Source of the DNA: Planctomycetaceae bacterium
GTDB lineage: Bacteria > Planctomycetota > Planctomycetia > Pirellulales > Pirellulaceae
Direction of reading: 5' to 3'
DNA: 64,000 nucleotides
Assembly (NCBI GenBank): GCA_007694185.1
Contig: RECD01000102.1
Location: 1-64,000, forward strand
This document shows, in pieces, positions 1 to 64,000 of the stretch. Below the pieces are notes generated by a model. The model did not search any database, had not been told where the DNA came from, and saw nothing but the letters and a program-made list of their open reading frames with translations. Position 1 is the stretch's first letter. The number at the start of each line of letters is the position of its first letter. The translations under genes and the position numbers were made by a program.

Positions 1-26
1 CTGGCGAGCGTAGCTACCGTCGCCAG
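1..26. repeat. near-perfect palindrome
   Basis: A 26-base element with 7-base arms, CTGGCGA and TCGCCAG, around a central self-complementary TAGCTA. Only the triplets between arm and centre do not pair. It lies beyond the stop of the TPR gene that ends at position 83, so it could be part of a 3' structure, a REP-like dispersed element or a protein-binding site. No second copy is visible in this window. The T-run expected of an intrinsic terminator does not follow directly. Confidence 0.5.
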
Positions 27-82
27 ACGGTGGCCGTACCCAACGGATTGGAAAAAAACAGATAGCTATTTTCCGCACGATG

Positions 83-1354
83 CTAATCGTTCCCTTCGGC
101 ATCGGCATCGGCATCGGCATCGGTGGCGGGTGGCGTCAACTTTCCGAGCGCTTCAGCCGCCGAACTCAAGCCGGGATCGATCGACAAGGCTGCCTGGAAC
201 CAGGTGGCTGCCAGTTCCGGTTTGCCCAGTTGCAGCGCGAACTGCCCGATTTCGTATCTCAGAGGGGAATCCGTTGGACGGTTGATGGCGTCGATTTGGA
301 GGTCGGAGAAACGTTGCCATTGCTCCTGCAGCTCGTCCGCCCGTGCGGACTGCTCGCGGGATTCGACCTCGCGTCCCAAGCGGCCCAAGACTTGCGCCAA
401 CTGGGTGCGGGCACCGTGATCGAACGGGGCCACGCGGATCGCCGTTTGCAGGAAACGTTCGGCCGCTTCTACCTCGCCATCGGCCAAGGCGAGTTCGGCG
501 TTGAGTTGCAAGGTATCGAGGTCATTCGGTTCGGCAGCAAACGCCCGATTGGCCAACGTGCGGGCGTCATCGAGTTCGCCCAGATTGAGCAAACATCGTG
601 CGGTCAGCCGCAGCTTGCGAACCGATTCGCCGCAATGGTCAAGGCTTTGGAGCGCCGCCTCGTAGTCGCGTTGCTTGATCTGGCATTCGGCCAATTCCAG
701 CCATACCCGTTCGACACCCGGTTGGTTCGGCCCCCGACGGAGCGATTCCAGGTAATGGGGGATCGCGACATCGGGTCGTTCGTAATCCCGATTGATCAAG
801 CCCATGAAACGGTCGGGGCGGGGATCCTCGGGGGACAGGCTTGAGACCGCGCGAAGGTGCGTGAGGGCGTTGTCCATGGCGCCGACGTCGAAGTAGAGCA
901 CCCCGAGCCATTGATGGGCGGCCAGGCAATCGGGGTCGAGCGCGAGGGCCGCTTCCCAAAACAGTTTGGCGTTGCCGGCGGCCCCGAGTCGGTAGGCGGC
1001 CTGGCCGGCCAGAACCCGTGCGTCAACCTCTAAATCGGGGTGCTCCTGCGCGGTGAGAGCCAGTCCCAACGCTTCCTCCGCTTGGCCACTTTGCAGCCGT
1101 ACCCAACCGGTGAGGTAGGCGTGGTGTGCGCGAAACGGAAGGTGTCCTTCCAACGCGGCAATGGCACTCTCTACCTTGCTGCGGTCGTTGGCTTGCACCC
1201 CCGCCATCCCGGCCAGGAAGTGAGGCTGCGGGTCAGTGTGTCGCTGATAATTTAGCGAGCCAACGAGGCTGAGCGTCAACAGGCCGGCCCACAGTCGCGG
1301 GTCGAGCAGCAAGCTCAACCACGGTCGCGAACGCGCTGGATTCCCGTCAGTCAT
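83..1354 (-). CDS. membrane-anchored TPR protein
   Basis: A 423-residue protein with a short N-terminal region rich in Arg and Pro, one hydrophobic segment at about residues 19-36, and then helical TPR-like repeats to about residue 400. Several repeats show the usual small and aromatic residues, for example in the AHQWLGVLYFDVG and AATWFQAALSIDPG stretches. It probably sits in the cytoplasmic membrane with the repeats as a protein-binding platform. The extreme C-terminus is an Asp-Ala tandem run encoded by a hexamer repeat. Its ATG overlaps the stop of the upstream CRTAC1 gene by 8 bases, so the two are probably translated together. The partner is unknown. Confidence 0.85.
   Translation of the reverse strand: MTDGNPARSRPWLSLLLDPRLWAGLLTLSLVGSLNYQRHTDPQPHFLAGMAGVQANDRSKVESAIAALEGHLPFRAHHAYLTGWVRLQSGQAEEALGLALTAQEHPDLEVDARVLAGQAAYRLGAAGNAKLFWEAALALDPDCLAAHQWLGVLYFDVGAMDNALTHLRAVSSLSPEDPRPDRFMGLINRDYERPDVAIPHYLESLRRGPNQPGVERVWLELAECQIKQRDYEAALQSLDHCGESVRKLRLTARCLLNLGELDDARTLANRAFAAEPNDLDTLQLNAELALADGEVEAAERFLQTAIRVAPFDHGARTQLAQVLGRLGREVESREQSARADELQEQWQRFSDLQIDAINRPTDSPLRYEIGQFALQLGKPELAATWFQAALSIDPGLSSAAEALGKLTPPATDADADADAEGND
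97..120. repeat. hexanucleotide tandem repeat (CGGCAT)x4
   Basis: Four perfect CGGCAT units, followed by a degenerate fifth, lie in the 3' end of the TPR gene. On the coding strand they give alternating Asp-Ala at the C-terminus. In-frame copy-number changes would alter tail length without breaking the protein. Confidence 0.8.
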
Positions 1355-3263
1355 TCGCCGGCTCCACCAGAGTCAAGGTTTGGTTGACAGCGAGGTTCTC
1401 GACGACCGATTCGGCGCCGCTGGGCCAACGGACCGTCAATCGCTCGATCTGTTGGGCATCCCCCAAGCCCCATGACAAGGCTTCTTGACTGGTCGACAGG
1501 TAACTGCCGCCCCCTTTGCGAAACCGGACATGTTCCTGACCCTCGATCGTCACTCGCACGATCGCGCCGATCGCGTCACGGTTGGAGCGGGTACCGACCA
1601 ACCTGACTTGTAGCCAATTCCGATCGCCAGGGCCATCGTTCCGCAAGATCGCGAGCGGCGCGTTGATATTCGAAAAGATCACATCCAAATCGCCATCCCC
1701 GTCCAGGTCCGCGGCCGCCAAGCCGCGTCCCTCATGAAACTTGGAGAAGTAATTCTCGTCGTCGAACAGCAGGCGGCGAAACCGTCGCTCATCAGCCAAC
1801 ATCACGATCGGCTGCTGGGCTCGCGGCGATGCGGTCGGATAGAGGATCACATGTCCGTTGTTGACCATGATGTCCTCGCGGCCATCCAAATCGAAATCGG
1901 CGCAAACCGTGCCGAAGCCGACGAAGAGTCCCCCCAGCACGTTCAGCCCGGTGATGTCGCTGACATGCAAAAACGCGTTCGGCCCTTCGTTGCGGTAAAG
2001 AGCGAAATCCTCGCGTTCGTAATTCGTGACCCAAATGTCCGGCCGGCCCGAGCGATTGAAGTCGAGCAGGTCGACCCCCATGCTGCCGTTGGGAATGCCG
2101 GATTTATCAGCCGCCACGCCGGCGATCGTCGCGATTTCCCGAAAGGGAGCCTGCCCGCCGTTGGCATAGAGAAAATTGTTGGTCGTGTCGTTGGCGACGT
2201 ACACGTCGACTTGGCCGTTGCCGTCAAAATCCGCCACCAAGACTCCTAGGCCTTTGCCGTCAGACCGAAGTTGCCATTCTTCACTGACGTCCCGGAACGT
2301 CCCCTCAGCGGTTCCCAGGTACAACTTGTCCGGCAGTCCGGCAAACTCACGCGGCGGGCAGATGTCCCGTTCCTCGCTCGTTCGGCCACGGCAAAAAGGG
2401 TGATTCTCGAAGGACCAATCGACGTAGTGGGCGACGTACAGGTCCAGTATCCCGTCGTTGTTGAAGTCAGCCCAAGCGGCCGCCGAGCTCCAGGCGTCGT
2501 CGTGCAAGCCGACCGATTCGTGAACTTCGATAAACGTGCCGTCACCTTGATTCTGCCACAACTGCAAACCCCCGTAACCCGTGACCAAGACGTCGGGGAA
2601 ACCGTCTTGGTTGTAATCGGCGACGAACGCGCCGTGCGTGTAAAACCGCGGCGGAAATCCCTCCCCAGCAAACTCGCCAACCGCTTCCATCCGTTCGCCG
2701 TCCAGGTTGCGGAAGAGTTGGGACGCGAACCCGATCGGCTCGTCGTCCGAAAAGGTCCCGCCACCGGGACAAAACAGATCGGGTCTGCCGTCGCGGTCGT
2801 AATCGATCACCCCGATCCCGCCCCCCAATGACTCCAAAATGGTGAATCGCTGCTGGTCTTCGCCGTTGGAATAAGTGAAATCGACACCTGCGGCGTGGGT
2901 GATGTCGGTGAACCTGAGCGGGCTGGCGTCCGCGGGGATGGCCCCAGAAACTGCGGTTCGTGGCTCGGCAGGCGAGCCGGTCTGCGCGGGCGCCGGAATC
3001 GCCGGGGGGGCGTCACGCTCCGCGATCGGCTCGGCACGTTTGCAACCGTTGGTCAGCACGAGCATCAGCAAGCTCAAGCCGCTCAACCAGCAAACGCCGA
3101 CAGCACGGGGCCCCATCGCGGCGGGGTTCGTTGGCTGTTCGGCTCGCCGCTCATCGTTTGATCGCGACGTTGCTGGACAACCCGCAGCTCTCAGCCGATC
3201 GGATAACCACGACCGTCGGCCGATCGGATGGCCGGCAAAGGTCGGGGCGAGTCTTTTCCTCAT
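1347..3263 (-). CDS. CRTAC1-family FG-GAP/ASPIC-UnbV lipoprotein
   Basis: An exported lipoprotein with a hydrophobic segment ending in a lipobox (LTNGC, around residues 69-73 from this start). A beta-propeller of FG-GAP/VCBS repeats follows, with Asp-rich calcium-binding loops such as DYDRDGRPDLF, DFDGNGQVDVY and DLDGDGDLDVIF, and then a C-terminal ASPIC/UnbV domain. Such proteins are abundant at the planctomycete cell surface; their ligand is unknown. The chosen ATG has GAGG seven bases upstream, but it puts about 48 residues before the signal segment. An ATG at 3116 gives a conventional signal peptide but has no visible ribosome-binding site. It belongs to the DUF1559-lipoprotein-TPR cassette. 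Confidence 0.85.
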   Translation of the reverse strand: MRKRLAPTFAGHPIGRRSWLSDRLRAAGCPATSRSNDERRAEQPTNPAAMGPRAVGVCWLSGLSLLMLVLTNGCKRAEPIAERDAPPAIPAPAQTGSPAEPRTAVSGAIPADASPLRFTDITHAAGVDFTYSNGEDQQRFTILESLGGGIGVIDYDRDGRPDLFCPGGGTFSDDEPIGFASQLFRNLDGERMEAVGEFAGEGFPPRFYTHGAFVADYNQDGFPDVLVTGYGGLQLWQNQGDGTFIEVHESVGLHDDAWSSAAAWADFNNDGILDLYVAHYVDWSFENHPFCRGRTSEERDICPPREFAGLPDKLYLGTAEGTFRDVSEEWQLRSDGKGLGVLVADFDGNGQVDVYVANDTTNNFLYANGGQAPFREIATIAGVAADKSGIPNGSMGVDLLDFNRSGRPDIWVTNYEREDFALYRNEGPNAFLHVSDITGLNVLGGLFVGFGTVCADFDLDGREDIMVNNGHVILYPTASPRAQQPIVMLADERRFRRLLFDDENYFSKFHEGRGLAAADLDGDGDLDVIFSNINAPLAILRNDGPGDRNWLQVRLVGTRSNRDAIGAIVRVTIEGQEHVRFRKGGGSYLSTSQEALSWGLGDAQQIERLTVRWPSGAESVVENLAVNQTLTLVEPAND

Positions 3264-3324
3264 GACGTTACCTCGGGGCAGCGTTCGGCGGGGCGCAGCC
3301 GAACCCGGGATTCGCTCAGAAAGG

Positions 3325-3975
3325 TCAAGGGGAGGAGGGATCAACTGTGGGTTCGTCTCGCAGCTCTTCTGACGGAATTTTGTCCGGCGAACGCCCGACG
3401 TAGACTTCGGTGTCCGGATGGAGTTCTTGCCACTGGCTCCAAGTCATCCGTTGGAAGGGAACGTCTTGCAGACCCTCGACCGTTTCCTCTTGCTTGAAAC
3501 GGACGTCGCCACGAAACAGCAGCAGCTCGCCCTCAAGCATTCCCATCGTACCGATTTCGAGACTGGTTTGCGGCGCATGGTCCGCTGCTTCCAGCACCCG
3601 CACGCATTCGGTCGCGTTGCAGTAGGTGACCGTGAACGCAGCGGGTTGACCCGCAGCGTCGATCGCGTGGTCGTTGACGACGTGATCGAGCAGGCCTGAC
3701 ATTTGGGCCAGTGGGTAAGCCTTCGGTCGCCCCTGGACCACGACACCGATCACTTCGTCGTCATCACGCAGTTCGGCTTGGTCGGTGGGAACGAAGGCTG
3801 GCCGATCGATCCCGGCAGAGATCATTGGGGTGCTGTCGGTGGCCTCTAACGCGCGTCGCATCTCAGGTGACAGTCCCCCCAGCATATCTTCTTTGGTCCG
3901 TTGTCGACCGCAGGCGGTGCAGACGATCCCGACCAACACCAGGACGGCCAAGCCAATATGGTCACGGATGGTCAT
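3325..3975 (-). CDS. DUF3179 domain lipoprotein
   Basis: About 216 residues: a signal segment ending in a lipobox (CTAC near residue 22), then a region typical of DUF3179, with VIGVVVQGRPKAYPLAQM, a VNDH motif and a TYCNATECVRV stretch carrying two cysteines. The protein is shorter than many DUF3179 proteins, so only part of the domain may be present. A second ATG nine bases upstream (3984) is possible, but the AGGAG before it would then be only two bases from the start. The biochemical role of DUF3179 is not established; a secreted or periplasmic location follows from the lipobox. Confidence 0.8.
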   Translation of the reverse strand: MTIRDHIGLAVLVLVGIVCTACGRQRTKEDMLGGLSPEMRRALEATDSTPMISAGIDRPAFVPTDQAELRDDDEVIGVVVQGRPKAYPLAQMSGLLDHVVNDHAIDAAGQPAAFTVTYCNATECVRVLEAADHAPQTSLEIGTMGMLEGELLLFRGDVRFKQEETVEGLQDVPFQRMTWSQWQELHPDTEVYVGRSPDKIPSEELRDEPTVDPSSP

Positions 3976-4091
3976 GCTTATCATGGCTCCTGAGCGTGCG
4001 AAAACGAAAAACGGCGGCGGTTCTACGTAGGAACCACCGCCGTCGGATCGAACGGGCTGGATAATCGCGATGAGCTCCCGAAAAAACGGCC

Positions 4092-4568
4092 TCAACGGCT
4101 CGTCAATTCGATGGTGATGTCGTTGGGGCCATCTTGGGTGACTTCAACCCGAATCCCGGACATCGTCGGGTTGTTGTACTTGGCCGGGATGATGTACTTG
4201 GGCGTATAGTCGCTCGTGATCGCGGGATTGGTTGTCATCTGCTCCATGATGGCTTTCGGGTCCTCGGTCATTTGACCACCGGACTCCGACTTGAGAACCG
4301 CGACCCCGTGACCGCCGACAACGGCACCGGGGGCGGTCTGTGATCCGACGATGGTTTGCAGCGTGAATTTACCGCTGGCGTCCGTTTTTCCGGACGCGAG
4401 TCGGTTTTCGGTATCGCTCATGAAGTTGACGGTTGCCCCATCAACCGGGTTGCCGTCGAGGGTAACCGTGCCGGTTACGGGAACCGTGGTCGGCAGGTCG
4501 CCGCCCCCACAACCCACGAAGGCGACGGGAATAACCAACAACCAAACTGGCAGAAGAAGAACTTTCAT
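4092..4568 (-). CDS. small lipoprotein with carboxypeptidase-regulatory-like fold
   Basis: A 158-residue lipoprotein. The signal peptide ends in VAFVGC, and the mature part begins with VPVTGTVTLDGNPVDGATVNF, cited here only as the pattern of a CarboxypepD_reg / transthyretin-like beta-sandwich. Small proteins of this type nearly always sit next to a DUF1559 gene in planctomycetes, as here, where DUF1559 lies about 190 bases upstream. They are assumed to be surface or periplasmic partners of the DUF1559 protein. The function is unknown. Confidence 0.85.
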   Translation of the reverse strand: MKVLLLPVWLLVIPVAFVGCGGGDLPTTVPVTGTVTLDGNPVDGATVNFMSDTENRLASGKTDASGKFTLQTIVGSQTAPGAVVGGHGVAVLKSESGGQMTEDPKAIMEQMTTNPAITSDYTPKYIIPAKYNNPTMSGIRVEVTQDGPNDITIELTSR

Positions 4569-4757
4569 CGGATCGTGAATCGTTGAATGGAAAGGGAGGC
4601 GGAGGGCGGGACGAGCGGCGCGTGTGAGTCGGTCAATTTGGCGGTGACGAATTTCTCGCCAATTCGCCATATCTGTTAGCAAACGAAGGGATGCGATCGC
4701 GAGCGTTTCGGCCACGATCGGCACCCCTTCAAAAATCAGACCAGAAACAAGGCTCGA

Positions 4758-5867
4758 CTATGGGATCTGGGCTGGGATGCCGTCTTTCCGGCCGCCCAAG
4801 GCTTGATAGACCCGATAATCGATCGATTCGGACAGAAACGCGACACTGGCGTCACCGAAGACGAATTGAGCCCCGCCGGCATGCTCCGATTTGAAGCCTT
4901 GCGAAGTTTGCCAGTTTCGCCAGCCGTTGCAGCCGAAGCCGGCATCATTGTCCAAGCCTCTCGGATTGACAGACTGATCCCAACCCGGCTCGCCGATCCC
5001 GACGATCGGGAAATTGATCGGGGCGCTGGTAGCCGTCCACAGGCTGTTGAAGTGCATCCAACCGTTCCAGTGGTGATCGCCTTTGTGAGGCAAGATTTCG
5101 CCCATCGCGATCGTGTTGGACAGGCCGTCCTTTACCTCAGCGAAGCGGGGGAACCACTCGCCACGACCGAACATCCCCGACACGTTGACGCCGCTGCGCG
5201 AATTGCCGTGGCCGGCCGCACCGTCACCAAACAGGTTACCGGGGAATAGGTTGCAGGTCGAATTGTGTGACGGCATCGCTTGGGCGCCGATGCTAACCGC
5301 ATAATTCGACAACGCCCGGTGGCCTGCGTTAGCCGGATCGCTCCACTGCCATCGGTCCATCCCGCTGTAGCTAGGGCAGATGTAGGTCGGTACGGAGACG
5401 TGCCAAACCCGCTCGACCATCATCCCGTTGAAATCGAACGATCCTGGCGCTCGCGACGGAACCCAAGCCTGCCATTCGGCCGCTCCCGGCGGCCGTCCCC
5501 CATCAAGCAGCGGCAGCGGAGCCCCACTAAAGGGGATGGCGTCGTAAAGGGCTTGTTGTTCGATGTAGGGGAGCAATTTGGCCAGCTGGCTCCCCTTGCT
5601 GCTTGCTTCCCAAGTTCCCGGCTCTTGCGGGGTTGCGGCATGCTGGAAGCCCGACGAGGGCAAACGGTTGAAGGTGTCGTGGTAATTGTGCAACGCCAAA
5701 CCGATTTGTTTCAGGTTGTTGCTGCAGCTCATCCGCCGAGCCGCTTCGCGAGCGGCTTGGACGGCAGGCAGCAACAGCCCGACCATCACGCCGATGATCG
5801 CGATGACCACCAGCAATTCGACGAGCGTGAACGCCCGTCTGGGACGAATAGAAGTACGAGATAACAT
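4758..5867 (-). CDS. DUF1559 prepilin-like protein
   Basis: A 369-residue protein with a type IV prepilin-like N-terminus (residues 10-35, RRAFTLVELLVVIAIIG) followed by the planctomycete DUF1559 body (LPAVQAAREAARRMSCSNNLKQIGLALHNYHD, spanning about residues 33-64). The usual Gly before the Phe of the processing site is Ala here, so cleavage by PilD-type peptidase may be less efficient. AAGGAG lies about ten bases before the ATG. These proteins exist in dozens of copies per planctomycete genome and are thought to be envelope or pseudopilin-like components; no function is proven. Confidence 0.92.
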   Translation of the reverse strand: MLSRTSIRPRRAFTLVELLVVIAIIGVMVGLLLPAVQAAREAARRMSCSNNLKQIGLALHNYHDTFNRLPSSGFQHAATPQEPGTWEASSKGSQLAKLLPYIEQQALYDAIPFSGAPLPLLDGGRPPGAAEWQAWVPSRAPGSFDFNGMMVERVWHVSVPTYICPSYSGMDRWQWSDPANAGHRALSNYAVSIGAQAMPSHNSTCNLFPGNLFGDGAAGHGNSRSGVNVSGMFGRGEWFPRFAEVKDGLSNTIAMGEILPHKGDHHWNGWMHFNSLWTATSAPINFPIVGIGEPGWDQSVNPRGLDNDAGFGCNGWRNWQTSQGFKSEHAGGAQFVFGDASVAFLSESIDYRVYQALGGRKDGIPAQIP

Positions 5868-6166
5868 CACGGACAAACTCCTTGACTGAGGATCAAAAAA
5901 GACGAATAGCCTTACCCAGCGGGCGGTCGGTGGTACTGAACCGCCGCCGGCCGCAATGACCCGAAGGATGGACGTCATGACCAAATTGGCCAGGTGACGG
6001 GATTGAAACAACCCTTCGGGGCATCGGACAAAAGCGGCCGCTGCCTTCTCTTTTATCAGGCCGGCCGACTCAAAACAAGAAAAAAAGACAAGCTAGGACT
6101 AGAAAACAGAATATTTTCGCGGGCAGGGTGCCCATAGGCGGGCCGTTTGGGTTGTTTTGATTCCCG

Positions 6167-7591
6167 CTAAGGGGCCGGGTCGGTGGGTGTCGCCAGCGGG
6201 GCCTCCTCGCCTGCATCGGCACGGGCTGGTGAGTCGGCAGGGAGGGCCGGGGGGGCCGGGCCGGCTTGGACGCGATGTCGCCTGGCCTGAGTGATCCATC
6301 GAGGGTGGCGTGCGACCTGGCTTTCGTAGTATTCGGCCAGCGCCTGATGAGTCGGTTGGTGTCGCGGGTCGGCATCCAGGACGCTTTGCAGCCACATCAA
6401 CCCGTCCTCGATGTTGCCGTAGCGGAGCAGGGTGGAACCGATCGCGAACCGCCGCTGCAGGTTTCCCGGCTCCTCGTTAACTTCGTTGATCAACCGGTTT
6501 GCGACGGCGGTATGCTTGGCCGCTTCGGTCGCATATTCGAAATGGGTTGTCGCTTCATCGATGCGGCCCAAACCCCGCAGCGCCAGTGCGTAGGCGTAGC
6601 GGACTTCACGCCGGTTGCTGCCCGCTTCGATTTCCTCTCGCAGCACGCTCTCGGCCTCGGCATATCGCCCTTGCTCCACGGCCGAGTTTGCCTTTTCGAC
6701 GAGCAGTCGGTAGTCATCCGGGAATCGTCGCAACGCCTCGTCCAACGCCGCCTCGGCCTCCTCCGGCCGGCTTTCGGCCTTCAGTGCAGACGCCAAGCCG
6801 ACCGTCGCGGAGGCACCCAAGGATGGGTCGCTGGTCGCGATCTGAAACAGCGGAATGGCGTCGGCCGGCCGCTTTAAGTCCAACAGAAGTTGGGCCAACC
6901 CGAGGGCCGCCGAGGCATTCTTTGGGTCTAGCCGCAGGGCGGTGCGGAACGCTGCTTCGGCCGCTTCGTTGGCTGACAATTCGGCCTGGATTTGTCCGAT
7001 CCAGGCATGCGGGCGGGCATCCTTTGGGAAATCACCGGCCCAAGCGTGCAGCATGGCGAGCGCCGAGGAGAAATCGCGAACCCGCATGTAACCCTGGGCG
7101 TACGCTTCGCAGATTTCCGCTTCGTCGCCACCGGCCGTTTCAAGCAGCGTTGCGAGTTGCGGTCCGGCGACGCTCATTTGGCCGCTTTGGGCTGACGCGA
7201 GCAGGCTTTCGCGGAGCGCCAGTTCGGGGTCGATCCCGAGATGTTCGGCGCGGCGAAGTTCGCGACCGAACTCGGTCAAATTCCCTTCACGCCGATGAAC
7301 GCGGGCGGTGGCGAGTGCGGTTTCCGGTGCGTAGGGCGAAACCCATTCGGCAACCCGGAGCCAATCCCGTGCGGCCGCCATGTCATCCCGGCTCGCCCGC
7401 TCCATCGCTCGCCTGCCGATCCAGCCGGCGATCGCCGGCCGTTGCCAGGCGAGGGCATGGAGCGTGATCAGGAGAACGACGATTAGCCACCAAACCCGAC
7501 GATTGCCGGGCTTGTGCTTGCCCACGAGTTCAGCCGATGGCGGTTCTGTCGTCGGAGGTTGTGGGGTTGGCTCAGCAGGGCGCTCGTTCAT
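6167..7591 (-). CDS. membrane-anchored TPR protein
   Basis: 474 residues: a Pro/Glu/Thr-rich N-terminus, one transmembrane segment at about residues 32-50, then repeated TPR helices over most of the protein. Examples are the ASAALGLAQLLLDLKRPADA and LEYYESQ-type helices and the consensus-like PDDYRLLVEKANSAVEQGRYAEAE region. The C-terminus is low-complexity, Pro/Ala-rich. It follows the Aas-like gene on the same strand after 33 bases, so the two are likely co-transcribed. It resembles the TPR protein at the left edge in layout (anchor plus repeats) but not in detail. Binding partner unknown. Confidence 0.85.
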   Translation of the reverse strand: MNERPAEPTPQPPTTEPPSAELVGKHKPGNRRVWWLIVVLLITLHALAWQRPAIAGWIGRRAMERASRDDMAAARDWLRVAEWVSPYAPETALATARVHRREGNLTEFGRELRRAEHLGIDPELALRESLLASAQSGQMSVAGPQLATLLETAGGDEAEICEAYAQGYMRVRDFSSALAMLHAWAGDFPKDARPHAWIGQIQAELSANEAAEAAFRTALRLDPKNASAALGLAQLLLDLKRPADAIPLFQIATSDPSLGASATVGLASALKAESRPEEAEAALDEALRRFPDDYRLLVEKANSAVEQGRYAEAESVLREEIEAGSNRREVRYAYALALRGLGRIDEATTHFEYATEAAKHTAVANRLINEVNEEPGNLQRRFAIGSTLLRYGNIEDGLMWLQSVLDADPRHQPTHQALAEYYESQVARHPRWITQARRHRVQAGPAPPALPADSPARADAGEEAPLATPTDPAP

Positions 7592-7624
7592 CAGGGGGCG
7601 TTTCCCAGGGATTGGGGCGTCGGT

Positions 7625-9913
7625 TCAAGCGCTGGTCAGTTGATCGGCCAGGTCCCGCGAACCCTTCAGATCGAGCTTGCCGGTGCCCAGCAACGGGATC
7701 GCTTCGACTTCGAAGAAACTATCGGCCGAGGGGATGAAAAGGTTCGGCAAGCCCGCCTTCGTGAGCCGTTCGCGAAGTTCGTCGACGGTTCGTTCGGTCG
7801 GCAGGTGCAACACGACCAACCGTTCGCCCCGTTTGGGGTCGGGCACGGCGGTGACGCAGACCCGGAGTTGGTCATCCTGTTCGCCTTCGGACAAGCAGCC
7901 CGCGAGTTCCTCCTCGATCCGGATGTGAGGCACCATCTCGCCGCCGATTTTGGAAAAACGGCTGAGGCGTCCGGTGATATGGATGAAGCCGAGCGGGTCT
8001 TCGTGGGCGATATCGCCGGTAACGTACCAGCCGTCTCGGATCACTTGAGCGGTCAGGTCGGGTTGCCCCAAATATCCCATCATCACGTTCGGGCCGGAAA
8101 TCAGCAGCATGCCGTCCTCGCCGCAGGGAAGTTGCGTCTCGAGATCGTCGGGCGAGACGATTCTGGCGGCGACCCCGGGCAGGGGGCGGCCGACCGAGCC
8201 TTCCAAGCGGTCGATTTGGTGCGCGACGACCGATCGAGAGGGGGGGCAATTGACGCTCACCAGCGGGCTGAGTTCGGTCGTGCCGTAGCCCTCGACCGGC
8301 CGGATACCGAACCGCTTTTCGAACGCTTCGAACAGGTCTGCGGGCATCTTTTCGGCTCCCACGACCACGATGCTGAGCTTCGCGAATTGCTCCGGTTCGA
8401 TTTTTCGCAGGTATCCCCGCAGGAAGGTCGGCGTCCCCAGAAGCACGGTCGCGCCGTACTTTTCGGCCAGTTTGCCGATTTGGCGGGCTTCCAGCGGGTT
8501 GTAGTGATAGACGCCACAAGGACCGAGGATCATCACGCTCCACAGCGTGACGGTGTAGCCGAACGAATGGAAAAACGGCAGGACGCCGATGACAACGTCG
8601 TCGCGATTGAGCCGGACCGCTTGGCGGACCACCTCGACGTTGTGGCTGATGTTGGCGTGGGACAGCATCACGCCCTTCGGTTTGCCGGTGGAACCGCTGG
8701 TGAAGATCAGCGTCAACAGGTCATCCGGGCAGATACGATGCAGGCCCAACAGGCGATCGAGCAGGCAAGCCGGGATGCAGACCGCCTGCACGACGGCGAC
8801 CAATTTGTCGAGCGTCCCGACTTTGTCCTTGAGATCCTCGAGTGGGATCACGCGGGCATCGAGATCGAAGCTGACCTTTTCCAGGAACTTCGCGCTGGTC
8901 AGCACCGTGCGGATTTTCGCTTGGGCGATGCACTCGTTCAGTACCGACGAAGTGACGGTGTAATTCAGGTTGGCGGTCACCCGCCGGTCGATCGCCATCG
9001 CGACGTTCACCACCACCCCGGCGACGCTCGGCGGCAGCAGGATGCCGACCGTCGAGTCGTCTTGCGTGAGCACTTCGCGGCGGAGCATCCGGCGGAGCGC
9101 CAGCGTGCGGATCAGCATCGTGCGGCCGGTCAGTTCCGCGCCGTTGGAGTCGGCGGCCTTGAGTCGACCGCCGTCCTGACGCCAGACCCGGATGACCTGG
9201 CTGGGGAGGCTCGGGTATTGGTCGCGTTGTTCGCGAGCCGCTCGGGCGCTGAGCGCCAGCATGCGGCTTCGCAACCGATCCGGCGGCGTGTCGGCCGGTT
9301 GGGGCGGATCGATGTAGAGAGTCAGCCGGCGGCGAAAACCGCGGGGGACTTTGCGAAAGAATTTGCCGCCGGAGAAGCTGAAAATGCTGCCCCACATCCC
9401 GTGCAAGTAGGTCGGCACGATCATCGCATCGCTGCCTTTGACGATCTTTCCCAGGCCGGGCTTGAAGGCCTGCAGATGCCCGGTGCGGCTGAGTGCCCCC
9501 TCGGGGAACAGCCCGACCACTTCACCGTCGTGCAAAGCATTGCGGCCGGCGATCAACGCTCGTGCGATCGACTTGGGATGCGGTTCCATCAAGATCGTGT
9601 CGAAGGCGCCAGCTAACCACTTCAAAGGGCCGTGGGAAAAGTTGTTGCCGTCGACGATGAACTTGATATTTCGGGGGAGCATCCAGAGCAGCAAGATGCC
9701 GTCGATCCAGGACTGGTGGTTGCTGAGCAGCACCACGCCGCCCGTTTTGGGGAGGTTTTCCAGGCCGATCACCCGCGGGCGGTAGAGGCTCGCGAGTAGC
9801 GGCCGGAAGAACATTCGTACGAACCGCCGCCGCGCGAAGACGGCCATCAAGATCAATCCGACCAGCACCAAGGGGGCGACGATCAGTAGCAGGAGTGTGG
9901 GGGAGAAGGTCAT
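7625..9913 (-). CDS. bifunctional acyltransferase / acyl-activating enzyme (Aas-like)
   Basis: A 762-residue fusion. The N-terminal part has a hydrophobic segment (about 7-26) and a PlsC-type acyltransferase with the catalytic NHQSWID block near residue 65 and the FPEG block. The C-terminal part is an AMP-binding acyl-CoA/acyl-ACP synthetase with the phosphate-loop motif TSGSTGKPKG near residue 404 and GYGTTE and YVTGD motifs. E. coli Aas has the same order and a similar length (about 720 residues) and re-acylates lysophosphatidylethanolamine with free fatty acid activated on ACP. A role in phospholipid repair at the inner membrane follows by analogy; the acyl donor cannot be read from sequence. 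Confidence 0.87.
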   Translation of the reverse strand: MTFSPTLLLLIVAPLVLVGLILMAVFARRRFVRMFFRPLLASLYRPRVIGLENLPKTGGVVLLSNHQSWIDGILLLWMLPRNIKFIVDGNNFSHGPLKWLAGAFDTILMEPHPKSIARALIAGRNALHDGEVVGLFPEGALSRTGHLQAFKPGLGKIVKGSDAMIVPTYLHGMWGSIFSFSGGKFFRKVPRGFRRRLTLYIDPPQPADTPPDRLRSRMLALSARAAREQRDQYPSLPSQVIRVWRQDGGRLKAADSNGAELTGRTMLIRTLALRRMLRREVLTQDDSTVGILLPPSVAGVVVNVAMAIDRRVTANLNYTVTSSVLNECIAQAKIRTVLTSAKFLEKVSFDLDARVIPLEDLKDKVGTLDKLVAVVQAVCIPACLLDRLLGLHRICPDDLLTLIFTSGSTGKPKGVMLSHANISHNVEVVRQAVRLNRDDVVIGVLPFFHSFGYTVTLWSVMILGPCGVYHYNPLEARQIGKLAEKYGATVLLGTPTFLRGYLRKIEPEQFAKLSIVVVGAEKMPADLFEAFEKRFGIRPVEGYGTTELSPLVSVNCPPSRSVVAHQIDRLEGSVGRPLPGVAARIVSPDDLETQLPCGEDGMLLISGPNVMMGYLGQPDLTAQVIRDGWYVTGDIAHEDPLGFIHITGRLSRFSKIGGEMVPHIRIEEELAGCLSEGEQDDQLRVCVTAVPDPKRGERLVVLHLPTERTVDELRERLTKAGLPNLFIPSADSFFEVEAIPLLGTGKLDLKGSRDLADQLTSA

Positions 9914-10028
9914 CGGTGTCGATGCGTGTCGGGGTGGGCCACCGCGTCCGGACGGGGCCTGCGAGAATTACGAGGCCGAGGGGTCAGGCAGGGACGCAAA
10001 GTGGCGGGAAGGGAAGCAGATGAGTGGT

Positions 10029-11177
10029 TCAGGAGCGAGACGAGGTGAGTTGACTGATCAGCCGATCGAGCTCCTCGCGGACCCGCGGCAGGATTTCGTC
10101 GTAGGTGAAGGCACCGATCACCTCCGTACCCCGCTTGAGATTGACTCGGTTGGGGCCACACCACAATCCCAGATCGGCTTCGTCGGTTTCTCCGGGGCCG
10201 TTCACGCGGCAACCCATCACGGCGATCGTCAGCGCATGCTCTTGGGCGTAGCGGGTCAGCTCCTTCACGTTTTGGGCCAACTCGACAAAGGCCTCATTTT
10301 CGACCCGCGAGCAACTCGGGCAACTGATGATATTCAGCCCCGTCGCCTGCAAGCGGACGACCGACCGAACACGTCCAGCGGCGATGTCGGCGAGGATCTC
10401 GCGACCGGCGACGATCTCCTCAGGCTTGCGATCGTTGGGAACGGTCAGCGAGACCCGCAGGGTATCGCCGATACCGATGCCGATCAATTGTTCGAACGCG
10501 ACGCGGGTCTTGATGATCCCGTCGGGCGGCAGGCCGGCTTCCGTGACGCCCAGGTGCAGCGGGACGTCGGGACGCAGTTCGGCGAACCGCCGATTCACCT
10601 CCACCACCTTCGCCGGGTCGCTGTCCTTGAGCGAAACGCAGAAGCGGGTGAAGCCGAGCGACTCGACGAACTCGCAGTGTTCCAACGCGCTTTGCAGCAT
10701 CGGGGTGATCGAGTCGGACGGGTCGAACGAGGCCTTCTTTTCCGGGTCGACGCTGCCGCAATTCACGCCGATCCGGACGGCGCAATCATTTCGAACCGCT
10801 TGTTCGATGATGAAACGGACCTTCTCCTGCCAGGGGCGGTCTTTCTGGTGGTGATAGAGGTGTCCCGGGTTGTAGCGGATCTTGTCGACGTGCGGCGCGA
10901 CCAGTTCGGCCAAGCGAAAGTTTTCCTGCAGGTCGACCGCCAGATTGGCGGTGGTCCCGCGGCGGATTTCGGCCAAGGCTTCGGCATCCCGTTCGCTATC
11001 GACCGCGATCCGGACGACCCCCGCACCCGCTTCTCGCAGCGCTTCGGCCTGCCGAACGGTTGCGGCGACATCCTGGGTTTTGGTCGCCGTCATGCTTTGG
11101 ACCGCGATCGGGTGCCCCCCGCCGATAGCCAGGTTGCCGATGCGGACTTCGCGAGTCGGCTTGCGTTGAATCGTCAT
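10029..11177 (-). CDS. ispG: 4-hydroxy-3-methylbut-2-enyl diphosphate synthase
   Basis: 382 residues matching IspG/GcpE along the whole length. It converts methylerythritol cyclodiphosphate to HMBPP in the MEP isoprenoid pathway, using a [4Fe-4S] cluster. The cluster cysteines are visible as SCPSCSR (two Cys) and [10 protein letters not shown] (one Cys), followed by the conserved Glu. The N-terminal TIM barrel carries the IAVQSMT and VRIAVDS motifs. It is the short bacterial form without the plant-type insert. It begins 7 bases after the upstream gene on the same strand, so co-transcription is likely. Confidence 0.96.
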
Positions 11178-11184
11178 CAGACCG

Positions 11185-12747
11185 CTATCTCGTCAGCAAA
11201 GTGGAGGCTTGGGTGACCAGGGGATACAGGTCACGGTAAGGGGTCAGCAGCCACTCGGTGCGAGTTGCTGGCAGGCCCCGGGACGATAGTTCATTGACCA
11301 AGGGCGTCAACTCGTTCCACTGACGAACGAGCAACCTGGTCGTCTCTGAGGCTTGTTGCGGGTCGCCGGTCTCACCGACTTGGCGATGCAACGTTTTGGC
11401 GGTCTGCTGAAAGTTTTGGGCGGCAACCCCGAGGCGGTCGCGATAGGCGGCCGGTTCCAGCAGCCGCTGAAACCGCTGGAGGTTCGAGTTGAATTGTTCG
11501 GAGTGGGCGTCCAGCGACGCGACGAGGGCCAATAGTTCGGTCTGGCTGCGCCAGGAATTGCCTCCCAGCAAATCACGAATCTGTCGGAACGAGGTGTTCA
11601 CCTGTGCCAGCAGCGGCTGGACCCCACTGCGTGGATCGACCGACGCCATCAGCCGCAGGCCGTCGCGCCAGGTCTGGTCCATCTGCGAAAACTGGCTTTG
11701 GGCGACGGAACTGACACCGCTGCGGCTGATCTCTGCCGACAAATCCTCGCCCTGCTTAGCCAGAGACCGGCAGGTTTCCCGAAAGCGAAATTGGTCCGCG
11801 GTCAATCGCTCGGCCCCCCACGCCCCGACCCGATCGGCCAATTGGTTCAAATCGGTCGGCAGTCGACGGCTAGCGACTACCAATTCTGCCTGGTCCATGG
11901 CGGCGGGAATCCGCAACGTCGCGAAAACCTCCTCGCCCTGGCGGCGGATCGACTCCAACCGCCGAAGGATGTGGGGGTCGTTCAGCCGATGGAGCCCCAT
12001 CGCGTAGGCCCTCCAGGCGACGACGAACTCGGTAAAGCTGGCGACGATGTCGTCGAATTCGGAACCGTCGATGCGATACGATTCTTGGCGGAGGCGTTCG
12101 CGCAGCACCCGTCCGTTGACCAGCCATTCCTCGGATTGCTGGGAGAAACCTTGAGACAGCCGGATGTCGTCAAACATCGCGTCCATGTAGGTCAGCGTGA
12201 CGATCATCAGGTCGCGGAGTCGAACCCGGTCGATCGGCGGTTGTAACCCCAGCCGGCGATCGATCTTGCGAAAGACGCCATCGATTCGTCCGACATGGAC
12301 GCCCGCTGTGGAAGGGAGTTGGCCGGAGGCTCGCAGCCGGTAGGATGCGTCGCGCCACCGCAGATCGAGGTTTTGGTAGGCGGCGGCAACCGATTCATAC
12401 GATTCGCCCCGGCGGGTCCGCGCGATCAGGGTCGCCGTGTCCGCTTCGACCTGACGTAAGTTCGGGATTACCTCCCAAGAGGCGGAGCGGGGACCGGCCC
12501 GCTGCAACTCGGGCAACAAAACGGCGAGTCCCGACGTCACTTCGGTCAACGAGTCGACGAACCAGTTGGCGGGTTGCGCCGAAGCACTCACCGGCCGCAG
12601 GAGACTCCAGAGCAAGAGGGACGCGGTCAAGAGCAGGAGCCTGGCGATCCGAGCAGAGCGAACCGGGCCCGAGCGGTCGGCCCGGCGGTGTGCCGAAAGG
12701 TTCGCCAAATGACCACATGGGTCGGTGCGTGCCGGCGTCACTCGCAT
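11185..12747 (-). CDS. exported coiled-coil protein of unknown function
   Basis: About 520 residues. A signal-like hydrophobic segment (around residues 35-57 from this start, [14 protein letters not shown]) ends in ASA, followed by long amphipathic helices rich in Arg, Gln and Leu and no recognisable catalytic motif. I chose the ATG at 12747 because GAGG lies six bases upstream; a GTG at 12759 is the alternative. Proteins of this kind occur in planctomycetes as conserved hypotheticals. It lies directly upstream of ispG, but nothing in its sequence links it to isoprenoids. Function unknown. Confidence 0.75.
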
Positions 12748-13404
12748 CGGTTTCCTCACCGTCGTAATTCCTGCAACGAAGAGCCCTGTCGTCGATCCTC
12801 GATGGATCGTCAGCGGATGCCAACACGAGATCGCTCCGCACGGGCCGGAACTGGTCGGGCCTGATCTCGTCGGGCCGGCGGTGGCCCGTCGTTCGTTTCA
12901 TCGCCCGTTTCCGATCGGTCGACTCCGACCGGCTGAATCGAACCTGATGAAGTCGATGATTATTGCCTAAAGCTCCGGTCTTGACGACCCCGATTGGTGG
13001 GGCGGGCAGGGGGTTCGCCGCGCCCCCAGCCCAGCGGAGGAAGCTGTCGGGCCGCCTTCGCATCGGACCCTGTTTGGGGCGATTTCTTCGCATTAATACA
13101 GGAGCTCAAACCCCCGTTAAGTGGCTGTCATGCACATGGACGGCGTGAAGATCATCCACAGAACAATTCGATTTTCCGGCGGGGACTGGAAGTTTTCCAG
13201 ATCCGAATCATACTTTTTTGAGGCGGACAAGGTCCCATTGCTGGGATCGAAGGTCGCCCGCCCACGGGATGGATCGTCGAACGGACCAGGGATCGGCAGG
13301 GCGTTTTTTCGTATTGAAAATCTTCCACCCTCCGGGTCGGAAGGTTTGCGAAGAGCGAGGTGGCGATCAGCTAAATAGCCGTATGTCGGTGACTTGAAAT
13401 CACA
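12748..13404. other. divergent intergenic region
   Basis: This 657-base stretch separates a minus-strand from a plus-strand gene, so it should carry two promoters, but I cannot pick convincing -35/-10 pairs. It contains one GGGCAGGG (13004-13011) and a bulged hairpin at 13322-13343. Short open frames inside it (for example 13121-13378) have no coding character. Confidence 0.6.
13322..13343. other. imperfect hairpin in leader of DUF4912 gene
   Basis: CTTCCACCC pairs with GGGTCGGAAG around a TCC loop with one bulged C. It lies about 60 bases upstream of the DUF4912 start. No T-run follows on the plus strand. It could be a leader RNA structure or chance. Confidence 0.3.
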
Positions 13405-15078
13405 ATGGGGAGTTTGAAATTGACCACCACCGGGGAATTGAAGTCACTGACACGCGATCGCTTGGCCGAAATGGCGCGGGAACTCGAAATCGAGGGACGC
13501 GGTTCGATGAACAAGCAGCAGTTGATCCAAGCGGTCGGTACGGCGAACGCTAAAAAGGCACCGTCAGCGAAGCCGAGCGGTCCGAGCAAGGGCAAGACGG
13601 GGCAGACGCCAAAGTCCGACGCGTCAAAAGCGGACGCGCCGAAGGCCGTCGCGACAAAGACGGGCGCGATGAAGGCGGGGAAGGGACGCGGCCCCAAGCC
13701 GGAGGCTGATTCGGCAAAGCCGAGCGGCCCGTCGAAGCCCAGGGGGAACGCTCCGGCCAAATCGGCATCCAAGCCGGCAGCCAAATCTGCTCCGCGTGGC
13801 AAGCCAGCAGCCACGTCACCGAAGTCGGGCTCGGCTAAGTCAACTTCTTCCAAGGCGGCACGGGGTGCTCGCACCCCATCCGGTCGCGGGGGCGAGGCGG
13901 CCAACTCCCCCGCAGCGGCAGCGACGAAGGGCACGACTCAGGCCCAACGTGATCGTAAGTCACGTGCGCCGGCGTCCGCAGCATCCAAGTCCGCCCCATC
14001 GGCTAAGACCGCGAAGCAGGCTTCTACGGGGCGGGTCGACAGGGGAGCCGCCACCGGGAAGGGGACGAAAACGGCTGGCAAGTCCGCGGGCAAGCGGTCC
14101 GCGACTCAAAAAAAGGCGGTGCAATTGGCGCCGGCGGCACCGCCCGTTTCGGCGAAATCCAAGCGGATTCGCGAGGAAATGCGGCGCCGGAGCCTGCAAG
14201 CGATGCAGAACAAGGACTTGTCGACGGGGATTTTGGTCGCCGGTCTGGCGATCCGTGGGGGGACCGGCCAGAGCGAGACGAGTCCGCACAAGGATCGGAT
14301 TTCACTGGTCGTGCGAGATTCGTACTGGTTGCAAGCGGATTGGGAAATCACACGGGCCGCGGTCGATCGGGTCCGCGTCGCGATGAGTGAAAAGTGGCAC
14401 AAGGCACAGCCGGTTTTGAGGCTGATGGCGGTCGGCGATGCGGGTTCGAATCGGGCCGAACAGTTGATTCGTGACATCCCGATCCATGGGGGGGTTACCA
14501 ATTGGTACATCGATGTCGACCAACCGCCGTCGAGGTTCCGGGTTGTAATCGGCTATTTGGCGGAGAATGAGCGGTTTTATCCGCTCTGCCGCAGCAACAT
14601 CGTCAGCACCCCGAAGCCGGATGCCGTCAACCGGTTGGACCGTCATTGGCGCGACATCGCGGAGGATTACGAGCGGATTTATTCGCTCAGCGGCGGTTAC
14701 GACGCGACGGGTGGGAATGAGTTGAAGGAGTTGTTCGAGGAGCGACTGCAGCGGCCGATGCCGAGTCGCCCAGACGATAACTCGAGCAGCGACACCGACG
14801 CGGCACTCGATCGGCATCGGGCGTTGCCGTTCGAGGTCGATGCGGAATTGATCGTGTTCGGCAGCACGACCCCGGGGGCGACCGTCCTGCTGTCAGGGGA
14901 ACCGGTGAAGCTTCGCGACGACGGCACGTTCACCGTCCGCGTGGCGCTTCCCGACAAGCGACAGGTTTTGCCTGTGATCGCGCAGAGTCGTGATTCGATG
15001 AAGCAACGGACGACCGTGATCGCGGTCGAGCGGAATACGAAGGTGATGGAAGCGGTCGATCGCGACCAGGCGTTTTGA
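13405..15078 (+). CDS. DUF4912 protein with Rho-N/SAP-like head and histone H1-like tail
   Basis: 557 residues in three parts. Residues 8-45 resemble a Rho N-terminal/SAP-like helical DNA- or RNA-binding motif (SLTRDRLAEMARELEIEG). Residues 45-255 are a Lys/Ala/Pro/Ser-rich disordered tract with many AAK, SKP and KSA steps, like histone H1 tails. Residues 290-400 carry DUF4912 (DSYWLQADWEI and later the FYPLCRSNIV block), followed by a beta-rich C-terminal region containing VFGSTTPGATVLLSGEP. The composition suggests a nucleoid- or RNA-associated protein, but no function for DUF4912 in bacteria is established. It is transcribed alone, convergent with dapL. Confidence 0.85.
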   Translation: MGSLKLTTTGELKSLTRDRLAEMARELEIEGRGSMNKQQLIQAVGTANAKKAPSAKPSGPSKGKTGQTPKSDASKADAPKAVATKTGAMKAGKGRGPKPEADSAKPSGPSKPRGNAPAKSASKPAAKSAPRGKPAATSPKSGSAKSTSSKAARGARTPSGRGGEAANSPAAAATKGTTQAQRDRKSRAPASAASKSAPSAKTAKQASTGRVDRGAATGKGTKTAGKSAGKRSATQKKAVQLAPAAPPVSAKSKRIREEMRRRSLQAMQNKDLSTGILVAGLAIRGGTGQSETSPHKDRISLVVRDSYWLQADWEITRAAVDRVRVAMSEKWHKAQPVLRLMAVGDAGSNRAEQLIRDIPIHGGVTNWYIDVDQPPSRFRVVIGYLAENERFYPLCRSNIVSTPKPDAVNRLDRHWRDIAEDYERIYSLSGGYDATGGNELKELFEERLQRPMPSRPDDNSSSDTDAALDRHRALPFEVDAELIVFGSTTPGATVLLSGEPVKLRDDGTFTVRVALPDKRQVLPVIAQSRDSMKQRTTVIAVERNTKVMEAVDRDQAF

Positions 15079-15141
15079 TCCGCGCCTTGCGCGCCACCGA
15101 CCTCGTTTGACCGACCGCTTTGGCCCGCCGGTCCGGCCTCG

Positions 15142-16431
15142 CTAGGACGAAGCTCCGAACCGCAGTCCTGCGGCCGCCAGCCGGCTCCGGGTTGCGGCCA
15201 TCAATTCGTCTTCGGCTTTTTCGTCCGCGGCGACATAGGTCACGCTGAACCGCAGGTAGGGGCCGGCGTCGTCCCAGGGGACGGTCACGATCCCGTGCTG
15301 CTCGATCAGAAAGCGGGTCGCGTCTTCCGCTTGGGCGAAGGTTTCGCCGCCCGCCGCACCGGTTGGGGCGGGCGTGTACAGGAAATAGCTGCCGCCTGGC
15401 ATTTGGCATTGGAAGCCGCATTCGCGGAGCGTGCTGACCAGCTTCGTCATCCGTCGACGGTATTTTTCGCGGATCGCCGTGGGGATCGAATCGTCATCCA
15501 AGGCCGCGGCGGCCGCTTTTTGGGTGGCGATGAACTGCCCGCTGTCGCTGTTGTCTTTGACGTCGGCGAACGCGGACACGACTCGCGGGTGGCCGCAAAC
15601 CCAGCCCATCCGCCAGCCGATCATGTCATAGCCCTTGCTCATCGAGTGGACTTCGACGCCGACATCGACCGCCCCGGGGGTCTGCAGAAAACTACGCGGC
15701 GGTCCGTCGAAGGTTAGCAAAATGTGTGCCGCGTCCTGGACCACGACGAATCGCTTCTCTTTGGCGAGGGCGACCACCCGTTCGTAGAATTCGGGCGGCG
15801 CGGTCCGGCCGGTCGGTGAGTTCGGGTAGTTCAGCACCAGCAACTTGGTCCGGCGGTAGATCTCATCAGGGACCGCATCGAGATCGGGCAGAAACCCGTT
15901 CGACTCGACGAGCGGCAACCGATAGACCTCGCCGCCGTAATAGCGGGTGTGGGTACCCGCCACCGGATATCCCGGGACCGTCATCAGCGTGACATCGCCG
16001 GGATTGATGAAGCAGGCCGGCAGCATCGCGTAGGCGGGCTTGCTGCCGATGCAGTGATTGACCTGGGTAGCCGGGTCGAGCGTCACATCGAATTGACGCT
16101 TCATGAACCGAGCGACCGCCTCTTTGAACTCGGGGATCCCGTTGTCGGCGTAGCCGCGATTCTCCGGTCGGTTGATCTCTTGCGCCATCACCTCGCGGAC
16201 CGCTGCCGCGGCCATCGAGTCGTTTTCGCCGATGCCGAAATCGATCAGTTGCCGCTGAGGGTGATCGGCTAAGGCTTTCCGCTTCGCCCGCTTGATCTTC
16301 TCGAACTTGTAAATTTCTGTCCCTTTTCCATAGCCCGCCCCGCCGATCCGCTCGGCAAACAGTTCTTGGAAGTAGGGATCGGCGGCAGCCGCGACAGAGG
16401 GCGATGAGGCGGCAGGGGGGACGGTCGACAT
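15142..16431 (-). CDS. dapL: LL-diaminopimelate aminotransferase
   Basis: 429 residues of a fold-type I PLP aminotransferase, matching DapL: the GYGKGTEIYKFEKIKRAK head, IDFGIGENDSMAA, YPNSPTGRTAPP and the PLP-lysine block SMSKGYDMIGWRMGW. It converts tetrahydrodipicolinate directly to LL-diaminopimelate with glutamate as donor, by-passing the DapD/C/E steps. The ATG at 16431 is preferred over an upstream GTG-like extension because family members begin near this point. With asd elsewhere in the window it supports DAP/lysine synthesis and so a DAP-type cell wall precursor. An alternative identity as a MalY/AspC-like enzyme is much less likely. Confidence 0.92.
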   Translation of the reverse strand: MSTVPPAASSPSVAAAADPYFQELFAERIGGAGYGKGTEIYKFEKIKRAKRKALADHPQRQLIDFGIGENDSMAAAAVREVMAQEINRPENRGYADNGIPEFKEAVARFMKRQFDVTLDPATQVNHCIGSKPAYAMLPACFINPGDVTLMTVPGYPVAGTHTRYYGGEVYRLPLVESNGFLPDLDAVPDEIYRRTKLLVLNYPNSPTGRTAPPEFYERVVALAKEKRFVVVQDAAHILLTFDGPPRSFLQTPGAVDVGVEVHSMSKGYDMIGWRMGWVCGHPRVVSAFADVKDNSDSGQFIATQKAAAAALDDDSIPTAIREKYRRRMTKLVSTLRECGFQCQMPGGSYFLYTPAPTGAAGGETFAQAEDATRFLIEQHGIVTVPWDDAGPYLRFSVTYVAADEKAEDELMAATRSRLAAAGLRFGASS

Positions 16432-16685
16432 GGAATTGGAAGCCGGACTTGAGTGAGACGCGTGAACGGAAACCGCGAAGCGGGGGGAATCCGAAAGCGA
16501 GCAATTTACCAAGAATCTCCCGGGGATGAAGCCTGTGGCGATCGGCGGCTACCCCTGTGACCCGTTCTGGGGATTCCCGGCTCCGGACGGTAAGATCACT
16601 CTGAGCGAAGGCTCGTCCGCGGCTGGGGCCGACCCCGCCGCTTGCCTCGCTCTACAAGCGTCCCTCTCGTCCAGGAACCCCCGTC

Positions 16686-17426
16686 ATGCCAGCGACCGAC
16701 AGAGCCGAAGCCGAGATCGCCGCGATCCGGCATCGTTACGAGGAACTGGCCGAACTCGCGGGTTCGCTGGCGCACGAGATCAAGAACCCGTTGTCGGTGA
16801 TTCACATGAACATCGACCTGTTGAGCGAGGACTTGGCCGAGAGCGAGACTCCGATCCGTCGCCGCGCGCTCGACAAGGTCGAGATCGTCCGCCAGCAGTG
16901 CCAGCGGATGGAGGCGTTACTGCGGGATTTTCTCCGCTACACGCGGCTGAGTCAGATCGATTTGGTCCCCGGCAGTCTCAACGACCAGGTCGATCGCGTG
17001 CTGCGTGCCTATGGGGCTCAAGCGAACGCCGCGGGGATCGAAATCCAACGGTACCTCGACCCCGACCTGCCGGTGATCTTGTTGCACAGCGATTCGCTTC
17101 AGGCCGCGCTGATGAACCTCGTCAAGAACGCGATCGAGGCGATGGACGGCGGGGGGCAGTTGTGGGTCCGCACGACTTTGATCCGCGACGGGGTTGCGTT
17201 GGAATTGATCGACACGGGATGCGGCGTCGACGACACGACGCTGATGCACATGTTCGAGCCGTTCTACAGCACCAAGGACGGGGGCTCGGGTTTGGGACTG
17301 CCAACGGCTCGGAAGATCATCGAGGCCCACGGGGGAAGGATCAGTGTACAGAGCGAGGTCAATCGCGGCACCAAGTTTGTGCTCGAGTTCCCAACGCCCA
17401 AGCGGCTTCCCGGTGCGTCGGCGTGA
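16686..17426 (+). CDS. soluble orphan sensor histidine kinase
   Basis: 246 residues consisting almost only of a kinase core. The phosphoacceptor H-box has His30 in LAGSLAHEIKNPLS. The HATPase domain has its N-box (LVKNAIEAMDGGG, near residue 143), G1 box DTGCGVDD, F-box FEPFYSTK and G2 box GSGLGLPTARKI. There is no transmembrane segment, PAS or GAF domain; a short coiled stretch precedes the H-box. Input must come from a partner protein. No response regulator is adjacent. The next gene is convergent fliO, 26 bases away, so a flagellar link (FlrB/AtoS-type NtrB-like kinase) is possible but unproven. Confidence 0.88.
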   Translation: MPATDRAEAEIAAIRHRYEELAELAGSLAHEIKNPLSVIHMNIDLLSEDLAESETPIRRRALDKVEIVRQQCQRMEALLRDFLRYTRLSQIDLVPGSLNDQVDRVLRAYGAQANAAGIEIQRYLDPDLPVILLHSDSLQAALMNLVKNAIEAMDGGGQLWVRTTLIRDGVALELIDTGCGVDDTTLMHMFEPFYSTKDGGSGLGLPTARKIIEAHGGRISVQSEVNRGTKFVLEFPTPKRLPGASA

Positions 17427-17452
17427 AGCCGGTTGTCGTCGTGCCGGGCGGT

Positions 17453-18226
17453 TCAGGCTTCCGCGAACAGCCGTTTGCGGGCGGCAGGCCGCTCGCGTTG
17501 CTCGGCAGGGGCTTGTCGGGCGGCAGGGTCGGCCCGGAGTTCGCGCCAGGCTTCGGTCGCTTCGGTCAATCGGCCACCCTCGCAGAGCCCAACGAGATGC
17601 CGGACTTCGTGATCGTCCGTGACGTTCGCGAGCGGGTACATGCCGGTCGGCGACACCCCGACTACCAGCAAGCCATGGCCGCAACGGACCAGCAGGATCG
17701 AGCCACCCTGTCCGAGTGGCTTGTGTCCCAGGACACGCAAGGCGTCGTCCGGCAACAGGCGTCCGGAGCCGGACCCGCGACCGCCTTTGCGAGAAATCCA
17801 AACCAGTGCCGCGAACAGCCCGAGCACCACGGCGAGGCTGGAGACGACCGTGATCACGGGGGTGGAAGAACTGCCCCGATCGGTCGCCGGACTGTCCGGG
17901 CGCCCGGAACCGAATGGCCCCGTCGTCCGGTTGGCGGCAGCATCCTCCGAGGGCGCACTCCGCGGCTGCAATCGTCGTTCCGTCAACGCCGACCGGCCGC
18001 CGCCGGGGTTACTGACGATCACGGCCTCGGTCGAGGCGTTCGCAGCCGTGCCTGCGTTCTGGCTTAGTCGGGTTACGTGCGGCTCGCCACCGGGGGGTGT
18101 CGCCGCGGCCGGGTGGGGCAGCAGCGCGAGCGTCAAGAGAGCGATCGATGCTGGTCCAAAAAAGCTCACCAGCCCCACCGATCGCCGATTTCGCTCGGCT
18201 GACTGCTCAGTGTTTCGTTCAGCCAC
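17453..18226 (-). CDS. fliO: FliO-like flagellar biosynthesis protein
   Basis: 257 residues: an N-terminal signal-like hydrophobic segment (about 20-41), a low-complexity Ser/Pro/Gly spacer, a second transmembrane segment near 120-140, then the FliO core with [18 protein letters not shown] and the [14 protein letters not shown] block. FliO helps assemble the FliP-FliQ-FliR export gate. The GTG start overlaps the fliN stop by 8 bases, so it is coupled to fliN. The usual fliPQR neighbours are absent. The C-terminal tail is Arg/Ala/Glu-rich and variable in the family. Confidence 0.8.
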
Positions 18227-18563
18227 CGCTGCCCACCATTTCTGTGACTCGGATGCAGAATTTCCCTTCGAGGACCAGGACCTCGCCGTACGCGATCAGC
18301 CGGTTGTTGACGTGAATTTCGACCGGATCACCGACCCGTTTGTCGAGCACCACGACCGCGCCCGATCTCAGTCGCAGCACCTCGTCCAGCCTCATCGAAG
18401 TCCGCCCCAGCACGATCCGCAGGTCGAGTTCGAACCCGGGCGCGGATTCCGGGGATTCGCGACGCGGTGCCGGGGCCGTTTCCGACAGTTCGTCCCAGCT
18501 GTAACTGGTCAGCCCCGTAGGCTCAGGCCCAAAGTCGCTATTCATGAGAGGCATGCCGGCCAT
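18219..18563 (-). CDS. fliN: flagellar motor switch protein FliN
   Basis: About 114 residues, with a variable acidic N-terminus and a C-terminal SpoA/FliN domain: [40 protein letters not shown] and [17 protein letters not shown]. FliN forms the lower C-ring of the flagellar switch with FliM and FliG. Possible starts are a TTG at 18644, ATG at 18563 and ATG at 18545; I use the middle one, without strong ribosome-binding evidence. It is followed by fliO with an 8-base overlap and preceded by a metabolic oxidoreductase, an unusual isolated fliNO pair. Confidence 0.85.
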
Positions 18564-18659
18564 GACGGCCGTGCGGATCTGGGGATTCGGCCATTCCACC
18601 GGCGGACACCCAAGGTGATACCTGGTCAGGCGATTCGGCGGCAAGAGGATTGTCGATCG

Positions 18660-19499
18660 TTAGAGCCGCAGGGGGCGGTAGAGGTCGAGGCCTGCTCGGC
18701 CGCCGAGTCGGGCGTAGAGACGGACGATCTGATTCCAACCCGAACGGAGCCGATCGGCGCTGCGAGTGTCTGCCGCGGGCAGGTCTGCCCCGTCACCGAT
18801 GCGAAAAAAGTAAGGGGCCGTGAGGTGCTCCTCCAGTCCGGGGACCGAGTCGCTCGAGACGCCTGTCGCCCAAATGATCGCTTCGAAGTCGGCCGATTGG
18901 GTCAGCGGGTCCGCATCGCTGCGGTCCTCCGCCGCATCGTTTTCGGAATTGCCGACCCAGGTCACGCGAAAATCGGGCGGGACCTCGCCGATCACTTCGA
19001 AATCGTCGTCGGGTTCCGCGTCGCCAGCCGGCGTCTGGAGCAGGGAAGGTGGCCCCTCAGCGGGCGGATCGTCCGTTGGCGTGGGGTCGATCATGGTGAC
19101 TCGTGTTACCTGGGCGCCCGTCAGCACTCGGCCTTGCAGCAGGTCGGTTTTCGAGAGCCGTTCCAGTCCGTCAGAGAGCCACTGCCCGATCGTCAGCGGA
19201 AGCGAGGGCTGACTCGCCATCGATTCCTTTCCGAACTGGGCTCGCAACGCCCCCGCCGCCAACGGCGACAGGCACTCGCTGGGAAGCATCGGCAGCGGTT
19301 GGTCTTGGCAGTCGCGAAGCGATTCGCCGATTTGTCCCCGCTCGAACACGGTCACGTCGTAGCCGAGGAAGCGACCGTAAAGTGCCGCTTCCAAGCCAAG
19401 CGGTCCCGCTCCGACCACGGCGATCCTGCCGGGGGGATCGAGTGTCATGTCGTCATTCAAATCGGCTGTCACGTCGATTGGCATGGAAGGGTTCCTCAT
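18660..19499 (-). CDS. FAD-dependent NAD(P)-binding oxidoreductase
   Basis: About 279 residues with a Rossmann dinucleotide motif near the N-terminus (AVVGAGPLGLEAALYG, then the acidic strand end TVFERG) and a later ATG-type strand (EAIIWATGVSSD). The pattern is that of pyridine-nucleotide-disulphide/flavin monooxygenase-like proteins, but no CxxC redox motif is visible. The ATG at 19499 overlaps the stop of the upstream ThiO-like gene as ATGA; a second ATG at 19484 has a GAGGA site and is an alternative. Substrate unknown; the tandem arrangement suggests that it works with the neighbouring oxidase. Confidence 0.75.
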   Translation of the reverse strand: MRNPSMPIDVTADLNDDMTLDPPGRIAVVGAGPLGLEAALYGRFLGYDVTVFERGQIGESLRDCQDQPLPMLPSECLSPLAAGALRAQFGKESMASQPSLPLTIGQWLSDGLERLSKTDLLQGRVLTGAQVTRVTMIDPTPTDDPPAEGPPSLLQTPAGDAEPDDDFEVIGEVPPDFRVTWVGNSENDAAEDRSDADPLTQSADFEAIIWATGVSSDSVPGLEEHLTAPYFFRIGDGADLPAADTRSADRLRSGWNQIVRLYARLGGRAGLDLYRPLRL

Positions 19500-20665
19500 G
19501 CGATTTCGGATCCTGTGTTTCGTGCGCGAGCGGCGTCCAATTCTGGCAAATCGAGTTGCGGCTCCCGCCCCTCGATCAGGTCGGCGATCCGCTCGGCCGT
19601 CGCCGGGGCCAGGTGAATGCCGCTCCGAAAGTGCCCGTAGGCGACGAACAGGTTGGAGACTTCCGGCATCGCCCCCAAGATAGGAAAGCCATCGAAGGCG
19701 GCCGGACGCAACCCCGACCAGGAGTCGTTCGGTTCCCGATCTGCCAGTTCCGGCAACATTCCGACCGCCCAGTCGCGGAGCATCGTCAGCATCTCGGGCG
19801 TGGTTCCCGGTTCGAACCCGACCTCTTCTTCGCAGCTTCCGATGAGCAGCGACCCGTCTTCGCGGGGTACGAAGTAACGGTGCCCTTCGTTGACAATGGA
19901 GTGAAACGGGGGGGCTGCCAGTTGATACCGCAGCATCTGACCACGGATCGGCACAACGCTCAGTTCTAAGCCGAAGTCGCGAGCGGCCACGCCGGTCCAG
20001 GCCCCACCACACAACACGATGGCGTCCGGCTTCGACTTGTTGGCCGTGCGTTCAGCTGGTCTCGGGTCGGGCTGCCCGATTCGCTCGACGCAGAAGTCAG
20101 CTCGGTCGCCATGGCGTTCCAATCGCCCCTCGACCATTTCGTCGACGCGGACTCCGGCCGATCGGCAGGCCGATAGGAGTGCCTTGACCAATTCGGCCGG
20201 GCGGACCTGCCATTCGTCATCGACCCAGGCTGCTGCCCGAAAACGGGGCGAGTCGGCCCAGTGGGCGAGCGCCGGGAGCCGCCGCTTCAACTCGTCTCGG
20301 GAAACGATGCTGGCGGAGATGCCGAGTTCATGCCAGTACGCCACGGCAGCGGCGACGGACGCCGCTTCGCCGGCGGTGCTCGCCAGATAGAAGCCTCCGC
20401 AACGGCGCAGCCCGACATCGATCCTGCTAGCCCGCCCGATCCCTGCGACCCAGTGGGGGTAAAGCTGGTGGCTATGGCCACGCAGCCGATCGATCGGGTC
20501 GCGGGCCGTCGCCAGGCATGCCGGCGGCAGGATCCCGGCCGCCGCACCACTGGCCCCAGCACCGACCCGGGCGCGTTCGACCAAACGGACCTGCCTGCCG
20601 CGGCCTGCCAATTCCCAGGCGACGCTCAAGCCGATCACACCGCCCCCGACGACCAACACGTTCAT
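19496..20665 (-). CDS. ThiO/DadA-like FAD-dependent amine oxidase
   Basis: 389 residues with the N-terminal FAD-binding signature VLVVGGGVIGLSVAWELAGRG, GASGAAAGIL, a central substrate domain and the C-terminal GLRPAAFDGFPILGAMP and YGHFRSGIHLAPATA blocks typical of glycine oxidase ThiO and D-amino-acid dehydrogenases. ThiO makes the dehydroglycine needed for the thiazole ring of thiamine. No thiS or thiG is nearby, so the substrate may be another amino acid. The ATG shares one base with the preceding stop (TGATG), and the gene is followed by an ATGA overlap, so the three genes form one unit. Confidence 0.8.
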   Translation of the reverse strand: MNVLVVGGGVIGLSVAWELAGRGRQVRLVERARVGAGASGAAAGILPPACLATARDPIDRLRGHSHQLYPHWVAGIGRASRIDVGLRRCGGFYLASTAGEAASVAAAVAYWHELGISASIVSRDELKRRLPALAHWADSPRFRAAAWVDDEWQVRPAELVKALLSACRSAGVRVDEMVEGRLERHGDRADFCVERIGQPDPRPAERTANKSKPDAIVLCGGAWTGVAARDFGLELSVVPIRGQMLRYQLAAPPFHSIVNEGHRYFVPREDGSLLIGSCEEEVGFEPGTTPEMLTMLRDWAVGMLPELADREPNDSWSGLRPAAFDGFPILGAMPEVSNLFVAYGHFRSGIHLAPATAERIADLIEGREPQLDLPELDAARARNTGSEIA

Positions 20666-21516
20666 CAATGACCCAAGCCTTCCGATCGAAACTCGGCAAT
20701 TCGCCGGCAACCCAAGACGTCAAGCAAATCCTCACGCAGCTCAATGTCGGCCGTCGCCGTCGCGGCTTCAAGGGCCACAGCCAATCGCCGCAGGTCCGAC
20801 CATTCGTCGATATCTTCGCGGCGGGACAACCGGGCGGTGTGCAAGCCTAGCTGTTCCGCGACCCGCAGGGTGGCTTGAAAGACTTTTGGCGTACCCCACG
20901 GGATTCCTTCAAAAAGCTGTTCGCAGGCGAGGTTCGACGGGGATTCGGTTTTTTGCCGCAGACGCGATGGAGTCATCCCGAGTAGGTAATAGCCGCCATC
21001 CTCGGCCGGTCCGAGCACCAAATCGTGTCGCTCCAGGGAGCTGAATGCCTGTCCGATTGTCGTCGGATCCAGCGTCGGCAGGTCGGCGCCAATCAGCACC
21101 AGATCGACGCGCAAGGGATCAGGCGGAGGGGGCCGCGTCGGGCTGTCAGCAGCCAAAATCGCACGACATACCCGCCACATTCTCTCCCCCAGGTCGCCGC
21201 TTCCCTGCGGGATCAGTTCCCAAGCAGGGTCGATTGGCTGGCGGAACGCGTCGTAGCAATCGTCCGGAGCGAACGCGACGATTCGGCGATCGCCGCAACC
21301 GGCTAATCGATGGCAGAGGTGTGTGGTGAAGCATCGGTGCAACGCCGCTGCCCGCTCGTTGCCGATGGTTGCGGCCAAGCGGGTTTTCACCAGGCCGGGA
21401 CGCCAATGTTTCGCCATCAGCACCAAGACCTGGACGGGACGATTTGCCGACTGAGCGGTGCGTCTGCCGTTGGTCCGCGGTCCGCGGGTGTCGTTCTGCC
21501 CAGAATCGCCCTGCAC
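20665..21516 (-). CDS. DUF2064/TIGR04282-type glycosyltransferase
   Basis: 283 residues with a nucleotide-diphospho-sugar transferase fold. VLVLMAKHWRPGLVKTRLA matches the family's start, LIGADLPTL gives the acidic metal motif, and GPAEDGGYYLLG is the diagnostic block. This family often accompanies radical-SAM/selenodomain genes or polyprenyl glycosyltransferases; the sugar and acceptor are unknown. The first codon is GTG; the first beta strand begins around residue 27, so a start much downstream would truncate the fold. It heads the run with the two FAD enzymes and fliNO. Confidence 0.8.
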   Translation of the reverse strand: MQGDSGQNDTRGPRTNGRRTAQSANRPVQVLVLMAKHWRPGLVKTRLAATIGNERAAALHRCFTTHLCHRLAGCGDRRIVAFAPDDCYDAFRQPIDPAWELIPQGSGDLGERMWRVCRAILAADSPTRPPPPDPLRVDLVLIGADLPTLDPTTIGQAFSSLERHDLVLGPAEDGGYYLLGMTPSRLRQKTESPSNLACEQLFEGIPWGTPKVFQATLRVAEQLGLHTARLSRREDIDEWSDLRRLAVALEAATATADIELREDLLDVLGCRRIAEFRSEGLGH

Positions 21517-21874
21517 GGAAAAAACTCTAAATTGCGTAAGTTCGGACTAAAAATGCGTTACAATCACCGCGAGGTTCGATACCCTAGACCAAAGGGGAGA
21601 GCATCCGATTTGCCCCCCAGGCTCTCGGCAGGCGGGGCTCTCGGCAGTCCGCCAAGGCACCCTATCGGCCGATCGATCATCTTGTCCGTTTCCCTTGTAC
21701 GATAATGAACGTTCCTCGGGCGACCGGCTTGACCGTCGCTCGATCTACCCTTCATCCGATTCATCCCATAAGCAACCCTCTCCGACGGTTCGTCAATCGA
21801 ACGAGCGTTCGCCGTGAAAATTTTCGGGCGGCGTGGTTGTTCCGTTACGGTTCACGGGGTTCGGCACTCTTGGC
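21517..21874. other. divergent intergenic region with AT-rich core
   Basis: 358 bases between the DUF2064 gene and the kinase gene. The segment 21515-21565 is notably AT-rich for this genome and contains TACAAT at 21559-21564, a possible -10 for the plus strand, but no -35 at 16-18 bases is convincing. The GGTTCGATACC at about 21573 recalls a tRNA T-arm, but no cloverleaf can be built. Confidence 0.5.
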
Positions 21875-23587
21875 ATGACGACTCAGGTAAGCACTTCCCG
21901 ATTTCTCGAGATGGTGGCGAAGAGCCGCTTGGTCGATCCCGCCGCGCTCGAAAAGTTTACCGCCAGCCAACTCGACCGATACGGAGGCGAGCTTCCCGAG
22001 GACGCATCCAAGATTGCCGAATCGATGGTCGAGGCCAAGTTACTGACGGCCTGGCACACGCAAAAGCTGTTGGCGGGTAAGTACAAGGGCTTTTTTCTCG
22101 GCAGGTACAAGTTGCTGGGGCATATCGGCACCGGGGGGATGAGCAGCGTATACCTTGCCGAGCACACCCGCATGCACGACAAGCGTGCGATCAAGGTGCT
22201 GCCGCGGACGCGGGTGAAGGATGCCACTTATCTGGCGAGATTTCAATTGGAAGCGAAGGCGATCGCCTCGCTGAATCACCCCAACATCGTGGTCGCCTAC
22301 GACATCGATAACGAGGGTGATGTCCACTACATCGTGATGGAATACGTCGAGGGGGTGGACCTGCAGGTGCTTGTTCGCCGTGACGGCCCGCTGCCACCGT
22401 CGGAGGCGGCACTGCTGATCGCCCAAGCGGCCGACGGTTTGCAGCATGCTCATCAGCGAGGCGTCATCCATCGCGACGTCAAGCCGGCAAACCTATTGCT
22501 CGACCTGGATGGTCGCATCCGTCTGCTCGATATGGGTTTGGCACTCGTCACGGCGCAGGAAGAAGAGTCGTTGACGGTGATGCACAGCGAAAACGTGTTG
22601 GGTACCGCCGACTACTTGGCGCCGGAGCAAGCGCTCAACAGCCACCAAGTCGATCATCGGGCCGATATCTACGGTTTGGGCTGCACGCTGTATTACCTGC
22701 TGACGGGCAGGCCACCTTTTCCCGACGGCAGTTTAGCGCAGCGGATTGCCAAGCATCAGAAGCTGATGCCGACTTCGATTCGAGAACTGCGCGATGACTG
22801 CCCAGGCGAATTGGAAGGGATCTGCGTCAAGATGATGCAGAAGGATGTGCAATACCGGTATCAGTCCGCCGCCGATGTCGCCGAAGCCCTGCGGCGGTTT
22901 GCCAGTCATGCCCCTCAGTCGACGCGAAAGGTAGTGGCCCAAGTCGGTGGCGGCGGGTCGAATTCGGCGGGAGGCGGCCTCACCGATCGTCGCTCGCGGT
23001 TGGGGCCGGGTGGCAAATCCGGCTCGGCCCCGTCGTCGCTGATTCAGCACGACACGGTCAGTTCGAAGGCCGAAGACACGCTGGCGGGGGATCGAGCGGC
23101 GGTCCTTCGCAGCGGCTTGTCTGCTTCGGACAGCGGTCGATTGGTGAGCGCCGGGATGAAGTCGGCCACCGACTTGTTGGGTGACAGTTTTCTCGATCTG
23201 GAGATCGAGTCGGGGTACCAGACGCCGCGGACAGCCGGCCGTTCGGGAGGTTCGACTTCCTCGACATCGGGGATCGATCCCGCCGGTCGACCTTCCCGCC
23301 AGGGCAGCTCGGTGCGGTCCGTCGCGGCCAGCAAAAGCGGCTCGACCGGTGCCCCCTCGTCCGTCAGCGGCGGCACAGGCACTGGTGGAGCTCGCGGGCG
23401 GACTTCGGCCATTCCCTCACGAATCAGCAGGTCGCGAGCGAGTGCAACGGCCGGCTCTCGGGGGGCGGTCGCCTCCGGTTCCGCACTCGCACCGGCGCGC
23501 GGCAACCGACTCTGGCTTGGCGCCGTCGCCGTCCTCCTCCTGCTGGCGATCGCGATCGGTTACGTTTTGGCCAGGTTGACGGCGTGA
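21875..23587 (+). CDS. Hanks-type Ser/Thr protein kinase, C-terminal membrane anchor
   Basis: 570 residues. A helical N-terminal segment of about 70 residues precedes the kinase domain. That domain has the glycine loop GHIGTGGMSSVY, a lysine in RAIKVL near residue 106, catalytic HRDVKPANLL near 200, DMG in place of DFG and the APEQ block. A long Ser/Gly/Arg-rich linker leads to a single transmembrane helix at the C-terminus (LGAVAVLLLLAIAIGYVL). All catalytic residues are present, so it should be active, with its kinase domain in the cytoplasm. DMG is common in planctomycete kinases. The ATG at 21875 fits the family start better than the upstream codons. Substrates unknown. Confidence 0.93.
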   Translation: MTTQVSTSRFLEMVAKSRLVDPAALEKFTASQLDRYGGELPEDASKIAESMVEAKLLTAWHTQKLLAGKYKGFFLGRYKLLGHIGTGGMSSVYLAEHTRMHDKRAIKVLPRTRVKDATYLARFQLEAKAIASLNHPNIVVAYDIDNEGDVHYIVMEYVEGVDLQVLVRRDGPLPPSEAALLIAQAADGLQHAHQRGVIHRDVKPANLLLDLDGRIRLLDMGLALVTAQEEESLTVMHSENVLGTADYLAPEQALNSHQVDHRADIYGLGCTLYYLLTGRPPFPDGSLAQRIAKHQKLMPTSIRELRDDCPGELEGICVKMMQKDVQYRYQSAADVAEALRRFASHAPQSTRKVVAQVGGGGSNSAGGGLTDRRSRLGPGGKSGSAPSSLIQHDTVSSKAEDTLAGDRAAVLRSGLSASDSGRLVSAGMKSATDLLGDSFLDLEIESGYQTPRTAGRSGGSTSSTSGIDPAGRPSRQGSSVRSVAASKSGSTGAPSSVSGGTGTGGARGRTSAIPSRISRSRASATAGSRGAVASGSALAPARGNRLWLGAVAVLLLLAIAIGYVLARLTA

Positions 23588-23655
23588 GCCCGCTGGCGGA
23601 TCTCGTTCGGTCCGTCGCGTCTCCGATCTGATGAACCTTCGCCCCCGCCCGCAGC

Positions 23656-24870
23656 ATGACCGTCATCGTCGATCAGCCCTACCGTTTCGTCCCGCCTCAT
23701 CGTGGCTACCTATGGCCATGGTTCATCCAGACCTTTCGGTTGGTCGAGCGTTACCTGGCGCGTCACGACGGGGTCGTTGACCACGAATGCCGGAATCTCC
23801 ACCGGTTTACCGAAGCGTTGGCCGCTGGCGATTCCATCCTGTTGACGCCGAACCATTGCCGCTACGCCGACCCGCTGGTGCTCGGTTGGCCCGCTAGGGT
23901 AGCCCGCACGCACCTGTTCGCCATGGCGAGTTGGCACCTGTTCGCCCACAGCCGTTTTCAGGCTTTCGCGATTCAAAAGATGGGGGCGTTCAGTATCTTC
24001 CGCGAGGGCACCGACCGACAGAGTTTGGAGACGGCCATTCAGATCCTCACCGACGCCACCCGGCCACTCGTGCTGTTTCCCGAGGGCAGCACCAATCGGA
24101 CGAACGACACCCTGCAACCGCTGCTGGACGGGGTCGCGTTCGTCGCGCGGACAGCTGCCAAGCGTCGGGCCAAGCAGCATGGCGGTCGTGTGGTCGTTCT
24201 ACCCGTCGCGATCAAGTACCTTTTTTTGGGCGATATCGAGCGGTGGGGGGATGCGGCTGCCGCGCGGCTGGAGCGTGGGTTGGGGTGGCGTCCGCTGAGT
24301 GGCCAACCGCTGCTCGATCGCATCCGGCGGATCGCCGAGGCGATGATGGCGATTCACGAGGTTCGGTATTTCGGGCACACCAGCCACGACCCCTTGGCCC
24401 ATCGCCGCGACCGATTGGTCGAGCACCTGCTGGATACCCACGAGAGCCTTTTCGACGTAGCGCCGGACGATGGACTCGGCCCCTTGGGACGGGTTCGACG
24501 GCTACGGTCGGTGCTCAGCGGCGAATTGGCGAAGGGCCCGACGGAGGAGGGACGCCGCCGCCTCTATCACGCGATCGACGCCGTCGAATTGGCGCAGCAA
24601 TTGTACTCCTATCCCGATCGCTACCTGTTCCAGTCCCCGACCTCGGATACCCAAGTCCTGGAAACGCTCGAGCGTTTGCAGGAGGGCTTTTTCGGGAAGC
24701 CCGATTTTCCAGGACCGCTCAAGGCGGTCATCGACTTTGGCGAGCCGATACCGGTTCCGAGCACACGGCAGCCTCGCGGCGATCACGACCCGTTGCTGCT
24801 GCAGATCCGTCTGTCGCTCACCGAGATGTTGGAGGCCCTGGCTCAGGAGGCGCGGCCGATCGCGAGCTGA
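23656..24870 (+). CDS. PlsC-like lysophospholipid acyltransferase
   Basis: 404 residues with an acyltransferase domain: the catalytic TPNHCRYADPLVL block (NHx4D), the FSIFREG segment and the substrate-binding FPEGSTNRTN block. These fit glycerolipid acyltransferases that transfer acyl chains to lysophosphatidic acid or related lipids at the inner face of the membrane. The C-terminal 170 residues are Arg-rich and not part of the standard domain. It follows the kinase gene by 68 bases on the same strand and may share its transcript. Exact acceptor unknown; it is distinct from the Aas-like protein in lacking an AMP-binding domain. Confidence 0.85.
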   Translation: MTVIVDQPYRFVPPHRGYLWPWFIQTFRLVERYLARHDGVVDHECRNLHRFTEALAAGDSILLTPNHCRYADPLVLGWPARVARTHLFAMASWHLFAHSRFQAFAIQKMGAFSIFREGTDRQSLETAIQILTDATRPLVLFPEGSTNRTNDTLQPLLDGVAFVARTAAKRRAKQHGGRVVVLPVAIKYLFLGDIERWGDAAAARLERGLGWRPLSGQPLLDRIRRIAEAMMAIHEVRYFGHTSHDPLAHRRDRLVEHLLDTHESLFDVAPDDGLGPLGRVRRLRSVLSGELAKGPTEEGRRRLYHAIDAVELAQQLYSYPDRYLFQSPTSDTQVLETLERLQEGFFGKPDFPGPLKAVIDFGEPIPVPSTRQPRGDHDPLLLQIRLSLTEMLEALAQEARPIAS

Positions 24871-25460
24871 TCTGGGACGTCATCCGGCCGCCCGTCATGG
24901 GCGGAGGTCCGCTCGGCGGTTGTGGGCTTGTGACTGCGGCATCGCGTTTGGTTGCCGAAGGTGGCTGGGGCGGTCGCGTTCGCTTGGCGACCTGGTTACT
25001 CACTTTGGGAGTGGGGTCCCTTGTGGCAGGAAAGTCCGCAAGATACTTGCAAAGGAGCATACTTTGGCGTTAAGGCGAGCTCAGCGGGGAATCGCTCGCC
25101 CGCAGCCCGTTGGTTGTTGTGGGTCGCCTGGTGGGGCGCTGATGACGCTGTCGAGAAAGCCCTCCGATTCACCTTTCGGATTCGCAAAATATCGCCCTGC
25201 GGACACTTTCCGACAGCAGAATATCGGTTATTGTCTATACGGTTTGCGAGCGTTTTCAGCCGGGCGGGTCGATGATCTGCCCGTCGCTGGAAAGGCCCGT
25301 GATCATCTCAGACGGTTGCGAAGGAACGCAGGTCGGATGCTTCTGCGGTGGTAGGTAGAAGACGTTTGGTACGGCATGTCCAAATGGCGGCGGTCAAAAC
25401 CGTGGTCAAGGCGGGCGTCCTACATTCACTCCCATGGGATACAGTCGAGGAATCAGTTTC
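24871..25460. other. long 5' region of glutamine synthetase gene
   Basis: 590 bases with no convincing gene; the open frames here lack family features. It holds an inverted repeat at 25074-25100 and an AT-rich patch around 25225-25240 with TATACG that might be a -10. A TGGCA...GC pair at about 25024 resembles sigma-54 but has the wrong spacing (13 instead of 12). The length suggests regulatory content, fitting for a nitrogen gene, but I cannot define a site. Confidence 0.5.
25074..25100. other. inverted repeat upstream of glutamine synthetase
   Basis: GGCGAGC and GCTCGCC, 7-base perfect arms with a 13-base loop, about 360 bases before the start codon. It could be an operator or the remnant of a terminator for the acyltransferase gene; no T-run follows. 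Confidence 0.35.
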
Positions 25461-26486
25461 ATGACCAAGTGCAAGTTAGAGTACATCTGGTTGGATGGCT
25501 ACCAGCCGACGCAGACCCTCCGCAGCAAGACCAAGGTTGTCGAGAATTTCAGTGGTCGATTTGAAGACGCCGATGTGTGGTGTTTCGACGGTTCCAGCAC
25601 CCAGCAGGCGAGCGGCGGCAGTTCCGACCTGTTGCTGAAGCCGGTTTTCGCCTGTCCCGATCCGGGGCGCCTGGGGACCGGGTTCTTGATCATGTGCGAG
25701 GTCCTCAACGCGGATGGGACGCCACACCGGACCAACGGTCGGGCCACGATCGACGATGACGACGAAGACTTCTGGTTCGGTTTCGAGCAGGAATACACCC
25801 TATGGGATCCGAAAACGGAAAAGCCGCTCGGCTTTCCGTCGTCAGGTTACCCAGCTCCCCAGGGGCCCTATTACTGCAGCGTCGGAACCGGCAAGGCTGT
25901 TGGCCGTCCGGTCATCGAGGAACACCTCGAGGTCTGTCTGCAGGCCGGCTTGAACGTCGAAGGCATCAACGCCGAGGTAATGAAAGGGCAGTGGGAGTTC
26001 CAAGTCTTCGCCAAGGGAGCCAAGTTGGCCGGCGATCAGGTGTGGCTTGCCCGTTACCTGCTGGAGCGAATCGCCGAGAAGTACGACATCACGATCAACT
26101 GGCACTGCAAGCCGGTCAAGGGCGACTGGAACGGCAGCGGCATGCACGCCAACTTCAGCAACAGCTTGTTGCGGACCTGTGGCGATAAGGATGTCTACCA
26201 TGCGGTCTGTGAGGCGTTCCAGCCACGGATCCAGCAGCACATCGACGTCTATGGTGCTGACAACAATCAGCGTTTGACCGGGCTGCACGAAACCCAGTCG
26301 ATCGACAAGTTCAGCTACGGGGTGTCGGACCGCGGGGCTTCCATTCGGATCCCGATCGCGACGGTCGAACGGGGCTGGAAGGGCTGGTTGGAAGATCGCC
26401 GCCCGGCCAGCAACGCCGATCCCTACATGGTCGCGAGCGCCATCATTTCGACCGTCAAAATGGCGAAGGTTCCGGCCTCCGCCTGA
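25461..26486 (+). CDS. glutamine synthetase, type II (eukaryote-like)
   Basis: 341 residues, the length of GSII rather than the roughly 470 of bacterial GSI or 700 of GSIII. The beta-grasp head (LEYIWLDGYQPTQTLRSKT) leads into DVWCFDGSSTQQA. Catalytic blocks are FGFEQEYTLW, the NAEVMKGQWEFQV region with metal-binding Glu, KPVKGDWNGSGMHANFS for ATP/ammonia and RRPASNADPYMVAS. It ligates ammonia to glutamate using ATP. GSII is mainly eukaryotic and occurs in a few bacterial groups, including actinomycetes, rhizobia and planctomycetes. GAGGA lies ten bases before the ATG. No Tyr adenylylation site of the GSI type is expected. A strong terminator follows, so the gene is monocistronic. Confidence 0.94.
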   Translation: MTKCKLEYIWLDGYQPTQTLRSKTKVVENFSGRFEDADVWCFDGSSTQQASGGSSDLLLKPVFACPDPGRLGTGFLIMCEVLNADGTPHRTNGRATIDDDDEDFWFGFEQEYTLWDPKTEKPLGFPSSGYPAPQGPYYCSVGTGKAVGRPVIEEHLEVCLQAGLNVEGINAEVMKGQWEFQVFAKGAKLAGDQVWLARYLLERIAEKYDITINWHCKPVKGDWNGSGMHANFSNSLLRTCGDKDVYHAVCEAFQPRIQQHIDVYGADNNQRLTGLHETQSIDKFSYGVSDRGASIRIPIATVERGWKGWLEDRRPASNADPYMVASAIISTVKMAKVPASA

Positions 26487-26563
26487 TGCCGTTCGGCTTA
26501 TCACCCGCCCTCACTCGGGAGTGCGTGTGACGAACTTTTTGATGGATCCTGCAAAACGACTTG

Positions 26564-26605
26564 ACCCGGCAGCGCCCCTGGGGTGCTGCCGGGTTTTTGT
26601 TTTTG
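26564..26605 (+). terminator. intrinsic terminator of glutamine synthetase gene
   Basis: A perfect 10-base stem (ACCCGGCAGC with GCTGCCGGGT), extended inside by CCCC/GGGG pairing, and followed directly by a T-rich tract (TTTTTGTTTTT). It lies about 78 bases after the stop codon. This is the clearest terminator in the window. Confidence 0.9.
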
Positions 26606-26708
26606 CTTTTATGTTTGCCGGTCATCGGACGACGGATTTACCCCCGAACGTCCGAGCGGCTACGATCAAATCTCCCGACCGTCTCCTCGTGACCCCGTAG
26701 CCAAGCCG

Positions 26709-27692
26709 ATGGAACCCGCCATCATCCTGTCTGGCACCGATCCCGACCTGCCCAGCAAGCCGCCCACGGGTCGCCACCGGTATTCCAACTTGAGGGAAAT
26801 GGCCCGCGGGGCAACCGCTCAGCTGCGGAGCGCCTTCGATACCGTGATCGGGCGTTCCGTGGCGATTAAATCGCTGTTGCCCGAGCAATTCGGTAGCCGG
26901 GTCGAGCGCCGACGGCTGCTCCGCGAGGGTCGGGTCACGGCGCAGTTGCAGCACCCCGGGACGGTGCCCGTTTATGACATCGGGGATGACGATCTGTGGG
27001 GGGTCTACTTCACCATGAAGCGGATCTCGGGCGAGAACCTGTTCGAGGCGCTCAAGCGGATCGCTCGAGGCGACGAGGCGACGACCAGCGCCTACCCGCT
27101 GTCTCGCCGCCTGGAAATCGTCGCCGATACCTGCCAGGCATTGGCCTACGCCCATGCTCGCGGCGTCATCCATCGCGACGTCAAGCCGGAGAACATTTGG
27201 GTCGGCAACTTCGGCGAAGTCGTGTTGTTGGATTGGGGCGTCGCCAAGGTATGGGGGCACCCTGACGACAACGAACCGATTTCGCGAAGCTCGTTGGCAA
27301 CCCGCGGCGAGGGGCCGGATACGAACCAACTTCAGACCTTGACCGGCCATGGGCAGCGGCCGGGAACGCCGTTGTACATGTCGCCGGAGCAGGTCGACGG
27401 GAAGCGCGCGATCGACGAACGATCCGACATTTTCAGCGCCGGGGTCGTCTTGTACGAATCGCTGGCGGTCCGCGAACCGTTTCGGGGCGCCACGATCGAC
27501 GAGACCTTCATCAACATCAAGCATGTCGAGGTGCCGCCGCCCAGTGAGTTAGCGCCGCACGCGGGGATCACCCCTGAAATGGATGCCGTCGTCATGAAGG
27601 CGATCCGAAAGCGGCCCGCCGACCGGTACCAGACCATGCGGGATCTGATCCAAGAGGTCAAATCCCTCGCCCATTCCGCCGCTACGACCTAA
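26709..27692 (+). CDS. Hanks-type Ser/Thr protein kinase with atypical glycine loop
   Basis: 327 residues, almost only a kinase domain. The VAIK lysine is near residue 54, the catalytic HRDVKPEN near 156, DWG replaces DFG (LLDWGVAKVWG) and SPEQ replaces APE. The nucleotide-binding loop reads MARGATAQLRSAFD and lacks the GxGxxG pattern, although Lys, Asp and the metal-binding loop remain. Activity is plausible but nucleotide binding may be unusual. No transmembrane helix. The ATG at 26709 follows the terminator of the previous gene; upstream in-frame codons overlap that hairpin and were rejected. It is followed after 42 bases by asnB on the same strand. Confidence 0.88.
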   Translation: MEPAIILSGTDPDLPSKPPTGRHRYSNLREMARGATAQLRSAFDTVIGRSVAIKSLLPEQFGSRVERRRLLREGRVTAQLQHPGTVPVYDIGDDDLWGVYFTMKRISGENLFEALKRIARGDEATTSAYPLSRRLEIVADTCQALAYAHARGVIHRDVKPENIWVGNFGEVVLLDWGVAKVWGHPDDNEPISRSSLATRGEGPDTNQLQTLTGHGQRPGTPLYMSPEQVDGKRAIDERSDIFSAGVVLYESLAVREPFRGATIDETFINIKHVEVPPPSELAPHAGITPEMDAVVMKAIRKRPADRYQTMRDLIQEVKSLAHSAATT

Positions 27693-27734
27693 GCTTGGGA
27701 ACCGTTTCCCCAACCCCGATGGCGATCACGAGCG

Positions 27735-29681
27735 ATGTGCGGAATCACCGGTGCCCTGTGGAGCCATCCCGATTCGGCGATTTCGCCCGAAACCCTGCGG
27801 CGGATGACCGAGGCGATTCGGCATCGGGGTCCCGACGACGGACAGACGCATCTGGAACTCGACCGACGAGACGGGGAAGGGCGGCTGGCCAGCGTCGCCC
27901 TGGGTTTTCGGCGTCTGAGCATCATCGATCTGGAGGGGGCTCGCCAGCCGATGGCCAACGAAGACGGCTCCGTCTGGATGGTCTTCAATGGCGAGGTCTA
28001 CAACTTTCGGGAACTCCGCCGACGCCTGGAGGGGGCAGGGCACCGGTTCGCGACCGACGGTGACGGCGAAACGATCCTGCACCTTTACGAGGACCTGGGT
28101 ACCGACTGTTTCGCCTTGCTAAACGGGATGTTCGCGGTCGCGATTTGGGATAGCCGTCGCAACCGGTTGGTCCTGGCCCGCGATCGTGTCGGGAAGAAAC
28201 CGCTCTTCCACGCGCAGCAGGGTGACCGGTTGCTGTTCGCTAGCGAATTGAAATGCTTTGCTGAGGTTCCCGGGTTCGATCCCGAGATCGAGCCTGCCGC
28301 GATCGACGAATACCTGACCTACCAATACATCCCCCACCCCCGGACGATTTGGAAAGGGGTCGGCAAGCTTCCGCCGGGGCATTTCGCCACCTTTCAGGCT
28401 GGGGAATTCAAGGTCCAGCGATACTGGGATTTCGATCCGTCCTACGAAGCGAACTGGAGCCACTCTGAGGCCGTCGGCCGGGTCCGTGAACTGCTCGAGG
28501 ACTCCGTCCGACTGCGGTTGCGGAGCGACGTGCCGCTGGGTGCCTTTCTCTCGGGGGGCATCGACTCGTCGCTGATCGTCGCGCTGGCGCAAGGCCAACT
28601 CGATCGTCCGATCCGGACTTTCAGCATCGGATTTCCGGATCGCGATTTCGACGAAACTCACCATGCGGCCGAGGTCGCCCGCTTCGTCGGCTCGGATCAC
28701 ACCCGCTTTGAAGTCAGCCCCGACGGCGTCGCCATCATCGATCGGCTGGCTTGGCATTATGACGAACCGTTCGGCGATTCTTCGGCCGTGCCGACGTGGT
28801 ACCTGTCGGAATTGACTCGCGGTAAAGTCGCCGTGGCGCTCTCCGGGGACGGCGGGGATGAACTGTTCGCCGGGTACGACCGCTACCGGGCACTCTGGCT
28901 GACACAAAAGATCCAACGTTGGTGTCCGCTCCATCGGATGCCGGGGATCTCGCTGGTGCAGCGTCTGCCCGATTCGTCCCGTCAACGCTCGCCGACACGG
29001 CGGCTGAAGCGGTTTCTCGAAGCGCTCGGTCAACCGCTCGTTCGTCGCTATCTGTCGTGGCTGCAGATCTTTCCTGAAACGCTGCGGGCGTCGCTCTACC
29101 AAGACCAATTCATCCGCCGACTGCCCGGCGAGGACCCGTTCGAGTTTCTACGTCAGGCGTGGGAGCGAAGCGGCGAGCGAGACGTCGTGACCAAGGCTTC
29201 TCTGGCCGACCTGTTGACCTACCTGCCCTGCGACTTGATGACCAAAGTCGACATCGCTTCGATGGCGCATGGGCTGGAAGTCCGCTGCCCGATGCTCGAT
29301 TATCGGCTGGTGGAGTTGGCGGCATCCTTGCCGGTGGGGATGAAATTTCGCGGCCGTCGTGGCAAGTTGATTTTGCAGGATGCCTTCGCCAATCGGATCC
29401 CGGCAACGATTTGGAAGAGACCCAAAATGGGCTTCGGCGTGCCGATCGCCGGTTGGTTTCGCGACCAGCTCAAGCCGATGGTTCACGACTTGCTGCTTTC
29501 CCCCGACGCCCGGGTACACGAATTTTTTCGTCCCGAAGTGCTCGGTCGCCTGGTGACCGAGCACGAGTCGCTGCGCCATAATCATGGCTATCGGCTCTGG
29601 AACCTGTTGATGCTCGAGAAATGGCTGCGGACCTGGACACGCAGTCCCGGAATCCCCGGTGTTTGCAGCGACCGTGCTTGA
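27735..29681 (+). CDS. asnB: asparagine synthase (glutamine-hydrolysing)
   Basis: 648 residues. The protein begins MCGITG, leaving Cys2 as the nucleophile of the Ntn glutaminase domain (residues 2 to about 230, with IRHRGPDDG and NGEVYNF). The synthetase domain carries the PP-loop GAFLSGGIDSSLIVAL and the LSGDGGDELFAGYDRY block. It amidates aspartate, or in some cell-envelope loci another carboxylate, using glutamine and ATP. The length and style match the AsnB subgroup found in exopolysaccharide loci, but no such genes are adjacent. The start is fixed by the catalytic Cys. Confidence 0.93.
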   Translation: MCGITGALWSHPDSAISPETLRRMTEAIRHRGPDDGQTHLELDRRDGEGRLASVALGFRRLSIIDLEGARQPMANEDGSVWMVFNGEVYNFRELRRRLEGAGHRFATDGDGETILHLYEDLGTDCFALLNGMFAVAIWDSRRNRLVLARDRVGKKPLFHAQQGDRLLFASELKCFAEVPGFDPEIEPAAIDEYLTYQYIPHPRTIWKGVGKLPPGHFATFQAGEFKVQRYWDFDPSYEANWSHSEAVGRVRELLEDSVRLRLRSDVPLGAFLSGGIDSSLIVALAQGQLDRPIRTFSIGFPDRDFDETHHAAEVARFVGSDHTRFEVSPDGVAIIDRLAWHYDEPFGDSSAVPTWYLSELTRGKVAVALSGDGGDELFAGYDRYRALWLTQKIQRWCPLHRMPGISLVQRLPDSSRQRSPTRRLKRFLEALGQPLVRRYLSWLQIFPETLRASLYQDQFIRRLPGEDPFEFLRQAWERSGERDVVTKASLADLLTYLPCDLMTKVDIASMAHGLEVRCPMLDYRLVELAASLPVGMKFRGRRGKLILQDAFANRIPATIWKRPKMGFGVPIAGWFRDQLKPMVHDLLLSPDARVHEFFRPEVLGRLVTEHESLRHNHGYRLWNLLMLEKWLRTWTRSPGIPGVCSDRA

Positions 29682-29742
29682 GTCGAATGGTCGCATCCTC
29701 GCTCTTCCGCTCCGCTCCTCTCACCACCCCGGGATACGTGCC

Positions 29743-30924
29743 ATGGACCGCCGGACCTTCCTTTGCACTGCGGCCGTCGCCGTGACCGCTTCCCGTTCGC
29801 TTCACGCCAAGGGATCGGAAACGCTTCGGGTGGGTGTGATCGGCCATACGGGGCGAGGCAATTACGGTCACGGGCTGGACACCGTTTGGTTGCGGTTGCC
29901 GGAAACACGGGTTGTGGCCGTTGCCGACGCCGATCCCGCCGGATTGGCTGCTGCCACCGAGCGATTGAGGGCGCCCGCCGGTTTCGCCGACTACCGTCGG
30001 ATGCTCGAGCAGGTCCGTCCCGAATTGGTAGCGATCTGTCCCCGGCATCCCGACCAACACCTGGAGATGACGTTGGCCGCGCTGGAGTCGGGGGCGAAAG
30101 GGATTTACATGGAAAAGCCGTTTTGCCGCACCCCGGCTGAGGCGGACCAGATGCTCGCCGCGGCCGATGCCCGGGGTGCGAAGATCGCCCTGGCCCATCG
30201 CAATCGATACCACCCGGCGCTGCAGGCGATCGATCGGCTGATCACCCAAGGCACGATCGGCAAGCCTTTGGAAATTCGCGGGCGGGGCAAAGGTGATCGA
30301 CGAGGCGGCGCTGAGGACCTGTGGGTGCTCGGTTCTCATGTGCTCAATCTGATGAACTATTTCGGGGGGCCGGCCCGGTCCTGTTCCGCCAGCCTTCGGC
30401 AGGACGGGCGGCCGACCACCCGGCAGGATATTCGGCAGGGGAACGAGGCGCTCGGGCCGATCGCCGGAAATCAGCTGCATGCCCGCTATGAACTCGAAAA
30501 CGGTTGGATCGCCTACTTCGACTCGATCGCCGAGGACGGCACCGGCGGCCAGGGGTTCGGGCTCCAGATCATTGGGAGCGAGGGGGTCATTGACCTGAAA
30601 ATGGATCGTTTCCCGTTAGCCCACCTGATCCCAGGTAACCCTTTCCAGCCACCGACTGTCGGCCGGGCTTGGGTGCCGATCAGTTCGGCGGGGCCGGGGG
30701 AGGCGGAACCGATCGAGGACTTGGTCAGCTTGATCACGCACAACGTGCTACCGGTCCGCGACCTGATCGCATCGATCGGAACCGATCGCCGACCGCTCTG
30801 CGATGCCCGCGAAGGGGCGATGACGATCGAGATGATCTGTGGGGCTTTTGCTTCTCACCAAGCCGGGGGGCGAGCAGTCACGCTCCCACTGGAGTCAAGG
30901 GAGCACCCTTTCGCAACGGCGTGA
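29743..30924 (+). CDS. Gfo/Idh/MocA oxidoreductase, Tat-exported
   Basis: 393 residues. The Tat-type signal starts MDRRTFLCTAAVAVTAS, followed by a Rossmann domain (RVGVIGHTGRGNYG) and the Gfo/Idh C-terminal domain. The catalytic EKP motif is visible in YMEKPFCRTP, and HRNRYHPALQ matches the substrate region. These NAD(P)-dependent enzymes oxidise or reduce sugar and inositol derivatives; planctomycetes export many. The cofactor would be bound before export by Tat. It follows asnB after 61 bases on the same strand and may be co-transcribed. Substrate unknown. Confidence 0.9.
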   Translation: MDRRTFLCTAAVAVTASRSLHAKGSETLRVGVIGHTGRGNYGHGLDTVWLRLPETRVVAVADADPAGLAAATERLRAPAGFADYRRMLEQVRPELVAICPRHPDQHLEMTLAALESGAKGIYMEKPFCRTPAEADQMLAAADARGAKIALAHRNRYHPALQAIDRLITQGTIGKPLEIRGRGKGDRRGGAEDLWVLGSHVLNLMNYFGGPARSCSASLRQDGRPTTRQDIRQGNEALGPIAGNQLHARYELENGWIAYFDSIAEDGTGGQGFGLQIIGSEGVIDLKMDRFPLAHLIPGNPFQPPTVGRAWVPISSAGPGEAEPIEDLVSLITHNVLPVRDLIASIGTDRRPLCDAREGAMTIEMICGAFASHQAGGRAVTLPLESREHPFATA

Positions 30925-30972
30925 GCGGGTGCTTGTCTTGGCGGGCTAAGGCGGATCAGTCCCTGAGGAGCC

Positions 30973-31428
30973 TCAGCTCCGAGCGGCGGATTGCCCATCG
31001 GACAATTGGGCCAGAACCTGCAGGACCCCGTTCAGGTGGGCCATCCGAGGGCCGAACCGGTCCACGAACTCGTTCAGCATGAACTCGCCGTCGATCAGGT
31101 GCTCAGCGTTGTCGATCACCTCCTGGGTGATCGAATCGAGGAATTGCGTTTGCACCCTGCTCAGCGTTTCCGCAGCAGCACGACAAGCTTTCGCCAATTC
31201 CGGATTGGCTTCTTTCCATTGCTGGATTTCCGTGGCCCGTTGCTTCTGCATCCCGATGGTGGCCTGAGCCATTTCAGCCAGCAACTCGTTTTGGCGTTGC
31301 TGGCCGGCAACCAATTGCCGTAGCAACTCGATCTGTATCACGTCGCTGCGTTCCAATCCCTCCGTCTTGGAATCGGCAGAAACGTCGATTCGAAACACAG
31401 AGGAAATGGGCGGATTCTCGTGAGCCAT
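30973..31428 (-). CDS. small helical protein of unknown function
   Basis: 151 residues, mostly alpha-helical with long charged helices (IELLRQLVAGQQRQNELLAEM and the EIQQWKEANPELAKACRAAAETLSR region, about residues 30-90). No signal peptide, membrane segment or catalytic motif. A coiled-coil or helical-bundle adaptor is likely. A possible promoter lies 50-80 bases upstream. I do not recognise the family. Confidence 0.7.
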   Translation of the reverse strand: MAHENPPISSVFRIDVSADSKTEGLERSDVIQIELLRQLVAGQQRQNELLAEMAQATIGMQKQRATEIQQWKEANPELAKACRAAAETLSRVQTQFLDSITQEVIDNAEHLIDGEFMLNEFVDRFGPRMAHLNGVLQVLAQLSDGQSAARS

Positions 31429-31806
31429 GGTCGCGGGCGAGCTCTAGGAGGAAGAAGGAAAACGGGGTTGCCTCCTACTATAACCGGGCACTGAGCGACC
31501 GAGGCAAAAAACGCGATTGTTCCCAGAGCGGGCAGTCTGCCTATTTGCCCCAGGCTTGTCATTTCGGCGAAAATGTGGGCGGCCGCATCCTCGTCTCGCA
31601 ACCTCGGCATGACCGTTAAAGTCAGCGGAACCCAACCGCCGATGCAATTCAGGGAAGCCTCCCGGCCGCGCGAGGTCCGCGATCGGCCCGTGGCGATGCT
31701 GACGCGCCGCAATCGTTCGGCGGGAACTGTCTGTCGCATTTGCTCGACGGGGTCTGTCGCCACATTCGGCGAAGCAAAGTTTTGACACTTGGAGAACGGA
31801 AGCAGC
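31429..31806. other. divergent intergenic region
   Basis: 378 bases between the 151-residue protein (minus) and the 184-residue protein (plus). It contains a possible minus-strand promoter and an inverted repeat TTGCCTC (31468-31474) with GAGGCAA (31501-31507) flanking the -10. The plus-strand gene has GGAAG just before its ATG. Confidence 0.5.
31477..31507 (-). promoter_or_regulatory. possible promoter with flanking inverted repeat
   Basis: Reading the minus strand, TTGCCT (31502-31507) and TATAGT (31477-31482) are separated by 19 bases. The -35 is part of an inverted repeat whose other arm lies just downstream of the -10, a layout that would suit a repressor. The spacer is longer than ideal, so this is tentative. 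Confidence 0.3.
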
Positions 31807-32361
31807 ATGGGCCAAGTCGCGACGGCGGAACCGGCGATCGGATTCTATACGGTCGAGGAATCGGAATTCACCGGTTGGACCGGTGGCTTGCTCATTCTCA
31901 ATGCCGGGGGCCGGCCGCTCGAGTTTCAGTGCACGTTGCCGGTCCGTCCGACCCGTGCGCATGAGATCCTTTACGGCGCCGGGCTGCGAGATTACTTGAT
32001 CGGCGACGCGATCGGGGCGTTGTTGTTGAGCCGTTGTCGTCATTCGCCGTTGCTCGTCTGTTGCGATCAGATTGAGGCCTTGCAACTGGACGGCACGACC
32101 GCGTATCCCCTTGGTTTGGTGTGCGAGGCAGCAGAATCGGATGAAGGCCCGATCACGGACGAGATGCTGCCGGGATACGAATCGTTGCAGATCGCAGGAT
32201 CGGACGTTCGAATCCTCTCGCACCGCGTCGAACAGTTGCTGCCGTCGCTGGAGCGGCTGAGAAACCTGCCGGACGTGTTTGAACCGTTCAGCCGGATTCG
32301 GGAGGCGATCGGCGAGGCCCAGAAGCAAGTTGCTCGGGCGCGGGCCGCCGGAGCCGCCTGA
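31807..32361 (+). CDS. protein of unknown function upstream of SNF2 ATPase
   Basis: 184 residues with a beta-rich N-terminal half (GFYTVEESEFTGWTGGLLILNAGG) and a helical C-terminus ending in an Ala/Arg-rich helix. No signal peptide or known catalytic motif; several cysteines (CRHSPLLVCC) are clustered near the middle. The ATG at 31807 has a GGAAG site. The SNF2 gene follows after 25 bases, so the product is likely an accessory factor of that ATPase. I do not recognise the family. Confidence 0.75.
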   Translation: MGQVATAEPAIGFYTVEESEFTGWTGGLLILNAGGRPLEFQCTLPVRPTRAHEILYGAGLRDYLIGDAIGALLLSRCRHSPLLVCCDQIEALQLDGTTAYPLGLVCEAAESDEGPITDEMLPGYESLQIAGSDVRILSHRVEQLLPSLERLRNLPDVFEPFSRIREAIGEAQKQVARARAAGAA

Positions 32362-32386
32362 TCCTGCACCCCCGAGGACCATCGCC

Positions 32387-34264
32387 TTGACATCCAGTTT
32401 GCCGATCGGGATCGACGCTGCCGCCTCCTGCGAGGATCTCAGGCTCCGCCCCGAGCGGGCCTTTGAGCTGAACATTCGCTCGGTCGTGCCACAAGCTGTG
32501 CCCGTGAGGCTCAAGCCGATCGAGATCAAGTCGGTCGGCTATCAATTTCCACGTGCGGCCGAGGGGATCACCGTTTTTCGCAATCGGTCCCGTTCCACGG
32601 TTGAGGAAGGGCCGACGTCAACGGGAATCGCGGCGAATACGATTGAGTCGAATGCAGGGCCCGCTGTCGGGGCTGGCGAAGGTTTGCTCGGGGTCGGTGG
32701 CGGTACGTCCGTGGAGGAGACCCGGTCGGGAATCGCCTGCGCGGGTGATGGTCATTCGAGTGGGCGGTCGGGGCGAACAGGGGAAAGAGGGCAGGGGGGG
32801 CGAAAGCCTGGAAAGCTGACCCGCATTCGGCCTCCCGCCGATGTGGTCAAGATCGAGGATCGCCTGTACTACCTGCTGCAGCCCCCGTTGGAGATGCTCG
32901 TCGGTAGCGAGCAACTGGAATTTCCGTTCGACCCCTTCCCGTATCAACTCGATGGGATCGCCTTCCTGTTTCCGCGATACGCGGCGGTGTTGGCCGATGA
33001 AATGGGGCTTGGCAAGACGATGCAAGCGATCAGCACGATTCGGCTGTTGCTCTGCAGCGGCGAGGTCCGCAGCGTCCTGCTGATTTGCCCCAAGCCCTTG
33101 GTCAGCAATTGGTTGCGAGAATTCCATGTGTGGGCGCCGGAGATCCCGGTGGCCGCCATTCAGGGGACGGCAGCGACCCGTTTGTACCAATGGACCAGCC
33201 CCGAAATCGCGGTCAAAATCGCCAACTACGAGTTGCTGATGCGAGACCGGGAGATCGTGCTCGACGCGGAGCGGCACTTCGACCTGGTGGTCCTGGACGA
33301 AGCCCAGCGGATCAAGAACCAACGGAATTCGACCAGCCTCATCGTGCGTCAAATCTCGCGGACACGTTCCTGGGCACTGACTGGCACGCCCGTCGAAAAC
33401 TCGCCCGATGACTTGGTCGGTATCTTCGAATTCCTCTCTCCGGGAATCCTTCGGCCGGACATGCCGATGCCGATGATCGCTCAGGCGACCCGCGATCACA
33501 TGCTCCGACGCACCAAAGACATGGTCTTGGACGACATGCCGCCAAAGCTGTACCGCGATGCCGAGCTGGAGCTGACCCCGGAGCAATGGTCGACCTACGA
33601 GAAAGCCGAAAGCGAAGGGGTGGTTCAGTTGGAGAACTTGGAACAGCAACTGACGATCCAGCACGTTTTTGAACTCGTCCTACGGCTCAAACAGATCTGC
33701 AATTTCGATCCCGTAACCGGCAGCAGCGCGAAATTGGAGCGGTTGGTCGCCGACATGGAAGAAGTCGCCGCCAGCGGCCAGAAGGCGATCTTGTTCAGCC
33801 AATGGGTCGACAGTCTTGACCAACTGCGCCCGGCGATGGAGCGGTTCGGGACCTTGGAGTACCACGGCCGGATCCCTCATCGTCAGCGGGAGGGGGTGAT
33901 CCAGCAATTCAAGGAAGATCCGTCCAAGCACTTGATCATGATGAGCTACGGGGCTGGCAGTGTCGGGTTGAATCTCCAATTCTGCCGGTATGTCTTTTTG
34001 TTCGATCGCTGGTGGAACCCGGCGATCGAGGATCAAGCGATCAATCGGGCCCACCGGATTGGGGCTGCGGGCAGTGTCACGGTGACCCGCATGTTGATGG
34101 CCGGAACGATCGAGCAACGGATCGCTGCCGTCCTGGACCAAAAGCGGCAGATGTTTGATGAACTCTTCGCCGATTCGCCGGGGTTGGGGTCCAGCGGCCT
34201 GAACCGAGAGGAAATTTTCGGCTTATTCAACCTCAAAGGTCCCCGCGGCGTGATTGCCGCCTGA
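32387..34264 (+). CDS. SNF2-family DEAD/DEAH-box ATPase
   Basis: About 625 residues. After an N-terminal unique part and a Gly/Arg-rich linker (containing a GGGCAGGG on the DNA level), the SNF2 motor begins near residue 185. Motif I is DEMGLGKTMQ, motif II LDEAQRIKN, motif III LTGTPVENS, and in the second RecA lobe motif IV is LFSQWVD, motif V SVGLNLQ, and motif VI NRAHRIGA. It should be a double-stranded DNA translocase of the RapA/HepA or Rad54-like type. No in-frame ATG exists between the previous stop and the motor's N-terminal region; a TTG at 32387 with GAGG nine bases upstream is chosen. It is probably co-transcribed with the preceding gene. Confidence 0.9.
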   Translation: MTSSLPIGIDAAASCEDLRLRPERAFELNIRSVVPQAVPVRLKPIEIKSVGYQFPRAAEGITVFRNRSRSTVEEGPTSTGIAANTIESNAGPAVGAGEGLLGVGGGTSVEETRSGIACAGDGHSSGRSGRTGERGQGGRKPGKLTRIRPPADVVKIEDRLYYLLQPPLEMLVGSEQLEFPFDPFPYQLDGIAFLFPRYAAVLADEMGLGKTMQAISTIRLLLCSGEVRSVLLICPKPLVSNWLREFHVWAPEIPVAAIQGTAATRLYQWTSPEIAVKIANYELLMRDREIVLDAERHFDLVVLDEAQRIKNQRNSTSLIVRQISRTRSWALTGTPVENSPDDLVGIFEFLSPGILRPDMPMPMIAQATRDHMLRRTKDMVLDDMPPKLYRDAELELTPEQWSTYEKAESEGVVQLENLEQQLTIQHVFELVLRLKQICNFDPVTGSSAKLERLVADMEEVAASGQKAILFSQWVDSLDQLRPAMERFGTLEYHGRIPHRQREGVIQQFKEDPSKHLIMMSYGAGSVGLNLQFCRYVFLFDRWWNPAIEDQAINRAHRIGAAGSVTVTRMLMAGTIEQRIAAVLDQKRQMFDELFADSPGLGSSGLNREEIFGLFNLKGPRGVIAA

Positions 34265-34384
34265 GCGGGTGGGCAAAAGTCCGTTTCACCCCGCAAAGCC
34301 AGCTTATTTTGCCTCGCGATATCCCCCGTTCGGGTGGTTTGCGGCATTGTTGGAGGCCGTTTCGCATGCAAATCTTGAAGAAAC

Positions 34385-34398
34385 CCCCCGTAAGGGGG
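34385..34398 (+). other. C5-GTAA-G5 hairpin
   Basis: Five C's and five G's enclose GTAA, which in RNA is a GNRA tetraloop and very stable. It lies 120 bases after the SNF2 stop and 150 bases before the NRDE start. No T-run follows, so it is not a typical terminator. Confidence 0.35.
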
Positions 34399-34549
34399 TG
34401 TGGTGTTCTGGGGGTCGGCGATAAATTGTTCTGAGGTTTCATCTGCGACCCGTCGTACGGCCCTTGATTGGGCCGTTGCCTGGCGGTGCTTCAAGTCGCT
34501 TGGTGAAGCCCTCTCCCTACCATCGATCTTTGACACGAAAGCGGCAGAG

Positions 34550-35326
34550 ATGTGCTTACTAGCTGTTCAGTATCGCCTTGTCCCGGAAAGCCCCATTTTG
34601 GTGGCCGCCAATCGTGAGGAGTACTACGACCGTCCGAGTCTCGCTCCTTCGATCCAAAGTGGCAAGCCGCGTGTCTTGTGTGGGATCGACCAGCGTGGCG
34701 GAGGGTCGTGGTTGGGCGTCAACCAGTCTGGGGTCCTCGTTGGGATCTGCAATCGCACGACCGCTCGGCCCCTTTTCGGGCAGCGTTCTCGCGGCTTGTT
34801 GGCTCTCGACCTGATGCGTTGTTCGTCTGCTCGCAAGGCGGTCGACAAGGCGTTGGCCGAATTGGAAAAGACTCGCTATGAAGGCTGCAACATCGTGCTG
34901 GCCGATGCCCGGGATGGCTTCGTCGTTCACGCTGACGAGCAAGTTCAGGTCGCAGAGATGCAGCAGGGGTTGAACATCATTGGGGCACGGGACCTGAACG
35001 ACCCTCGCGATCAACGGGTGGCGATGGCCCGCCGCTTGCTAACTCTGCAGACCCTCGATTCGCCAGTCAAGTTCCTAGCCGTGGCCAGCAAGGTCTTTTC
35101 CAGGTCACCGACCGGTGACGGACGTCCGAGCATGGTGTTGCGCGGGCGGGATCACGGGACGGTCAGTAGTTCCTTGATCGCGTTGGGGGTCAAGCCTCGT
35201 GACGCGATTTATCAGTTCAGCAGCGGTCCACCGGATCGGGCCCGATATGAAGATTATTCCCCCTTGCTTCGCGATATTTTGAGTCGCGGCTTGAGGGAGT
35301 CTCGAATTTCGGCACGCACCGTGTAG
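34550..35326 (+). CDS. NRDE/TANGO2-family protein
   Basis: 258 residues beginning MCLLAVQY, with Cys2 in the position of an N-terminal nucleophile, and the family motif AANREEYYDRPS (NRDE) followed by GGSWLGVNQSGVLVGICNR. The family includes eukaryotic TANGO2, implicated in heme or lipid handling; its bacterial activity is unclear. The start is fixed by the MCLLAV motif. Upstream is a 285-base gap with one stable hairpin. Transcribed alone. Confidence 0.88.
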   Translation: MCLLAVQYRLVPESPILVAANREEYYDRPSLAPSIQSGKPRVLCGIDQRGGGSWLGVNQSGVLVGICNRTTARPLFGQRSRGLLALDLMRCSSARKAVDKALAELEKTRYEGCNIVLADARDGFVVHADEQVQVAEMQQGLNIIGARDLNDPRDQRVAMARRLLTLQTLDSPVKFLAVASKVFSRSPTGDGRPSMVLRGRDHGTVSSSLIALGVKPRDAIYQFSSGPPDRARYEDYSPLLRDILSRGLRESRISARTV

Positions 35327-35339
35327 GGCGGGTTTCGCG

Positions 35340-36566
35340 TCAACGCAGCATCTGGTCAAAGGCACCTGGTGGCAACGAAAAGGGTTGCTGCGGCGTGGGG
35401 TTGCTGGCAGGCGGATTCGCCGACGTTGTTGCCTGACCGGTAGTTGAGCCGGGCGCGGTGGCAGGCGGCAGGCCCCACTGCGGTTGTGCCGCTTGTGCGT
35501 TGGACGTCGGGGCGATGCTGCCGGTTGTCGGCGCGGTACCTGGCATTCCCGAAAACGCGTTGCTCGCCTGGCTGGCAACGGACAGAATTCCGCTGCCCGC
35601 TTGGGCGATCCGAGCGGCGTTCGAGTCGAGTTGGTTCAACATCTCGCGCGATCGAGCGATCGCTTGAGCTGCTGTGCTGTCGCCGGCGACCAACGGTTCC
35701 TGCTGGATCGCTGCCATCAATTGGGTTCTCGCCCCAGCGTAGTTTCCGGCACGGAAATGAAGGTAGGCCATGTTGTGATGAGCCACGGCCGGTTTGTTGT
35801 GTTCGACCAAGATCGCCAAGGCGCCATCAACATCCCCCGCGTCATAGCGGATGTTGGCGAGGTTGTTTGCGAACCGGGACTTCCCCGAAGACAACTCCAC
35901 CGCACGCTGCAACGAGCGGGTTGCCCCGTTCAGGTCTCCGGACTTGGCGAGCGCCAGGCCGTGATCATTGTGCAGCAGTGCCTCGTTGGGGTTTGCGGTG
36001 ATCGCCTGTTCCAGGTATTTGACCGCTTGGGCGTAGTTTTGTTGCTGCATTTGCAAGCGGGCGGCGCTCGTCAAGGCAGCCCCGTTGGTCGGTTCGGCTT
36101 CGAGCGCCTTGAGGTAGCTTTCCATCGCTTTGGAGAGGTCCCCCGAGGTTTCGTAGAGGGCCCCTTGCGCGACAAAAACTTCCGGGCTGATCGAGATCGG
36201 CGAAGACAACCGGGTCGGGTCCGCTTCAGCAACCGATGACGGCACTTCGCCGCCGACCGCTTCGGAAGCCGAATTAAAGACTCGCGATGCCCCTTCCTTC
36301 GTTTTTCCCCAAGCGCTCGAGGTCGCCATCCCGAGGCTGCTCACCTGGCCAGATAGCGTTTGTCCCACCGACGCCAAACGACTAGCCGCCGACGGTTCGT
36401 CGGTCTCCGCGGGAACCGCAGCGACGGTCTCGGCGGGCTTCGAGAACGGGTTCATGGAGGCGAATGTTGGCGGTTTCGAGCCGCAACCGCCTGCTAACAC
36501 CGCGACCAAACTGAGGGAACAGGTCGCTTCGGCCCAGCGACGATTCGGATGCTCCGGTTTCATCAT
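35340..36566 (-). CDS. TPR lipoprotein
   Basis: About 408 residues. A signal segment ends in the lipobox AGGC (near residue 27), then a Ser/Ala-rich stretch, then three or four clear TPRs at about residues 130-270 (GALYETSGDLSKAMESYLKA, NYAQAVKYLEQAITANPNEA) and a Pro/Thr/Ala/Gln-rich disordered C-terminus. It should sit in a membrane facing the periplasm as a protein-interaction scaffold. AAGGGA lies before the tandem ATG-ATG start. It is convergent with the NRDE gene, 13 bases away. Confidence 0.85.
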   Translation of the reverse strand: MMKPEHPNRRWAEATCSLSLVAVLAGGCGSKPPTFASMNPFSKPAETVAAVPAETDEPSAASRLASVGQTLSGQVSSLGMATSSAWGKTKEGASRVFNSASEAVGGEVPSSVAEADPTRLSSPISISPEVFVAQGALYETSGDLSKAMESYLKALEAEPTNGAALTSAARLQMQQQNYAQAVKYLEQAITANPNEALLHNDHGLALAKSGDLNGATRSLQRAVELSSGKSRFANNLANIRYDAGDVDGALAILVEHNKPAVAHHNMAYLHFRAGNYAGARTQLMAAIQQEPLVAGDSTAAQAIARSREMLNQLDSNAARIAQAGSGILSVASQASNAFSGMPGTAPTTGSIAPTSNAQAAQPQWGLPPATAPGSTTGQATTSANPPASNPTPQQPFSLPPGAFDQMLR

Positions 36567-37120
36567 TGCAGATCCCTTAAGCGTTCGCGATGACGGTGGT
36601 TGCCAGGCGAGATCTCGACCGCGAATCCTGCCCAAGTGCGGTCCTCCCGTCGGGGGAATGCCGCGCAAATCACGCCCGACACTTCCGGTTCATTTGGGTG
36701 TATCGACCTGATCAGCCGAATCGCTGCAATCATTCCCAAGAGGTGAAGCGGGATTTCGGGCGTAATCGCCCGAAATGGCACCACCGACCGGAAGCGGCGG
36801 TAGGAGGCTCGCGGGCGATTCGGTATCTTCTCCAGGCATGTATCCGGCGGATCGCAGCAAGCCACTTGGCAGTGAGGGCCGATTTTGCCGAGGGGCCCGG
36901 TGCCACCGCGGAAGACGCGAAATCTGTATATTTTCACCATCCCGGGCTGGATACGCCGGAGGGATCCAGGGTTGCCGTGGGGGAACCCGTTGTGCTTTGC
37001 CCTTTTTTTCCTGCAACCGGGTGTGTGACCTCAGGGCACCCTCCGGTGTCGGTCGACCGCCCCGCGGCCCAATGACAAACCCGATGGGCCTCCAGCGAAA
37101 GCAAAAATAGGAATGGCTGC
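36567..37120. other. divergent intergenic region with two inverted repeats
   Basis: 554 bases between a lipoprotein gene (minus) and the adenine methylase gene (plus). Besides the perfect 10-base inverted repeat at 36753-36776 it has CTGGAT/ATCCAG arms at 36947-36969 and a T-run at about 37003. TATATT at 36927-36932 could be a -10 but lacks a -35. Short open frames here have no family features. Confidence 0.55.
36753..36776. promoter_or_regulatory. perfect 10-base inverted repeat
   Basis: ATTTCGGGCG and CGCCCGAAAT are exact complements around a TAAT loop. In DNA it could be a dimer-binding operator, in RNA a strong hairpin. It lies 190 bases upstream of the lipoprotein start and 345 bases upstream of the methylase start. 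No T-run adjoins it on either side. Confidence 0.6.
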
Positions 37121-38008
37121 TTGAGATCCGACAACGAATTGGTTCAGCCACTCAAGTGGCATGGCGGAAAGTTTTACTTGGCAGAGCGGATCATCTCGCT
37201 GATGCCGGAGCACACGCATTACGTCGAGCCGTTTTTCGGCGGTGGGTCGGTGCTGCTCGGTAAATCGCCGGACGGGGTGTCGGAGGTCGTCAATGACGTA
37301 CACCGTGAGTTGACGAACTTTTGGCGAGTCCTGCAGTCGGAAGTTGATTTCGAGCGGTTTAAGCGAATTGTCGAGGCGATGCCGTTTTCGCAAGTGGAGT
37401 GGGACGATTCGCAGCAACCGTCCGAGGACCCTATCTGTTCGGCCGTTCGGTTTTTTGTTCGCTGCCGCCAATCCCGTGCCGGGAAACTCGATTCGTTTGC
37501 AACCCTGAGTCGCAATCGGACCCGCCGTCGGATGAACGAACAGGCATCCGCCTGGATGACTTCTGTGGAGGGATTGCCAGCGGTTTCCCAGCGGCTCCGA
37601 CGTGTCGTCGTGCTCTGTCAGGACGCGACGAAGGTGATCGGGTCTCAAGACGGCCCGGCAACGTTGTTCTACTTGGATCCGCCCTACGTTCACGAGACAA
37701 GGGTCACGACAGCCGACTACGACCACGAGATGACGACGGAGCAACACGTTCGATTGCTGGAGGCGATCGACGCCTGTCAGGGCAAAGTTTTGCTTTCGGG
37801 CTACCCGAATCGGCTGTACGATCAGCGTCTGAGCAACTGGAACGTGGTCGACATCCCGATCGACAACAAAGCGTCTTCAGCCAAAACCAAGCCGCGGATG
37901 GTCGAACGGATTTGGATGAACTTCACTCCCGTCCGCGATGATTCGGTCGCCGACAAATCGCTGAGCACCCCGGCGCCGGATGAGGCTCGCGTCCTTTTCG
38001 AAACTTAG
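37121..38008 (+). CDS. D12-class DNA adenine N6-methyltransferase (Dam-like)
   Basis: 295 residues with the class alpha motif order. KWHGGK at residues 12-17 and VEPFFGGGSV at 35-44 form the AdoMet site, and the catalytic DPPY is at about 186-189. It should methylate adenine in a short, possibly GATC-like, site, but the target cannot be read from sequence. No restriction endonuclease or phage gene is adjacent, so it is an orphan methylase. The start is a TTG with GGA upstream; the next in-frame ATG would remove motif I. The sulfatase gene follows after 10 bases, an odd pairing. Confidence 0.87.
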   Translation: MRSDNELVQPLKWHGGKFYLAERIISLMPEHTHYVEPFFGGGSVLLGKSPDGVSEVVNDVHRELTNFWRVLQSEVDFERFKRIVEAMPFSQVEWDDSQQPSEDPICSAVRFFVRCRQSRAGKLDSFATLSRNRTRRRMNEQASAWMTSVEGLPAVSQRLRRVVVLCQDATKVIGSQDGPATLFYLDPPYVHETRVTTADYDHEMTTEQHVRLLEAIDACQGKVLLSGYPNRLYDQRLSNWNVVDIPIDNKASSAKTKPRMVERIWMNFTPVRDDSVADKSLSTPAPDEARVLFET

Positions 38009-38018
38009 GTCGATCGAC

Positions 38019-39446
38019 ATGCATGCCACGATTCACCGAATCCGGATTGCTTTTTCTTGGCTGTGTATCGTGGGGTTGGTGTTTGCCCCGACGGCCCTCC
38101 TGGCCGCCGAACGGCCGAACATCATCTTTTGCATGACCGACGATCAAGGTTATGGCGACGTCGGCTACCAAGGTCATCCGGTCCTGATGACGCCGACGCT
38201 CGACGAGATGGCGGTCACAGGCCTGCGGCTCGATCGCTTTTACTCGGCGTCGCCCGTCTGTTCCCCGACACGGGCCAGCGTGCTTACCGGCCGAAGTCCC
38301 AACCGAACCGGGGTGTTCCGGTGGGGCAATGCCTTGCGGCCAGAGGAGCGGACCTTGTCAGCCCTGCTGGCCGATGCCGGCTATCGCACCGGGTTTTTCG
38401 GCAAATGGCATCTCGGTTCGATTCGAGCCGGTCGACCGACGAGCCCTGGTGCCCGCGGCTTTGAGCGCTGGACGGCGGCGGCAAACTTTTTCATGAACGA
38501 TCCCTGGATGAGCCGAGATGGTCAACCGGTTCAGTTGGTGGGGGAAGGTTCCCTGGCCACGGTCGACGAGGCGCTGGGATTCATCCGTGAAGCCGCCGCC
38601 GGCGATCAGCCTTTTTTGGCCTTCGTTTGGTTCGGTTCTCCTCATACCCCACACCAGGCGACCGAGGAACTGAAAAGCCTTTACGCCGATCAATCCCCGA
38701 AGTTGCGCAATTACTACGGGGAGATCACCGGTGTTGATCAGGCGATGGGTAAACTTCGCGACGAACTGCGGGAACTCGACATCCATCGTCAGACGCTGCT
38801 GATGTTCACCAGCGACAACGGCGGGCGGACCGTTGACGGCGCGGACCATCGGGGCTTGCGTGGTCAGAAGTCGGATCTCTGGGAGGGCGGCATTCGGGTG
38901 CCGGCGTTGATCGAATGGCCCGGCAGGATCGTCCCTCGTTCCACGGACATGCCCGCGGGAACGGTCGACCTGTTTCCGACCTTTCTCGATCTGGCGGGCG
39001 TGCCCCGTCCCACGGATCGCCCCCTGGACGGCATCAGCCTCGTCCCGTTGCTCGACGGTGCGATGACCTCCCGGCCTCAGCCGCTCGGATTTTGGGACTA
39101 TTCTCAACCGGAGACGATCGGCATGAAGAGCGACGAGATCGTACAGCAACTCCGAGCCGTCCTCGATTCCGGTGGCGTGGGCGAGATCAACGAGGGCATT
39201 CTTCATCCAGCCACGCAACCTTGGACGGAGTTGGATGTGTACCCCGGCCGTGCGGCCTGGATGGACAATCATTGGAAGTTGCATCGGACCGCCGACCAGC
39301 GCTACTTGTTGTTTGACCTCGCGCAGGACCCGGCCGAACAGGCCGATGTCTTCGCCGAGCAGGCCTCGCGAGGTCGAAGGATGAGTGAAGAGCTGAGGGC
39401 CTGGGAGGACTCGGTCATCCAGAGCGTGAGAGGAGCGGATTACTGA
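38019..39446 (+). CDS. secreted Cys-type sulfatase
   Basis: 475 residues: signal peptide to about residue 30 (ends LLAAE), then a type I sulfatase domain. Metal-binding Asp-Asp at 41-42 is followed by the formylglycine motif CSPTRASVLTG at 81-91, in which Cys81 is converted to formylglycine. Later come GKWHLG and the TSDNGG metal motif. It hydrolyses sulfate esters of polysaccharides or small sulfated compounds in the periplasm; planctomycetes carry many. Activation needs a formylglycine-generating enzyme, and the FGE-like gene at 49565 is unlikely to supply it because it lacks the key cysteines. Confidence 0.93.
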   Translation: MHATIHRIRIAFSWLCIVGLVFAPTALLAAERPNIIFCMTDDQGYGDVGYQGHPVLMTPTLDEMAVTGLRLDRFYSASPVCSPTRASVLTGRSPNRTGVFRWGNALRPEERTLSALLADAGYRTGFFGKWHLGSIRAGRPTSPGARGFERWTAAANFFMNDPWMSRDGQPVQLVGEGSLATVDEALGFIREAAAGDQPFLAFVWFGSPHTPHQATEELKSLYADQSPKLRNYYGEITGVDQAMGKLRDELRELDIHRQTLLMFTSDNGGRTVDGADHRGLRGQKSDLWEGGIRVPALIEWPGRIVPRSTDMPAGTVDLFPTFLDLAGVPRPTDRPLDGISLVPLLDGAMTSRPQPLGFWDYSQPETIGMKSDEIVQQLRAVLDSGGVGEINEGILHPATQPWTELDVYPGRAAWMDNHWKLHRTADQRYLLFDLAQDPAEQADVFAEQASRGRRMSEELRAWEDSVIQSVRGADY

Positions 39447-39516
39447 GCCGTCGCTGTCCGGCCCTTTCCGTTTGCCTTATCCAGGCATCGGACCGATCGC
39501 TACTCGCAACGGCGAC

Positions 39517-40110
39517 CTACCAATCGGCATCGTTCACGCCTTCGACCCAAGCGTCCAAATCCTTCTCCGTGACGGAAGTGGTTTCGGGGATCGCGGCAGC
39601 AGGTTTGGCAGTTTCCGAAGCCGATTGCCGGCCGAGACTTTCCGTTTGGGGCGCGACCACACGAGCGGGTGGGGCGGGGCTGATCATCGACCCCAGAGGC
39701 ACCGCGATCACACGCCGCTCCTCCAACAGTCGTCGCAGCGATTCCGCGACCGCCTCGGCCGAATCGCCGTTGCGAAGGTCAATGACGTACGCCTTGCGCT
39801 GCCCGTTGGCGGGCGTTGGAGGATGAGGATCGAGCCGATGGGGCGCGCGGGCTACGCGGATTCCCGAGCGCTCCAGCGAGGCGAGCACGTCAGCGGCAGC
39901 CCGCCAATCGATCACCGCCAGGTCGCCCGAGAGCGACGACAGGAGTAGCTGCTCGGTTTCACTTGCCTGATCCAAGTCCAGCGAACTGATGATGGCTAAG
40001 TCGAGCCCCGGGGCGCCAAGCAGTCGCATGACCAACGATTCTTGGATGCCCGCTTGGAGCCCAGACAACCGTGGAGATTGGACCATCAAGACGTTTAGTC
40101 GCGCACTCAT
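39517..40110 (-). CDS. unknown protein, last gene of AAA/arrestin-like operon
   Basis: 197 residues. The N-terminal half looks like an alpha/beta fold (VLMVQSPRLSGLQAGIQESLV, LAIISSLDLDQAS, GDLAVIDWRAAADVLASLE); the C-terminal half is low-complexity and ends with an acidic helix. No catalytic motif is evident. The ATG overlaps the AAA ATPase stop as ATGA, so translation is coupled and the product is likely a partner of that ATPase. The N-terminal alternation of strand and helix recalls receiver- or ParA-like folds, but key residues are missing. Confidence 0.75.
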   Translation of the reverse strand: MSARLNVLMVQSPRLSGLQAGIQESLVMRLLGAPGLDLAIISSLDLDQASETEQLLLSSLSGDLAVIDWRAAADVLASLERSGIRVARAPHRLDPHPPTPANGQRKAYVIDLRNGDSAEAVAESLRRLLEERRVIAVPLGSMISPAPPARVVAPQTESLGRQSASETAKPAAAIPETTSVTEKDLDAWVEGVNDADW

Positions 40111-40988
40111 CCGGACGCCCTTCCTGTTTGGCGATGGCCACGCGGCCCCGTGGTGATCGCATCGGTTTGCCGACACAATCGTTCGTAGTCGTCGTACAAG
40201 GCAAACCAGTAGTCGCGAACGTTACGCCGCGAGTGGCCTGACCGGCGGATCGCTTCTGACCGCGAGCGCGCTGCCCGGTTCATCACGGTTTGCTGGTCCC
40301 GAGGCAATCGCTCAAGTTTCTCTTGGGTGAGCCGTTCGACCAAGTCATCGTCCCAGCGGGTCGTCAGGAATGTGGGAATCCCGATTTGCGGGGCGTGGCA
40401 GGTGATCAGCAGGTGGGGAGTGGCCGCTCGGGAATCGGTAAGCGACGGCGGGCGATCGCTTCCGAACTGCCATCGCGTCTTGCTCGATCGGACGCAGGCG
40501 GTCAGCCAACCGCGGGTGACCCAGCCAAGCTGCTCGAACCCGTCGACGACGACGCACTTTGCGGCCACGGGCGTCTCGGTGGAGGGCGAAGCGGCCTCGG
40601 ATCGTTGCGAAGAAGGGGGCGCCTGCCGCGAAAAGGCCGGGTCCATGCCGGAGGGGCGGATTGCCCGTTTCACTTGCTGGACCTGGGATGCCCTGTCCGT
40701 GCCGGGCGTCAGGCGAACCCAAACGATGTCAGCAAAATATTCCCTCAATCGCGGAACCAAGCTGTTAAGTAGCGTCGACTTGCCAGTCCCGTGGGGGCCG
40801 ACGATCGCCGCGGCTCGCTGCCGTAGCAACCGCTCCGACAATCGCTCGGCTACCGACCTCACATCTTGTCCGTCCGCAAAGACATAGCGATTGCGCTGCG
40901 GGGAAACGAATCGAGTGGCGAAGGGATTGGGCGCAGGCGATACGGGGATTTCCCCTGTCGGGCTCGGCTCGTCGAAAGCCGAATTCAC
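40107..40988 (-). CDS. AAA-type ATPase
   Basis: 293 residues. Walker A GPHGTGKST is at 64-72 and a Walker B-like VVVDGFEQL follows at about 150. The arrangement recalls the ExeA/TniB-like AAA group that binds a membrane partner. The C-terminus is a basic helical tail. The GTG start overlaps the upstream stop as GTGA. Position between an arrestin-like protein and an unknown protein, after a membrane protein, suggests that it powers or regulates a membrane assembly; this is inference. Confidence 0.82.
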   Translation of the reverse strand: MNSAFDEPSPTGEIPVSPAPNPFATRFVSPQRNRYVFADGQDVRSVAERLSERLLRQRAAAIVGPHGTGKSTLLNSLVPRLREYFADIVWVRLTPGTDRASQVQQVKRAIRPSGMDPAFSRQAPPSSQRSEAASPSTETPVAAKCVVVDGFEQLGWVTRGWLTACVRSSKTRWQFGSDRPPSLTDSRAATPHLLITCHAPQIGIPTFLTTRWDDDLVERLTQEKLERLPRDQQTVMNRAARSRSEAIRRSGHSRRNVRDYWFALYDDYERLCRQTDAITTGPRGHRQTGRASG

Positions 40989-41452
40989 GTACCGCTCTCA
41001 ATCATGGTGGCAAAAGAGAAGGCCTCGCTGCTCGAGACAATCCCGCTGCGGCGTTCGTGATCCGCAGTGATTTCCCGAATACCGCCGGGGACATGGCCAG
41101 CCAAACGGAACGGCTTCTCGACGACGATCTCACGGCTTTCATCGCAAAACAGGCGAACCCGAACGCACCAACAAATCCTCAACAAGGTGCCCTGGTAACT
41201 CAGGGGGCTGGATGGCAATTCGCAGCGGAAACCATGCCATTGCGACCGATCCAGCCGCCTCAGTTCCGCTTCGTTCCAGTGCTGAAAAGCGTGTACCTGC
41301 AAATCGACATCGCCTTTGCCTTCCGTGAACCAAAGTACGGATGCCTCTAGCCCTGAGAATGATCCTTTGGCAGCGGGGTGAATCCGCCAACGGGCCGATA
41401 GCACCTGGCCAATCCGATACTCACCATCCTCATGGCAGAGATCGACGCTCAA
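40985..41452 (-). CDS. arrestin-like beta-sandwich protein, unknown function
   Basis: About 155 residues, beta-rich: IGQVLSARWRIHPAAKGSF, ASVLWFTEGKGDVDL and SYQGTLLRICWCVRVRLFCD fit a sandwich like the C-terminal part of the preceding membrane protein (which has ITVSGEARPWPSFCQSFPVVVH). The TTG at 41452 overlaps the membrane protein's stop as TTGA. Upstream codons to 41632 in this frame lie inside that gene and look non-coding. No signal peptide, so it is cytoplasmic or attached to the membrane partner. Confidence 0.65.
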   Translation of the reverse strand: MSVDLCHEDGEYRIGQVLSARWRIHPAAKGSFSGLEASVLWFTEGKGDVDLQVHAFQHWNEAELRRLDRSQWHGFRCELPSSPLSYQGTLLRICWCVRVRLFCDESREIVVEKPFRLAGHVPGGIREITADHERRSGIVSSSEAFSFATMIESGT

Positions 41453-42537
41453 CGCGGGTGCCTGATCGGCGGACCGGTAGACGGGTGCACGACGACGGGA
41501 AAGCTTTGGCAGAACGATGGCCACGGACGAGCCTCTCCGCTGACGGTTATTTTCCAGCAGACGGCGTTGTGCGGGCTCCGGAAAGAGTGCATCGCGTCCG
41601 CAGGCAAAGTGACCCGCAATTGTCGCTCCCAAGGGTGGTCCGGGTCAATGGCAAGATCGCGTTCTGTGTGGAGAATTTCGTCATAAGCCCGATGGCGGTC
41701 GATCCGTAAATCGGTCCCTTGCAGATAGGAAGACTCCTCATCGCAGACCAGTTCGATCCGCAAGCGGCGGAGTTGGAGCCGCCCGGCTTGGCGGACGAAC
41801 AGCGTGTAGCGGCTACCGGGCTGCAGCGGATGATCGCTGATCTCGACGATCGTCGCCCCGAGTCCGGCGGTGCGTTTCAGGTTGTCCAGGAAGTGCCGGA
41901 AAGCCCACCAACCGATTCCGGCAAAGGGAAACAGCAAAAATCCGAGCACCCACCGTGGTGACTGGTGTACGAATCCGGAGATGACGATGGCCAGCAAAAC
42001 AAACCAGGTGCCATTCCAGAGGAGGGCCAGGCAGGCCGAAGCGGCCACGGTCCGGGCACGCGGGGAGCCTTCCGAGGCGAGTCGATAGGACTCCACCATC
42101 CCCGGGCTGTCGGTCAGGCCTCGGCCGGGGGGGACATTCGGCAGCGGTCCCCAATCCGCTTCGGCTGGCAGGGCCGGGGCGATGGCGGTCGCCCGAGTCG
42201 CCATCACGGATCGGCGCTCGTCGCTCGCGCCGATCCGCACCAGTCGGTAAGCTAAGCCGCCACCACCGATGACCAGCAGCGCGCAGCCCAGCACCAGCAC
42301 GATCCAAAAGCCGAGGTCGCTGGAAAACGCGTCCTCCGAGATGAAGCCCTCGGGCAAGCCCGTCGATTCCCGTAGCGACGCGCTCGCAAATCGCCTAAAG
42401 CTCACCAAAGCCAAAGTGAAGACGCCGGCCAGGGAGCAGGCGAACAACAACATCGCTTCGCCGACCGCGCCAGAAAAGTTTGCCCCACCGAGCAACCGAC
42501 CGCCCCGTTTTTTCGTCCACGGTTTGGGTAGTCGCAT
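41449..42537 (-). CDS. membrane protein with C-terminal beta-sandwich
   Basis: About 362 residues. Four hydrophobic segments: about 28-50, 74-98, 169-190 and 197-214 from this start. A soluble C-terminal region of about 130 residues follows (LQPGSRYTLFVRQAGRLQLRRL and later), resembling the small arrestin-like protein encoded next. It may be a duplicated domain pair split between a membrane and a soluble protein. The ATG at 42537 has AAGGGA seven bases upstream; a TTG six bases earlier is unlikely. Function unknown. Confidence 0.75.
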   Translation of the reverse strand: MRLPKPWTKKRGGRLLGGANFSGAVGEAMLLFACSLAGVFTLALVSFRRFASASLRESTGLPEGFISEDAFSSDLGFWIVLVLGCALLVIGGGGLAYRLVRIGASDERRSVMATRATAIAPALPAEADWGPLPNVPPGRGLTDSPGMVESYRLASEGSPRARTVAASACLALLWNGTWFVLLAIVISGFVHQSPRWVLGFLLFPFAGIGWWAFRHFLDNLKRTAGLGATIVEISDHPLQPGSRYTLFVRQAGRLQLRRLRIELVCDEESSYLQGTDLRIDRHRAYDEILHTERDLAIDPDHPWERQLRVTLPADAMHSFRSPHNAVCWKITVSGEARPWPSFCQSFPVVVHPSTGPPIRHPR

Positions 42538-42597
42538 CGGCAAGTCCCTTGCTGGCTAAGCCCGGTCAGCGGTGCGTGACGGGATGACGAGGCCGGT

Positions 42598-42870
42598 TCA
42601 GCCCGAAATCGGCTCGTGGCCGGGACGGTTGAACCCCAGTTTTTCGAGTGACGCATAGACCTCGTCGAGCGTCTTTTCGCCGAAATTCGAGATGGCTAGC
42701 AACTGCTTCGGCGTCGAATGGAGCAGGTCGCGGACGGTCAGGATACCCGTTTCCTCCAGACAATTGGTGGTTCTCACCGACAACCCCATCTCGGCGATGC
42801 TCAGATTGAGTCGCTCGCGACGCAACCTGGCCTGTTCCTCGGCCTGACTCAGCGGAATCCGTGTCTTCAT
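42598..42870 (-). CDS. stand-alone RNA polymerase alpha C-terminal domain-like protein
   Basis: 90 residues. Residues 28-80 ([20 protein letters not shown], then [28 protein letters not shown]) match the helix-hairpin-helix fold of the alpha subunit C-terminal domain, including the [10 protein letters not shown] block that in RpoA contacts UP-element DNA and activators. There is no N-terminal assembly domain. A strong GGAGG eight bases before the ATG. It heads the minus-strand run with the AAA operon, 60 bases from the membrane gene. It could act as a DNA-binding decoy, an activator partner or a small nucleic-acid-binding protein. Confidence 0.85.
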
Positions 42871-43238
42871 CCTGCAATCCTCCGTTTGCGCGATCAGCCT
42901 CATGTGCCTAAGCGTTCCTGAAAGCCCGGCATCTGCGAGTCATACCAAGCGGTCGCAAGGTCAAAGATCGCGTTGGGCCGGTCAGGAACCGCTTTCCTTG
43001 GTCGACAGGATATCCGAAACCGGATGACCGGCAAACTCCTGGTCTCTTTCCTTGTCAATCAACCGACATCGGCACCACCATCGGCTACAATTTGAAGCTG
43101 TGAGCAAAGGGCAGGTCGCTTGCCGGATGGTTTGTTTCCTGCCATTGTGCGTCTTTTGCGGGGTCGGGAGCCACCCACTTCGCTTGCCGTGACTTGCGTC
43201 CCACCGATCTTCCTTCTTCGCTTTTGAGGCGTCTCATC
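42871..43238. other. divergent intergenic region
   Basis: 368 bases between the alpha-CTD-like gene (minus) and the giant heme-binding protein gene (plus). One plus-strand promoter candidate is listed separately. Nothing gene-like is seen. Confidence 0.5.
43063..43091 (+). promoter_or_regulatory. candidate promoter of the PVC heme-protein gene
   Basis: CCGACA (43063-43068) and TACAAT (43086-43091) are separated by 17 bases. The -10 matches 5 of 6 and the -35 4 of 6 consensus positions. A start near 43098 would give a 5' leader of about 140 bases. Confidence 0.35.
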
Positions 43239-46200
43239 GTGAACTTCATTAGCCTCTCTCTCGCCGGCGAGCCTTTTTCGCTGAATCTGATCCTGCGTCG
43301 CCTAGCCGTGCCGGTTCTGCTCTTGGTGGTTTGGGGCCCGCTCATCGGCAGCGTCGCTCGGGGCCAAGAAGTCGCGGAACGAATCGTTTGGACGACCGAT
43401 CGGTTGAGCGACACCTTTTTCTCGGAAGGTGCCACCGCCGGAGATCTCGACGGCGACGGTCACAACGACGTCGTCTCGGGGCCTTACTGGTACGCCGGCC
43501 CTGATTTTCAAGAGCGGTTCGAACTCTATCCCCCTAAGCCGTTCGATCCGCATGGCTATTCGGACAACTTTTTTTGCTATGTCGAGGACATCAACGGCGA
43601 TGACGCGCCTGACGTTTTGGTGATCGGTTTCCCCGGTGCCGCGGCGCACTGGTACGAGAATCCTGGCAAGGCCGGCGTCCGACAACCGGACGCGGTCTGG
43701 AAAAAGCACCTGGTGATGGACGTCGTTGACAACGAGTCGCCGACCTTTGTTGACATCACCGGTGACGGGAAACGGGAAATCGTCTGCAGCCGTGACGGCT
43801 ACTTCGGCTACGCCCAACCCAACCCCAGCGACCCGACATCACCTTGGCAATTCACGCCGATCTCGGATCAGTCGGCCGGTGGTCGGTTCACGCACGGCCT
43901 GGGCGTTGGGGATGTGGACGGGGACGGTCGAGCTGACCTGCTGGAAAAGACCGGCTGGTGGCAACAACCCGAATCGCTGGAGGGCAACCCCGTTTGGAAG
44001 AAGCACCCGTTTCCTTTCGCGGGGCCGGGAGGGGCACAGATGTTGGTGACCGACGTCGACGGCGACGGCCTGCCGGACGTGATCACCTCGCTGGAAGCCC
44101 ACGGGTATGGCATCGTCTGGTACCGCCAGCGTCGGCTGGGCGACCGGATCGATTTCGAGCCCTTCACGATCGTCGGCCGCCAACCGCTCGATAGTCCGTT
44201 TGGGGTCGTATTTACTCAGCCTCATGCATTGACCCTCGCGGACATCGACGGGGACGGCTTGCCCGACCTGGTGACGGGCAAGCGTTGGTGGGCTCACGGC
44301 CCCAAAGGGGATGCCGAAGCGAACGCCCCCGCAGTTGTCTATTGGTTTCAGCTCCGACGCCGCGCCGAGGGTGAGGAGGGGCCACCGGCAGTTTTCGTGC
44401 CCCATTTGATCGACGACGAGAGCGGCGTCGGTACCGACGTGCAAACGCATGACCTGACTGGCAACGGGCGTCCCGACGTGGTCGTCGGCAACAAACGCGG
44501 CACCTTCATTCACCGCCAACGGGTGGAATCGGTCGACGCCGACCGCGCCCAGAGGCTCGTCCCCACTCCAACCTGGGAGTCCGCGCGGCCGTCGCCTGAC
44601 ATCGCCACGCAGGGCCTGACGCCTGAGGCGGCCCGTGCGGCGATGACAGTGCCGCCGGGTTTCCAGGTCGACCTGATAGCGGCCGAGCCTCGGATTCACC
44701 AACCCGTCGCTTTCGCGTTCGATTCGGCTGGACGGATTTACGTCGCGGAAGCCCACACCTACCCGATCCGTGCTGCGGAAGGGGAGGGGACCGACCGGGT
44801 CGTGATCCTGGAAGACACCAACGGTGACGGGCAGTTCGATTCCAGACGGGTCTTTATCGAGGGGCTCAATCTGGTCAGCGGCTTGGAGGTCGGCTTCGGG
44901 GGGGTTTGGGTTGGCGCCGCGCCCAATTTGCTGTTCATCCCCGATGCCGATCAGGACGGCGTCCCCGATGGTCCGCCGGTCACCCTGTTGGACGGTTGGG
45001 GATTTCAGGATACGCACGAAACGCTCAATGCACTCAATTGGGGGCCCGACGGCTGGCTCTACGGCTGCCAAGGTGTCTTTACCCATAGCCTGATCGGGCG
45101 TCCCGGCGCCACGGAAGACGAGCGGGTGCCGATGAACGCCGGCGTCTGGCGATATCACCCGACCCGTCATCAGTTCGAGGTCTTTGCTCACGGCACCAGC
45201 AACCCGTGGGGAATCGACTTCGATGACCATGGCCAAGCTTTTATCACGGCTTGCGTGATCTCTCACGCCTTTCACGTCGTTCAAGGCGGCCGATACCAAC
45301 GGCAAGCGGGCCGGCATTTCGATCCCTACACCTTCGACGATCTGAAGACGATCGCTGACCATAGCCATTACGCCGGAGGCATCGCGGATCACGCCTGGTG
45401 GGGTGGGCGGAACGAGGCTGTGTACGACGACGCGACCAGCCAAGCGGGGGGAGGGCATGCCCATTGTGGCGCGATGGTTTATCTGGGTGACAATTGGCCG
45501 CAAAGCTATCGCAACAGCCTGATGATGGCCAACATCCATGGCAATCGTGTTAACCTCGATCACCTTCGGCGGGACGGTTCCGGGTTCATCGCTAGCCACG
45601 GCCGAGATGTGATTTATGCTAACGACGCGTGGTTTCGAGGCATCAATTTGAGGTACGGGCCGGACGGGGCCGTCTACCTGATCGACTGGTACGACCCGAA
45701 CGCTTGCCACCGCGCCAGCCCTGAGATTTGGGATCGGACGAACGGGCGTTTGTTCCGTGTTCGGCATGGCGAGATCCGCCCTCACAAGTTCGATCTGGAA
45801 GCCGCGACCGATGCGGAGTTGATGGAGTTGCACGAGTCCCCGAACGACTGGTTCGTCCGCTCGGCTCGCCGGGTTCTGCAGCACCGCCACGCGGCTCTGT
45901 CGGATGCGGAGTCCGCCCGTGTGCTGCGGTCCGATTTGTGGGCGCGGGCCGCGGATCCCACGCGTTCGACGGACCGACGGTTGCGGTACCTCTGGACCGC
46001 TCACGTCGTGAGCAGCCTCGACGACTCCGAGGTGGTGAAACTGCTGGAGGATCCCGATGAAGACTTGCGTGCTTGGACGCTCCAACTCATGACCGATCGG
46101 CCTGTCGAGCGGACGAGTGCCCCGTCTGGGGGTGGCGTCCCGTTGGCCGCCGGGGTTTTGGATGCCGTCCGTGAACTCAGCCGGTCCGAGGCATCGTCTC

Positions 46201-48041
46201 GGGTCCGCCTCTATTTGGCATCCTTGAGCCAGCGGATCGCGTGGGAGGATCGCTGGGAATTGGCTCCGGGTTTGCTCCAAGACGGTGACCATGCCATCGA
46301 CAAGAACATTCCGCTGATGGTCTGGTATGGGATCTCGCCGCTGGTGTCGCAAGATCCGCCACGAGCGCTCCGTTTGGCTCGGCAATCCCAAATCCCGATC
46401 GTTCGGCAATTCATCTATCGCCGAGCCGCGATGGACCCGCGTTTGTTGCCTTACCTGGTTGCCGAACTCGCTGACGGGGTCGAGTCGCCGATCGCCGAAA
46501 TGATGATTGCCGAACTGCGCCAAGGCGCGGAACAATGGGGCCGGATCGATGCCCCGGCACGGTGGTCCGAAGTCGTGTCGCGTTATGCGGCGTCCGAGCA
46601 GGAGCCGATCCGGCAGGCGGTGCAATTTCTGTCGATCACCTTCGGCGACTCATCGGTCTTTCCGGCCTTGCGACAAACGGTCCGCGATGGTGAGCGGCCA
46701 TTGCCAGTCCGCCGCGATGCCTTGTCCGCGTTGGCTCAAGGCCGCGATCCCCAACTGCTGGACGTCGCTTTGGACTTGCTGACGGTCCCCGAAATCCGTG
46801 CTGATGCGCTCGCGTTGCTCGCCCGTTTCGATTCCCAGCGAGTTCCCGACACGTTGTTGGCCAGCTATTCCCAGTGGCCCGCCGAGCATCGTCGGGGGAT
46901 TCTCGACGTCATGGTCTCTCGGCCGCTGTTTGCGTACCGACTGTTGGACGCGGTATCGCAAGAGGCGATCCCGCGAACCGAACTGACCGCGCTGCACGTC
47001 AGCCGCATCAGCCAACTGGGTGATGAGAAGTTGGTGAAGCGTCTGAGCGAAACTTGGGGCGCCGTGCGGACGAGTCCGCAGGCGGTCCGTGACCAGATCG
47101 ATCAGTTGGTGGGCCAGTTGACCCCCGCAACCGTGGCCGCAGCCGATCGTTCTCACGGTAGGGAGCTGTACGCGAAATCCTGCGGTCAATGCCATCTGTT
47201 GTTCGGCGAGGGTGGCAAACTCGGGCCCGACTTGACCGGGGCCGACCGGGGAAACATCCCCTACTGGCTCGAAAATATCCTCGATCCCAATGCCGTGGTC
47301 GGCAAAGATTACCAGACGCTGACCGCGTTGACCGACGACGGTCGGGTGATCACCGGACTGCTACGTCAGGAAACCGATGTCGCGATCGTGCTGGAGGATG
47401 CCGAAAAGCGGGTGACGTTGCCCCGCAGCGAAATCGAATCGCTCGCGCCAACGTCGCTGTCCCTGATGCCGGAGGGGTTGCTGCAAACCTTTTCCCCCGA
47501 GCAGATCGCGGACCTGATCGCGTACCTGCAAAGTCCCGCGCAGGTTCCCTTGCCGGGGCAATTGCCTTCGATCGACCCGCGGACCGGTCGGGTTCCGGGC
47601 GCGATCGAGGCGGAGGAGTTGGAGGAGTTTCAGGTCACCGCGGGACGCGTGCAGAGCCAAGCGATGGCCGGCTTCAAGGCAGATCGTTGGAGCGGGAATT
47701 CGCAATTATGGTGGGCCGATGGCAAACCGGAAGCGGAATGGGTGCTCGGTTTTCAGGCTCCGAAGGACTCTGTCTACGAGGTGATCGTGGTGTTGACCAA
47801 GGCGCTGGATTATGGGGTCGTTTCGCTTGACATCAACGACTCGGCTGCTTCCGCACCGATCGATCTGTTTCACAAGCCTGGTGTCGTGACCACCGGGCCG
47901 ATCTCGTTGGGGAAACACCCCCTGGCGGCCGGGATCAATCGACTGCGGTTCACGCTGGGGACGCCTAACCCGGCCGCTATCCCCCGCAACATGGTCGGCA
48001 TCGATTACATTCTGTTGATACCCGTTGACGATCCCCAGTGA
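43239..48041 (+). CDS. giant PVC-type heme-binding protein (FG-GAP, TIGR02604-like, HEAT, cytochrome c, CBM-like)
   Basis: About 1,600 residues. A signal-like hydrophobic segment (about 20-38), an FG-GAP/VCBS propeller to about 430 with GDLDGDGHNDVVSG and similar calcium loops, then the PVC 'membrane-bound dehydrogenase' propeller starting PPGFQVDLIAAEPRI. HEAT-like helices follow at about 860-1250, a cytochrome c segment with KSCGQCH near 1314 (one CxxCH; distal Met not assigned) and a C-terminal beta domain like a carbohydrate-binding module. It is probably a secreted or periplasmic redox dehydrogenase acting on polysaccharides, known only from genomes. The GTG at 43239 has GAGG nine bases upstream; a TTG at 43194 is the alternative. 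Confidence 0.93.
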   Translation: MNFISLSLAGEPFSLNLILRRLAVPVLLLVVWGPLIGSVARGQEVAERIVWTTDRLSDTFFSEGATAGDLDGDGHNDVVSGPYWYAGPDFQERFELYPPKPFDPHGYSDNFFCYVEDINGDDAPDVLVIGFPGAAAHWYENPGKAGVRQPDAVWKKHLVMDVVDNESPTFVDITGDGKREIVCSRDGYFGYAQPNPSDPTSPWQFTPISDQSAGGRFTHGLGVGDVDGDGRADLLEKTGWWQQPESLEGNPVWKKHPFPFAGPGGAQMLVTDVDGDGLPDVITSLEAHGYGIVWYRQRRLGDRIDFEPFTIVGRQPLDSPFGVVFTQPHALTLADIDGDGLPDLVTGKRWWAHGPKGDAEANAPAVVYWFQLRRRAEGEEGPPAVFVPHLIDDESGVGTDVQTHDLTGNGRPDVVVGNKRGTFIHRQRVESVDADRAQRLVPTPTWESARPSPDIATQGLTPEAARAAMTVPPGFQVDLIAAEPRIHQPVAFAFDSAGRIYVAEAHTYPIRAAEGEGTDRVVILEDTNGDGQFDSRRVFIEGLNLVSGLEVGFGGVWVGAAPNLLFIPDADQDGVPDGPPVTLLDGWGFQDTHETLNALNWGPDGWLYGCQGVFTHSLIGRPGATEDERVPMNAGVWRYHPTRHQFEVFAHGTSNPWGIDFDDHGQAFITACVISHAFHVVQGGRYQRQAGRHFDPYTFDDLKTIADHSHYAGGIADHAWWGGRNEAVYDDATSQAGGGHAHCGAMVYLGDNWPQSYRNSLMMANIHGNRVNLDHLRRDGSGFIASHGRDVIYANDAWFRGINLRYGPDGAVYLIDWYDPNACHRASPEIWDRTNGRLFRVRHGEIRPHKFDLEAATDAELMELHESPNDWFVRSARRVLQHRHAALSDAESARVLRSDLWARAADPTRSTDRRLRYLWTAHVVSSLDDSEVVKLLEDPDEDLRAWTLQLMTDRPVERTSAPSGGGVPLAAGVLDAVRELSRSEASSRVRLYLASLSQRIAWEDRWELAPGLLQDGDHAIDKNIPLMVWYGISPLVSQDPPRALRLARQSQIPIVRQFIYRRAAMDPRLLPYLVAELADGVESPIAEMMIAELRQGAEQWGRIDAPARWSEVVSRYAASEQEPIRQAVQFLSITFGDSSVFPALRQTVRDGERPLPVRRDALSALAQGRDPQLLDVALDLLTVPEIRADALALLARFDSQRVPDTLLASYSQWPAEHRRGILDVMVSRPLFAYRLLDAVSQEAIPRTELTALHVSRISQLGDEKLVKRLSETWGAVRTSPQAVRDQIDQLVGQLTPATVAAADRSHGRELYAKSCGQCHLLFGEGGKLGPDLTGADRGNIPYWLENILDPNAVVGKDYQTLTALTDDGRVITGLLRQETDVAIVLEDAEKRVTLPRSEIESLAPTSLSLMPEGLLQTFSPEQIADLIAYLQSPAQVPLPGQLPSIDPRTGRVPGAIEAEELEEFQVTAGRVQSQAMAGFKADRWSGNSQLWWADGKPEAEWVLGFQAPKDSVYEVIVVLTKALDYGVVSLDINDSAASAPIDLFHKPGVVTTGPISLGKHPLAAGINRLRFTLGTPNPAAIPRNMVGIDYILLIPVDDPQ

Positions 48042-48146
48042 TCGTCTGCGTGACCTCGAACGGACGCCGGCCGGTTGCCCCTCTGGACCGGCCGCGCCGG
48101 ACCCTGCCTGTTTCGTTATCCATCCTCGCCTTCGAGAAATCCTGCC

Positions 48147-49472
48147 ATGCGACCCACCCGCGCCCAACGCCGCAACTTCCTAACACGCTCGTTGGCCATT
48201 TCGGCTTCCGCGGCGGCTTGGGGAGGCTTTCACATCAATCCTGCACCGGCCATTGCGTCCGATTCGCCGAATGAAAAGTTGAACTTGGCTGCGGTTGGCG
48301 CGACGGGACGGGCGGGGGCGAACATCGCCGGCTGCAAGTCACAGAACATCGTGGCGATCGCCGATGTCGATGCGAACCTGCTCGACAAGGCCGGGGCAGA
48401 TTACCCGTCTTCGAAACGTTACCGGGACTTCCGCGTGATGCTCGAGCAGGAGTCGGATCGCATCGACGGGGTGTTGGTCGGAACGCCAGACCACACCCAT
48501 GCGCCCGCCGCCGCCATGGCGATGCGAATGAAGAAGCACGTTTACTGTGAAAAGCCGTTGACGCACACGGTCCACGAGTGCCGGGTTTTGTCCGATTTGG
48601 CCAAAGCCAATTCGCTGGTCACCCAGATGGGCAATCAGATTCATGCCGGAGCCAATTACCGGCGGGTCGTCGAGTTGATTCGGGCCGGTGCCATCGGGCC
48701 GGTGGAAGAAACTCATGTCTGGGTACCGACCGAGTATTCCGGAGGCAAGTTTACGTCGGGTTCACCCGTGCCCGCGGGACTCGATTGGGACCTGTGGCTG
48801 GGACCGACTGTCGAGCGTCCTTATTCGGAAGGGGCACACCCGTTCCATTGGCGGAGGTTTTGGGATTTCGGAACCGGGGCATTGGGAGATTTCGGCTGCC
48901 ATTACATGGATTTGGTTCACTGGGCACTCGACCTACGGGCACCAACCACCATTTCGGCTCGTGGCCCCGAAGTCGATCCGGTTTCACCGCCAAGTTGGGT
49001 TATCGTCGACTACGATTACCCGGCCCGTGGCGATCAGCCGCCCGTCCGAATGACCTGGTACGACGGCGGCAAACGGCCCGAAGCACTGCTGGGGCTGAAG
49101 GACGCGGAAGGAAAGCCGCTCGATTGGCGATCCGGCCAACTGTTCATCGGTCGGGATGGGATGCTGATCTCCGATTACGGACGCCACCTGCTGCTTCCCG
49201 CGGACAAATACGCCGACTTCCAGCGGCCGGAACCGACCATCCCGGATTCGATCGGTCACCATGCCGAATGGATTGAAGCGGTGCGAACCGGCGGGCCGAC
49301 GACCTGCAATTTCGATTATGCGGGGGCCTTGACCGAAGCGGTGTTGCTGGGGGTGGTCGCCTATCGGAGTGGCGAAAAAGTTCACTGGGACGCCGATAAT
49401 CTTCGCGTCACGAACTCGCCGGCCGCCCAAGCTCTGTTGCACAAGGAATACCGCAAGGGCTGGAGCCTCTAG
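48147..49472 (+). CDS. Gfo/Idh/MocA oxidoreductase, Tat-exported
   Basis: 441 residues with a twin-arginine signal (RRNFLTRSLAISASAAAWG), Rossmann domain starting NLAAVGATGRAGANIAG and the EKP catalytic block (VYCEKPLTHTVHE). Planctomycete-specific features follow: WDLWLGPT, HPFHWRRFWDFGTGALGDFGCHYMDL and the C-terminal WSL. This secreted subgroup probably acts on sugar derivatives. It lies 105 bases after the giant heme protein on the same strand, so the two may be co-expressed, with electrons possibly passed to the cytochrome domain; that is speculation. Confidence 0.92.
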   Translation: MRPTRAQRRNFLTRSLAISASAAAWGGFHINPAPAIASDSPNEKLNLAAVGATGRAGANIAGCKSQNIVAIADVDANLLDKAGADYPSSKRYRDFRVMLEQESDRIDGVLVGTPDHTHAPAAAMAMRMKKHVYCEKPLTHTVHECRVLSDLAKANSLVTQMGNQIHAGANYRRVVELIRAGAIGPVEETHVWVPTEYSGGKFTSGSPVPAGLDWDLWLGPTVERPYSEGAHPFHWRRFWDFGTGALGDFGCHYMDLVHWALDLRAPTTISARGPEVDPVSPPSWVIVDYDYPARGDQPPVRMTWYDGGKRPEALLGLKDAEGKPLDWRSGQLFIGRDGMLISDYGRHLLLPADKYADFQRPEPTIPDSIGHHAEWIEAVRTGGPTTCNFDYAGALTEAVLLGVVAYRSGEKVHWDADNLRVTNSPAAQALLHKEYRKGWSL

Positions 49473-49564
49473 CCCATCGTGGTCAAGTGGGACCGGACGA
49501 CTATACTGGTCGGTGATGCGTTCACCGCCCGCGTACGGGCTTTTGCCTCCTTCACCAGCCAGTC

Positions 49565-50770
49565 ATGTCGATGTCACGTTCCTTTTTGATCGGTTTGTTC
49601 GTCTTGTTATCCGCATGGATAAGCATGCCATTCGTGGATGCTCAGCCGCCGGCCACGGTCGGGTTGAGCCCCGACAAGCCTGCCGAGGGGCCGTATGTCG
49701 AGGTGGGTGGACAATTCATGGTCCCCTACACCCAGCGGATCCCTGGAACGAATGTTGACTTCGAAATGATCCCGGTACCGGGGGGATCCTTCCTTTTCGG
49801 CGCTGCCGAGGATGATCCTGAGAAGCAGGAAGACGAGGGGCCGCAGGTAAAGCTGGATGTGTCGCCGATGTGGGTCGCCAAGACCGAAATCAGCTGGGCG
49901 GAATACAAGGAATACATGAAGCTGTATTCGATCTTCAAAGAGTTCGAGGCGGCTGGTAAGCGCCAGGTTACCGCCGAAAACATGGCCGACGCGATCACGG
50001 CGCCGACCGAACTCTACGACCCTTCTTTCACGTATGAAAACGGCGAGGAGCCGCAGCAGCCCGCCGTGACCATGACCCAGTACGCGGCTCAGCAATACAC
50101 CAAATGGCTGAGTTTGCTGACGGGCCAGCAATATCGTCTGCCGACCGAAGCCGAGTGGGAGTATGCCTGCCGCGGCGGCACAACGACCCGCTATCACTGG
50201 GGCGATTCTGCCGATGACATCGGGCAATACGCCTGGTATTTCGACAATGCCGATGAGGGGTTGCCGCATGTCGGAACGAAGGCCCCCAACCCCTTCGGGC
50301 TGCATGACATGCACGGCAGCGTCGCGGAGTGGACCGTCAACCAATACACCCCGGACGGTCACGCGGGGCTGGCCAAGCTGGTCGCCGAAAAGGGGAGTCT
50401 CAATGCCACCGAGGCGGTCGTTTGGCCGACGGAGTCTTCGCCTTGCGTCGTTCGCGGGGGGAGTTGGGAGATGGATGCCGACGACCTTCGTGCGTCGGTT
50501 CGGCTAGGTTCCGACGACGAACTCTGGAAGGAGTACGACCCGAACTTTCCCCTCAGCCCCTGGTGGTTCACCTCGGACCCCGCTCGTGGCGTTGGCTTTC
50601 GACTGTTCAGGTCCTACGATGCCTTGCCGGCGGAACAGATCACCAAGTTTTGGGAGCCTTCAGCCCCCAACACGATCAACGAAGTTGAAACGCGGGTGCT
50701 CAGCGGTCGCGGCGGCTACGGGCTGGTCGATGCCGAACTGGTCGATGCGATTCGCAAAGCCGGCAATTAG
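49565..50770 (+). CDS. exported FGE-sulfatase-fold protein lacking the catalytic cysteines
   Basis: 401 residues with a signal peptide (ends VDAQ near residue 27) and a formylglycine-generating-enzyme/SUMF1 fold: MIPVPGGSFLFGA, VAKTEISWAEYKEY, YRLPTEAEWEYACRGGT, NPFGLHDMHGSVAEW, VVRGGSW and GVGFRLFRS. True aerobic FGEs carry two Cys about five residues apart after GGS; here that stretch has none. It is therefore probably a ligand-binding or other SUMF1-fold protein rather than a sulfatase activator. A second ATG at 49571 is also possible. It stands between the Gfo/Idh gene and asd. Confidence 0.87.
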   Translation: MSMSRSFLIGLFVLLSAWISMPFVDAQPPATVGLSPDKPAEGPYVEVGGQFMVPYTQRIPGTNVDFEMIPVPGGSFLFGAAEDDPEKQEDEGPQVKLDVSPMWVAKTEISWAEYKEYMKLYSIFKEFEAAGKRQVTAENMADAITAPTELYDPSFTYENGEEPQQPAVTMTQYAAQQYTKWLSLLTGQQYRLPTEAEWEYACRGGTTTRYHWGDSADDIGQYAWYFDNADEGLPHVGTKAPNPFGLHDMHGSVAEWTVNQYTPDGHAGLAKLVAEKGSLNATEAVVWPTESSPCVVRGGSWEMDADDLRASVRLGSDDELWKEYDPNFPLSPWWFTSDPARGVGFRLFRSYDALPAEQITKFWEPSAPNTINEVETRVLSGRGGYGLVDAELVDAIRKAGN

Positions 50771-50838
50771 GCGGCTCGGTCGCCTCATCGCGTCATTCCC
50801 GTTCTCTCCAAGTTCCCTTCATTCATCCGATTAACCTC

Positions 50839-51852
50839 GTGTACGAATCTGTCGCAGTCGTTGGTGCCACGGGAGCGGTGGGCCGCATCGTTATCGATCA
50901 ACTTGCCGCTCGAGCGTTCCCCCATCGCTCGTTGCGCTTGCTCGCGTCATCCCGATCGGCCGGCTCAACCGTTCGGTTCGGCGACCGGGAACTGATTGTG
51001 GAGCTGTTGGAGCCGTCCGCGTTTCGGGGAGTCGATCTGGTGATCGCCAGCACTCCCGATGAGGTGGCTGCCGAGTTCGTCCCGTGGGCCGTCGAAGCCG
51101 GTGCGGTCGTGATCGACGAAAGCGGCTTTTGGCGGATGAATGCGGACGTGCCCTTGGTTGTTCCGGAGGTCAATCCGGAGGCGGCGTTTCGGCATCGGGG
51201 GATCATCGCCAGCCCCAACTGCAGCACGACGCAAATGGTGGTCGCGTTGGCGCCGCTCCACCGCGAAGCTCGCGTCCGCCGGGTGATCGTCAGCACGTAC
51301 CAGGCGACCAGCGGTGCCGGTTTGGGCGGTACGGCGGAACTCTTCAGCGGCACCCGGGCGGCTCTGGACGATCACTCGCCCAAACCGGATGTTTTTCGCC
51401 ACCCCATCGCCTTCAATCTGATTCCCCAAATCGGTGGTGAGAAAGAGCAGGGCTACACGTCCGAAGAGATGAAGATGGTCTACGAGACCCGTAAAATCTT
51501 GGGTGATGAACAGATCGAGGTTTGCCCGACCTGCGTCCGTGTCCCGGTCGCTGTCGGCCACAGCGAATCGATTTTGGTCGAAACCGAGCGACCGATCAGC
51601 CTCGAACGGGCCCGCGAGCTGTTTGCCAGTGCCCCCGGTATCACGTTGTTGGATGACCTCGCGGCTGGGGAATATCCGATGCCGCGGGATTCTGAAGGTC
51701 GCGACGACGTCCAGGTCGGCCGGCTCCGGAAGGACCTCAGCAGCCCCAACGGACTTGCATTTTGGTGCGTCAGCGACAACCTTCGCAAAGGGGCGGCGAC
51801 CAACGCGGTCCAAATCGCGGAGTTATTGATCCGGCAAGCGGCGACCGCTTGA
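50839..51852 (+). CDS. asd: aspartate-semialdehyde dehydrogenase
   Basis: 337 residues. NADP-binding VAVVGATGAVGR at the N-terminus, catalytic Cys in SPNCSTTQMV (near residue 129), the QATSGAG block and the basic VPVAVGHSES block. It reduces aspartyl phosphate to the semialdehyde that feeds DAP, lysine, threonine and methionine. The first codon is GTG; no in-frame ATG precedes the Rossmann motif. The stop overlaps the truA start as TTGA, so the two are coupled. Confidence 0.95.
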   Translation: MYESVAVVGATGAVGRIVIDQLAARAFPHRSLRLLASSRSAGSTVRFGDRELIVELLEPSAFRGVDLVIASTPDEVAAEFVPWAVEAGAVVIDESGFWRMNADVPLVVPEVNPEAAFRHRGIIASPNCSTTQMVVALAPLHREARVRRVIVSTYQATSGAGLGGTAELFSGTRAALDDHSPKPDVFRHPIAFNLIPQIGGEKEQGYTSEEMKMVYETRKILGDEQIEVCPTCVRVPVAVGHSESILVETERPISLERARELFASAPGITLLDDLAAGEYPMPRDSEGRDDVQVGRLRKDLSSPNGLAFWCVSDNLRKGAATNAVQIAELLIRQAATA

Positions 51853-52763
51853 CGCGTTCCCCCGTGATTGCCAATCGCGTCCCGAGTCAGCACCGGACGT
51901 TCCGGATGACGCTCGCTTACGACGGCACCGCTTACGCCGGTTGGCAGGTCCAACCGCGGAAGCAGACCGTTCAGGGCATGTTGGAAAAGGCGATCGCCCA
52001 GGTTTGTCACCAACGGGTTCGCGTGACCGGCAGCGGTCGCACCGACTCGGGCGTGCATGCGATCGGGCAAGTCGCCACGTTTTCTCTGGTCGACTGGAAA
52101 GCAGGGGCCGACGCGCTAGCTAGGGCGCTGACCAGTAAATTGCCGCCCGACATCAGTATCCGCGAGATTCTCGACGCGCCGAGTGATTTTCACGCGATCC
52201 GTGATGCGGTCGGAAAACGTTATCGCTACCAGATTCAAGTCGGTGGCCCAAGGGATGCCTTTGCGCATCGCTATCATTGGCACCTCTCCAGGTCAATCGA
52301 CGTCGACGCGATGCGACGGGCTGCGAGTGAGCTTTGCGGCCGCCATGATTTTGCCAGTTTCCAAGCCGCCGGAAGTGATCGCAAAACGACCATTCGCCAC
52401 GTTCGCGATTTGGCCATTTTTGATCGACTCCCCAACGTCGATTCGGGTTTCGCGGCAAAAGGCGAAAGTGTTCGCGACCGGTCGGACGCCCCATCAAACG
52501 CGTCGCCGATCGGCGGGGCAGGGCAGGGGGGGAGTTGGCTGCCCGGGTTCCGTCAACTCGCGATCGAGATCGAAGCCGATGGTTTCCTTTACAACATGGT
52601 TCGCAACATCGTGGGCTCCTTGGTGGAGGTCGGCTATGGCAAACGCTCGCCAGCGTGGTTAGCAGAGGTTCTGGAAGCAAGAGATCGGACGGTGGCTGGT
52701 CCCACGGCGCCGCCACATGGTCTGTTTTTGCTGTGGGTCGCCTACGCCGAATCCACGCCGTGA
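51849..52763 (+). CDS. truA: tRNA pseudouridine(38-40) synthase
   Basis: About 304 residues. The TruA motifs are RMTLAYDGTAYAGWQ, the catalytic Asp in GSGRTDSGVHA, RYRYQI, FASFQAAGS and the C-terminal GFLYNMVRNIVG. It pseudouridylates positions 38-40 of the tRNA anticodon arm. An insert of about 40 residues between the FASF block and GFLYNM contains a Gly-rich run encoded by two overlapping GGGCAGGG motifs. The TTG at 51849 overlaps the asd stop as TTGA; GTG at 51864 and ATG at 51906 are possible, but the last would cut the first strand. Its stop overlaps the next gene as GTGA. Confidence 0.93.
   Translation: MTRSPVIANRVPSQHRTFRMTLAYDGTAYAGWQVQPRKQTVQGMLEKAIAQVCHQRVRVTGSGRTDSGVHAIGQVATFSLVDWKAGADALARALTSKLPPDISIREILDAPSDFHAIRDAVGKRYRYQIQVGGPRDAFAHRYHWHLSRSIDVDAMRRAASELCGRHDFASFQAAGSDRKTTIRHVRDLAIFDRLPNVDSGFAAKGESVRDRSDAPSNASPIGGAGQGGSWLPGFRQLAIEIEADGFLYNMVRNIVGSLVEVGYGKRSPAWLAEVLEARDRTVAGPTAPPHGLFLLWVAYAESTP
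52516..52528 (+). repeat. two overlapping GGGCAGGG motifs inside truA
   Basis: Two copies of GGGNAGGG share three bases (52516-52523 and 52521-52528). The tract reads GGGG-CA-GGG-CA-GGGGGGG and is also a potential G-quadruplex. It encodes the Gly-rich part of the TruA insert. GGGNAGGG is the E. coli FtsK-orienting (KOPS) consensus. Confidence 0.7.
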
Positions 52764-53374
52764 CTGAACGCTCGTTTGACCCATTCGATCAACCCGCTGC
52801 CACTTGGCCTGCCGAGGATCGCTTGGCAGAAGTCGCGCAGATCGACCCGCCACACCCCGCCGTGCTACCGGCGGAGCGACTGGTGGCCGATTGCAGAATG
52901 AGTCAGTTGCGACGAAGCGGCCCAGGGGGGCAGCATCGGAACAAGGTCAGCACCGCGATCCGATGGCTGCACATTCCCAGCGGGATCGCCGCCGAAGCGA
53001 GTGAGAGTCGGGATCAATCTCGAAATCGTGATGAAGCCCTGCGACGCTTGCGTTGCCGCCTGGCGATCCGGTTGCGGTCCCGGCGGTGCTCCCCTGCGTC
53101 CGCGGCCCAGCCGGTCGACGGGTCGGAAACCCAGCTTCGCCGGCTCTGGGGAGAACGACGCCTGCGGATTTCTGCGAGGCACGTCGATTACCCGGCCGTG
53201 TTGGCACTCGTGTTGGACGACTTGCACCTGGCAGGGGGGCAGCCCAGCCTGGTGGGGTCGAAGTGGCAAGCGTCGACGACCAGGTTGGTTTCGCTGGTCA
53301 AGCAGGAAACGGAGGCCCTGATCGAAGTCAATCGGTGGCGGCAACACCATGGCCGTGGCCCGCTCCACGGCTAA
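52760..53374 (+). CDS. release-factor-like (RF-1 domain) protein, ArfB-like
   Basis: 204 residues with an RF-1 domain: RRSGPGGQHRNKVSTAI carries the GGQ that enters the peptidyl-transferase centre, followed by a basic segment (NRDEALRRLRCRLA). It lacks the codon-recognition domain 2 of RF1/RF2, so it would hydrolyse peptidyl-tRNA independently of stop codons, as in ArfB ribosome rescue or related planctomycete proteins. The C-terminal 80 residues are a separate, partly basic region. The GTG overlaps the truA stop as GTGA. Confidence 0.87.
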   Translation: MTERSFDPFDQPAATWPAEDRLAEVAQIDPPHPAVLPAERLVADCRMSQLRRSGPGGQHRNKVSTAIRWLHIPSGIAAEASESRDQSRNRDEALRRLRCRLAIRLRSRRCSPASAAQPVDGSETQLRRLWGERRLRISARHVDYPAVLALVLDDLHLAGGQPSLVGSKWQASTTRLVSLVKQETEALIEVNRWRQHHGRGPLHG

Positions 53375-53413
53375 GTGGGCGAATCCTATTGCTGACGCCG
53401 AGTTCCGCCAAGA

Positions 53414-55000
53414 TCAATCGGTAGCCGCTACCGAGGACGTGTTGACGAGCGGTGGCCGACCACCCACGGCGAGTTCCATGATGCCGGATTCTGTGATCGT
53501 ATCGCCTGTCAATTCGCCCGTGAGGAGATGATCGTGCATCACCAATACACGGCTCGCTATCCCGATGACCTCTTCCATGTCGCTGGAGACGACCAAGATC
53601 GCCACACCGTCTTCGGCCAAGTGACGGAGGGTTTGGTAGATCTCATGCCTGGCGCCGACGTCGACCCCGCGGGTCGGTTCGTCCAGCAACAAAACGCCAG
53701 GGGGATCGATCAACCACTTCGCGATGGCGATCTTTTGTTGGTTGCCGCCCGATAAGCTGCCAACGCGGATTTCCAAAGATGCCGTTTTGATCGCTAACGC
53801 TTCGACCTGTTTCTGGGCACGGCGGGCTTCCCATCGCAAGTCGATCCAAGGCGCTGCCGGCGACTTGCCTAGAGAAACCAGTGTCAAGTTCGACGCCACG
53901 GAAGTATCCAAGTGCAGGCCGGTCAGTTTTCGATCCTCGCTGACCAGAGCCAAGCCAGCGGCGATCGATGCCCGGACCCTGCCAGGCGGAACGGGCTGTC
54001 CGTCCACCCGAACCGTGCCTCGTGGGGCCCGTCGCAATCCGAAAATCGTCTCCAACAATTCGCTCCGCCCCGCCCCCACCAATCCTGCCAGCACGACGAT
54101 TTCGCCGGCACGGACCTCCAGGCTGATGTCGGCGGACGTTTCGGGTACTCGGAGCGAATCGACCACCAAGCGTGTCGGGCCCAGGCAGCGCCCTTCGCTG
54201 GGCATCCGTGGTTGGGGGTCACGACCGATCATGGCGCGAACCATGCTGTCATGGTCGATCTGACTTCGCCGCAAGGAACCCGCGTTCCGACCGTCGCGCA
54301 GGACCTCGACACGATCGGCCAAGCGATCGACCTCGGCCAAGCGATGAGAGATGTACAGGACAGCGGTGCCGTCAGTCCGCAGTGAGTCGACCAGTTCGAA
54401 TAGCCGCTCGGTCTCGCGGTTGGACAAGCTGCTAGTCGGTTCGTCCATGATCAGCACGCGCGCGCCGGTCGAAACCGCCTTGGCGATCTCGACCAACTGC
54501 TTTTCGGCGACCGACAGCCAACTCAAGGACGTCCGCGGATCGACACTCAGGCCGACCCGCTCCAGGTAGCTGACGGAAGCGTCCGCGAGTTCCTGGCGAC
54601 GTACCCAGCCGAAACGCTGGGGCTCACGCCCGAGAAACAGGTTCTCGGCAACGCTCAGATTGTCGACCAGGTTCAATTCCTGGTGAATCAGCGAGACGCC
54701 TCGGGCGATCGCTTCCGCGGTCGAACGGAAGGTGATCGGATCGCCCTGCCATGCCAAACTGCCGGTGTCCGGGACAATGACACCAGCCAGGATCTTCATC
54801 AAGGTGCTCTTGCCGGCACCGTTTTCGCCGATGACGGCCAAGACCTCACCGGCGGTGACACCCAGACTGACTTCATTCAGCGCCACCACCCCGCCAAATT
54901 GCTTGCTGAGTCCGACGGCCGCGAACAGCCACTCCGCCGTGGGGTTGTCGCGGTCTTGTTGGGTGTCGCCTGGCGGCAAAGCGGACATGGGCAAAACCAC
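53414..55000 (-). CDS. two-domain sugar-type ABC ATPase (RbsA/MglA-like)
   Basis: 528 residues with two tandem ABC domains. The first has Walker A GENGAGKST near residue 60, Walker B LIMDEPTSSLS and a signature-like stretch LSVAEKQLVEIAKA. The second has a degenerate Walker A (GLVGAGRSELLE), signature LSGGNQQKIAIAKW and Walker B LLLDEPTRGVD. RbsA-type proteins energise ribose, galactose or xylose uptake. No permease or sugar-binding protein is adjacent, and the gene instead joins the CBS gene through a one-base TAGTG overlap. It may work with DUF1538 proteins or with a remote permease. The GTG at 55000 is chosen; an ATG at 54988 is the alternative. Confidence 0.9.
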   Translation of the reverse strand: MVLPMSALPPGDTQQDRDNPTAEWLFAAVGLSKQFGGVVALNEVSLGVTAGEVLAVIGENGAGKSTLMKILAGVIVPDTGSLAWQGDPITFRSTAEAIARGVSLIHQELNLVDNLSVAENLFLGREPQRFGWVRRQELADASVSYLERVGLSVDPRTSLSWLSVAEKQLVEIAKAVSTGARVLIMDEPTSSLSNRETERLFELVDSLRTDGTAVLYISHRLAEVDRLADRVEVLRDGRNAGSLRRSQIDHDSMVRAMIGRDPQPRMPSEGRCLGPTRLVVDSLRVPETSADISLEVRAGEIVVLAGLVGAGRSELLETIFGLRRAPRGTVRVDGQPVPPGRVRASIAAGLALVSEDRKLTGLHLDTSVASNLTLVSLGKSPAAPWIDLRWEARRAQKQVEALAIKTASLEIRVGSLSGGNQQKIAIAKWLIDPPGVLLLDEPTRGVDVGARHEIYQTLRHLAEDGVAILVVSSDMEEVIGIASRVLVMHDHLLTGELTGDTITESGIMELAVGGRPPLVNTSSVAATD

Positions 55001-55419
55001 TAATCCGAGCCAGATTCGAGGATTCTCATCAGCCCGGTCATCACCAGATCGTGATAGCTCACGATGCCCAGCAAACGCCCCGCGTCGATCACGGGTGCCA
55101 TGGTGATTCCGAACCTTTGCATCAGTCGAGCGCAGTACTTGATGTTCATGTCGCCGGGAACGCCGAGTACCGGCTTGGACATGATCTCGTACAGGTTCAC
55201 CCGATCGGGTGAACGGTCCGCCGCCAGAACTTGCTTGGCGATGTCGCCGATCAGGACGATGCCGTATTCGTCATCGTCGTGCCGCTTGTCGATCAACAAG
55301 GCGCGGGTTTCAGGATGCCGGAGGCCCTGCAGGGCCTCCTTCACCGTCAACATCCCGTCAAGCAGGTCGAAGTCCTTCGTCATCACGTCACGGACCCGAA
55401 CGATCATCGATTCACTCAC
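55000..55419 (-). CDS. CBS-domain-pair protein
   Basis: 139 residues made of two CBS motifs (VRDVMTKDFDLLDGMLTVKEA, then IMSKPVLGVPGDMNIKYCARLM and PVIDAGRLLGIVSYHDLV). CBS pairs bind AMP, ADP, ATP or related nucleotides and gate the activity of partners. The GTG has GAGGAG upstream and overlaps the PII gene's stop as GTGA. Encoded between a PII-like protein and an ABC ATPase, it is probably a regulatory subunit of the same system. Confidence 0.9.
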   Translation of the reverse strand: MSESMIVRVRDVMTKDFDLLDGMLTVKEALQGLRHPETRALLIDKRHDDDEYGIVLIGDIAKQVLAADRSPDRVNLYEIMSKPVLGVPGDMNIKYCARLMQRFGITMAPVIDAGRLLGIVSYHDLVMTGLMRILESGSD

Positions 55420-55766
55420 AATTGCTCCTCAACCAATTTAGCCAATGTTTCGATCTGATGGGCAACCCCGACCGCGTCTTCGACATCGATCTGAAAGGCG
55501 ATTCCGGTCCCCGGTGTCGCATCCAGGTTGATCGTATCTCGGATCGTTTCCAGGATTTTTCGACTGAGATGCTCTTCGACCAACAGCAGCACCACATCTC
55601 GCTGCGATTCGAGCGATAGCCCGAAAAAGGTGGTGGCGGGCTTTAGGCCTTCGCCGCGGGCATTGCCGATCACGGTGGAACCGGTCGCTCCCGCCAAGCG
55701 AGCAGCCTTCATCACGTCGGTCGTTTGGTCATGATCGACCAGGGCGATCACCAGTTTGAAATGCAT
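55416..55766 (-). CDS. PII-like nitrogen-regulator family protein
   Basis: 116 residues of ferredoxin-like PII fold: FKLVIALVDHDQTTDVMKAARLAG, TGSTVIGNARGEG, DVVLLLVEEHLSRKILETIRDTIN and a C-terminal FQIDVEDAVGV. The T-loop is altered (about residues 36-50) and lacks the uridylylated Tyr51 of GlnB/GlnK, and the B-loop TGxxGDGK motif is replaced. It should bind a nucleotide or small effector and contact a membrane partner through its T-loop. It lies 3 bases after the second DUF1538 gene and overlaps the CBS gene, so the likely partner is DUF1538. Confidence 0.85.
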   Translation of the reverse strand: MHFKLVIALVDHDQTTDVMKAARLAGATGSTVIGNARGEGLKPATTFFGLSLESQRDVVLLLVEEHLSRKILETIRDTINLDATPGTGIAFQIDVEDAVGVAHQIETLAKLVEEQL

Positions 55767-55769
55767 TTT

Positions 55770-56642
55770 TCAGTCACCCGCGAGAGTGAGGGGATCGGAA
55801 TCGGGATGTTCGGGCGGAGGCGTTCGCTCGGCTCGCCGGGTTCGCCACTGCGAAACCTGGGCGTATGCCATCACCGTCATGATCGGAAACAGGACCGCGA
55901 AGGCGATCAGGCCAAAACCGTCGATCAATGGGTCCGCCCCTTCGATCTGGGTCGCCAAACCCAATCCCAGCGCCGCGACGATCGGCACGGTCACGGTTGA
56001 GGTGGCCACCCCACCGGAATCGAAGGCGATCGGAATGATCGACTTGGGGGCGATCAGCGTTTGCAGAATCACACACAGATAACCGGGCAGAATGTAGGCG
56101 GGTAGCGGATGTACCGCGATGATCCGAAAAGTCCCCAACGCGACACCGAAACCGACGCCCAGGGCCACCGCCACTCGCAAGCCCGTTGGCTGTATCGTCC
56201 CGCCCGAAACCTCGCTGGCCTTGATCGCGATCGCCAGCAACGAAGGTTCCGCCAGTGTGGTCGTGACGCCGATCGAGAACGCGAACAGATAAACCCAGTG
56301 ATATCGATACCAGGGGAGGGCAGGGGGGGAGGGGGTGGCGACGGATTCATCGGCGGTCGGAGCGGATGTCGTTTCACTTTTGGACAAATCCGCTGAGACG
56401 AAACCCGGATCGGAAAGCTGAATAGCCATCCTTTCACCCAAAGGAAAGAGCGCCACCTCCAGGCCGACCAAAAAGACCGCCAAGCCCAACACGACGAAAC
56501 CGAATCCCACCAGCCGACGCCGCAATTCGGGAACCCTGCGCCGCAGCACGGCGATCTGAAAGAACGCGAGTACGGCCGCGATCGGCAGGACGTCGACCAC
56601 CGTGGAGCCGAGCGACTGGAGAACGATTTGCCAAGCATTCAA
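55770..56642 (-). CDS. DUF1538 membrane protein (second copy)
   Basis: About 290 residues with seven or eight hydrophobic segments. Conserved DUF1538 blocks are visible: [45 protein letters not shown] and the [18 protein letters not shown] segment, which looks like a glycine-broken transporter helix. An acidic Pro/Ser loop (about residues 90-110) is encoded by the G-tract cluster at 56313-56335. The TTG at 56642 overlaps the stop of the first DUF1538 gene as TTGA; a TTG two codons earlier is also open. The two copies probably form a heterodimeric transporter or channel. Substrate unknown. Confidence 0.85.
56313..56335 (+). repeat. G-tract cluster with three GGGNAGGG motifs
   Basis: Motifs at 56313-56320, 56318-56325 and 56326-56333 form four G-runs with loops of 1, 2 and 1 bases, a textbook strong G-quadruplex candidate on the plus strand. 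It lies in the template strand of the second DUF1538 gene and encodes a Pro/Ser loop. Confidence 0.75.
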
Positions 56643-57427
56643 GACCAAAAGATCCCCAGGGCGAGCACGAAAAGAATCGGGGTTAAGGAGGCGAAGGCGA
56701 TCAACCCGAAGCCATCCAGCAACGGGTCCCGACCGCGGATACTCGAGGCCAGGCCGACGCCCAACGCCGCCGTGAGCGGGACCGTGATCGTCGACGTGGT
56801 CACGCCCCCCGCATCGTAAGCGATCGCGACCATGCTTTTGGGCGCGAAAGCGGTCAGCACCATCACCAAAAAATAGCCGCCCATGATCAGGAAGTGCAAA
56901 GGCCAGCCGAACAAAATTCGCAGGACTCCCAGTACCAAAGCGATGCCGACGGAAAATGCTACGGTGGTTCGTAGCACCAAAGCATAGCGTTCACGGTCGG
57001 ACTTTACGGAAGCGACATCCACATCCACGGAACCGGATTCCGAGGTGATCGTCAATTCCGCGGCCCGCGCCGAGATCGAGATCAATGCCGGCTCCGCGAA
57101 GGTAGTGCCAAATCCGAGTGCGAACGCGAATGCCAGCAACCACGCGACATTTCCCTTGCGGGCGAAGGCATGTGCCATCTGCTCGCCCAACGGGAAGAGG
57201 CCCATCTGTAGGCCGACCAAAAAGAGCGTGAGACCGATGATCACCGCAGCCAGCCCGAACAGCAGTTGGCCGAGATTGTCGAGCGGTTGCCGAAACACGA
57301 AGATCTGGAAAGCAGCGATCACGACCACGATCGGTAGCAGGTCGCGGCAGCTCGACCACAGCAAACCCGCCAGCCATCTCGAAGCGGCCAACCAGGTCCG
57401 TGGATCACTCGCTTCGCGGTGAATCAT
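56639..57427 (-). CDS. DUF1538 membrane protein (first copy)
   Basis: 262 residues with the same blocks as the next gene: [49 protein letters not shown] and [19 protein letters not shown]. It lacks the Pro-rich insert of its paralogue. The tandem copies with overlapping ends suggest a gene duplication whose products interact; in some genomes both halves are expected as one polypeptide. The start overlaps the USP gene by 23 bases. Integral inner-membrane protein of unknown substrate. Confidence 0.88.
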
Positions 57428-58373
57428 GATTGTCGTCAGTTAGCCGGATGGGGGACACGAATCCGTGCGGCTTGAGCGCCAAGACACCACAGGTAACGGA
57501 GTCTAGCAGTTGTTCGGCGGTATTTCCCACGAGCATCCCGGCCAAGCCCGTGCGGCAGATCGTCCCCATCACGATCAGGTCGGCATCGATCCGCGCCGCC
57601 ACTTCTGCGATTTGCTCGGATGCCCTGCCGCGAGGCAGGTGTACGGTGGCGACGATTTCTCGAGGGACATGCGACGCATGCCAGCGATCGAGCGTCTTGC
57701 GAACCCTGGCTTCGGCTTGGCGGATCAGTAGGTCGCAGGCCTCCGCCCCCAACCGGCTTCGGAGCGTTCGCTCCATCGGTAGGCTCCAGACACTCACCAA
57801 ATGCAACTCAGCCGATTCGCTGTGGGCCAAAGAGCTGGCCAAACGGATGATCTGTTCGTTCAAGCCCATGTGCTCCGGATCATCCGCGAGCGGATCGATC
57901 GCTGCCAGGATCTTACGGTAACGCGGTTCGGAGCCAGGCTTGATCGCCCAGACGGGGCAGGGGGACGTTCTCAGCAGTGCCCTCGTGATGCTGCCGAGCA
58001 GGTGCTTCAGGCCGGTACGGGTGTTGGCCGTTTTGATAACGAGGTCGTGGCCACCCCGCAGCACCTGTTGGACGATTTCAAAGGCGGGATTCCCGACCCG
58101 GACGACGACTTCGGCCGCGATCCCGGTGGAGACGTAATCCGCCACCAATCGTAGCAATTCCTGCCGCCTGGCCTCGCGGTGCTCGGCTTGCAACTCCTCT
58201 ATGGAATGCTGAGGGGAAGCTGAGAAAAAAGATTGGTGGACCGGGGGGATCACGTCCATCAACGTCAAGGAGGCGCCGTTCGCGATCGCCAGGGCGACGC
58301 CGCGGGTCAGGGTCGAATCGTGGGGTTCGCCTCCGATAACGACCAAGATGTTTTTGAAGCAATCCAAGTCCAA
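57405..58373 (-). CDS. tandem universal stress protein
   Basis: 322 residues formed by two USP domains. Domain 1 (about 1-145) starts [15 protein letters not shown] and ends with a [16 protein letters not shown] block; domain 2 (150-300) starts [15 protein letters not shown] and ends [22 protein letters not shown], which fits the ATP-binding G-2x-G-9x-G pattern better. USPs bind ATP and often regulate transporters and channels. The TTG start has GAGGA upstream. It leads the DUF1538-PII-CBS run and follows the RCK channel gene by 238 bases. Confidence 0.9.
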
Positions 58374-58465
58374 ATGTCCTCAAGGTTCACACCAAATCCC
58401 GCGGAATCATCGGCGGGATGTTCGGCTCTTCTCGATCGGGAAAGGATCTGGGCCGGAAACAGTCC

Positions 58466-58482
58466 CCCGGGCAAAGCCCCGG
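58466..58482. other. GC-rich hairpin upstream of USP operon
   Basis: CCGGGC and GCCCCGG arms around AAA, with one unpaired base, lie about 95 bases before the TTG of the USP gene. It could shape the leader RNA of the DUF1538 operon. No T-run. Confidence 0.3.
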
Positions 58483-58611
58483 CAAGTTTGTTGTCCGAAG
58501 AGGCGATAAAACGTAAATCGAACTCTAACGAGGCCCGCGGTAGGGGGCAACCAGTCGTCGGCGGCACGCCTCGGGCGGTGCAGCAGAGACGCTGCCGGCC
58601 GGCTAGGGGAT

Positions 58612-60297
58612 TTAGTCATACTGCGAGTGAAATCTGATCTCGGCTTCCGCATCGCCAATCACGATCAGCTCGCTGTTTTCCTCCAAACGCAGGTTCGCAT
58701 CCGGGTTGATCTCGATTTCTCCGTCTCGCACGACCGCCACGACGTTGCAACCGGTCGTTTCTCGAATCCGGCTGGTGGCCAGCGTCCTGCCGTGCAACCC
58801 TGCAGGTGTAGGCTGTCGAAACACGTGCAGGCCTTCCGCCAACAGCAACACGTCGCTGCGACGAAGTAAGTTGAACAGCGAGTTCGCACCCGTCGTGGCG
58901 TAGGACAAGACGAAGTCGGCACCCGCGCGATGCAGCGTCGAAATGTTTCGCTCGTCGTTGGCCCTGGCCAGCACCTGAACGTCAGCACGCAACCGCCGAC
59001 AGTAGAGCGTCAAGTAGACATTCATGTCGTCATCATGAGTCGTGATCACGACCGACGCGCAATCGTCGATGCCGGCCCGCACCAGCACCTCCAACTCCGC
59101 AGCATCCCCGAAGACGTAGTACGCCGGGTTGCGAATCCGTTCGGATTGCCTTTCGATGATCCGAAAATCGATCTGTTGGCGGCCCAGAGCTTCTCCGGCC
59201 GCACGCCCGACCCGTCCGCCGCCGATGATGATCACCGGTTTTTCGTTGGATCGGTAAATGCAAAACAGGGCGTCGTATTGATCCAACTGCTCTCGGGAGC
59301 CCGCGAAGACGAGCACGCTCGTCGGTTTGATCACCGTTTCCGGGGTGGCGATTTCGAACTTGCCGCGATCCCAGACGCCCACAACATTCACGTTCACGTG
59401 GGCCCGCAACCCGATCTCTCGCAGCGACCGACCGATCAGTGGGGTCCCGGCCGCGGCGGCGTCCGCGATCAGCAGTTCACCGAACTCGCCGATCACATGG
59501 CACTTCGAATCCCGGCCCAAGACACGTCTCGCCAGGGCCTGGCCAAGGATCTCGCCCAGTTGCAAAACCCGACTGCAACCAGCCAGTTCGAGGATGTCGA
59601 CTGAGGCGGGGAAGGAGGCGGTCGCGACCAACGGGACCGATGGCGAGATTTCACGAGCGGTGAAGGCGATGTTCGTGTTCGCGGTATCGGAGCGGTCTGC
59701 GAAGACCAACGCGGCTTGCTCGATCCGCGCGACACGGTACGTCTCTGGGTCGTCGAACGGGCCTACCATCACGCGAAACCCCAGGTCATGCAGCGTCAGC
59801 GCTTCGCTCGGATCATCCACCAGCACGACGTAGCCGACGTGGGCCTGATCGAGCATCCGGATAAGCGATCGCTCAAGCGAATCCAGGCGGGTCAGGATCA
59901 CGTGGTCTCGGACCGAGGTCGGCAACGACCGGGGCGCTCGAGCCGACTCGCGGGCATCCATCCAAGGCAGGAAAAAAAACTGAATGAACGTGAACGGCAA
60001 CAAGACGAGCAGGAAGATCGTCCCCGAAAGCAGCACGACGACGGAAAAGATGCGGCCGATATCCGACTGAAACGTGATGTCACCGAAACCGAGCGTGGAC
60101 ATCACGACGAAGGTCCAGTAGATCGCCGTCGCCCAAGAATGCGATTGTCCTTCCCGCTCCATCAGATAATGAAACAGAGAACTGAAGCCTGTCAGCAGGG
60201 CGGCGAAGATCACGATCAGCCAAGCGAGTACCCGCAGGTTTCGTTGTTGACGTCGGTCGGCGTAAAAAGCGGACAGAACGGAGGAGGTCGATTTCAT
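58612..60297 (-). CDS. K+ channel with two RCK/TrkA modules
   Basis: 561 residues. Two transmembrane helices (about 23-42 and 83-107) flank a pore loop with the selectivity filter TLGFGD at 68-73, close to the K+ consensus TVGYGD. Two RCK/TrkA modules follow: the first has a degenerate nucleotide fold (HVILTRLDSLERSL), the second starts VIIIGGGRVGRAAGEAL. Each module has an N and a C subdomain, as in GsuK-like channels. RCK domains bind NAD(H), ATP/ADP, calcium or cyclic nucleotides. The ATG at 60297 has GGAGG upstream. It is upstream of the USP-DUF1538 operon on the same strand, so a common role in cation balance is plausible. Confidence 0.92.
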   Translation of the reverse strand: MKSTSSVLSAFYADRRQQRNLRVLAWLIVIFAALLTGFSSLFHYLMEREGQSHSWATAIYWTFVVMSTLGFGDITFQSDIGRIFSVVVLLSGTIFLLVLLPFTFIQFFFLPWMDARESARAPRSLPTSVRDHVILTRLDSLERSLIRMLDQAHVGYVVLVDDPSEALTLHDLGFRVMVGPFDDPETYRVARIEQAALVFADRSDTANTNIAFTAREISPSVPLVATASFPASVDILELAGCSRVLQLGEILGQALARRVLGRDSKCHVIGEFGELLIADAAAAGTPLIGRSLREIGLRAHVNVNVVGVWDRGKFEIATPETVIKPTSVLVFAGSREQLDQYDALFCIYRSNEKPVIIIGGGRVGRAAGEALGRQQIDFRIIERQSERIRNPAYYVFGDAAELEVLVRAGIDDCASVVITTHDDDMNVYLTLYCRRLRADVQVLARANDERNISTLHRAGADFVLSYATTGANSLFNLLRRSDVLLLAEGLHVFRQPTPAGLHGRTLATSRIRETTGCNVVAVVRDGEIEINPDANLRLEENSELIVIGDAEAEIRFHSQYD

Positions 60298-60670
60298 GTT
60301 CGAGATGCCTCGGCGTCTGCAGGCGAAATGTCCCTCATCGTGGTCGGATTTTCGTGGCGAGACAATCCGGCGGAGTCGCTCGTCAGGTACGGTGACGCGT
60401 TGAGGGAACGTAGTCTTGGTGAACCGATAATCGCAGGAGGCTCGGGAAGATTCCGGGTTTTGGGCGTTGCCGACCACAGCCGATCATGATTCATGTCATC
60501 GAAAAAGTCGCGGTCACTCTTGGCGGATGCCAGGGGCCGTGGGCAGCCGGTCTTGCCTTCGAGGGTCGAGCGTCCCGGTCGGCACGGGCGCCCGGGGGGC
60601 GTTCGGTTTCCCCATCTTCGGTGCGACCGACCCCGCGACGGCGAGTTCCGAATGGGGTGTCCCGGCGGGC
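60298..60670. other. intergenic region between nnrD and K+ channel gene
   Basis: 373 bases. Open frames here read as Arg/Pro-rich non-coding sequence. It contains a CGGGCGCCCG palindrome at about 60587 and a GGAGG just before the channel ATG. No promoter can be assigned. Confidence 0.5.
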
Positions 60671-61558
60671 TCATGACGAGCTGAGGCAACGGAGCAGGGC
60701 GGGGGGGAGGTGATGCAGTAAATCGCTCGCGATCAGGCCAGGTTGACCGAGCGTGCTTGCGGCGAGGTCGCCGGCAAGTCCGTGCAGGTGAGTTCCCACG
60801 GTCGCGGCATCCAGGGGGGAAAGTCCTTGCCCCAACAAAGAGGTGATGATCCCCGTCAAGCAATCGCCACTGCCGCCGGTGGCCATCCCCGCATTTCCGG
60901 TCCCATTGACCCGTTGAACCCGCCCGTCGGTGATCACCGTGCCAGCCCCCTTCAAGACGACCACCACCCCGAGGCGTCCGGCCAATTCCCTAGCGGCATC
61001 GATCTGTGCTTCGCGATCTCGCGGTGAAACCCCTGTCAGGCGTTCCAGCTCGCCCGGGTGGGGGGTCATTACGGCCGGGCCGCGAACCGTGAGGCCGGCG
61101 GTCCCGGCGACCAAGTTCAATGCGTCCGCATCAAAAACACGGGCAACCTTCGTTGAATCGGCGAGCAGGCGGACCAATCGTAAACTGCCCGCCCCCAGTC
61201 CCATGCCGGGGCCGACGCCGATCGCGTCGTAACGCCCAATGCTCAACGCCAACGACTCGGCAGCGTGCATGCCAAAATGGCCGTGGGCATCGTCCGGCGC
61301 GGCCACGGTCATCAAGCAGGGCTCAAAGCTGGCGACGGTTTCCAGGCAACGCGACGGGACGAATGCCGAAACGAGGCCGGATCCCGTACGGAGGGCTGAC
61401 ATTGCCGCCAACGCGATCGCGCCGCTCATCCCGCGCGCGCCGCCCACCAGAAGCACTCGGCCATGGTCCCCCTTGTGGCTGCGGGCCGCTCGTTCAGGAA
61501 GGCCTGGGGGAGGGCAGGGGGGGGCGTGCATTGGCCTGGCCGGCTGAGGGAGCGACAT
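60671..61558 (-). CDS. nnrD: ADP-dependent (S)-NAD(P)H-hydrate dehydratase
   Basis: 295 residues of the ribokinase-like YjeF C-terminal domain: GDHGRVLLVGGARGMSGA, IGVGPGMG, FDADALNLVAG, TPHPGELERL, VLKGAGTVITDG and NAGMATGGSGDCLTG. It dehydrates damaged NAD(P)H hydrates using ADP. The NnrE epimerase half found fused in E. coli is absent here and must be elsewhere. The N-terminus is Pro-rich and encoded by a GGGGAGGGCAGGGG cluster; an ATG at 61531 would omit it. It begins 15 bases after larB on the same strand. Confidence 0.94.
   Translation of the reverse strand: MSLPQPARPMHAPPCPPPGLPERAARSHKGDHGRVLLVGGARGMSGAIALAAMSALRTGSGLVSAFVPSRCLETVASFEPCLMTVAAPDDAHGHFGMHAAESLALSIGRYDAIGVGPGMGLGAGSLRLVRLLADSTKVARVFDADALNLVAGTAGLTVRGPAVMTPHPGELERLTGVSPRDREAQIDAARELAGRLGVVVVLKGAGTVITDGRVQRVNGTGNAGMATGGSGDCLTGIITSLLGQGLSPLDAATVGTHLHGLAGDLAASTLGQPGLIASDLLHHLPPALLRCLSSS
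61507..61519 (+). repeat. two overlapping GGGNAGGG motifs at start of nnrD
   Basis: GGGGAGGG (61507-61514) and GGGCAGGG (61512-61519) overlap and lie in the Pro-rich N-terminal codons of nnrD, on the template strand. Same plus-strand polarity as the other copies. Confidence 0.7.
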
Positions 61559-61573
61559 TGGAGAATTAGTCGG

Positions 61574-62488
61574 CTACTCGCCGGAGGGAGAGTCCGGTGA
61601 GCGATGGGCCGCGAAGTGCTGCCTGGCCAGGTCTCGCAATTGGGTAGCGATCAGCCCGGCGACGTACCCGCCTTTAAAGCCCGCGTCGATTCCGACCACA
61701 CTGACATTCGAAGCACACGAGGTCAACATGCCGAGCAATGGGGTCAGGCCGGCGAAGTTCGAACCGTAGCCGACGCTTGTCGGCACAGCGATGACCGGGC
61801 AGCCGACATGCCCACCTACCATGCTGGCCAATGCCCCTTCCATTCCGGCGACGACCACGATCGCGGTCGCCACCCGCAAGCGAGGAACCACGGCCAGGAG
61901 ACGTTGCGGCCCTGCGACACCGACATCTTCGATCCAATCGACCGGGACACCCATCCAATCGAGCGTTTCCAGCGCTTCGGCAGCAACCGACCGATCCGTG
62001 CTGCCAGCGGTCACCACGCCGACATGCAGATCCGGTTGCTCCTGACCGAGCTGGGGTTCCGTCTGCTGCTTCGCTCGATCAGGGCTGCCGTTTCCACCGA
62101 TTTTCGGTGCCGGCGGTAGGGGCGGAGTCCACCGGGGAAGCGGGGCAATCGGACGGCGATGCAGCCGCAAGGTACGGGCCTCGGGGTGCCAGCGGTGATG
62201 CCCAAAGTGTGCGACCATGCGACTGGCCGTTTCCGGCGCGATTCGCGTCACCAAGACCTCCTGGCCATGGGCCAGCAGCGTTTCGGCGATCTCGAGGATC
62301 AGCTCGGGCGATTTGCCTTCCCCGTAGATGACCTCACCAAACCGACAGCGTGCCGCCCGGCCCAAATCGATCGTGGCCCCCGACAGCAGTGCCAAGGCTT
62401 GCTCGTCAGCCTGGGACGCGGCCTGCTCGGCGCTGAGCTCGCCAGCGGCGACGGCCCGCATCAGATCGAGGAGGGCAGGGGAGGGCAT
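61574..62488 (-). CDS. larB: LarB-like nickel-pincer cofactor biosynthesis protein
   Basis: 304 residues. The C-terminal AIR-carboxylase-like domain has VGVVTAGSTDRSVA, DVGVAGPQRLLA, VVAGMEGALASMVGG and PVIAVPTSVGYG; the N-terminal part has GEVIYGEGKSPE. LarB carboxylates and hydrolyses nicotinic acid adenine dinucleotide, the first step to the Ni-pincer cofactor of lactate racemase-type enzymes. larC, larE and larA are not in the window. The ATG at 62488 gives the normal family length. Divergent from argG. Confidence 0.92.
   Translation of the reverse strand: MPSPALLDLMRAVAAGELSAEQAASQADEQALALLSGATIDLGRAARCRFGEVIYGEGKSPELILEIAETLLAHGQEVLVTRIAPETASRMVAHFGHHRWHPEARTLRLHRRPIAPLPRWTPPLPPAPKIGGNGSPDRAKQQTEPQLGQEQPDLHVGVVTAGSTDRSVAAEALETLDWMGVPVDWIEDVGVAGPQRLLAVVPRLRVATAIVVVAGMEGALASMVGGHVGCPVIAVPTSVGYGSNFAGLTPLLGMLTSCASNVSVVGIDAGFKGGYVAGLIATQLRDLARQHFAAHRSPDSPSGE
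62473..62485 (+). repeat. two overlapping GGGNAGGG motifs at start of larB
   Basis: GGGCAGGG (62473-62480) and GGGGAGGG (62478-62485) overlap just inside the larB start codon on its template strand. Same polarity as all but one copy in the window. Confidence 0.7.
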
Positions 62489-62582
62489 GGCAGGCAACGA
62501 AGGACAGGGGGAAATGTAAGGGAGCGGACGCGAGGACGTGTCATCCCGTCGGCACCGACCGCAGAATATACTCACCCGCGTG

Positions 62583-62600
62583 ACCCGGCGAGCACCGGGT
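62583..62600 (+). promoter_or_regulatory. perfect hairpin in argG leader
   Basis: ACCCGG and CCGGGT, 6-base arms with a 6-base loop, 40 bases before the argG ATG. A TATACT at 62567-62572 upstream could be a -10 but has no good -35. The position suits a leader-RNA structure or operator for arginine control; no arginine-box consensus is evident. Confidence 0.35.
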
Positions 62601-62639
62601 GGAACTCCACTTTCAACGAACCCCGATTCAGACCGTTCC

Positions 62640-63860
62640 ATGAAGAAAAAAAGTTGCGTTTTGGCCTATTCCGGCGGGCTCGATACCTCGGTCATTCTCG
62701 TTTGGTTGCAGGAACAGGGGTATGAAGTTCATGCCGTGTACGTCGACCTGGGGCAACCGTGCGAAGACCGCCAAGCGGTTCTGGACAAGGCTTTCCAATG
62801 CGGCGCCGCGTCCGCGCAAATCATCGACGTCCGTGAAGAGCTGTGTCGTGATTTTGCCTTCCCGGTGCTCGCCTGGCGAGCCAAATACGAGGGGATTTAC
62901 CTGTTGGGAACATCGATCGCCAGGCCGCTGATCAGCAAGGTCTGTTTGCAGGTGGCGCGCGAGGTGGGGGCAACCGCCTACGCTCATGGCGCGACCGGCA
63001 AGGGCAATGACCAGTGTCGCTTCCAACTGGCGGCCGAAGCGCTTGACCCGAACATTCGGATGATCGCACCCTGGCGGATGCCCGAATTTCGGGCCGCGTT
63101 CCCCGGCCGAACGGAATTGATCGCCTACTGTGACCAGAACGGGATTCCGGTGAAGGCGAGCTCCAGCAAGCCCTACAGCAGCGACGAGAACGTGCTGCAC
63201 ATCAGTTACGAAGCGGGAAAACTGGAGGAACTGGCTGTTAACGGGGTCGAGTTGGTCGATTTCGGGATGGGCGTCAGCCCCCAGCAGGCCCCCGATCAGT
63301 CCGAGTCCGTAACGATCCGATTCGAATCGGGCGTGCCGGTGGCCTTGGACGGCAAAACCTTGTCCGCCTTGGATCTGGTCCAGCAGCTCAACACGATCGG
63401 CGGACGCAACGGGATCGGGCGGATCGATATGGTCGAAAACCGCTTCGTCGGGATGAAGAGCAGGGGGGTCTACGAGGCCCCGGGCATGACGTTGCTCTAC
63501 GACGCTCACATGTACGTCGAGCAGCTGACGCTGGACCGTGACCTCGCCCACCTCCGTGATCGCTTAGCCCCGGAAGTCGCCGAAATGGTCTATTACGGCT
63601 TCTGGTACACCCCGAAAATGGACTCGCTGCTGGCGTTCAATCGAGAGGCCCAGAAGCCCGTCACCGGGGAGGTGACGCTCAGTCTGTACAAGGGAAACGT
63701 CTCCGTCGCACGGCGTTCCAGCCCGCTCAGTCTGTACGATGCCGAGATTGCCACGATGGAAGGAGGCGGTAGCTACAATCAGGACGACGCTGAGGGTTTC
63801 CTGCGGATTCAGGGGCTTCCCAGTAGGGTTCAGGCCGCCGTTCGCCCCAGAGCTCATTAG
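62640..63860 (+). CDS. argG: argininosuccinate synthase
   Basis: 406 residues, full length for the family. The ATP pyrophosphatase loop LAYSGGLDTSVIL is at 8-20, followed by ATGKGNDQCRFQ, the SKPYSSDENVLHISYE block and VENRFVGMKSRGVYE. It condenses citrulline and aspartate in arginine synthesis. The ATG at 62640 puts the P-loop at the usual place. Transcribed divergently from larB; a leader hairpin lies just upstream. Confidence 0.97.
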   Translation: MKKKSCVLAYSGGLDTSVILVWLQEQGYEVHAVYVDLGQPCEDRQAVLDKAFQCGAASAQIIDVREELCRDFAFPVLAWRAKYEGIYLLGTSIARPLISKVCLQVAREVGATAYAHGATGKGNDQCRFQLAAEALDPNIRMIAPWRMPEFRAAFPGRTELIAYCDQNGIPVKASSSKPYSSDENVLHISYEAGKLEELAVNGVELVDFGMGVSPQQAPDQSESVTIRFESGVPVALDGKTLSALDLVQQLNTIGGRNGIGRIDMVENRFVGMKSRGVYEAPGMTLLYDAHMYVEQLTLDRDLAHLRDRLAPEVAEMVYYGFWYTPKMDSLLAFNREAQKPVTGEVTLSLYKGNVSVARRSSPLSLYDAEIATMEGGGSYNQDDAEGFLRIQGLPSRVQAAVRPRAH

Positions 63861-63866
63861 GCCGTC

Positions 63867-63883
63867 GGGCCGGTCACCGGCCC
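63867..63883. terminator. hairpin between convergent argG and partial gene
   Basis: GGGCCGG and CCGGCCC are perfect 7-base arms around TCA; the loop is the stop codon of the minus-strand gene. It follows the argG stop by 6 bases and could end transcription from both sides, but there is no T-run, so termination is uncertain. Confidence 0.45.
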
Positions 63884-64000
63884 AGCAATTTGTCAGGCAA
63901 GGATTCCCCCCCGGCAATGGTTGTCAACGCCATGACCGCGACCGGGGGAGTCTGTTCGTCCAGGAAATGCCCCCGCCCATCGACCGTCGCGACGACCGCC
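63874..64000 (-). CDS. partial gene at right edge, C-terminal part only
   Basis: An open frame enters from beyond position 64000 and ends with TGA at 63874-63876. The 41 visible residues include DGRGHFLDEQTPPVAVMA and end LPDKLLGR. No motif is recognisable; the codon use looks coding. Convergent with argG. Confidence 0.55.
   Translation of the reverse strand, partial: AVVATVDGRGHFLDEQTPPVAVMALTTIAGGESLPDKLLGR

Follow-up and report, generated by a model that had tools for sequence, protein, structure and literature searches.

What do five consecutive genes of a Planctomycetaceae bacterium encode, and do their products work together? The genes lie in a stretch of 64,000 nucleotides (positions 1 to 64,000 of contig RECD01000102.1; hereafter the window), where an earlier note made from the sequence alone had described an uncharacterised operon for an alpha-CTD-like protein, a membrane protein, an arrestin-like protein, an AAA ATPase and a fifth protein of no recognised kind. 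All five genes were confirmed at their positions on the minus strand, and are referred to here as A to E:

42598-42870, minus strand: A, a stand-alone RNA polymerase alpha-CTD-like protein of 90 aa (PF03118 match)
41449-42543, minus strand: B, a protein with four transmembrane helices and an arrestin-fold domain on the predicted cytosolic side, the putative C-half of a split arrestin (predicted structure, profile mapping)
40985-41452, minus strand: C, a soluble arrestin-fold protein of 155 aa with a TTG start, the putative N-half of the split arrestin (predicted structure, profile mapping)
40107-40988, minus strand: D, a P-loop ATPase of the STAND/NACHT/AAA kind, 293 aa (sequence models, motifs)
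39517-40110, minus strand: E, a clade-restricted protein with no fold assigned, a proline-rich linker and an acidic C-terminal motif (conserved loci)

A gap of 54 bp separates A from B, and the B/C, C/D and D/E junctions consist of TTGA, GTGA and ATGA overlaps, respectively. The exact four-base overlap recurs at the B-C junction in 33 of 54 named loci and at the C-D junction in 16 of 54; because they are conserved in relatives, the overlaps are more than chance. The proposal that they hold the products in a fixed ratio was not borne out, as such overlaps are a sign of translational coupling only. Although B is annotated with a TTG start at 42543, an ATG at 42537 is a better fit to its relatives and is probably the true start. 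Beyond E, at 37121-38008 of the window, a gene for a D12-class adenine DNA methyltransferase (PF02086, 2.8e-23) overlaps the start of a sulfatase gene at 37980.

The structure of B predicted with AlphaFold (pLDDT 84.7) contains helices at residues 21-61, 76-104, 162-192 and 198-227, followed by a sandwich at residues 231-353. Its parts are encoded as follows:

42232-42483, minus strand: TM1 and TM2 of B with an extracytoplasmic loop (secondary structure of the model)
41863-42060, minus strand: TM3-TM4 hairpin of B, immediately before the arrestin domain (model)
41485-41853, minus strand: residues 231-353 of B, a predicted arrestin-fold beta-sandwich on the cytosolic side (predicted structure, structure search, charge pattern)

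The N terminus of B is very rich in lysine and arginine, and the loops between helices 1 and 2 and between helices 3 and 4 are net negative. This charge distribution suggests an N-in/C-in topology, which would place both ends of the protein and the sandwich in the cytoplasm.

The arrestin fold is best known from adaptors of eukaryotic membrane receptors. When the B sandwich was compared with the PDB (Foldseek, VIA-align), it matched the N-lobe of ARRDC3 (E 5.6e-9, Z 12.5), as well as TXNIP, VPS26, Rgp1 and Spo0M (5cl2). The predicted structure of C (AlphaFold, pLDDT 85.1) gave VPS26A as its best match (Z 12.8) and also matched ARRDC3 (E 8.3e-7). Arrestin-clan proteins made up all 50 listed PDB matches for the B domain and all 50 for C, supporting the earlier description of C as arrestin-like. 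The C-terminal region of B and the whole of C had also been thought to be related beta-sandwiches. Both are indeed arrestin folds by predicted structure, while the B and C profiles, aligned directly with hhalign, showed no significant similarity, so that their kinship rests on structure and on single-chain relatives. In sequence searches, neither B nor C of the window matched a Pfam arrestin-clan model above the curated cut-off, and B, C and E yielded nothing useful in Pfam, NCBIfam or PADLOC. Across the C family, 13 of 39 members touch Arrestin_C (weakly, 4.2e-5 at best), six touch Arrestin_N and two touch Vps26.

The single-chain relatives occur in other planctomycetes, where a single open frame encodes a domain resembling C, then a membrane hairpin, then a domain resembling B. 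These proteins exceed the Pfam cut-offs for Arrestin_N (best 7.8e-18), Arrestin_C (7.9e-13) and Spo0M (3.5e-11). A profile built from them, run on the window genome, placed B at profile positions 190-345 (1e-11) and C at profile positions 5-104 (1.7e-10). Because of this mapping, we assign C as the probable N-half and B as the probable membrane-bound C-half of a split arrestin. The TM3-TM4 hairpin of B has the same position as the membrane hairpin that lies between the two lobes of the single-chain relatives. There is also a natural B-C fusion, a single open frame with a linker, in one genome (L046/L088). When B-only and C-only sequences were aligned to this fusion with MAFFT, the B sandwich fell on the C part in every setting; because of this misplacement, B and C were modelled separately.

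The window genome also carries a complete single-chain paralogue of 491 aa on another contig (L229:8397-9869, G000:C239; 5e-48), where it adjoins genes that by eye resemble an ABC-2 exporter, with a permease and an ABC ATPase. At three loci (L207, L209 and L212), a frame for a D-like ATPase lies directly upstream of the single-chain arrestin gene. Another locus (L210:4345-7594) contains a tandem pair of single-chain arrestins with extended C termini. A search of plasmids for the single-chain arrestin returned no match.

The fourth gene had been read as an AAA ATPase. That it encodes a P-loop ATPase held up; its sequence points to a STAND/NACHT/AAA-like protein with a NACHT-like Walker B motif. 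Two motifs stand out:

40773-40799, minus strand: Walker A motif of D, GPHGTGKST (sequence; invariant G64, H66, G67, G69 and K70)
40527-40556, minus strand: Walker B-like motif of D, CVVVDGFEQL (sequence; invariant D149)

Among 52 full-length D relatives, 51 have the Walker A motif and 46 a Walker B of the form DGxE. The latter fits the STAND/NACHT form hhhhDG(h)D/E and, as in STAND and NACHT NTPases, is followed by a hydrophobic strand with T-x-H. Matches of D to STAND, NACHT and AAA models are weak to moderate, with the window D above the nSTAND1 cut-off (30.4 versus 27.1 bits). Unlike STAND and NACHT NTPases, however, D proteins are about 200-290 aa long and have no repeat or effector domain that Pfam detects; only about 140 residues follow the Walker B motif, and these contain no further Pfam domain.

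Are the split arrestin and the ATPase inherited together? By kinship, the window genome falls within a family of the Pirellulales. Its relatives, 60 genomes spread over about 20 families, carried B in 57 cases, and within the Pirellulales B is near-universal and mostly single-copy. C adjoined B in 40 of the 41 loci examined, with D following in most, and the B-C-D module spans the Pirellulales and extends further. The earlier note had asked whether the gene order is conserved outside the strain; the B-C-D order is kept across about 20 families. Among 294 genomes of the phylum, B was found in 34, C in 32 and both in 31 (hypergeometric 2e-37), and D (E 1e-9) in 23, of which 22 also have B and C (6e-25); both probabilities take related genomes as independent and thus overstate the significance. 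Many of the genomes compared are metagenome bins.

The association does not depend on the genes being neighbours. In each of six Pirellulales genomes with a D-free B-C locus, D lies elsewhere in the genome, and in three Planctomycetaceae genomes D is apart from B-C, on another contig or megabases away. D was absent from all 13 listed Planctomycetaceae without B-C. That B, C and D stay together in genomes even when unlinked is the strongest indication that they share a function, and it supports the earlier view of the ATPase as a partner gene. The anatomy, as read from sequence and models, is nearly certain: an arrestin-fold domain of B behind a four-helix anchor, a soluble C, the two corresponding to the halves of a single-chain arrestin, and a co-inherited D with an intact P-loop. 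That B, C and D work as a single unit, with a bacterial arrestin divided between two proteins and an ATPase alongside, has in our estimate an even chance of being correct.

Two further occurrences of the gene set were seen. One genome (G016; L249:2523-4728, G016:C15) has a second, divergent but complete B-C-D cassette with four-base overlaps in addition to the usual one. A B-C-D-like set is also present in a bin labelled Acidimicrobiia (L129:2467-4216); if the bin is correct, the system extends past the Planctomycetota.

The distribution of the genes bears on the idea that they form a defence or conflict system based on a STAND NTPase, as the similarity of D to STAND and NACHT proteins might suggest. 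Almost every genome of the order has the genes, mostly in one copy, with none of the expected patchiness. A PADLOC search returned nothing for B, C or E; for D it gave P-loop matches, all of them weak. The conserved clusters contain no defence neighbours. With neither patchiness nor markers, we rejected a defence role as extremely improbable.

The earlier note had treated all five genes as one unit. The support was for a B-C-D core, with A as a frequent neighbour and E confined to the window's clade. A matches PF03118 strongly (E 1.5e-20), and this C-terminal domain is its sole match, with no N-terminal dimerisation domain of RNA polymerase alpha. Of 42 named loci, 24 carry it upstream of B in the same orientation, and in 15 the distance is no more than 175 bp. 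E occurs in nine loci only, all from the window's clade, and has no Pfam or PDB match. At its C terminus (window 39517-39600), a conserved acidic peptide, LDxLVDxLNDxDW, follows the proline-rich linker and is possibly a docking motif.

Two other genes recur near D or E in relatives. One encodes F, a secreted protein rich in proline and cysteine that has the motifs YVPxTxYRT...VPVTxYRPV and no Pfam match. The other encodes a small HisKA_3/HATPase histidine kinase, which is downstream of E in five close relatives and, at another locus (L247), comes immediately after an unlinked D. Their locations are:

L244:6783-7850, L245:7580-8770, L246:4491-5453, L050:5382-6494 and others: F
L036:11473-12147, L033, L034, L035, L041 and L247:5456-6085: histidine kinase

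F is near D in 13 loci, and three genomes in which D is no longer linked to B-C still have the two genes side by side, as might be expected if D worked with F in the export or assembly of surface proteins. However, at E 1e-5 no F was detected either in the window genome or in two searched Planctomycetaceae that have B, C and D, and the adjacency of F and D may reflect inherited order. We consider such an export role very improbable. The lack of a hit in the window genome also led us to reject F as a core part of the system. A, E, F and the histidine kinase are accessory.

Another possible explanation is that the B-C-D set is a transmembrane signalling switch. According to this explanation, the outside loop of B, or a domain within it, would sense a stimulus, the arrestin halves would act as a scaffold and a STAND-like D would switch, passing the signal to a kinase or regulator. 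Several observations are consistent with such a device: DUF3592 (PF12158) occupies the first outside loop in 17 of 40 B relatives, D resembles STAND/NACHT NTPases, a histidine kinase accompanies some loci and an alpha-CTD protein is encoded upstream. However, most loci, among them that of the window, have no such kinase, and Pfam detected in D no long sensor or repeat region of the sort usual in STAND proteins. Moreover, Pfam did not find DUF3592 in the window B, and the domain is missing in the window's clade. On balance a signalling switch appears somewhat unlikely.

Comparison with known systems bears on the remaining explanations. The arrestin clan is known in bacteria and archaea through Spo0M (PMC2515105), which in B. 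subtilis interacts with division, cytoskeletal and membrane proteins and whose loss alters cell shape (PMC5325327). Like the planctomycete proteins, Spo0M (Bacillus subtilis; PF07070) has a bacterial arrestin fold; the single-chain relatives exceed the cut-off of its model, and 5cl2 is among the top matches of the B sandwich. Unlike them, it is one chain without a membrane anchor, whereas the planctomycete lobes are divided between two proteins, of which one is in the membrane, and an ATPase is co-inherited. B-C-D could be an organiser of division or envelope shape, in which a membrane arrestin positions division or envelope proteins and D regulates it. The near-universal presence of the genes in the Pirellulales would suit such a function, as would the structural and Pfam kinship with Spo0M and the behaviour of that protein in B. 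subtilis. However, neither B nor C of the window matches PF07070, and there is no division gene among the conserved neighbours. We regard this explanation as quite unlikely.

Both halves also share their fold with the eukaryotic arrestins and alpha-arrestins, such as ARRDC3 and TXNIP (Z about 10-12.5), but those are single-chain, soluble adaptors without an anchor. VPS26, a retromer subunit and the best structural match of C, similarly presents two arrestin lobes at a membrane. It acts with VPS35 and VPS29, however, neither of which is encoded in the operon, and D has no retromer counterpart. The earlier note had recognised no described system with this content. We likewise found, in the literature searched (arrestins in planctomycetes, bacterial arrestins and DUF3592; few subscription journals covered), no description of an arrestin divided into two proteins, anchored in the membrane and inherited with an ATPase, and no ATPase partner of any bacterial arrestin.

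That the genes may specify an assembly or trafficking machine, as had been suggested, is a reasonable conjecture from the arrestin fold and the membrane anchor. Over both the signalling switch and the Spo0M-like organiser we tentatively prefer an arrestin adaptor under ATP control, serving to recruit, sort or hold membrane proteins, and give this role a little less than an even chance. In such an adaptor, C would dock on B to restore the two lobes of an arrestin at the membrane's inner face. Like eukaryotic arrestins and VPS26, the assembled B-C arrestin would bind other membrane proteins through their cytosolic parts, and D would in turn bind this assembly and load, release or switch it at the expense of ATP. 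Where relatives carry DUF3592, this domain on the outside might sense or bind something and relay this inward. A more specific version of the adaptor, in which splitting a membrane-hairpin arrestin produced an ATP-driven, membrane-anchored machine that sorts or gathers inner-membrane proteins and is functionally comparable to the eukaryotic arrestin and VPS26 adaptors, appears fairly unlikely.

Arrestin-type proteins are central membrane adaptors in eukaryotes, and their bacterial kin, represented by Spo0M, are little understood. A conserved, nearly universal arrestin-ATPase set in the Pirellulales provides defined genes with which to probe the roles of the arrestin fold in bacteria. The setting is a phylum with debated complex membranes, and the question is open to ordinary genetics in a cultured relative.
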